Notes under the pieces: model-generated
The model's database searches: none
What the model saw: only the letters and a program-made list of their open reading frames with translations
Told to the model about the DNA's origin: nothing
Translations under genes and position numbers: made by a program
Source: Candidatus Syntrophosphaera sp.
GTDB taxonomy: Bacteria; Cloacimonadota; Cloacimonadia; Cloacimonadales; Cloacimonadaceae
DNA length: 32,037 nucleotides
Reading direction: 5' to 3'
NCBI GenBank assembly: GCA_019429425.1
Contig: JAHYIU010000016.1
Location: forward strand, 1 to 32,037
Shown: positions 1-32,037 of the stretch, one piece after another
Layout of the letters: each line of letters starts with the position of its first letter
How positions within the stretch are numbered: position 1 is the stretch's first letter

Positions 1-58
1 ACTGGAGGAACTGGATAATCACGATTTCACGCGATTCAAGTATCGCATTGCCAGTTAA
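1..58 (+). CDS. Possible 3' end of an upstream gene (partial)
   Basis: An open frame runs from base 2 to a TAA at 56-58 and reads LEELDNHDFTRFKYRIAS. It is charged and looks coding, but only 18 residues are inside the window, so no family can be assigned. The gene, if real, starts outside the window. The bases after it show no clear terminator. Confidence 0.35.
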   Translation, partial: LEELDNHDFTRFKYRIAS

Positions 59-209
59 TCTTTTGCGTTAGCTCGCTGTCATTTGCCTGGTCTAATTTGC
101 AATGATTTAGATGTGGGAAAGATAAGTTATTAGTGAAAATCACTATGTGCAACGGTCTTAAATCGAGTGGGTGATTGGCGCGTCAAATCCGGATTGAACA
201 AGCAGCGGG

Positions 210-293
210 TTGCCGATCTGGAGAATCGGCAAAGGCAGCACGGCAGCCTTCAGAAGCGGTCTGTGACCGCTGTGGCAAATCGGAATTTGCCAC
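210..293. repeat. Cluster of three perfect hairpins
   Basis: Three short palindromes stand side by side. TTGCCGAT at 210-217 pairs with ATCGGCAA at 225-232. AGCGGTC at 255-261 pairs with GACCGCT at 265-271 around a TGT loop. GTGGCAAAT at 272-280 pairs with ATTTGCCAC at 285-293 around a CGGA loop. None is followed by a T-run, so they are not simple terminators. The third shares its ATCGGAAT core with the hairpin at 1231-1248, which suggests a dispersed palindromic repeat family. Function unknown. Confidence 0.6.
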
Positions 294-378
294 CCCCTTC
301 CTGGCTTTGATTAAAACCTGACCCACTCAGTTTGAAAGAGAGCCAAAAACAATTATAGCGAATCTTACGCAAAGCCTT

Positions 379-493
379 GTGTAAGATTTTCTCTTTGTCT
401 ATCAGTAACTTAGCCGAATCTTACACAATCTTACACAGGACAATGTGTAAGATTTTCTCTTTGTCTAACAGCAACTTAGCCGAATCTTACACA
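379..493. repeat. Tandem direct repeat, period 66 bp
   Basis: The stretch beginning with GTGTAAGATTTTCTCTTTGT at 379 recurs at 445. Each copy is about 48 bp and ends in CTTAGCCGAATCTTACACA. The copies differ at two positions (TATCAGTAAC against TAACAGCAAC). Each begins with the 10-bp word GTGTAAGATT and ends with its reverse complement AATCTTACAC, so each copy can also fold back on itself. The second copy forms part of the left arm of the larger inverted repeat. Confidence 0.75.
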
Positions 494-836
494 AAATATC
501 GACCCTCCACCCCCCCCCCCGTCCGGGGTTGACAGGGTTGGTGGCCATTGTGCGAGGGGGAGCAAAGGACTGGGATTGGGCGTAAATGCTGCAGGAGAGA
601 GGGAAGAGGATATCAAGTAAATTAATAATATAATATAAATATATGTAATATATAAGATATATAAATATATGAAATATAACTATATAAGCCTTATTCAGCA
701 GGACCAGGATTGCATCCCTCCCCCACTGGCTCCGGCTCTGGGGCGAAGGTCGATATTTTGTGTAAGATTCGGCTAACTTATTGTGGGACAGTGCGTAAAT
801 CTTACACAATGTCCTGTGTAAGATTGTGTAAGATTC
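416..836. repeat. 89-bp inverted repeat flanking an AT-rich / C-tract centre
   Basis: Bases 416-504 and 748-836 are imperfect inverted copies, 79 of 89 positions matching by eye. The innermost 29 bp (476-504 against 748-776) are perfect. The 243-bp centre holds an 11-C tract (510-520) and an almost pure AT block (about 615-686). The word AATCTTACAC or its complement occurs at 379, 417, 428, 445, 483, 760, 798, 816, 826 and 875, with a variant (AATCTTACGC) at 361. No transposase or credible ORF lies inside, and no clear target-site duplication is visible. It could be a MITE-like element, a protein-binding array or a structured replication or recombination site. Confidence 0.75.
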
Positions 837-1223
837 ACTTTTGATATGCTTAACTGGTTGACCAGTATGCTGTTAATCTTACACATTGTCCATCTGTGGC
901 TGCCACGCGGATCAAATATAATGTGGAATGTAGAATGTACAATGTAGATTTGGCCCGCTGATCATTATTCATTCTTCATTTTTTCATTCTTCCTTGAACT
1001 GGGTAACCCACTATCCATGGAGGGGAAGTTTCCCAAACGGCAAGCGCCCGCCACTCACTTACCACCCCTCCGGCAACCGCCCGATCGGCGATTGGTCGGC
1101 GGGAGATGGGGCAATGGACAATGAATGATGAATAACAAAGAAATTGGGTTGTGGCGTGGTGGCGTGGTTGATTGTAGCCGGAGGATTCCAAAGCTCTGCA
1201 AACCTGCTCCAGTTTGGCACGCC

Positions 1224-1252
1224 AAAAGGCGGAGGATCGGAATCCTCCGGCC
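1224..1252 (-). terminator. Terminator-like hairpin downstream of the decayed surface-protein gene
   Basis: Read on the minus strand, GGAGGAT and ATCCTCC form a 7-bp stem with a 4-base loop, extended by GGCC/GCC, and are followed by TTTT. It lies 18 bases past the stop codon of the decayed paralogue, the right place for an intrinsic terminator. The T-run is short. Its core matches the CGGA-loop palindrome at 272-293, so it may be a repeat element used as a terminator. Confidence 0.5.
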
Positions 1253-1269
1253 ACAGTGTAATCGTCCGG

Positions 1270-2905
1270 CTACAGCAGGGAGCAGGGGACAACGGCCGTA
1301 ACGCGGTAGAAGAAGGCGTCTCCCGGCAGGGCTTGGGTCCAGTAGAGGTTGGTGGTTTTGCCGACGAGTGTGAAGGTCCCGCCCAGGACTTTCAAGGCGC
1401 CCAATGTCCAGTTGTAGGAGGCGCAGGTGACAACGCGGCCTGAAGTTATTGCCAGGAAATAGCTGTTGTTGAGCAAGGCCACTTCCAGTTCGTGGAAATT
1501 CTCGTTATGATAGACATAGCTGCTGATGCCGTCAAAGATGACCTTGCCCGTTCCTTCGATTAAGGCGGTTGGGCTGACGTAGTTGTACCAGCTGTTGCGA
1601 ACGTTCATCACGGCGGGGGCCGCGAAATAACCGGACGAAAGGCTGAAACTGCCGTTGATGTCCAGGTTTGAGCTTGCGTTGACGGTGTTGGCGCTGGTCT
1701 TGTTGATCGTCAGGTTGTGCAGATTGGCGCCGGCGACATGGGACAGCTCGACATCCGCGCCACCGTACATCTCCAGGGTGTTGCCGTAGGGGGGTGAAGG
1801 CCGTGTTCAGGACCACGAATGGCCCATTGACGCGGATGGTGCCGCCTGTAATGGCCTCATCCAGGGTATGATCGGGCCAGATCTTGATGCCCCGGTTCTT
1901 GAAATCCAGCGTGCCGCCGCTCATCGTGAGCTTGGAAGTTCCGCTGTAGCACCAATAGGAGTTGTCCGCTCCGCCGAAGACGTTGAATTCGCCTCCATAG
2001 ATGTAGATCTCGCCGGCAAAATCAACCCAGCGGCTGGTTCCGGAATTGGTGAGATTGATCGTTCCGCCGGCATTCAGATACCATTTCCCGGCGATGCGGT
2101 TGTCGATCAGATAACTGGCGGTGAAGGTGCCCTGCAAAACGTCCACCGCGCCGGCAGTCCAGTCATATTGGGCGCAGGTGACCACGGTTGAGGAGTCGTT
2201 CAGGCGCAAAGCTCCGCCGCTCTTGTTCACTTCCAGGATATGGAAGTCTTCCGAAAAAGTGACGTACTGATGGCTGCTGCCGTTGAAGACCACCCGGGAC
2301 GAACTTTCCCAGAAATCTTCGGGCCCCGCCGCGTTTGTCCAATCGCCGGCGACCGTGATCGTGTATGGGCCAGCGACCAGTCCCGCTCCCCCGATCCAGA
2401 GATTCCCTTTCACGGTCAGGTTTGTTTCCAGGACTGTCGCCATGTATTGATTGTAGAAGGAAATGTTGTTCAGGTAGCCGAGGGAGTTGTTCATGATTAG
2501 GGAACCGTAGATGTTCTCATCGTTGTTTACGGTTACATTTACAGCTGGCAGCGTGAGTGTGGCGCCGCTTTGGACAGTGATGGCGCCGCAGGTCGCGTTG
2601 CTCGAGATATAGGGGCTGTAGGCCGTTCCGGATGGGATCACCGCGTGATGGGTGGAGTTGGGGATGCGGCTCAGGCTCCAATTGTTGTTGGTGTGCCAGT
2701 ATTGGCTGAAGCTGCCCGTCCAGGTGTTGGTTTCCCGGAGTTGGCCGCCATCCGGATCAAAGTTTCAAGAGTGCGTTTCGCCGGGATCCCAACCCAAAGG
2801 AAGTTCATTGTCGGAACGCTCTTCCGGGGCCACAGCCCCCAGAAACACGAAACCAGCCAGCAATGCCAGTGCCAGCAAGGCCTTGATGCTTATTCTTGCT
2901 TTTAT
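1270..2905 (-). pseudogene. Decayed paralogue of the neighbouring secreted repeat protein
   Basis: The conceptual product has a signal peptide (KARISIKALLALALLAGF), the WTGSFSQYWHTNNNWSLSRIP region typical of the family start, one full and one partial copy of the roughly 250-residue repeat seen in the gene at 2988-6926, and the same YRVTAVVP ending. Four defects are visible. The codon at the start position, six bases after AAGGAG (2912-2917), is ATA (2903-2905). Codon 47 is TGA (2765-2767). A C6 run (G6 at 1789-1794 on the plus strand) shifts the frame; C5 would restore it with the exact family spacing. Near the end, LKVLGGTFT runs directly into TLVGKTTNLYWTQ of an FnIII-like end, suggesting a deletion. 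It lies 82 bp downstream of the intact paralogue and was probably co-transcribed. A GTG at 2641 could start a shorter frame, but without a signal peptide. Confidence 0.85.
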
Positions 2906-2987
2906 TTCCTGCTCCTTTTGCCCAATAGCCAAGGGCAAAGTTTTTGTTTTATTTGCGGACTCCCTTATCGGTAAAACCCTGCCTTGA

Positions 2988-5900
2988 TCAGGGATCGGGG
3001 ACCACCGCGGTCACCCGGTAGAAATAGCTGGGTTGCGTGGCTTCCTGCTGCCAATAGTTGAAAGCCGTGCCCCCCACCAGGCTGTAGGTGCCGTCGGGCG
3101 TGGCGCTGCGCCAGATCTTGAACTCAGTGACCGGCAGCGGATAGGTCCAGTCCAGCCGGATCTGGTTGACGGACGGGACGTGGCTGATGGCCAGGTCATA
3201 GATGGGAGGGACGTCCGTACCCTGCCAGAAGACGCGGTTGAAAGCGTCGTCCTCATTGCCCGGGCCGCCAAAAGCGCCGCTCCACCCGGCAAAGAAGACG
3301 CTGCCCTGGTCCACGCTCTTGGATACGTTGTAAGTTCCGGTGCTGGTGGGGAAGCTGGCGCCGGTGATATTGAAATTCTGGGCGTTGTTGATGATCAGCA
3401 GCCGGCCGGTGCTCATTCCGTTGCGGAAGGTGCAGTGGTTGAGGCTGTAACTGGCGTGCACGAGTGCGCCATACTTGATGTTGACCCCGCTGCGGTTCAT
3501 GTATTCGAAGATGGCGTAAGACGCGGCGATGGTGCCTCCGCTTTCGATGCTCAGGGCGTAATACTGCCCGGCGCTGTTGTGGGTGATGGTGGCAGGTTGG
3601 GTCGGGCCGCCCAGGACCTCCAGGTATCCGCCGGCATTGACCGTCAGGCTTTTGCCGTGCGAGAGCGACAGGGTGGAGCCATAATCCACGATCAGGGTGC
3701 CGTTCACGTTCACGTCTCCAGTCGAGCTGAAAGTGTTGTGGTTCAGGTTGAGGGTGCCGGCGTTGATGGTGGTCGGCGCGGCGTTCAGGACGCTGACGCT
3801 TTGGTTGACGAGGAAGTTTCCTCCATTGATGTCGAGATTCCCATGGAGCGAGATGGCGCCATTGCCGCCCACATTGGAGCCTGAAGTGGCTTTGTTGATG
3901 GTGAGGTTGAAGAGGTTGGCGCCTGCGGCGTGGGAGACCACGGCATAGAAGTCTCCATAGAGTTCGATGGTCCCGCCTGTGGGGGTGAAATCGCTTCGCT
4001 GGGCCTGGAAACTGAGCACGGTGCGGATGGTTCCGCCGCTGATGTCTCCGGTGAAGGCATAGGACGGGGAAAGTTCGATGCCGGTATCCTTGAAATCGAG
4101 CACTCCGCCGCTCATGGTGAGGGAGGCGGGTGTCGGATAGCCCCAAACTGAAGAGGTGGCACCGCCAAAGACGTTGAAGACGCCTCCGCTGATGCTGATA
4201 TCGCCGCCCAGGGTGACCATCCTGCCGGTTCCTGAATTGGTGAGGTTGACGGTTCCGCTGCCCAGGCTCCAGGCTCCGGCGATGTAATTATCCTCCAGGG
4301 AAGCGGCGTTGAAAGTGCCGCCGGTAACCTGGACAGTGCCGGCGCTCCAGTCGTAGGAGGCGCAGTTCAGGGTATATCCGCTGGGCACGAAGATCGAGCT
4401 GCCGGGTTTGTTCAATTCCAGGACATTGAAGGTCTCGCCATAGACGTAGCTGTTCAGGCTGCCGATGAAGACCACCCGGCCGCTGCCTTCATAAAACCCC
4501 TCGGGGCCAACGTTGTTTTGCCAGTGCCGGGCCACGCTCATCTGCGCCGGAGCGTTGAATCTTCCGGAATCGACGGTGAAGCTGCCGTTGATGACGATCG
4601 GCCCGCTGCCGGTGACAAAGCTGGGAGCAGTTTTGTTGATCAGCACGTTGAAAAAGCTGCTTCCCGCCGTGTTTTGCAGCGAAGCGTTGCCGGAGCCGTA
4701 CATCTCGATGGTTCCCCCGCCGGGATTGAATCCGTCCCGGTAAAGGATCACGTTGCCCACGGTGCGAATGACGCCGTCGCTGATATTGGCAGTGAAATCG
4801 CCGGTCGCGGGAAGGTAGATACCCCGGTCCTTGAAGTCCAAAACCCCGCCGCTCATGATCAGCGTACCCGGGTCCCCGCCATAGGACAAACTGCAGTTGG
4901 CGCTGCCGCCATACACGTTCAGTGTGCTTCCTTCCGAGATGGCGACGCTACCCCGCAGGTCCATGCGCTGCCCGGGATCCTGATGCAAATTGACCGTCCC
5001 TCCGCCGTTAACCTCGATAATGCCCAATATTCCCGGGTCCAACAGATCTTCGGCGGTGAAGGACGCACCACTGGAGACTATCAGCATGCCACAGGTCCAG
5101 TCAAAGGAGTGGCACACTATCCCGTTATAGGAGTACTGCAATTTCATGATGCGGTTATTGGCGGACTTGTCCAACTCGAGATCCCAGAAAACTTCGTTGG
5201 CAAAAACGTAGCTTCCCGAATCGCCGAAGAAGACCACCTTGCCGATGCCTTCGACAAAGGCGTTGCTGCCTACGTTGTTGTACCAATTTCTGCCCACCCG
5301 CATCATGTCCGGGGCGAGGAAACTGCCGCCCGAAAGCTCGAAATGGCCGTAAATGTCCAGGTTGGAGACGGCGGTAACCGTGTTGGCGCTGTTTTTATCG
5401 ATCGTCAGGTGGTAGAGGTTCGATCCCGGGGCGTGGGAGACCGTCGCGTTGCCGGTTCCGGCCAGTTCAACCGTGCCTGCGGTGGGATTGAAGTCGCTTC
5501 GGTTGATGGAGAAATTCCCCTTCATCCGGATCGTCCCGCCGCTGATATCATGGGTGAAGGCATGGTAGTTCTGGATCAACACGCCGGTGTCATGGAAATC
5601 CAGGATCCCGTCCTCCATATGCACGTGGGTGGCTCCCAGCCCCGCCCACCAGGAATTGTCATCTCCGCCGAAAACGTTGAATTCGCCGCCATAGATATGG
5701 ATCTCACCGACGAGATCCACGTAGCGGGAAGTGCCGGAATTGGTGAGGTTGATGGTCCCGCCCGGATTCAGATACCATTTGCCGGCGATGCGGTTGTCCA
5801 AGAGCAGATTGGCGGTGAAAGTGCCCAGCAGGACGTCCACCGCGCCGGCAGTCCAGTCATATTGGGCGCAGGTGACCACGGCGGAGGAACTGTTCACGCG

Positions 5901-6926
5901 CAGCGCGCCGCCGCCCTTGTTGACCTCGATGGTGTGGAAGTTGTTGGTGGAATTGCAATACTGGTGGGCATCGCCGGAAAAGACCACCCGCGATGTGCTG
6001 GCAGAAAAAGCCCCCGCGCCAGCCTGGTTGACCCAATTTCCCTTCAGGGAGATGGTCTTGTTTCCGGCCGCGAGGATCCCGCTTTCCAGGGTCAGGTTGC
6101 CGTTGACGTTGATGTTGCTGATGAGGCTGATCGTACCGGGCGAGTTGATCTTAAGATTGTGAAAGTGGTCGGAAGGGTATAGTAATGTGATGGCCTTGTC
6201 ATCACCCTGCATGACCAGAGTCCCGGCGTGGAGTTGGAAACCGTTATTCGTGGCATTTTGGCTGTTAAGGTGGCCTCGCACTATGATGTTGCCTGAATAG
6301 TAGGAAACAAAAGATGCCCAGGATTGGACATACAGGGTTACAACATCCAGGTCATGGGTGGATGAGCCGGAGTAAAAGAGCGCCGAAGGATAGGTAACGG
6401 CAGAATCTAAGTGGTTTAATTGGGTGTTAGGCGAGTAGTTGTACAAATGGAGGCTTTGACTGGAGTGCTGGAATAATATCTGACCGTCATCGATCTGGAC
6501 GTCGGAACCAGCGGCGAAGGTCATGTTTGCCCGGCACCTGATTTGTGCGTATCCGCTGAAATCAGCCGTCGCGCCTGCCTGCCATTGGAAATGACCGTAA
6601 ACATCAAGCCAGGTCTGATTTTCCATTATCAATAGCCCGGAAATTGAAACTTCGCCATTCACATCCAGCTCTTTACTGTCCCTAATTGTCAGACTTCCGC
6701 CGCTGTTGATGGTCAGGGTAGCGCAACTCGCATCGTTTTGATATATCTGGGGAAAATGGGATGCCGTGCCGGGAATTATGACCTCTGCGCTGATTGGTAC
6801 CATGGCAGGGTTCCAGTTTGATGCGGTGTGCCAATTGGTGGATGTGGTCCCGACCCATTGGATGGGGGTGGCTCCCAGTCCGATGGCCATTAGTACAGCA
6901 AATGATACAAAGAGGTTCTTGATCAT
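2988..6926 (-). CDS. Secreted surface protein with large beta-helix-like repeats and a C-terminal FnIII-like domain
   Basis: This 1312-residue protein starts with a signal peptide (MIKNLFVSFAVLMAIGLGA), so it should be exported. The body is rich in G, N, S, T and V. A unit of about 250 residues repeats three times, beginning near residues 314, 565 and 819. Each unit contains variants of RVVFxG, CAxYDWTAGxVxVxxGTF, LTNSGTxR, GGxFNVFGG, MSGGxLDFKDxGI, FxPxxGTIELYG and NLTINK. Such spacing suggests a parallel beta-helix or similar solenoid. The last 90 or so residues look like an FnIII domain ending in YRVTAVVP. No FlgD-like sorting domain is visible, so its anchoring is unclear. SD AAAGGAG precedes the ATG, and the start overlaps the stop of the leader ORF (ATGA). 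Adhesin or structural surface roles are plausible but not shown. Confidence 0.85.
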   Translation of the reverse strand: MIKNLFVSFAVLMAIGLGATPIQWVGTTSTNWHTASNWNPAMVPISAEVIIPGTASHFPQIYQNDASCATLTINSGGSLTIRDSKELDVNGEVSISGLLIMENQTWLDVYGHFQWQAGATADFSGYAQIRCRANMTFAAGSDVQIDDGQILFQHSSQSLHLYNYSPNTQLNHLDSAVTYPSALFYSGSSTHDLDVVTLYVQSWASFVSYYSGNIIVRGHLNSQNATNNGFQLHAGTLVMQGDDKAITLLYPSDHFHNLKINSPGTISLISNINVNGNLTLESGILAAGNKTISLKGNWVNQAGAGAFSASTSRVVFSGDAHQYCNSTNNFHTIEVNKGGGALRVNSSSAVVTCAQYDWTAGAVDVLLGTFTANLLLDNRIAGKWYLNPGGTINLTNSGTSRYVDLVGEIHIYGGEFNVFGGDDNSWWAGLGATHVHMEDGILDFHDTGVLIQNYHAFTHDISGGTIRMKGNFSINRSDFNPTAGTVELAGTGNATVSHAPGSNLYHLTIDKNSANTVTAVSNLDIYGHFELSGGSFLAPDMMRVGRNWYNNVGSNAFVEGIGKVVFFGDSGSYVFANEVFWDLELDKSANNRIMKLQYSYNGIVCHSFDWTCGMLIVSSGASFTAEDLLDPGILGIIEVNGGGTVNLHQDPGQRMDLRGSVAISEGSTLNVYGGSANCSLSYGGDPGTLIMSGGVLDFKDRGIYLPATGDFTANISDGVIRTVGNVILYRDGFNPGGGTIEMYGSGNASLQNTAGSSFFNVLINKTAPSFVTGSGPIVINGSFTVDSGRFNAPAQMSVARHWQNNVGPEGFYEGSGRVVFIGSLNSYVYGETFNVLELNKPGSSIFVPSGYTLNCASYDWSAGTVQVTGGTFNAASLEDNYIAGAWSLGSGTVNLTNSGTGRMVTLGGDISISGGVFNVFGGATSSVWGYPTPASLTMSGGVLDFKDTGIELSPSYAFTGDISGGTIRTVLSFQAQRSDFTPTGGTIELYGDFYAVVSHAAGANLFNLTINKATSGSNVGGNGAISLHGNLDINGGNFLVNQSVSVLNAAPTTINAGTLNLNHNTFSSTGDVNVNGTLIVDYGSTLSLSHGKSLTVNAGGYLEVLGGPTQPATITHNSAGQYYALSIESGGTIAASYAIFEYMNRSGVNIKYGALVHASYSLNHCTFRNGMSTGRLLIINNAQNFNITGASFPTSTGTYNVSKSVDQGSVFFAGWSGAFGGPGNEDDAFNRVFWQGTDVPPIYDLAISHVPSVNQIRLDWTYPLPVTEFKIWRSATPDGTYSLVGGTAFNYWQQEATQPSYFYRVTAVVPDP

Positions 6927-7039
6927 GATAAACTCCTTTGGGGATTTGGGTGGAAATGGTTGAGACAGAGCTTAAATGGTCTTTGCGCAAAGGGGGTGAA
7001 GCTGCCCGGGAACGCCAGGTTGATCAGCATTGCGACCAT
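6923..7039 (-). CDS. 38-residue leader ORF coupled to the surface-protein gene
   Basis: ATG at 7037-7039 has a strong SD (AAAGGAG) six bases upstream. The frame reads MVAMLINLAFPGSFTPFAQR and continues to residue 38. Its TGA (6923-6925) overlaps the ATG of the surface-protein gene (6924-6926), an ATGA junction typical of translational coupling. The two start regions are nearly identical (CAAAGGAGTTAGACATGGTC against CAAAGGAGTTTATCATGATC), so the leader may come from a local duplication of the initiation region. No conserved family was recognised. It could be a true leader peptide or a chance frame after a duplicated SD. Confidence 0.45.
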   Translation of the reverse strand: MVAMLINLAFPGSFTPFAQRPFKLCLNHFHPNPQRSLS

Positions 7040-7112
7040 GTCTAACTCCTTTGACCCTGACTATATCAGCCAATGTTATTGTTTGGGTGTGAAAACAATG
7101 ACTCGATATCAG

Positions 7113-7139
7113 TTTATATGACACCCAAATCCGTGTCAA
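7113..7139 (-). promoter_or_regulatory. Sigma-70-type promoter for the leader ORF and surface-protein gene
   Basis: On the minus strand, TTGACA (7134-7139) is followed by TATAAA (7113-7118) at 15 bp, or TAAACT at the ideal 17 bp. It lies about 75 bp upstream of the leader ORF. The -35 region sits in the word AAATATCTTGACA, which recurs in inverted orientation at 7268-7280. Confidence 0.55.
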
Positions 7140-7267
7140 GATATTTTGGCAACTTGATTCAAAATTAGTAGTTCAGGGTCATGCGTAATCAGCCATTAAG
7201 CGTTTGCCACAGAGCCGCGGAGTGATGTCGCGGTGGCGCGGAGTCGTGGTGGCGTGGTGGCGTGTTG

Positions 7268-7303
7268 AAATATCTTGACAGGGAAATTGCGGTTTTGAAA
7301 CTG
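7268..7303 (+). promoter_or_regulatory. Candidate promoter of the acyl-CoA ligase operon
   Basis: A perfect TTGACA at 7275-7280 lies inside AAATATCTTGACA, the same 13-bp word used on the other strand at 7134-7146. The -10 at 17 bp spacing (AAACTG) is poor, so the exact start is uncertain. It is the only good -35 box between the divergent genes on this strand. Confidence 0.35.
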
Positions 7304-7336
7304 TGAAAATCTAAATTTTATTCTGAGGAGACAGAT

Positions 7337-8977
7337 ATGATCAGCGAAAAGCTTATACCCTATCTCACGGATTCGATCAAGGCCTATTGGGACCTGGAGG
7401 CGTTCACTGACTATCCGGGCCCGGCGCTCAGATACTCGGACGTGGGCAAGCGCATCGTCTGGCTGCACAATCTCTATAAGGCCTGCGGGCTGGCCAAGGG
7501 CTCGAAGATTGCCCTGGCGGGGAAGAACAGCAGCAATTGGGCGATAATCTGGCTTTCGGCGGTCACCTTTGGCGGCACGGTCGTGCCCATCCTGGTGAAT
7601 TTCTCGCCGGAGGACACCGCCCACATCGTGAACCATTCGGATTCCGAGATCCTCTTCATCAGCAAGGACAAGTTCGACAGCATCGACGAGGAGCAATTGC
7701 GCAAGGCGAAATATGTGTTTTCCTTGGACGACATGCGGCTGCTGGTGAACAAGGTTGACGGCCGCAAGGAGATTATCAAGCCGCTGGCGGACACCCCGGA
7801 GATCATGAACCTGGGCGCCTACGCCTTTTCCGCGCCGGACGTCTGCGATAACGAGGACCTCGCCGCGATCATCTACACCTCCGGCACCACCGGATTTTCC
7901 AAAGGCGTGATGCTGCCCCACCGCTCGCTGTTGGCGAACCTGATCTACGCGCGGGAAAATCTCACCTTCAAGGTGGGGGCGAAGGTGGTGGCTTTCCTGC
8001 CTCTGGCCCACGCCTACGCCAGCGCCTTCGACATGCTCTATCCCGTCACGAGGGGCAACCACATCAATTTCCTGGACAAGATCCCCGCGCCCAAAGTGCT
8101 CCTGGCGGCGATGCAGGACCTCAAGCCGAACGTGATCCTGGTGGTGCCGCTGCTGATCGAAAAGATCTACCGGAAGCAGCTCCAGCCGATCGTCGAGACC
8201 CCGAAGATGCGCGCCCTGTTGAAGATCCCCGTGTTGAAGGGCGTGATCGCGAAAAAGATCAAGGCCAAACTGATGGCGGCTTTCGGGGGCAACGTGACGG
8301 AACTGATCGCGGGCGGGGCGCCGATGAACGCGGAGATCGAGCTCTTCATGAAAAAGATAAAGTTTCCCTTCACGATCGGCTACGGCATGACGGAATGCGG
8401 CCCGCTGATCAGCTACGCGCGCTGGTTTGAGCATCGCTTCGAATCCAGCGGCAGGATCGTGGAATCCCTGGAGTGCAAAATCGAATCCCCCGATCCCGCC
8501 AAGGCCCCCGGCGAAGTCCTCCTGCGTGGGGACGCGGTTTTCACGGGCTATTACAACAATCCGGAGGCCACCGCGGAATACCTTAAGGACGGATGGCTGC
8601 ACACCGGCGACATCGGCACCGTGGACAAGGACGGGTTCATCTACCTGCGCGGCCGCAGCAAAAACGTGATCCTGGGCCCCAGCGGGGAAAACATCTATCC
8701 GGAACTGGTGGAGCAAAAACTGAACAACCTGCCCTATGTGATGGAGGCGGTGGTCCTGGAAAGGGACAAGCAGCTTCACGCGCTGGTCTATCCCGATCTG
8801 GAAGCCCTGGACAAGGACCACATCCCAGAGTCCCAGGTGGCCCAGATTATGGAGGAGAACCGCCAGAACGTGAATAAGGCGCTCTCGGATTTCAGCCGCA
8901 TCGTGAGGATCGAGGTGGTCAACGAGCCCTTCCAGAAAACGCCCACCCAGAAGGTCAAACGGTATCTCTATCGCTGA
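7337..8977 (+). CDS. AMP-dependent acyl-CoA synthetase/ligase (long-chain fatty acid type)
   Basis: This 546-residue protein has the order of ANL-superfamily motifs: the P-loop-like YTSGTTGFSKG at about residues 180-190, GYGMTE near 348, GWLHTGD near 419, GRSKNVI near 439 and a C-terminal catalytic lysine region (KTPTQKVKRYLY). Members activate a carboxylic acid with ATP to an acyl-AMP and then form the CoA thioester. The general architecture is closest to long-chain fatty acid CoA ligases (FadD/FAA-like), but the substrate cannot be read from sequence alone. GAGGAG precedes the ATG by a normal distance. No membrane segment is visible, so a cytoplasmic or membrane-peripheral enzyme is likely. 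It is the first gene of a co-directional run, 70 bp before the aminopeptidase. Confidence 0.9.
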   Translation: MISEKLIPYLTDSIKAYWDLEAFTDYPGPALRYSDVGKRIVWLHNLYKACGLAKGSKIALAGKNSSNWAIIWLSAVTFGGTVVPILVNFSPEDTAHIVNHSDSEILFISKDKFDSIDEEQLRKAKYVFSLDDMRLLVNKVDGRKEIIKPLADTPEIMNLGAYAFSAPDVCDNEDLAAIIYTSGTTGFSKGVMLPHRSLLANLIYARENLTFKVGAKVVAFLPLAHAYASAFDMLYPVTRGNHINFLDKIPAPKVLLAAMQDLKPNVILVVPLLIEKIYRKQLQPIVETPKMRALLKIPVLKGVIAKKIKAKLMAAFGGNVTELIAGGAPMNAEIELFMKKIKFPFTIGYGMTECGPLISYARWFEHRFESSGRIVESLECKIESPDPAKAPGEVLLRGDAVFTGYYNNPEATAEYLKDGWLHTGDIGTVDKDGFIYLRGRSKNVILGPSGENIYPELVEQKLNNLPYVMEAVVLERDKQLHALVYPDLEALDKDHIPESQVAQIMEENRQNVNKALSDFSRIVRIEVVNEPFQKTPTQKVKRYLYR

Positions 8978-8990
8978 GCGATTTATCCCT

Positions 8991-9019
8991 TTGACAGGAT
9001 TGCGGGGCTGAAAAAGATA
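8991..9019 (+). promoter_or_regulatory. Weak internal promoter candidate before the aminopeptidase gene
   Basis: TTGACA at 8991-8996 is a perfect -35, but the hexamer 17 bp downstream (AAGATA) matches the -10 consensus poorly. It lies in the only sizeable gap of the operon and might let the downstream four genes be transcribed separately. Confidence 0.25.
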
Positions 9020-9047
9020 GGCCCAAACTGAAGATTGGAGTAGCCAA

Positions 9048-10316
9048 ATGAACAGCCATATAAATGATTTGCTCGCTTTTCTGGATGGCTCGCCCACGCC
9101 CGCCCAGGCCTCCGGCGAGATCCTGAAACGCCTGGAGGGAAAAGGCTTTGCCCGCCTCCTGGAAACAGATAAATGGGAACTGAAACCGGGCGGAAAATAC
9201 TTTGTCCAGCGCCAGACCAGCGTCATCGCATGGATCGTGGGCTCCGAACCTTTGCCGCAGACGGGATTCAACCTCGCCGCCGCCCATATCGACAGCCCCG
9301 GGCTGAAGCTGAAACCGGAGAGCCTGAAGACCGAATCCGGGATCTCCCGGATCGCCGTGGAGGTCTATGGCGGGCCGATCCTCAGCACCTGGACGGACCG
9401 GGAACTGGGCATTGCCGGCAAGGTGGCATTAACAAAGGACGGCGCTTCAAGCATCGTCCCCGTGGACCTGAAGAAGTCCGTGGCCATCATCCCAAACGCC
9501 GCCATCCACCTCAACCGCGAGGTGAACAAAGGCTTTGAATACAACAAGCAGATCCACCTGCAGGCGATCCTCAACACCGGCTCCAGCGCCGGGAACCCCC
9601 TCCTGGCCGCTCTGGCCGGGGAACTGGCCGTGAGCCCGGAACAGATCGGGGAGATGGAACTCTTTCTCTATGATTTTGCCAAAGCCACTCTGGGCGGGCT
9701 GGACGGCAGCCTCGTGGTCTCCGGAAGATTGGACAACCTGGGCATGAGCCACGCCATCCTGCGGGCCATCCTGGAAACTGAACAGCCCAAGGCGACCTGC
9801 GTGGCCGTGCTCTACGACCATGAGGAGATCGGCTCCGGAACCCCGCAGGGGGCGGATTCCTCGATCCTGGCCAGCATTCTGGAACGGATCAGCATCGCCC
9901 TGAAGCTCAGCCGGGAAGAGCAGCTTATCGCTTTGGCCGGGAGCTTCCTGGTCTCCGGCGACATGGCCCACGCCTACCATCCCTCCTATCCGGAAAAGTA
10001 TGACGCGGCCTGCTCCCCGGTGATGAACCAGGGCCCGGTGATCAAATGGAACGCCTCCTATAAATACGCCTCCACCGCCGCCAGCAGCAAGCGTTTCAGC
10101 GCCCTCTGCGCAGACGCCGGGGTCAAGCCCCAGAAGTTCGCCATGCGCAGCGACCTGCTCTGCGGAAGCACGGTGGGGCCGATCGTTTCCGCCCAATTGG
10201 GCATTCCGGCCGTGGACGTGGGCAATCCGCTCTGGGCCATGCACTCGATCCGCGAGACCGCCGGAACCCATGACCACGCGGCGATGATCAAAGTTCTCAA
10301 AGAATATTACCAATAA
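9048..10316 (+). CDS. M18 family aminopeptidase
   Basis: The 422-residue product fits the M18 family of zinc aminopeptidases (aspartyl aminopeptidase / ApeB type), large cytoplasmic assemblies that remove N-terminal residues from peptides. Family landmarks are visible: AAHIDSPGLKLKP near residue 80 with a metal-binding His, YDHEEIGS near 256 with the catalytic glutamates, HAYHPSYPEKY near 308, GSTVGPI, and a C-terminal SIRETAGTHDH that supplies another metal-ligand His. Length is usual for the family. TTGGAG lies a normal distance before the ATG. It is followed 21 bp later by the DUF1015 gene, consistent with co-transcription. A role in peptide turnover in an amino-acid-using organism is plausible, though residue specificity is not deducible. 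Confidence 0.93.
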   Translation: MNSHINDLLAFLDGSPTPAQASGEILKRLEGKGFARLLETDKWELKPGGKYFVQRQTSVIAWIVGSEPLPQTGFNLAAAHIDSPGLKLKPESLKTESGISRIAVEVYGGPILSTWTDRELGIAGKVALTKDGASSIVPVDLKKSVAIIPNAAIHLNREVNKGFEYNKQIHLQAILNTGSSAGNPLLAALAGELAVSPEQIGEMELFLYDFAKATLGGLDGSLVVSGRLDNLGMSHAILRAILETEQPKATCVAVLYDHEEIGSGTPQGADSSILASILERISIALKLSREEQLIALAGSFLVSGDMAHAYHPSYPEKYDAACSPVMNQGPVIKWNASYKYASTAASSKRFSALCADAGVKPQKFAMRSDLLCGSTVGPIVSAQLGIPAVDVGNPLWAMHSIRETAGTHDHAAMIKVLKEYYQ

Positions 10317-10337
10317 CAATATACAGGAGTGCCCCAG

Positions 10338-11588
10338 ATGGCAGTATTCAAACCCTTCCGGGCCTTGCGCCCGGTGCCGGAGCACGCGGCGGCGATCGCT
10401 TCGCTGCCCTATGACGTGATGGATTCCGACGAAGCCCGGCTCGAGGTGCAAAAACACCCGCTGAGCTATATCCACGTGGAAAAACCCGAGGTCGACCTTC
10501 CTTTGGGGACCGATCTTTACGATCCCCAGGTCTATGCCAAGGCGCGGGAAAACCTCGATAGATACGCCACTGAGGGCTACATGAAGCAGGATTCCCGGCC
10601 AATGTTCTACATCTACCGCCAGACCATGGACGGCCGCGAGCAGAACGGCTTGGTGGGCCTGGCCTCGGTGGACGAATACATGGACGGCTTGATCAAAAAG
10701 CACGAGCACACCCGCGCGGACAAGGAAGCGGACCGCATCCGGCACGTCGACGCCTGCGACGCCCACGCCTCGCCGGTGTTCTTCACCTATCCGCACAACG
10801 AGGTGATCGACACTGTGGTCGGGAAGGTCAAGCAAAGCCACCAGCCGGTCTATGACTTCGTTTCCGACGACGGGATCGGCCACACGCTCTGGCTCCTGGA
10901 CGAAGCTGACGACATCGCCGCCATAAGTGGCGCATTTGCCCAAATGCCATATCTGTATGTGGCCGACGGGCACCATCGCACCGCCTCCGCCGCCAAGGTG
11001 GGATTACTGCGCCGGGAACAGCATCCGGACTACACTGGCGAGGAGGAATTCAACTTTTTCATGGCGGTGATCTTTCCGGACAACCAGCTCAAGATCTTCG
11101 ACTACAACCGCGTGGTGAAAGACCTCAACGGCCATTCCCAGGAGGAATTCCTGGATCTGGTGGAAGGGAAGTTCGAGCTCACCAAGATCCTCTACCCGGC
11201 CGTCTATCAGCCTCAGCAGACCCATGAGATCGGCATGTATCTGGACAATTCCTGGTACCGCCTCGTTCCCCGCCCCGGAAGCTGGGACGCCGCGAACGTG
11301 GTGGCCTCATTGGACGTTTCCATCCTGCAGGACAACCTCCTGCATCCCATCCTGGGCATCGGCGATCCGCGCCGGGACAAGCGCATCGACTTTGTGGGCG
11401 GGATCCGCGGGCTGGAGGAATTGGTGCGCCGCGTGGACAGCGGACGCGAGGTTGTGGCCTTCGCGATGTATCCCACTTCCATAGAAGAATTGATCGCCAT
11501 CGCCGACGCGGGCCAGATCATGCCCCCCAAATCCACTTGGTTCGAGCCCAAACTGCGTTCCGGGCTCTTCATCCATCCTTTGTCGTGA
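10338..11588 (+). CDS. DUF1015 family protein
   Basis: The product of about 416 residues begins MAVFKPFRALRP and contains PYDVMDSDEAR, the KHEHTRADKEADR region, VADGHHRTASAA near residue 209 and GDPRRDKRIDFVGG. Together these identify the DUF1015 family, a widespread bacterial and archaeal family without an agreed biochemical function as far as I know. In other genomes I recall it often near serine biosynthesis genes; here it sits between an aminopeptidase and RimO. The ATG at 10338 is preferred over the GTG at 10329 because AGGAG (10325-10329) overlaps that GTG. No signal peptide or membrane segment is visible. Its stop overlaps the next start (GTGA). Confidence 0.88.
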   Translation: MAVFKPFRALRPVPEHAAAIASLPYDVMDSDEARLEVQKHPLSYIHVEKPEVDLPLGTDLYDPQVYAKARENLDRYATEGYMKQDSRPMFYIYRQTMDGREQNGLVGLASVDEYMDGLIKKHEHTRADKEADRIRHVDACDAHASPVFFTYPHNEVIDTVVGKVKQSHQPVYDFVSDDGIGHTLWLLDEADDIAAISGAFAQMPYLYVADGHHRTASAAKVGLLRREQHPDYTGEEEFNFFMAVIFPDNQLKIFDYNRVVKDLNGHSQEEFLDLVEGKFELTKILYPAVYQPQQTHEIGMYLDNSWYRLVPRPGSWDAANVVASLDVSILQDNLLHPILGIGDPRRDKRIDFVGGIRGLEELVRRVDSGREVVAFAMYPTSIEELIAIADAGQIMPPKSTWFEPKLRSGLFIHPLS

Positions 11589-12883
11589 AAACCTATTATA
11601 TCGAAAGCCTCGGCTGCGCCAAGAACCTGGTGGATAGCGAGAGATTTGCCGCCATCCTGGAACGAGCCGGACTGGAAGCGGTCGAGATCCCCGAAGAGGC
11701 GGACCTGGTGCTGGTCAACACCTGTTCCTTCCTGCGGGAATCCTTACGGGAACTGGACCTGGTGCTGAGCGACCTGGTCTATCTGAAACAGGAGAACCTG
11801 ATCGACAAGCTCCTGGTGACCGGCTGCGTGATGAACCGGGGGCAGGAGGAGTTTCGCGCCGTCTATCCCGAGGTTGACGCCTGGATCGGGCTGAAGGATT
11901 TTTTCGCGCTGGAAGAGTGGCTGGGCCTCGAAAAAGCGGGACACCCGGGCCGGACGCCTATCCAAAGCGGATATCACCGCTATCTGCGGATCAGCGACGG
12001 CTGCGGCAACAACTGCTCCTATTGCGCGATCCCCTCGATCCGCGGGGACATGCGCAGCGTGCCCATCGAGGAACTTGTCCGTGAGGCCGAAACGCTGGCT
12101 GGGGGCGAAAGCGATCCTTTCCTGGAGCTGATCCTGATTGCCCAGGACACCGCCAATTACGGCCTGGACATCTATGGCCGCAAAGCCCTGCCCGAGCTTC
12201 TGGAACAACTACTGGGGATTCCGGCCTATCGCTGGATCCGGGTGATGTATCTGCATCCCGACCATTTTGAGCTGGGCTGGCTATCGCTCTGGAAGCGCCA
12301 TCCGCAGCTCCTGCCCTATTTTGAGATACCCATCCAGCACAGCGTGGACCGCATTCTGAAGGCCATGAACCGCAAAAAAGGCGGCGTAGAGCTCGAAGCC
12401 ATGTTCCTGGGAATATTGCAGGAACTGCCCCAGGCGGTCTTGCGCAGCACCCTGATCAGCGGCTTTCCCGGCGAAACGAGGGCCGAAGCCATCGCGCTGC
12501 GGTCTTTCGTAAGCCGGATCCCCTTCCTGCATCTGGGCGTGTTCCTCTATTCACGAGAGGGGGGAACCCCGGCCGCGGAACTGGCGGACCAGGTTTCCCG
12601 GGCAACGGCGGAAAGGCGGCAAAACCGCGTCCTGGGCCTGCAGCACGAACGCATGACAGCTCTGCTGGAAGAGTATGTGGGCAAAAACATCGAGGTTTTG
12701 ATCGAAGAGCGGACCGAAGGCGAAGAAGAGGGCCTTTATCTCGGCAGGGCCTGGTTTCAGGCCCCGGAAGTCGACGGCGGCACCTATGTGCGCGGTAGCG
12801 GCCTGAAGCCGGGCGAGATCCGCTCCGTCCAGATCACGGACGTGATCGACGCGGACCTCTTTGGCGAAGTCTGGACTGATTGA
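11585..12883 (+). CDS. rimO: Ribosomal protein S12 methylthiotransferase
   Basis: RimO is a radical-SAM enzyme with two iron-sulfur clusters that methylthiolates an aspartate of ribosomal protein S12. The 432-residue product has the RimO-type N-terminus (ESLGCAKNLVDSER). It has the three N-terminal cluster cysteines at residues 11, 47 and 81. The radical-SAM CxxxCxxC motif lies at 140-147 (CGNNCSYC), followed by AIPSIRG. A C-terminal TRAM domain ends in the typical ITDVIDADLFGEV. The LGCAKNLVDSE signature favours RimO over MiaB. The GTG at 11585 is chosen because it gives the conserved start and overlaps the DUF1015 stop by four bases, indicating translational coupling. An upstream in-frame start at 11537 would add 16 non-conserved residues. 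Confidence 0.95.
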   Translation: MKTYYIESLGCAKNLVDSERFAAILERAGLEAVEIPEEADLVLVNTCSFLRESLRELDLVLSDLVYLKQENLIDKLLVTGCVMNRGQEEFRAVYPEVDAWIGLKDFFALEEWLGLEKAGHPGRTPIQSGYHRYLRISDGCGNNCSYCAIPSIRGDMRSVPIEELVREAETLAGGESDPFLELILIAQDTANYGLDIYGRKALPELLEQLLGIPAYRWIRVMYLHPDHFELGWLSLWKRHPQLLPYFEIPIQHSVDRILKAMNRKKGGVELEAMFLGILQELPQAVLRSTLISGFPGETRAEAIALRSFVSRIPFLHLGVFLYSREGGTPAAELADQVSRATAERRQNRVLGLQHERMTALLEEYVGKNIEVLIEERTEGEEEGLYLGRAWFQAPEVDGGTYVRGSGLKPGEIRSVQITDVIDADLFGEVWTD

Positions 12884-12893
12884 GAGGAACAAA

Positions 12894-13886
12894 ATGAAAG
12901 TATCTTTGACCGGCATCAAACCCACGGGGATCCCCCATATCGGCAACTACCTGGGCGCCATCAAGCCAGCGCTGAAACTATCCGAAACCTGCGAGGCGCG
13001 CTATTTCATCGCCGATTACCATGCCCTCAATTCCTGCAAGGACCCCTCCGAGATCCGGCAGATGACCCTGGAGATCGCCGCAGCCTGGCTGGCTTCCGGG
13101 CTCGATCCCCAAAAAGTGCTCTTTTACAAGCAGTCTTTGGTGCCCCAGACCTTCGAGCTCCTGGCCATGCTCCTGGCTTTCACGCCCAAGGGCTTGATGA
13201 ACCGCGCCCACGCCTATAAGGCCATGCTCCAGGCCAACAGCGATAGCGGGCGCGATCCTGATGACGGCGTGAACATGGGCCTGTTTACCTATCCGGTGCT
13301 GATGGCGGCGGATATTCTGCTTTTCGACACCGATTTCGTGCCCGTGGGCAACGACCAGTTCCAGCATGTGGAGATGGCCGTGGATATCGCCCAGACCTTC
13401 AATTTCACCTATGGCGGGGAGCATTTTAAGCTGCCCCAGCCGATCGCCACCCCGGAGAGCAAAACCCTGGTCGGCCTGGACGGGCGCAAGATGTCCAAAA
13501 GCTATGGCAACACGATCCCCATGTTCGCCCCGGAAAAGGAGCTGCGCAAGCTGGTCATGCGCGTCGTCACCAATTCCCAGAGCGTCGAGGAACCCAAGGA
13601 TCCGGACACCTGCACCATCTTTTCCCTCTACCGCAATTTTGCCTCACAGGAGCAGATCGAAGCCCTGCGCCAGAGGTATCTGGCCGGGGGAATGGGCTGG
13701 GGGCACGCCAAGCAGGAGCTCTTTGAGGTGATGAATGCCCATCTGGCGCCGCTGCGGGAACGCTATACGGACCTGATCTCGCGCCCCGGAGAGATCATCG
13801 CCATCCTCGAGGAAGGATCCGCCAAAGCCAGGATCCTCGCCGGAAAGAAGATCGCCCGCCTCAGGGACGTCATCGGCATGGATTGA
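12894..13886 (+). CDS. trpS: Tryptophanyl-tRNA synthetase
   Basis: This class I aminoacyl-tRNA synthetase charges tRNA-Trp. The 330-residue protein has TGIKPTGIPHIGNYLGA at the N-terminus, with HIGN (residues 15-18) as the HIGH-type motif. The DQFQHVEMAVDIA helix lies near 154-166, and KMSKS is intact at 199-203 within GLDGRKMSKSYGN. The GIKPTG form belongs to a TrpS subgroup that differs from the commoner QPTG type. The ATG at 12894 follows GAGGAAC by a normal distance; an upstream frame extension to 12861 overlaps rimO and lacks conservation. It starts 10 bp after the rimO stop and closes the co-directional run. No T-box or trp leader is visible before it. Confidence 0.96.
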   Translation: MKVSLTGIKPTGIPHIGNYLGAIKPALKLSETCEARYFIADYHALNSCKDPSEIRQMTLEIAAAWLASGLDPQKVLFYKQSLVPQTFELLAMLLAFTPKGLMNRAHAYKAMLQANSDSGRDPDDGVNMGLFTYPVLMAADILLFDTDFVPVGNDQFQHVEMAVDIAQTFNFTYGGEHFKLPQPIATPESKTLVGLDGRKMSKSYGNTIPMFAPEKELRKLVMRVVTNSQSVEEPKDPDTCTIFSLYRNFASQEQIEALRQRYLAGGMGWGHAKQELFEVMNAHLAPLRERYTDLISRPGEIIAILEEGSAKARILAGKKIARLRDVIGMD

Positions 13887-14178
13887 TCCGGTATTTGCCA
13901 CCCTTAACCCAGGCGCTCACTCCGGATCCCATCCCTTTTCCGTCCAGCCGGTTGTACATCGACCGGCCCTCATCCCCTTTTCGAATGCCTGCGGAAGTTT
14001 CGCCCTACACATCCCCAATATCGTTCGGGATGTGTAGGCTGAGTGTACTCTGGCCACAGGGTCCTGGAAAGGGGTTGCGGGATGGCGAAAATTCCCATAA
14101 AAAACCACCCGGTTATCAGGGGTCTTTCCGATAACCGGGCGGCTATGCTATATGCTTATTGATTCCTGAGTGGATCAG
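13887..14178. other. Convergent intergenic region with several hairpins
   Basis: The trpS gene and the minus-strand surface-protein gene converge here. No ORF is credible. Besides the terminator at 14099-14142 there is a 12-bp perfect hairpin (CCTACACATCCC at 14004-14015 with GGGATGTGTAGG at 14027-14038, 11-base loop) and a smaller one (GCCGGT at 13947-13952 with ACCGGC at 13962-13967). Neither has a T-run. I see no clear intrinsic terminator for trpS on the plus strand. Confidence 0.55.
14099..14142 (-). terminator. Intrinsic terminator of the beta-propeller / PKD gene
   Basis: On the minus strand, CCGCCCGGTTATC and GATAACCGGGTGG form a 13-bp stem with one G-T type pair and a 12-base loop, followed directly by TTTTTT. 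It lies 37 bases past the stop codon of the gene ending at 14179. Confidence 0.9.
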
Positions 14179-17100
14179 CTACTTATCGAACATATCTTCG
14201 GCCTGGCGCAGAACAGCCCTGAATTCCCCCAGGCTCATTCCCTGGGTCAGGTTCTGGTCAAAGAAGCGGTCCATTTCCAGCCGGGTAGCGTCATCGAGTT
14301 CCCTGTCGGGGGTCACGGCGATGGCGTAGACGCGGTACAACATCTGGCCTGCGTAATTGGTGGCAGAAGCGTGGATATAGTTCTCTTCGTAGGTCAGGCC
14401 GTGAAACACGAAACCCGTATCCTCGTTGTTTTCGCTGACGAACACCGCATAGTAGTCGATCTCGATATCATTGCCGAGGATGTCTTGTTCCACCAGCTCC
14501 CAGGTCAGGCGCAGGTCCGCGCCGGTGATGTATGCCTCGACATTGGTGGGCGGGGTGGGCGGCGCGTAATTGCTCGTTCCGGTTAACGCGATATTGATCA
14601 GGGGCAGGTTGTCCGAATCATTGACAATGCAGAAGGTATCGGTCAGGGTGCCCCGCGCGATGGGAGCGAAGCGCACAAACAGGGTGTCCGTTTCCCCTGG
14701 CTGGATCAGCCGGTTCTCGTCGGTGGCCAGGAATTGGAAATGCAGGCCGCTTCCTGAGAAATAGAGGTTCGTGATGTTCACGGTCCGGTTGCCGTTGTTG
14801 CGCAGGCGCACTTGCTGATAGGAACTGACGGCTGTGACGTAGGTGGCCGGGAAGGTCAGGGTTGACGCGCTCAGCAGGCTCAGGTTGCCGCTCGGCGGGC
14901 TCACCGTGATGCAATCTTCCTGGGTCGCGGTCGAGGTCGCCTGCATTGAAGTGTAGATCGTCAGGCTGACAGTGTAGACGCCGGCAGATTCATAGACATG
15001 GGTGGGGTTTTGCAGGTTGGAGGTCGATCCGTCGCCGAAATTCCAAGTCCAGGACATGATCTGTCCACTCAAACAAGTCGATTGGTCTGTGAACTGGACC
15101 GTCAGGGGTGCCAATCCGCTGGTGGGATTGGCAGTGAAGGCGGCCTGGGGAGGATAGATCACGGCCGTGCCGATGCCGCTGAGAGGTATCTGCAGAACTT
15201 GCATGTTGGACGAGTTATTGACTATATGGAGAATGTCGTTAAGTTCGCCAACGGCCTGGGGAATGAAGCGAACGGGAATGGTTGTGCTGGCCCCGGGAGC
15301 AATGGTTATGTTGGGATTGGAAACCTGATATTCGAAATGCAGGGGAGCCCCGCTGAAATGAATGTCGCTGATGATCAGGTTTGCCGTTCCGGTGTTGGAT
15401 AGGACCACATCCTGGTAAGCGGATTGGGAACCAACATCCACCGCTCCGAAATCCAGGCTGCTTTCACTTAGCAGGGTGAGCTCGGGAACCGTGGGCTGGA
15501 CTGTTATATAGTTGTGCCGGACGTAGTTTCCGGTCAGGCCAAAGGAATTGGTTACGGTCAGGCTGACGGTGTAGGTTCCGTTATTTTGATAGATATGCTG
15601 TGGATTCTGCTGGGTCGAGCTGCCCCCGTCTCCGAAGCTCCAGGCCCAGGCTGTGATCGTTCCGCTTCCGGCCGTGGATTGGTCTGTGAATTGGACCGTC
15701 AGGGGTTCGTAGCCGCTGGTCGGGCTACCGGAAAAATTGGCGGACGGCGGGTTTGGCGCCGTGGTGATCGTAAAGGCGGCATCGGAGATGTCATTGGTAT
15801 TTGTGTCGCCCGCGTCACGGACCCGCACCCTGGCTTGGGTGCTGCTCACGTTGGGAATGGTCCAATCATAGCTTCCCGTTCCGGCGGAAACGGGAGCCGT
15901 GTTGATTGGATTCCAGGTCGATCCGTTGTTCAGGCTGTAATCCAAAAACACGCTGTTCACAATTTCCGAGGTCCAGGTGATGGGATGGACCGAACCCACA
16001 TACCAAGTCTCACCGCCATTGGGGGAGAGGATATGCACTGTCGGAGACACGGTGGTCGAGTTGAACATTTTGGCAAAGAAGTTATCCTCTGCGCCACTGC
16101 TGGTCAGGGTTGTTGAACCAAACTGGATGCTGTTTTCGAAATCGCCGCAGATGAGGATATCCTGATCGCCATTCAGGTCCACGCCATTGACCGAGTCTTC
16201 GGCTGATCCGCCGATCCGTTCAGCCCATTGCCAGACTCCATTCGGATTCAGCTTGCCCAGGAATCCATCCTTATCTCCCTGGCAGGTGAGGCTGAAACTG
16301 CCAAACTGACCTGTTTGGGTGAAATTGCCAACCACAAAAACATTGGAGTTGTCATCAACAGCCACGCCGTTCGCTCCATCATAGCCAGTACCTCCGGCTT
16401 TCGAAGCCCAAAGCCAGTCACCGGTTCCGGAGATTTTGGCCACATAAATGTCATAGGCCCCCGAGGAATAGAGTATGTTGTCTCCAAAGTAGGCATTTCC
16501 GCTAAAACTGCCGGCTACATAGAAATTATTGGCTGTATCCCTGGTGATCGAATATGCCGCTTCGGTTCCCGTGCTGCCGGCTTTCCTCGCCCACTGCCAA
16601 TTTCCATTGGTATCGAGTTTGGATACGAAGATGTCGTTGGTGGAGGTTCCCGTATTGGTAAGCGTGAACTGGCCAAAATCCGCCGAGTTGGAATTGAAGG
16701 CGCCACAAACGTAAACATTGCCCTCAGGATCCACCGTAAGGCTGTTGCCGTTGTCAGGATTTGCACCGCCGGCGCGTCGTGCCCAGAGCCAGGTTCCGGT
16801 CGAGCTTAGTTTGGCCACGAAGATATCAGAATACCCCAGGCTCGTCAGAGTGGTGCTTGGTGTAGTTTCCACAGTAACTGTGTTTCTGAAAGCCCCGGTG
16901 ACGTATACATTGGAATTGGAATCGACGGCCACGGACAATCCGTCATCGACGCCGGTCCCGCCTAACTTCTTGGCCCAAACCCAGGTGCCGCTGGCATTGA
17001 TCTTGGCCACAAACACATCGGCGCTCGAACTGTATGCTGTTCGGGTCAGGGTGGTGGAGCCGAACGCTACCGTCGGCGAACTGAAACTGCCGATGACATA

Positions 17101-17439
17101 AGCATTGCCCGCTGTATCCACCGTTATGTCCAAGGCCAGTTCGGTTCCTGTGCCGCCAACCTTTCGGGCCCAGAGCCAGTTACCAGTTGGGCTAATTTTG
17201 GCCACGTAAATATCCTGATAGCCACTACTGGTCAGGGTTGTGGCGCCGAGGCTAATTGATCCGGAGAAATATCCAGCTACGTAGCTGTTGCCGCTGGCGT
17301 CAACGGAAATCGCGTTTCCTTTGTCAACACTTGGCCCCCCAGCCTTGGTTGCCCAATCCCAATCTGATGTCTGAGCATAAATCATTGATCCCAAGGGTAT
17401 CAATAAAATACACATACATAGTGTTTTAAGCTTACTCAT
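14179..17439 (-). CDS. Secreted protein: SBBP-type beta-propeller, two PKD, two ASPM/Hydin-like and FnIII domains
   Basis: The product (about 1086 residues) opens with a signal peptide (MSKLKTLCMCILLIPLGSMIYAQ). Seven repeats of about 60 residues follow, each with a W-W-A/AGG start, a VDxxGNxYVxGxF core and an IFVAKLxxxG end. This is the SBBP repeat pattern and would make a seven-bladed propeller. Then come a SPNGGETWYVGS domain, a PKD domain (VQFTDQSTAGSG, WSFGDGGSS), a choice-of-anchor-D domain (LDFGAVDVGSQ), a second PKD domain (WNFGDGSTS), another Hydin-like domain and an FnIII domain. The last 35 or so residues look helical and acidic (DDATRLEMDRFFDQ onward); no sorting domain is present. 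The ATG at 17439 is six bases after GGAG; the ATG at 17445 abuts the SD. An extracellular or surface-bound role is likely; the ligand is unknown. Confidence 0.88.
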   Translation of the reverse strand: MSKLKTLCMCILLIPLGSMIYAQTSDWDWATKAGGPSVDKGNAISVDASGNSYVAGYFSGSISLGATTLTSSGYQDIYVAKISPTGNWLWARKVGGTGTELALDITVDTAGNAYVIGSFSSPTVAFGSTTLTRTAYSSSADVFVAKINASGTWVWAKKLGGTGVDDGLSVAVDSNSNVYVTGAFRNTVTVETTPSTTLTSLGYSDIFVAKLSSTGTWLWARRAGGANPDNGNSLTVDPEGNVYVCGAFNSNSADFGQFTLTNTGTSTNDIFVSKLDTNGNWQWARKAGSTGTEAAYSITRDTANNFYVAGSFSGNAYFGDNILYSSGAYDIYVAKISGTGDWLWASKAGGTGYDGANGVAVDDNSNVFVVGNFTQTGQFGSFSLTCQGDKDGFLGKLNPNGVWQWAERIGGSAEDSVNGVDLNGDQDILICGDFENSIQFGSTTLTSSGAEDNFFAKMFNSTTVSPTVHILSPNGGETWYVGSVHPITWTSEIVNSVFLDYSLNNGSTWNPINTAPVSAGTGSYDWTIPNVSSTQARVRVRDAGDTNTNDISDAAFTITTAPNPPSANFSGSPTSGYEPLTVQFTDQSTAGSGTITAWAWSFGDGGSSTQQNPQHIYQNNGTYTVSLTVTNSFGLTGNYVRHNYITVQPTVPELTLLSESSLDFGAVDVGSQSAYQDVVLSNTGTANLIISDIHFSGAPLHFEYQVSNPNITIAPGASTTIPVRFIPQAVGELNDILHIVNNSSNMQVLQIPLSGIGTAVIYPPQAAFTANPTSGLAPLTVQFTDQSTCLSGQIMSWTWNFGDGSTSNLQNPTHVYESAGVYTVSLTIYTSMQATSTATQEDCITVSPPSGNLSLLSASTLTFPATYVTAVSSYQQVRLRNNGNRTVNITNLYFSGSGLHFQFLATDENRLIQPGETDTLFVRFAPIARGTLTDTFCIVNDSDNLPLINIALTGTSNYAPPTPPTNVEAYITGADLRLTWELVEQDILGNDIEIDYYAVFVSENNEDTGFVFHGLTYEENYIHASATNYAGQMLYRVYAIAVTPDRELDDATRLEMDRFFDQNLTQGMSLGEFRAVLRQAEDMFDK

Positions 17440-17819
17440 ATACATCTCCAGTTAGAGGTTTCTGATTTAAGTGACCCAATATGAATGCCTTAACATTCTG
17501 TCAAGATTTTTTTTCGCGATTTTTTGCTTGGAACCGGTTCAATCAGGCTGGGTAAACGTTTCGGACATATTGGAAAACTGCATCCCCGAGCGGATTTCTG
17601 CAACAATTTTCCCTGGCTTCCCCAAAAATCGGCAGACTGTAAGAACAATGGAATGGTCGGTTTATGGCAATCAAGCTAAAGTGTTACTGGAGAAAGTTCA
17701 ACGCGCTCCGAAAGCTAAGGAATGAGATAGGATGGGATAGGCTTATTTCCCTGCCTCTGAAGCAAATAGCCGCGGCAAGCTAAAGCAGGGGAAGTGAAGC
17801 CGCAATGCAGGAAACGATT
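17440..17819. other. Intergenic region between two minus-strand genes
   Basis: The part next to 17439 holds the SD and the promoter at 17476-17504. The rest (about 17510-17819) shows an A/T-rich stretch and no recognisable gene. An 84-codon plus-strand frame at 17471-17725 lacks an SD and lies across the promoter, so it was not called. No convincing terminator was found just after the permease stop at 17820. Confidence 0.5.
17476..17504 (-). promoter_or_regulatory. Sigma-70-type promoter of the beta-propeller / PKD gene
   Basis: On the minus strand TTGACA (17499-17504) is followed at exactly 17 bp by TATTGG (17476-17481). It is preceded by an A-tract (AAAAAAAATC) like an UP element and lies about 37 bp upstream of the ATG. 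Confidence 0.55.
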
Positions 17820-19037
17820 CTATTCGTATCTCAGCGCGTCGATCAGATTGAGGTTGGCTGCCTTGCGGGCCGGATACCAGCCAAAAAAGACTCCGATAGC
17901 GCAGGAAAATCCCACTGACAGGAGGATCGACCAGGGAGTGACATACACGCTCCAATCCATCGTCTTGCCAAGAAACTCAGCCGCGGACCAGCCCAGGACG
18001 ATGCCCAGGAGACCACCGAAAATGCTGATGGTGATAGCTTCGATGATGAATTGCAGCAGCACGTCGCGCTTTCCGGCACCGACTGCCATTCGGATCCCGA
18101 TCTCCTTGATCCTTTCCGTCACGGACACGAGCATGATGTTCATGATCCCGATGCCGCCCACCAATAGCGAAATGCCGGCGATGCTGGCCAGCAGGATGGT
18201 CATGGTGTTGGACACCGTATTGGCAGCTTCGGCGATGTCGGTTTGGGAGCTGACGACAAAATCATCGGCGGTGGTGCCGCGATGCCTGCCCTGGAGAAGG
18301 TTCGAGATGTCGTTTTGGACCATCGGGATGATGTCTTTGGATTGGGCTGAGACGGCGATGGTCATGAAGCGCCAGCGCGCTCCGATCAAGCGGGTGGCGG
18401 TGGTCGTGTAGGGTGCCAGGACAACGTCGTCCTGGTCCGCGCCCATGGAGCTTTGGCCTTTGGATCTGAGCACGCCTTTGACCGTGAAGGGGATGTTGCG
18501 GATGCGGATGATCTTGCCGACCGGATCGATCCCCGCGAAGAGGTTGTTAGCGACAGTTTTTCCGATCATGCAAACCTTTGCTCCGCTTTCCACGTCTGAG
18601 GAATAGAAAAAGTCGCCTTCTTCCACATCCATGGCCCGGATCTGGAAATAGTCCACATCCACTCCCATGATTCTGCCCCGCCAGTTGTTGCTCCCATGTT
18701 TGAGCTGGCCCCAGGTGTTGTAGACCGGCGAAGCGTACAGCACTCCATTCACCTGGGAACGGATGGCGTCAACGTCGCCTTCCTCAAGCGTGTTGCCGCT
18801 TCCCGCGGCCTGGCGGGCCGTACTCTGGGTGTTGGTGAAATTGGACATGACCATGATGACATTGGTGCCCATGCTGCTGATCTGGTCGTCCACCACTTTT
18901 TTGGCCCCCTGGCCGATGGCGATCATGGTGATCACCGCGGCCACTCCGATGATGATGCCCAGCATGGTGAGGAAGGTGCGGGTTTTATTGCGGGCCAGCG
19001 ATTTGAGGGCGATACGGATGATTCCCAAAACGGACAA
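17820..19037 (-). CDS. MacB-like ABC transporter permease
   Basis: This 405-residue membrane protein has the FtsX/MacB permease layout. One N-terminal transmembrane helix lies at about residues 22-44 (MLGIIIGVAAVITMIAIG), then a large periplasmic MacB-PCD-type domain. Three C-terminal helices follow, including ISLLVGGIGIMNIMLVSVTER, and the EIGIRMAVGAGKRD coupling-helix signature. Such proteins do not move substrates through the membrane; they drive a periplasmic adaptor and outer-membrane channel mechanically. The start is TTG at 19037, directly after the ATPase stop with no gap, and GGAGGA just upstream supports it. With ATPase and permease as separate chains, the arrangement resembles YknYZ or LolCDE-like pairs rather than fused MacB. 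It is the last gene of the operon. Confidence 0.92.
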   Translation of the reverse strand: MSVLGIIRIALKSLARNKTRTFLTMLGIIIGVAAVITMIAIGQGAKKVVDDQISSMGTNVIMVMSNFTNTQSTARQAAGSGNTLEEGDVDAIRSQVNGVLYASPVYNTWGQLKHGSNNWRGRIMGVDVDYFQIRAMDVEEGDFFYSSDVESGAKVCMIGKTVANNLFAGIDPVGKIIRIRNIPFTVKGVLRSKGQSSMGADQDDVVLAPYTTTATRLIGARWRFMTIAVSAQSKDIIPMVQNDISNLLQGRHRGTTADDFVVSSQTDIAEAANTVSNTMTILLASIAGISLLVGGIGIMNIMLVSVTERIKEIGIRMAVGAGKRDVLLQFIIEAITISIFGGLLGIVLGWSAAEFLGKTMDWSVYVTPWSILLSVGFSCAIGVFFGWYPARKAANLNLIDALRYE

Positions 19038-19787
19038 TTATTCCTCCTCATCCAGGCGGGGTAGTTTTTTCAGGTCTTCTGAAGCGCTGCGGGGCTTTTG
19101 GTTGGCAACATCGGAAATGATCCTGCCATCGCGGAAGGTGATGATACGCCTCGCGTATTGGGAGATGTCGAATTCGTGGGTGACCAGGATTACGGTTTTG
19201 CCCTCGGAGTGCAGTTTCTGAAAGAATTCCAACACTTCCACGCTGGTGCGCGTGTCCAGGTTTCCCGTGGGTTCGTCCGCCAGCAGGAATACGGGATCAT
19301 TGACAATGGCCCGGGCGATGGCCACCCTCTGCTGCTGTCCGCCGGAAAGCTGGTTGGGAAAGTGTTTGGCACGATCGCCCAGGCCCACTGTGTCCAAAGC
19401 CCGCAGCGACCTTTCATGGCGTTCCTTGAGGTGGACGTCCTTGCAGTAGAGAAGGGGCAGTTCCACATTCTCCAAGGCCGTGGTGCGGGGCAGCAGGTAA
19501 AATGATTGGAACACATATCCTATCTTGCGGTTGCGCACTTGGGTGATCTGGGCCTCATCCATCTCGTGGACGTCCGTCCCGTCCAGCCTGTAGGAGCCGG
19601 ATGTGGGCTTGTCCAGACAGCCGACCAGATTCATGAAAGTGGTTTTGCCTGATCCGCTGGCGCCCATAATGGCTATGAATTCGCCCTGGCGGATGTCCAG
19701 ATCGATGCCGCGCAGGGCGTGAACCTGGATGTCGCCCATCAGATAGGTCTTGGTGAGCCCCCGGGTGCAGATCAGGATATTGCCCAT
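19038..19787 (-). CDS. MacB/LolD-type ABC transporter ATPase
   Basis: The 249-residue ATPase carries all nucleotide-binding motifs: Walker [10 protein letters not shown] at 42-50, Q-loop VFQ at 92-94, signature LSGGQ at 147-151, Walker B FLLADEP at 167-173 and the switch histidine at 204. The KTY and H-A-L-R-G-I-D-L start is typical of the MacB/LolD branch. It should form a dimer powering the permease encoded next. It starts 2 bp after the adaptor stop and ends immediately before the permease start, so expression is probably coupled. A charged tail ([14 protein letters not shown]) extends past the usual end of the domain. The transported substrate cannot be deduced. Confidence 0.95.
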
Positions 19788-19789
19788 GC

Positions 19790-21145
19790 TCAGAATCTCA
19801 TGCCGGGCCCGCTTTGTATGGCTCGGTTTCCGGTAACCTGGGAAGCTTCTTTGTATTCGACTCCCGTGATGATAACTGTGTCTGGGTCAAGCTCGCTAAG
19901 GACCTCAATGTAGGCCCCGTCGGAGACCCCGGTGCGCACCATGATCAGTTCGGGTGTTTTTCCTTTCAGGACCCAGATCATGGAACTGCCCATCCTGCCG
20001 TTGCCGCTATTGGCCGCCATCCCTCTTTGCCCCATGCTTCTCTGGCCGGGAGCCCTGACGGCAGCGCTGTCCTTGGGCGCGCCTGTTTTTCCTGGGGGAG
20101 TCTGGGCCTGAGCTTTTTCCCCTGGATTGCCTGATGGGGGATTTTGGCTGGCCATAGCAGTTTCGATCGCTTTCTTGCGAGCGCTGGCGATCAGATCGTC
20201 CTCCCATTTCAGGCCAAAAAGCTTCCAGAGTTCCTTGTTGGGAGTGAAGCGGGTGGCCATTTCCGGGATGCGGAGGGCGTTTTCCTTGGCTTGGATGATG
20301 ATGGTGACGTTGGTGGTCATGCCCGGCAAGAGCTTGTGCTCCGGATTGGCGGCGTCGATGATCACGCTGTAACTCACCACGTTCTGTTCGGTGATGGGGT
20401 TGAGGCGGATCTGTTGCACCGAGCCGGAGAATCTTTCCCCGGCATAGGCGTCCACGGTGAATTCCACGGGCAATTTTTCCCTGATTTTGCCGATGTCCGC
20501 TTCGTCCACATTGGCTGTGATCTGCATCTGGTCCAGGTTGTTGGCGATCTTGAACAGAGTGGGCGAACTCATGCTCGCGGCCACGGTCTGGCCTTCATCG
20601 ACGCTGCGGGCCACCACCACTCCGTCGATGGGAGAGGTGATGTAGGCGTTTTGGAGGTTCTTCTGGGCACGCTGCAAGTTCAGTTGGGCGTTGGCGAGGT
20701 TTTGCTGGGCCTGCTTGTAGGCATAATCCGCTTTCCTCATGTCATATTCGGCGGTCATGTCCCGGTCGTAAAGGTCTTTGCTGATGTCATATTCCAGCTT
20801 GGCCTGGTCTCTGGAGATGGTGGCCTTGTTCACTTCGGCCCTGGCGGATTCGAGGTTCGCGGAGAGGATCTCGGTATCCAGTTTGGCCAGCAGTTCGCCT
20901 TTGCGCACCTTGTCATTGAAATCTTTGTGGAGTTTTTCGATCTTGCCGGAGACCTCTGTTCCCACTTCCACCAAGACATAGGGATTGAGCGAACCGGTGG
21001 CGGTCACAACCTCGCGGATAGTGCCGCTGGAGGGATTGTCTGTCCTCCATTCCGGCCTGGACCTATGTTTTTTGACCTGGTTGTAGGCCAGCAGGGCAGC
21101 GATTATGAGCGCGGCGATGACGATGAATTTCAGATATTTCTTCAT
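19790..21145 (-). CDS. MacA/HlyD-type periplasmic adaptor protein
   Basis: The 451-residue protein has an N-terminal membrane anchor (FIVIAALIIAALLAY, residues 8-22), a biotinyl-lipoyl half (VEVGTEVSGKIEKL), a long coiled-coil hairpin (about 95-170, rich in A, Q, N, L and K), the second lipoyl half (YITSPIDGVVVARSVDEGQTV) and beta-barrel regions. This is the membrane-fusion-protein architecture of MacA. It should bridge the permease and the TolC-like channel. An unusual insertion of roughly 60 residues (about 335-400) rich in P, G, Q, S and M (PPSGNPGEKAQAQTPPGKTG and onward) interrupts the C-terminal domain and looks disordered. AAGGAA precedes the ATG. The gap to the channel gene upstream is 22 bp. 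Confidence 0.92.
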   Translation of the reverse strand: MKKYLKFIVIAALIIAALLAYNQVKKHRSRPEWRTDNPSSGTIREVVTATGSLNPYVLVEVGTEVSGKIEKLHKDFNDKVRKGELLAKLDTEILSANLESARAEVNKATISRDQAKLEYDISKDLYDRDMTAEYDMRKADYAYKQAQQNLANAQLNLQRAQKNLQNAYITSPIDGVVVARSVDEGQTVAASMSSPTLFKIANNLDQMQITANVDEADIGKIREKLPVEFTVDAYAGERFSGSVQQIRLNPITEQNVVSYSVIIDAANPEHKLLPGMTTNVTIIIQAKENALRIPEMATRFTPNKELWKLFGLKWEDDLIASARKKAIETAMASQNPPSGNPGEKAQAQTPPGKTGAPKDSAAVRAPGQRSMGQRGMAANSGNGRMGSSMIWVLKGKTPELIMVRTGVSDGAYIEVLSELDPDTVIITGVEYKEASQVTGNRAIQSGPGMRF

Positions 21146-21167
21146 GATTCGGTTTCCTTGCCGGGCA

Positions 21168-22424
21168 TTACCATTTGCCCAGGATCTTCAAGGACAGCAG
21201 ATGGTTGATCGCTTCCTGTTTGGCGAGGATCTGATAGCGGTTGTTGTTGTAGGCGATATCGGCGTCGATGTAGTCGGTGCGGGTCTTGTCCAGTTCCAAG
21301 AGCTCGATCAGGCCGAGGCGGTAGCGCTCTTCGGCGATCCGGATCTGGTTGCTGGATTGTTCCAGTTTTTCCAAGAGGAGCTCATCCAGGCGCAGCAGAT
21401 ATTGCAGTTCCTGATCCATGATCTGGTGTTGGCGCGCGTTTTGGTCGATCTGGTCTTGCAGGTCAAGTTCGGCCAGGCGCAGGCTGAAATCGGAGCGTTT
21501 GATCACTTGGTTTTGCTTGAAATGGTTCCACAGCGAATAGCTGAGATTGAGCGACACCGTGTGCGAGGTGTTGTAGTGGTCAAAGTCAAAGTCCTGTCCG
21601 CCGAGGTTGCGGGAATAGTTATAGGCCAGGTTCACCCGCGGAAAGTAGTCCAGCCAATTCTGCCTGCGGCTGAGTTCGCCGCGCTGGATGTCGGCCTCCA
21701 GAAGCTTGAGACCCAGGCTTTGTTCGGTCGAAAAAGGCGGAACGCTGAAATCCGGGTCATAATCCAGGTCGGTCAGTTCATGGCCCCCGTCTTCCATCCG
21801 CACCAGGCCGAAAAGTTCCCTGCGCTTGGTGCTGATCGTGTTTTCCAATTGGATGATGGCGATGCGGGAATTCATCACGGCGATCTCGCTCTGCTTGACG
21901 TCGAAGGAGGTGTTCTTGCCCAGTTGGTTGAGCACCTTGCTCTGTTCCCAAACCCGGGTCTGGATCTCCAGGTTCCTGGCCAGGGAGGCGAGTTGTTTCT
22001 GCGCGGCCAAAACATCCAGATAGGCCGAGAAAACCCTGTAGGCATAGTTGCTGGCGCTGTTTTCCAAAACCATCCGCGCTTTCTTCTCATCCAGCTTGGC
22101 ATATTTGTAGTTGAACCACGAAGGGTCATTGAGGCTGATGGTTTTGCTGATCGTGAACCCGGCGCTGCTGCTCAGGTCCGAAACGGCCGGCGCGGCTTGA
22201 TTGTAAAGGTCGTTCTCGACCCTCAGGCCCAGGCTGGCATCCGGCAGCAGGTTCCATTTGGCGGAACTCAGGTTGGAACTGCTGGAAAGGTAGCCCAGTT
22301 CGGATTTTTGCATCGACCAGCTGTTTTGCAGGCCGTAACCGATGAGGTCGTCGACGGTGTATTGCTGGGCCAACAAGGCCACGGGCAGAAAGAGGGCCAA
22401 CAGAGTGAGGCGCTTCATAATCAT
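21168..22424 (-). CDS. TolC-family outer membrane efflux protein
   Basis: The 418-residue product has a signal peptide (MKRLTLLALFLPVALLAQQ). It then has the repeated helical and short beta layout of outer-membrane efflux proteins: YTVDDLIGYGLQNSWSMQ, paired long helices rich in A, L, Q and N, and two halves, the second starting near SVPPFSTEQSLGLKLLEADI. It should trimerise into an outer-membrane beta-barrel with a periplasmic helical tunnel and work with the adaptor, ATPase and permease encoded downstream. Two ATGs three codons apart (22424 and 22418) are possible; AAGGAA lies 4 and 10 bases from them. It is the first gene of the operon and diverges from ornithine carbamoyltransferase. Confidence 0.9.
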   Translation of the reverse strand: MIMKRLTLLALFLPVALLAQQYTVDDLIGYGLQNSWSMQKSELGYLSSSSNLSSAKWNLLPDASLGLRVENDLYNQAAPAVSDLSSSAGFTISKTISLNDPSWFNYKYAKLDEKKARMVLENSASNYAYRVFSAYLDVLAAQKQLASLARNLEIQTRVWEQSKVLNQLGKNTSFDVKQSEIAVMNSRIAIIQLENTISTKRRELFGLVRMEDGGHELTDLDYDPDFSVPPFSTEQSLGLKLLEADIQRGELSRRQNWLDYFPRVNLAYNYSRNLGGQDFDFDHYNTSHTVSLNLSYSLWNHFKQNQVIKRSDFSLRLAELDLQDQIDQNARQHQIMDQELQYLLRLDELLLEKLEQSSNQIRIAEERYRLGLIELLELDKTRTDYIDADIAYNNNRYQILAKQEAINHLLSLKILGKW

Positions 22425-22570
22425 ATCGTTCCTTAATCTTTGAGATCGGTGGAGAACCGTCCCGAAGGCACAAGTTGTTATTCCTTATACCAAGCCGGGA
22501 CCGATTTCCTGCACTTTTCCCGAGGGAAATGCATCATTTGGAACACAATTATCAGGGTTGGCAAATCAGA

Positions 22571-22585
22571 CAAGGAAAATCCTTG
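22571..22585. promoter_or_regulatory. Small palindrome upstream of the ornithine carbamoyltransferase gene
   Basis: CAAGGA (22571-22576), AAA, TCCTTG (22580-22585) form a perfect 6-bp palindrome in the 223-bp divergent region between the channel gene and ornithine carbamoyltransferase. It could be an operator or a leader hairpin. It does not match an ARG box that I can recognise, and no good -10/-35 pair was found nearby. Confidence 0.2.
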
Positions 22586-22647
22586 CCTTGAAACCCCAGT
22601 CCATAAATTTGGCACTCAAAGCTTAATAACATATGAAAGGAGATATC

Positions 22648-23649
22648 ATGTCGTTTAATCTCAAGAACCGCCATTTCCTCACCCTGATGGACTTCACGCC
22701 CCAGGAGATTAAGTTCCTGCTGGACCTTTCCCTGGACCTCAAGAAAGCCAAATACGCCGGCACGGAACAGCAGCGCCTCCAAGGCAAGAACATCGCCCTC
22801 ATCTTTGAAAAGGACAGCACCCGCACCCGCTGCGCCTTTGAAGTGGCCGCTCTGGACCAGGGCGCGCACGTCACCTATCTTGGCCCAACGGGCAGCCAGA
22901 TGGGCAAGAAGGAATCGATCGCCGACACCGCCAGGGTTTTGGGCCGCATGTACGACGGCATCGAATACCGCGGCTTTGGCCAGGAGATAGTCGAAGAGCT
23001 GGCCAAATACGCAGGAGTGCCCGTCTGGAACGGCCTCACCACCGAAGACCACCCCACCCAGGTTTTGGCCGATTTCCTCACCGCGATGGAGCATTTGAAC
23101 AAGCCTCTGCATGAAATGGTCTTCGTTTATGTGGGAGACGGACGCAACAACGTCGCCAACGCCCTCATGATCGGCGCCGCCAAGACCGGCATGGATTTTC
23201 GCATCGTGAGCCCCAAGGAGCTGTTCCCGGATGCCAAACTGCTGAAGAAATGCAAGGCCGTGGTCAAAGAGGTCGGCGCCAGCATCACCATCACCGACGA
23301 CATCGCCGAAGGCGTGAAAAACGCCGATGTGATCTACACCGACGTTTGGGTCTCCATGGGCGAACCGGACAGCGTTTGGGCCAGCCGCATCAAGCTGCTC
23401 AAGCCTTATCAGGTGAACTCCGCCATGATGAAGAAGACCGGCAAGAAACACACCCTCTTCATGCACTGCCTGCCTGCCTTCCATGACCTCAAGACGGCCA
23501 TCGGCAGGCAGATCTTTGAGAAATTCAAGCTCAGCGCCATGGAAGTGACCGACGAGGTCTTCGAATCCCCCAATTCCGTGGTCTTCGACGAGGCCGAAAA
23601 CCGCATGCACACGATCAAAGCGGTGATGGTGGCCACCCTGGGGAGCTGA
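22648..23649 (+). CDS. argF: Ornithine carbamoyltransferase
   Basis: The enzyme interconverts ornithine plus carbamoyl phosphate and citrulline plus phosphate. In the 333-residue product the carbamoyl-phosphate loop STRTR is at 57-61, HPTQ at 135-138 and the ornithine-binding HCLP at 273-276; DVWVSMGEP (232-240) is also intact. These separate it from aspartate carbamoyltransferase. The ATG at 22648 is preferred over the one at 22633 because AAAGGAG (22636-22642) sits five bases before it. No other arginine gene lies in the window, so it could serve biosynthesis (argF) or the arginine deiminase route (arcB). The symbol is therefore a functional guess between the two. It is monocistronic as far as visible and ends at a strong terminator. 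Confidence 0.95.
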
Positions 23650-23673
23650 TCCCTTGGATCCTCGATCATTCAT

Positions 23674-23707
23674 GGACCGGCGGCTCTCAGTTGCCGGTCC
23701 TTTTTTT
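23674..23707 (+). terminator. Intrinsic terminator of the ornithine carbamoyltransferase gene
   Basis: GGACCGGC (23674-23681) and GCCGGTCC (23693-23700) make a perfect 8-bp stem with an 11-base loop, followed immediately by seven Ts. It lies 24 bases after the stop codon. Confidence 0.95.
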
Positions 23708-23766
23708 ATCCTTGTTTAGCTTTCCCAGCAAACCGGGTGGCGAAGCTCCGCTAAATCCCCCCTGAT

Positions 23767-23861
23767 ATTCCGACCCTTGGTTTCCTGGACGTATCCCGCC
23801 GGATGCCCACCCCGCGGGCGGTTATCGGGCGGGATACGAAAACGGGGCGGACCTTCGGAAT
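23767..23861. repeat. Nested inverted repeat between convergent genes
   Basis: CGTATCCCGCC (23790-23800) pairs with GGCGGGATACG (23828-23838), 11 bp perfect. Outside it ATTCCGA (23767-23773) pairs with TCGGAAT (23855-23861). The whole could fold into a cruciform or RNA stem of about 95 nt. There is no T-run, so it is not an intrinsic terminator. It resembles REP-like or other structured intergenic repeats, but only one copy is visible here. Confidence 0.5.
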
Positions 23862-23872
23862 CTTGGGAATGG

Positions 23873-23902
23873 GAAAAGCCCGGAACCGAGAGGGTTCCTG
23901 GC
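23873..23902 (-). terminator. Terminator-like hairpin of the M28 peptidase gene
   Basis: On the minus strand GCCAGGAACC pairs with GGTTCCGGGC (6 bp, one A-G mismatch, 3 more bp) around a short loop and is followed by TTTT. It lies 25 bases after the stop codon at 23927. Confidence 0.6.
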
Positions 23903-23926
23903 TAATCCTATTTCTTGACGAGAATA

Positions 23927-26827
23927 TTATCTGATCAGGGCAATCCGCTGTTGGACGGATTTACCGCCCTGGGTGGCGCGGATGTAATAGATCCCGCTGG
24001 CGACGGAGCTTCCGCCGTTATCCAAACCATCCCATTCCAGGACCCGCGATTTGGGGCTGTTTCCGCTGAACACGGTTTTCACCAGCTGGCCGCGCAGGTT
24101 GTAGATCCCCACCTCGAGGGGCAGGGCGTTGTTTTTGAGCTCGACCCGGAAGCTGGTTTTTCCACTGAAGGGATTGGGATGATTGGCCGAAACGCTGATC
24201 GGAGTGATATTCCAGGCGCTGGGATCGTCCGCGGAGGAGAAGCTTTCATTGAAATATTCGGTGAAGACGTAATCCACCAAAGCCCTGGCCTGGTCCTCAT
24301 AAAGATTGTAGAGCGGGAAACTCACCGTCAGCACTTTTCCATTGTTGTTCAGGTTCAAGACCCCGATGGGCATGTTGTTCATTGCGCCCATGGGTTCGGA
24401 ATCCAGATAGTCCGAGCCATAGTTGTAGACCGTGGCGCAGTCCGGGTTCGGGCCGATGCTTTCCACGCGGATGATGTGCCCGTTCAGGCTGGGGCTGGTT
24501 TTCAGCGGGTCGATCTGCACCAGGGGAAACTGGTCGTGGACGGGATCGGCATAGCGGAAGCGGGCCGAGCTTTGGTAATCGGCCTCGGCGATGCCGATCA
24601 CGCTGTAGATGTAGGTCTGGGGGGCAAAGGCCATCGGATAGCCGGCATTGAGTTCGAAGGCCATGCTGGGCATGTAGAGAGTGAAAAAGACGTTCCCGCC
24701 TGCTTCGATATAGCTTTGCAGGACGTCCCGGACCACGTAGGGCGGGTCCATGTTCGCAAAATCGTTGCCGTGCCAGAGGATCGAGGAATAGACTCCGATG
24801 TCGGCCAGTTTGAGGTTGCCGGGCAGCTCATTCAGGTCAAGCATGCTTGAGTCGAAATGCTGGGTGATCTCGTTGTAGAAATCATCCACCTGCACGTCAT
24901 TGGGCTGCAGAGGATTGGTCCCGCCCAGGTTTTCGGTCTCGTCCACGATCAGGATGCCCTGGTCGAGGGTGATTGGCCGGCTTCTGACCACTTGGGCAAA
25001 GGGGCTGGCGTTATCATCCGTGTCCACGGCGCAAAGGCTGTAGTAGTAATAGTTTGCGCTGCCGGTCACATCGGTGTCCAGATAGCCCGGGGCGGTGATG
25101 GTCCCGCCGATCTGATCTCCCAAAACTCCATCAGTTTGGGAGCGATAGAGTTTGTAACCAGCCAAATCCAGTTCGCCGTTGGGGTCCCAATTCAGCTCGA
25201 TGCCCTGGAACACGGGCTGATCGGCGAAATTCTGGGGTTCGAGGGGCACGGAGAGGGGCACTCCGGTGGCGTAGATGAGATAGCTTTCGTTGCTGAAAGT
25301 GTCCACCGCGCTCACGCCGAAGTAGTAGAGCTGGCCTTGGTTCAGGCCGCTGATGGTGATCGAGGTGCCGGTCGTCGTTTGCGGATCGCCCCAGTTGGCC
25401 ATGGAAGTGCCGTAATAGACATTGTAATAGGCGATCGAGGGGTCGTTGTAGCCCTCCCAGGTAAGCTGGATCGAAGTTCCGTTTCCGCAATCGTGGGTTT
25501 GCAGGTTAAATGGCGCCGCGGGCATTTCGGCAAAGGTCACGGCGCAGGCCACCGAAGCCTTGATCACCTCCGTGCAATAGGCCGGATCGAGGTTGGCCAC
25601 GATGTCCTGATCGGAGTGGTAAACTGACGAGAAATCCGCCTCGAAGAAGTAGATCACGTTGTAGCCCCTTTGCCAGAAAGGATAGCTGTCGCTGCTGCCG
25701 CTGTTCATGTTTCCATAGAACGTGGTCAGGGTGGTGAATTGTTCTGTGATCTGGGAGGCGTAAGCGCTGTGGTTCATGGAGCCGTCATAGGGCATCAGGC
25801 GCACCTGCCAGTTGGATGGCTGGGCGTTGTTGTTGGCGATCATGTCGTGGTTCATCATCAGGCGGATGTTCTGGTTTGATACCAGGGCGTCCTGGGCGTA
25901 GTGTTTGGAACCCCAGAGCCCGAATTCTTCGGCGGCGAAGGTCACGAAACGGATCGAGGTCCGGGGCTGGTAGCCGCTGGCCATCATCACCCGCGCCATT
26001 TCCAGGGCCGCGACCGCTCCGCTGGCATTGTCATCCGCCCCGGGGGCAAAGGTGTAAGGATCGCTGTTGCTGGAAACCGAGTCGTGATGACCGCCCACGA
26101 TGATGTACTGGTCTGGATAGACGGTGCCTGGGATGGTGGCAACCACGTTGTATTGCTGGGTGTTGTCCCAGGTGAAGGTCTGCAGCTGGGCGTCCGTGAC
26201 CCCGAAAGCCAGGAACTGCTGGCGGATCCATTCGGCCACCTGGAGGCGGTTGCTGGCCCGGGCGTAGCGGGTTTGGAAGTCTTGCAGGGCTTGGATCCTG
26301 GTCTGCACAGCGTTCACGTTCACCAGGGACAGAATGGCATTGATATCGGTCCTCGCTGCCTCTGAAAGATTTGGCGCAGGGACGATTTCCGGAAAGCGGA
26401 TCGGCTCCAGGCTCAGGAGAGTGAAGGGATTTCTGATCAGGCCACGCAATTCCACGTCGCTCATGCCGCTTTCCAGGAGCAGCGAAGCGCCCAGGTCCAG
26501 GAGCACCCTGCCGGCCTCGCGAGGCATGTTGTTGTCGCTTTGAGGCAGTTTGCCCACAAGATAGAGGTTTTCCCTGGTCGGGAATGCGGACAGGAATTGC
26601 GCCCGCTCCAAGCCTTGATATGGCACGGCGGGGGTGACGGCGATAGCGAACTGATCGTCGTAATGCAAAATTCCATAGCCCTGATCGGCCATGAGCCGCA
26701 TCGAGCCATTCAGGTTATCGGCCCTAAAAGCTGATTGTATCTCGCTTACAGGGATCCCGGCGATTTGGCTGGCGCACAGGCCTGCCACGGCCAGCAATAA
26801 TGTCATCAACGCTGTGAATGTCTTCAT
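23927..26827 (-). CDS. Secreted M28 zinc peptidase with FnIII-like domains and a FlgD/type IX-style C-terminal sorting domain
   Basis: The 966-residue product starts with a signal peptide (MKTFTALMTLLLAVAGLCAS). A prodomain-like stretch follows. The M28 catalytic domain has GGHHDS near 244-249, PGADDNASG near 260-268, AAEEFGLWGS near 296-305, NHDM near 325 and YHSDQD near 402; these supply the two-zinc ligands and the catalytic glutamate. Two FnIII-like domains follow (about 420-600), then a region with GILIVDETENLGGTNPL that may be a glutamine-amidotransferase-like fold. The last 85 or so residues (HPNPFSGKTSFRVELKN through SGIYYIRAT) match the FlgD-like sorting domain used by type IX-type export in FCB bacteria. 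GGAGG precedes the ATG. Extracellular peptide degradation by aminopeptidase-type cleavage is the likely role. Confidence 0.92.
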   Translation of the reverse strand: MKTFTALMTLLLAVAGLCASQIAGIPVSEIQSAFRADNLNGSMRLMADQGYGILHYDDQFAIAVTPAVPYQGLERAQFLSAFPTRENLYLVGKLPQSDNNMPREAGRVLLDLGASLLLESGMSDVELRGLIRNPFTLLSLEPIRFPEIVPAPNLSEAARTDINAILSLVNVNAVQTRIQALQDFQTRYARASNRLQVAEWIRQQFLAFGVTDAQLQTFTWDNTQQYNVVATIPGTVYPDQYIIVGGHHDSVSSNSDPYTFAPGADDNASGAVAALEMARVMMASGYQPRTSIRFVTFAAEEFGLWGSKHYAQDALVSNQNIRLMMNHDMIANNNAQPSNWQVRLMPYDGSMNHSAYASQITEQFTTLTTFYGNMNSGSSDSYPFWQRGYNVIYFFEADFSSVYHSDQDIVANLDPAYCTEVIKASVACAVTFAEMPAAPFNLQTHDCGNGTSIQLTWEGYNDPSIAYYNVYYGTSMANWGDPQTTTGTSITISGLNQGQLYYFGVSAVDTFSNESYLIYATGVPLSVPLEPQNFADQPVFQGIELNWDPNGELDLAGYKLYRSQTDGVLGDQIGGTITAPGYLDTDVTGSANYYYYSLCAVDTDDNASPFAQVVRSRPITLDQGILIVDETENLGGTNPLQPNDVQVDDFYNEITQHFDSSMLDLNELPGNLKLADIGVYSSILWHGNDFANMDPPYVVRDVLQSYIEAGGNVFFTLYMPSMAFELNAGYPMAFAPQTYIYSVIGIAEADYQSSARFRYADPVHDQFPLVQIDPLKTSPSLNGHIIRVESIGPNPDCATVYNYGSDYLDSEPMGAMNNMPIGVLNLNNNGKVLTVSFPLYNLYEDQARALVDYVFTEYFNESFSSADDPSAWNITPISVSANHPNPFSGKTSFRVELKNNALPLEVGIYNLRGQLVKTVFSGNSPKSRVLEWDGLDNGGSSVASGIYYIRATQGGKSVQQRIALIR

Positions 26828-27025
26828 TTAGCCTCCATGGACTGCAGAAGGATTGATCTTTGCCCAATGTGTTGCAAAAAACATTCCCCGGCAAAGACTT
26901 TATGCGGAAACCGAGGCAAATGCTCTTCTTTGGTTCCCAAACTCAGCAATTTCTGTAAGTTCAGTCCAAACCGTTTTGTCGTCCGCGCTTGACTGCGATG
27001 TTTACCTTTTCAGATATATTTGTCC

Positions 27026-27054
27026 TTGACTTTTTTCGCCCTGCCAAATATCTT
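27026..27054 (+). promoter_or_regulatory. Sigma-70-type promoter of the PDZ protein gene
   Basis: TTGACT (27026-27031) and TATCTT (27049-27054) are separated by exactly 17 bp, about 36 bp upstream of the ATG. The divergent 262-bp region should also carry the M28 promoter, but I could not place that one with confidence. Confidence 0.5.
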
Positions 27055-27089
27055 GTCTTAAAATCCCAGCCAATCTATAGGAGGTTCGA

Positions 27090-28175
27090 ATGAAAAGAAC
27101 AGCTTTGACCATAATTGCACTTACGGTGCTGTTGACACTAGCGTTCGCGCAAAACTGGACGGAAGAGGATTCCGATATCAGGATCATAACCCGGACCATG
27201 ACTGCTCCAGCGAGCGAAGTCTACTTCGGCATTTTCGTGGATGATCTCAGCGACGCCAAGGCAGAAGAGATCGGCTACGAATATCCCTACGGCATCCTGA
27301 TCTCCAGCGTGGTGGAGAATTCCCCCGCCTGGGAAAACGGGATGCGCAAGGGAGACATCATCATGGAAGTCGAAGGCCAGGAAGTCACGGATAGAGGAGA
27401 GTTTGACCGGATCCGCGGCTATCTCAAGCCCGGCGACACTGTCTGGGTGCGGACCTGGAGCAAGGGCACGGTCCGGGATTTCGAAATGACCATGCAGCCC
27501 CGGCCGGAGATAACCGTGACCAGGGGCAGCGGCCCGAAGAAGCTGTCACCCGGCTACGGCGGCGGTTCCTGGCTTCCTTATTGGACCATGCTGAACGTGG
27601 ACGATCCCAATTACATCATCGCCAGCCTGGGCTTTGAAGCAGACGCCGTGACCGAAAATGGCGTATTCATGCAGGGCGGCGGAGGCAAGTTCCATGTCGG
27701 CAAAGGCATCTTCATCGGCGGCTTGGGTGCCGCCTATGAATACAAGGAAGACAAGGCCGATTCCCGACAAAGCCTGCGCTACAATGCCACTTTCGCGGGC
27801 GTGACCTTCGACAAGCGCGTCCCCTTCAGCAAAAACTTCATCGGCTCCCTGGGACTGATGATCGGCGGCGGCGGACACGAGGTCTATTACTCATATACCA
27901 ATACCGTAATCGATTGGGACAACCTGATTGAGGTAAACAGCAACAGCTACCGCATCAACAAGGAATATTTCGTCCTCCAGCCACGCGCGGAACTGATGTA
28001 CCGACTGCTGAGCTGGTTCGCCCTGCGCGCCGAAGTCGGCTACCTTTACGGGATCCCCACCTACAACGGCTGGTATCTGACCGACAACAACAACCACAAC
28101 TACAAGATCACTGGTTCCCCCAAAACAGCCTTCCAGGGCCTCACCATCAGCGTCGGACCCTGGTTCGGCTTCTGA
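27090..28175 (+). CDS. PDZ-domain protein with a beta-rich, possibly outer-membrane C-terminal domain
   Basis: The 361-residue product has a signal peptide (MKRTALTIIALTVLLTLAFAQ) and then one PDZ domain at about residues 45-125. The PDZ domain shows GIFVDDLSD, YGILISSVVENSPAWENGMRKGDII and KPGDTVWVRTWSKG. The remaining 230 residues alternate hydrophobic and polar residues and are rich in G, Y and aromatic residues. They end in GPWFGF, a terminal Phe like that of BAM-inserted beta-barrels. No protease triad is present, so it is not a DegP/HtrA or CtpA. It may be an outer-membrane or periplasmic scaffold that binds peptide C-termini. AGGAGG precedes the ATG by a normal distance, and an intrinsic terminator follows. 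The barrel assignment is an inference from residue pattern only. Confidence 0.75.
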   Translation: MKRTALTIIALTVLLTLAFAQNWTEEDSDIRIITRTMTAPASEVYFGIFVDDLSDAKAEEIGYEYPYGILISSVVENSPAWENGMRKGDIIMEVEGQEVTDRGEFDRIRGYLKPGDTVWVRTWSKGTVRDFEMTMQPRPEITVTRGSGPKKLSPGYGGGSWLPYWTMLNVDDPNYIIASLGFEADAVTENGVFMQGGGGKFHVGKGIFIGGLGAAYEYKEDKADSRQSLRYNATFAGVTFDKRVPFSKNFIGSLGLMIGGGGHEVYYSYTNTVIDWDNLIEVNSNSYRINKEYFVLQPRAELMYRLLSWFALRAEVGYLYGIPTYNGWYLTDNNNHNYKITGSPKTAFQGLTISVGPWFGF

Positions 28176-28567
28176 TCTAAACTGGCATTGGCATTACCAA
28201 CCCCGGACACGCCTTGCTCCGGGGTTTTTGGTTTCCTCAAGCCATCAAGCTGTTGAACGGCCCTTTTCCTTGACTGGTTTGCCACTCATCCACCACTCAC
28301 TAAGTAAACGCTGGATCAGCGGTTGCTCAGGCAGTGGTGTGAGAGTGGTTGGTGATCTGAACATCAGGGTGAAAAGCCAGCCATAAAATAGGGATGCGAT
28401 GGGCACACTTGGAGGTGTTTAGCATTTCAGATCCTTGGTATGGAGTTTTACCTCCGGATGGCATCAGCAGGGAAGAGGGACCAGTTAAAATGAAAAGCGG
28501 CGTGAAATTGGTTGACAAAAAACCCTTTCCTCCTGCCAATGGACTGATTAACGCACACCGAGGAAAA
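28176..28567. other. Intergenic region before the helicase gene
   Basis: It begins with the terminator at 28199-28229. Bases 28230-28390 show no gene. Bases 28394-28567 stay open in the helicase frame but read like non-coding DNA and hold alternative starts at 28394 and 28490. On the opposite strand the same bases translate to GGKGFLSTNFTPLF-like text often seen in spurious repeat-derived ORFs, so the stretch may be a dispersed repeat. Confidence 0.4.
28199..28229 (+). terminator. Intrinsic terminator of the PDZ protein gene
   Basis: AACCCCGGA (28199-28207) and TCCGGGGTT (28218-28226) form a 9-bp stem with a 10-base loop, and the T-run continues to 28229. It lies 24 bases after the stop codon. 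Confidence 0.92.
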
Positions 28568-31500
28568 ATGGCAAGGCTTTTCAGCAAGGACTATCATGAG
28601 CGGTCGGCATCCTGGTATTTCAACCACGCCGTGATCGCGCTGGACAAGGGCGATCTGCAGTATTGGAAATCCATCGACGAAGCGGGCTGCTTCCACATCC
28701 ATTTTGTCCCCAATCCCGACCGGCGGGAGTTTTTCAGCCCGCAGTTGGACGTCGTCTACGACCCGGCCACCCAAACCGTCAAAAGCCATCACTGCCATGA
28801 ATGCCGGGACGCGGAAAGCTGCCGCCATTTCCTTTCCGTATTGCGCTACGCCTATCTGTATCTGCGCACGGACATCTTCGACCTGCCGGCCGTCGAAACC
28901 TGCGACGGGACCGCACTGCGCAGCAATGAGCGTTGGCAGCTGATCCATGAGCAGGCCGCGATCGAGATCGAGGGGATCTACAATCCTGAAACGGACAAGA
29001 TCCGCTTTTACCACGGCTCCTACGAGCCTCTGGACATCCCTCTGCTGCTGAAGATCCAAGGCGGAACGCCTCCCGAGGGGATGAACAAAGCCCGTTTGGA
29101 GCAATGCGCGCGGATGCTGGAAGTGTTTTCGGACCTTGAGCTCGCCCTGTTCAAATTTCTCAACTCCAACAAAGCCGCCTACAGTGCCAAGACCAAATTC
29201 TGGTCGATCTACAAGAAGGATTTCGCCGCCGCCCTGGGATTGATGCAGAACATGGAGGGCCGGCTGAAGGTGCGTGAGACCGGCGAAACCCTGGTTTTCG
29301 TGGCCCAACCCTATCCGCTCAGCCTGCGCGTGGAGCCGGCCGGCAAGAACAATTTCCGGGTGATGCCGGTGATCGTGGAAGAGCTCTCCGCGGTTTATCC
29401 AGGCTTTCCCACCTGGCTGTTTTTCCGCGCCCAGGTCCAGCCAGCTTTCATCCCCCTCGGCAACGAGGCTTTGGCCAAACTTTTCGACCAGGACCTGCTG
29501 ATCAGCGCCAAAGACCTGGTCTATTGGCGCACCATAGTGCACCAGGAACTGCACAAGCACGACATCTACCTGGATTTTGACCCCGCCATCGACCTGCCCC
29601 GCATCATCAGCACCAGGCCCCGGATCATGCTCCGCGTCGAGCCCTTGGGCGATAATTTGGTGCTGGAGGGAAAGCTGGCCTATCCTTCGCCGGTCGCCTC
29701 CGAAGAAGGGCTGAAGCTGACCCTGCCGCTATCCGTGGTCAGATTCCAGGCCCCGCTGATCCGCGGCGACTACGAATCCGGCGGGGAAACCGGTAACGCC
29801 TGGTTCCATCTGCCGCCGGAGGTCTTCACCCAGGTGGAGCGGCTGCTCAAACTCCTGCCGGAGGCCGACCTGAGCCGGTTGGAGCAGTTTTCGCAATTGG
29901 TCTTTTCGGGCCAGGATGCCCTGGCGCGGCTGAGAAAAGCACTTTTCGAACTGGAGGACGAGGCTTGGGATATCGAGATTGCGCCTGAACTGCGGGGCGA
30001 ATTCATCCAGAAAGTGGCGCTGCAGGTGGAGATCCAGGCCCGGCGCAGCGAGGACATCGATTGGTTCAGCTATGAGATCAGCTACCGCCACAAGGACCTG
30101 AGTTTCACCCATGAAGAACTCGGCCGCTTTTTCCGCTCCAACGAGGATTTTCTCCAGACCAGGGATGGCCGCATTCTATACATCTCCAACCCGGAGGTGT
30201 TCAAAGAGACCGAACGGCTGCTCCAGAAAAGCGAAGCCCTGGCCGATAACGTCTACCGCGCCCGTTTGGTCAACCTGCCCTATTACCAGCGCTATATGCG
30301 GGAAAACCCCTCCTTCCGCCTCCTGGGCGACGAATGGATGCGCGAACTGGCCACCGACCTCATGCGCGGCCATCTGGAGCGCACCGAAGCCCTGCCCGCC
30401 TATCTGAACACCGTTTTGCGCGGCTATCAGAAATCCGGCTACGCCTGGATGAAGATGCTCCAGCATTATCGCCTGGGCGGGATCCTCGCGGACGAGATGG
30501 GCCTGGGCAAGACGATCCAGGCGCTGGCGGTGATCCTCAATTCGGCCCCGGACAGCCAAAGCCTCGTGGTTTGCCCCAAAACCCTGCTCTACAACTGGGC
30601 CGCGGAGATCGAGAAATTCCATGCCAACATACCCTGCCAGATCGTTGAAGGCAACAAGGAAACCCGCCTCGAATTGCTGGCCAATCCAAACGTCAAGCTC
30701 TTCATCATCTCCTACACCGTGGTCCTGAACGACATCGCCGTCCTGAAGGAAAAAAGCTTCGAATGGATGGTGCTGGACGAGGCGCAAAACATCAAGAACG
30801 TGAGCGCCAAACGCACCTACGCGATCAAGAAGATCCCCGCCCGCAACCGTCTGGCCCTGACCGGAACCCCCGTGGAGAACAATCTCACCGAACTCTGGTC
30901 CATCTACGATTTCCTGATGCCGGGCTACCTGGGCAACCTCAAGCGCTTTAAAAACGACTACCTGGAAGATCCCGAAAGCGGCGCGGCCAAGCTGAAACGG
31001 GCTGTGGCCCCCTTCCTCCTGCGCAGGGTCAAAAAAGAGGTGCTGCTGGAACTGCCGGACAAACAGGAACAGGTCTCCTGGTGCAAAATGCATCCCGTCC
31101 AGGAAAAACTCTATCTCCAGATCATCGACATGGTGCAGAAAAAGCTGCTCAACACGCCCGAGGCAGCCAACCTCAGTTTCGTGCATGTTTTGGCCGCCCT
31201 CACCAAACTGCGCCAGGTCTGCAACCATCCCCATCTGGCCAATCCGGACATCCTGCCCGAGATCGAGGCCTCCGCCAAGCTGGAACAGCTGGTCGAACTG
31301 GTGCGCGACGCCATGGACAGCGGCCATAAGATCCTGGTCTTTTCCCAGTTCGTGCAGATGCTCAGGATCATCCGCCGCGTCTTCGACGCCCTGGGTCTCG
31401 GCTATGCCTACATGGACGGGCACAGCAAAAACCGCATGGAAGAGGTGCGCCGCTTCGAGACCGATCCGGAGCTCAAGCTCTTTCTGATCAGCCTCAAGAC

Positions 31501-31780
31501 AGGCGGCACCGGGCTCAACCTCACTTCCGCGGACACAGTCATCCTCTACGACCCCTGGTGGAACCCCATGGTCGAAAACCAGGCCATCGACCGCACCCAC
31601 CGCATCGGCCAGACCCGCAAGGTCCAGGTTTTCCGCCTCATCACAAAAGGCAGCGTGGAGGAAAAGATCCTAAACCTGCAGCAGCATAAACTCCAGCTCT
31701 TCGACGAGGTCGTCTCCGACTCTCAGACCGTGCTTTCCACCCTCAGCCGGGAGGAGATCAATGATCTCTTCAGCTACTAA
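28568..31780 (+). CDS. SNF2-family DEAD-like helicase with an N-terminal SWIM-type zinc finger
   Basis: About 1070 residues. A SWIM-type finger (CHECRDAESCRHF) lies near residues 76-88. The middle (about 100-600) has no recognised domain. The C-terminal 450 residues are a full SNF2 ATPase: motif I DEMGLGKT near 642, motif II DEAQ near 737, motif III LTGTPVENN, LLRRVKKEV, HPHLAN, LVFSQFVQML, YMDGHSKN, then SLKTGGTGLNLTSAD, DPWWNPMVE and DRTHRIGQ. It should be a dsDNA translocase that remodels protein-DNA complexes, as RapA/HepA relatives do. The ATG at 28568 after GAGG is chosen because clear coding sequence begins there; ATG at 28490 or 28394 would add 26 or 58 doubtful residues. Neighbours give no hint of a defence system; it appears monocistronic. 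Confidence 0.93.
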   Translation: MARLFSKDYHERSASWYFNHAVIALDKGDLQYWKSIDEAGCFHIHFVPNPDRREFFSPQLDVVYDPATQTVKSHHCHECRDAESCRHFLSVLRYAYLYLRTDIFDLPAVETCDGTALRSNERWQLIHEQAAIEIEGIYNPETDKIRFYHGSYEPLDIPLLLKIQGGTPPEGMNKARLEQCARMLEVFSDLELALFKFLNSNKAAYSAKTKFWSIYKKDFAAALGLMQNMEGRLKVRETGETLVFVAQPYPLSLRVEPAGKNNFRVMPVIVEELSAVYPGFPTWLFFRAQVQPAFIPLGNEALAKLFDQDLLISAKDLVYWRTIVHQELHKHDIYLDFDPAIDLPRIISTRPRIMLRVEPLGDNLVLEGKLAYPSPVASEEGLKLTLPLSVVRFQAPLIRGDYESGGETGNAWFHLPPEVFTQVERLLKLLPEADLSRLEQFSQLVFSGQDALARLRKALFELEDEAWDIEIAPELRGEFIQKVALQVEIQARRSEDIDWFSYEISYRHKDLSFTHEELGRFFRSNEDFLQTRDGRILYISNPEVFKETERLLQKSEALADNVYRARLVNLPYYQRYMRENPSFRLLGDEWMRELATDLMRGHLERTEALPAYLNTVLRGYQKSGYAWMKMLQHYRLGGILADEMGLGKTIQALAVILNSAPDSQSLVVCPKTLLYNWAAEIEKFHANIPCQIVEGNKETRLELLANPNVKLFIISYTVVLNDIAVLKEKSFEWMVLDEAQNIKNVSAKRTYAIKKIPARNRLALTGTPVENNLTELWSIYDFLMPGYLGNLKRFKNDYLEDPESGAAKLKRAVAPFLLRRVKKEVLLELPDKQEQVSWCKMHPVQEKLYLQIIDMVQKKLLNTPEAANLSFVHVLAALTKLRQVCNHPHLANPDILPEIEASAKLEQLVELVRDAMDSGHKILVFSQFVQMLRIIRRVFDALGLGYAYMDGHSKNRMEEVRRFETDPELKLFLISLKTGGTGLNLTSADTVILYDPWWNPMVENQAIDRTHRIGQTRKVQVFRLITKGSVEEKILNLQQHKLQLFDEVVSDSQTVLSTLSREEINDLFSY

Positions 31781-31815
31781 ATTTAAGGCATACCCCCAAA
31801 AAAGTGGCATGCTAA

Positions 31816-31824
31816 TGTTATAAT
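31816..31824 (+). promoter_or_regulatory. Extended -10 promoter-like site pointing out of the window
   Basis: TGTTATAAT (31816-31824) is a perfect extended -10 element (TGnTATAAT). No matching -35 is present 17 bp upstream. Downstream to 32037 there is no reading frame of useful length on this strand, so it may serve a gene beyond the window or a short RNA. The surrounding 31781-32037 is AT-rich and otherwise empty. Confidence 0.3.
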
Positions 31825-32037
31825 CACTTACCTTAAAACGAATAACCTATACATTATGTCCATCGGTTGAATGATTTGGGTCATGTGCGAAAATACATTC
31901 CAAGACACGGTGAGGGCTTGAGGCATTGTTTGGCATTACTTTTTGATTTTAAGCTCACAGAAGCGAGATTTCGAAGTCGCCGAATGCAAAAAGATGGACA
32001 AAAATGTGGTCTAACAAATTGATAAGAAATATCTTTA

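Follow-up and report, generated by a model that had tools for sequence, protein, structure and literature searches.

In PICIs, the replication origin (ori) lies immediately 3' of the rep gene and has an AT-rich stretch flanked on each side by a set of iterons (PMC6092414). The Rep proteins of SaPIs read an iteron origin directly downstream of their own gene via the C-terminal domain, as does Cch2 (PMC7581432). In pRN1, too, an origin is found downstream of the gene for a primase-helicase-winged-helix protein (PMC4234260), and the replication protein (satellite primase) of the PICMI satellites of Vibrionaceae is modelled by DUF3987 (PF13148) (PMC10803314). Here, we describe a palindrome in a window of 32,037 nucleotides, the whole contig C16 of the 2.38-Mb genome (G000) of an uncultured Candidatus Syntrophosphaera. 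From its anatomy and its relatives, this palindrome is very probably a PICI/SaPI-type replication origin that depends on a Rep protein, carried by a multicopy chromosomal replicon family in Candidatus Cloacimonadota.

Anatomy of the window element

The element contains two inverted-repeat arms, a left arm of 97 nt at 416-512 (+) and a right arm at 740-836 (-), which match at 84 of 97 positions in the repeat alignment. An earlier, sequence-only reading of this DNA had reported 89-bp arms with 79 matching positions and a perfect 29-bp inner part, and these figures were reproduced exactly (416-504 against 748-836; inner run TTAGCCGAATCTTACACAAAATATCGACC). Its ten exact copies of a 10-bp word plus one variant were also recovered on recounting, with the variant at 361, as was the 66-bp tandem duplication that involves the left arm (361-426/427-492, 58/66 positions identical). 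That reading further joined a C11 tract to a block of almost pure A/T. The tract is present at 510-520 (+), but the centre at 607-690, the presumed unwinding element, is AT-rich (87% A/T) and not purely A/T.

Six words lie to the left of this centre and five to the right. The left iteron array (361-494) holds words at 361 (-, the variant), 379 (+), 417 (-), 427 (-), 445 (+) and 483 (-), which form two 52-bp units of word, 28 bp and inverted word (377-428 and 443-494) inside the 66-bp tandem. Words of the right array (758-884) start at 760 (+), 798 (-), 816 (+), 826 (+) and 875 (-), with a 52-bp unit at 758-809. The spacings are mirror-symmetric around the core (18, 38, 10, 18 and 38 to the left; 38, 18, 10 and 49 to the right), head-to-tail words are 10 bp or about one helical turn apart, and the outermost words sit beyond the arm ends. 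Allowing at most one mismatch, 11 words were found in the window against a chance expectation of 0.71, and none of 100 shuffles reached 11. All 10 exact copies of the word in the 2.38-Mb genome are inside the window element. The dyad ACTTATTGTGGGACAGTGCGT at 776-796 (+) belongs to a motif common to the copies; its shared form, ACTNATTGTGSSACAATNAGT, has 16 matches in G000 compared with 4 for a reversed control and is useful as a genome-wide marker in this genome only. No DNA match to positions 340-900 was found in plasmid and phage collections, Rfam and tRNA scans gave no match, and neither did an exact tandem-word search across 84,980 genomes.

Sister elements and the adjoining rep gene

This architecture, an AT-rich centre with a C-rich stretch and inverted arms made of an iterated word, is found again at 15 or more loci in the genome, as well as in relatives, each time with a different word. 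The copies were located by searches and in sampled stretches, so that their numbers are minimum values, and the words were partly read by eye, with an ambiguous register for several. A single occurrence, which would have counted against the sequence-only reading, is therefore the case for the exact word but not for the architecture. BLAST of 340-900 against relatives gave only weak matches to the AT-rich centre, and the recurring layout with its differing words was seen on reading those loci. Sisters with the same anatomy lie on G000 contigs C44, C102, C14, C21, C34, C3, C4, C11 and C18, and in G003, G008, G010 and other genomes. Their words include TTGTGTAGAATTG (C44), TTTGGGGTTTTG-like forms (C102 and C21), CAATTACGCT (C34), TTGTGAATAGGTG (C3), TGTGGTTTTCTTC (C4) and TTGTGATTTGGTG (C14), as well as TTGTGAAAGATTCG on C44 of G008 and TTGCTTATTTC on C23 of G010. 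Many words start with TTGTG or TTGCG and diverge in their second halves, and little of the arms is conserved between sisters beyond a short dyad and the TTGTG-like half-word.

The unit of word, spacer and inverted word has a near-constant length, measuring 52 bp, or 54 bp with a 30-bp spacer, in nine elements of differing words, and the spacer of several elements holds a common dyad, roughly ACTYATTGTGSSACAATRAGT. C/G runs of at least 7 occur within 300 bp of 7/31 sister AT cores versus 11/581 background 600-bp windows (Fisher p ~9e-6); under a strict test, an inverted repeat spans the core in only 12 of the 31. Within 320 kb sampled from G003, AT cores (at least 90% A/T over 60 bp) numbered just two, both of them such elements. 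On C20 of G003 (L158, ~2650-2850), half of an origin is deleted: the word CTGTTTAATTATTA and a C9 tract are kept, the AT core and right arm are gone, and rep is intact. The locus on C34 of G000 (L117/L138, 20135-22660) has a full rep, a MITE-like repeat (RE2, see below), a second, truncated rep C-terminus and then the origin, with three tandem CAATTACGCT words per side.

Unnoticed in the sequence-only reading were sister elements, with words of their own, that adjoin a DUF3987 gene. The ORFs directly upstream of several elements have a common ending motif (SHMKKREF...LIEREAI), and the full upstream protein, the helicase-like Rep, matches DUF3987 with an E value of 3.7e-15. Its C-terminal domain is predicted to form a winged helix, the best Foldseek matches being winged-helix proteins (E ~0.02); no helicase homologue was found by sequence or fold, and the model of the DUF3987 core is of low confidence. 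The gene is multicopy (10 matches in G000 and 13 in G003), and most sister copies of the element sit just downstream of it. An AT-rich core (at least 85% A/T over 50 bp) follows within 1 kb in 20 of the 25 rep copies whose downstream sequence extends for 350 bp or more, and no such core was detectable in the other five. The origin is immediately 3' of rep, as in PICIs, in 20/25 copies; the rep of the window copy is not on the contig. Other PICI-type features are the two word sets flanking an AT-rich core, seen in the window and its sisters, and a primase (BT4734-like_N/PriCT_2) encoded upstream of rep or fused with it into one protein of 786-903 aa with BT4734-like_N, PriCT_2 and DUF3987 domains; BT4734-like_N and PriCT_2 were found in L158, L151, L164 and L163. 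Origins on C14, C11, C44 (at 15.4k) and C18 have no rep match, although they lie inside contig interiors. Matches with the same Rep family in the genome collection are Candidatus Cloacimonadota.

In one group of paralogues, the Rep C-terminus and the words diverge together. The bodies of the G003 rep paralogues on C36, C10 and C20 are 93-94% identical, whereas the last 150 nt (~50 codons) have 53-61% identity and the origins, with three different words, 43-52%. Between C36 and a 5'-truncated relative on C5, both the C-terminus and the words are kept. Joint divergence of this kind, seen in a single paralogue group, would be expected if wing and iterons must match.

Possible element ends, contig edge and the missing rep

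A motif termed TIRa, CYATNNATAGTGGGTWAC, is located at 1003-1020 (-) in the window and near most sister elements, and may represent the element end. Inverted TIRa pairs enclose units of 0.9-10.7 kb (for instance on C3 of G000, at 306 and 11013, and in L106, L169 and L217). The pair on C3, 306(+)-11013(-), surrounds genes for a 183-aa protein, a Sel1 protein and a 1314-aa protein together with pri, rep and ori. Target duplications at TIRa, sought by eye, were not consistent: L217 has one possible 5-bp case, AGGCC, and the other pairs have none. In L207 (G004 C16), TIRa precedes by ~900 bp a cluster that by eye resembles a type I restriction-modification locus, a possible cargo. A conserved 149-aa companion protein (L151:1426-1872 (-), L154:2164-2616, L106:1852-2295 (-), G000 C14:17502-17948 and others), with 16 matches in G000 and 13 in G003, is usually encoded ~250-400 bp outside the TIRa motif and points away from it. 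This protein has no Pfam, PHROG or fold (Foldseek) match and is possibly the element's mobility or regulatory protein. Tyrosine recombinase genes number only two in G000 (C85 and C1) and three in G003, none of them close to a rep copy, and a Pfam scan of the ORFs in the candidate whole elements L201 and L202 revealed no integrase. As these searches showed no integrase near any copy, we class the family as a PICI-like replication module or replicon and claim no PICI status for it.

The left flank of the window element bears on the whereabouts of its rep. The contig starts within a collapsed repeat, the end of which occupies positions 1-159 (+); the repeat is probably an IS and has an ORF end (LEELDNHDFTRFKYRIAS and stop) at 2-58. 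Its first 127 bases recur without a mismatch at the ends of contigs C76, C67 and C22, and 127-159 are identical to the ends of several more. The repeat borders, on the left, RE2, a MITE-like repeat of 185 bp at 160-345, of which G000 has at least 10 near-full-length copies (91-94%) and which is also found near the origins at C34 and C102 and in L222. One end of RE2 and TIRa have AGTGGGT in common. No rep, pri or companion-protein match was found in the window, which covers 32 kb to the right of the element and 360 bp to the left. Because RE2 and the probable IS end separate the element from the contig edge, rep may lie beyond the IS, or it may be lost, and the copy is an orphan with certainty for this contig only. 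Its closest counterpart, L222 from the Cloacimonadota MAG Go_SlDig_bin_132, has rep followed by an RE2-type MITE and then by 105-bp arms of AGGTCTTCGCAG, with a C9 tract, an AT core and a dyad, TTAACTTATTGTGGCACAGTG. From RE2 rightward, the window shares this order (RE2, arms, C11, AT core and the dyad at 776-796), which suggests that rep once stood, or still stands, to the left of the window element. On the other side, at 1270-2641 (-), two overlapping ORFs in different frames read as one surface-type gene broken by a frameshift, either real or a sequencing error.

Alternative readings and relation to known systems

The palindrome could be viewed as a MITE, that is, a non-autonomous transposon with the long inverted repeats as its ends and a transposase in trans. 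It has inverted arms, no coding capacity and many dispersed relatives, several of which (C14, C11, C18 and C44:15.4k) are without an adjacent rep, and other MITE-like repeats nest with the element. However, transposon ends are normally conserved and the sister arms have almost nothing in common past the short dyad and half-word, the copies hold a fixed place relative to a gene, and the repeat units are internal arrays whose outermost words fall outside the arms, making this reading improbable. Conserved terminal inverted repeats with target duplications, the hallmark of a MITE, were not found, the arms being unconserved and no target duplication established. Of the non-autonomous mobile element considered in the sequence-only reading, what survives is that the palindrome appears to be a module of a mobile replicon family; its arms are better read as iteron arrays than as transposon termini. 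If the long hairpin acted as a structured RNA or as a bidirectional terminator, this would account for arms that could pair in RNA and for sister copies 3' of a gene. We consider this reading very unlikely, given that Rfam has no match, that a single hairpin needs neither head-to-tail words nor separate inverted 52-bp units, and that pRN1-type stem-loop origins are themselves hairpins lying 3' of rep (PMC4234260).

A site of the host chromosome, either oriC, a DnaA-titration site or a multi-site regulator array, would also combine an AT-rich centre with clustered 9-10-mers, and TGTGTAAGA is one mismatch away from TGTGNAWAA. Yet the checks that had been proposed for a replication role, DnaA-box density and GC skew, both came out negative, with no box (TTWTNCACA) in the whole 32 kb and no skew switch at the element. 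A DnaA-dependent oriC was rejected on these grounds, and with at least 15 dispersed versions that have different words and are linked to a mobile-element Rep gene, any host origin or operator is highly improbable. Iterated protein-binding words beside a replication gene would fit a parS-like, centromere-like partition site as well, but the flanking ORFs examined include no parA or parB, and PICI origins are documented to have just this layout, an AT-rich core with an iteron set on each side, so that partition has very little probability. The sequence-only reading had listed a multi-site protein-binding array and a replication locus as separate options; taken together, they appear to describe the element best, as a Rep-helicase replicon's origin made of iterons and an AT-rich region.

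For this Rep-dependent origin we propose that Rep, a DUF3987 ATPase with a C-terminal winged helix, would bind the element-specific words of 10-12 bp. Rep oligomers would be placed to either side of the AT-rich core by the tandem words at 10-11 bp and by the 52-54-bp inverted units around the shared dyad. Once this core had melted, the helicase would load on it, and a primase encoded next to rep or fused with Rep (BT4734-like_N + PriCT_2) would prime synthesis and thereby allow replication to start. Far more tentatively, Cloacimonadota might carry undescribed, integrase-less mobile replicons, composed of pri-rep-ori plus cargo and bounded by TIRa, which multiplied in the chromosome leaving solo origins and which swap a Rep-wing/iteron cassette so that many non-interfering origins coexist per cell. 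The Rep-dependent origin would extend the satellite-type iteron/AT-rich/iteron layout to a candidate phylum for which we found no report of such an origin, and would give a branch of DUF3987, a family listed as unknown in Pfam, a likely role as a replication initiator that acts on an origin downstream of its gene. It would also explain conspicuous unannotated palindromes in Cloacimonadota MAGs, and the paralogous Rep-wing/iteron pairs of one genome would form a natural data set on specificity change in winged-helix DNA binding.

PICMIs resemble the present family in their DUF3987 (PF13148) replication protein; they carry int, alpA and fis, none of which was seen here, and a search of the paper showed no mention of iterons or of an AT-rich origin (PMC10803314). 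In the SCCmec Cch2 operon (PMC7581432), the direct repeats bound by the C-terminal domain of the Cch2 helicase likewise lie downstream of the helicase gene, but SCCmec has only three 5-nt iterons, a primase derived from an A-family polymerase and one copy per cassette. Plasmids of the pRN1 family (PMC4234260) similarly combine primase, helicase and a winged-helix replication protein with an origin directly downstream that is conserved in structure but not in sequence; the pRN1 origin, however, is a 100-bp stem-loop without iterons, and its helicase belongs to SF3. The pri-rep-ori modules of PICIs and SaPIs (PMC6092414, PMC7581432) match in having primase and Rep separate or fused, the ori 3' of rep, element-specific iterons in two sets flanking an AT-rich region, and a C-terminal DNA-binding domain in Rep, which is predicted here. 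In contrast to SaPIs, whose Reps are of the DUF927 or Primase_Cterm/D5 types, the Rep described here belongs to DUF3987. Further differences from PICIs and SaPIs are that no integrase, xis or terS was found nearby, that at least 15 origins are present per genome, many apparently without rep, and that the iterons form inverted units of 52-54 bp enclosing a shared dyad.
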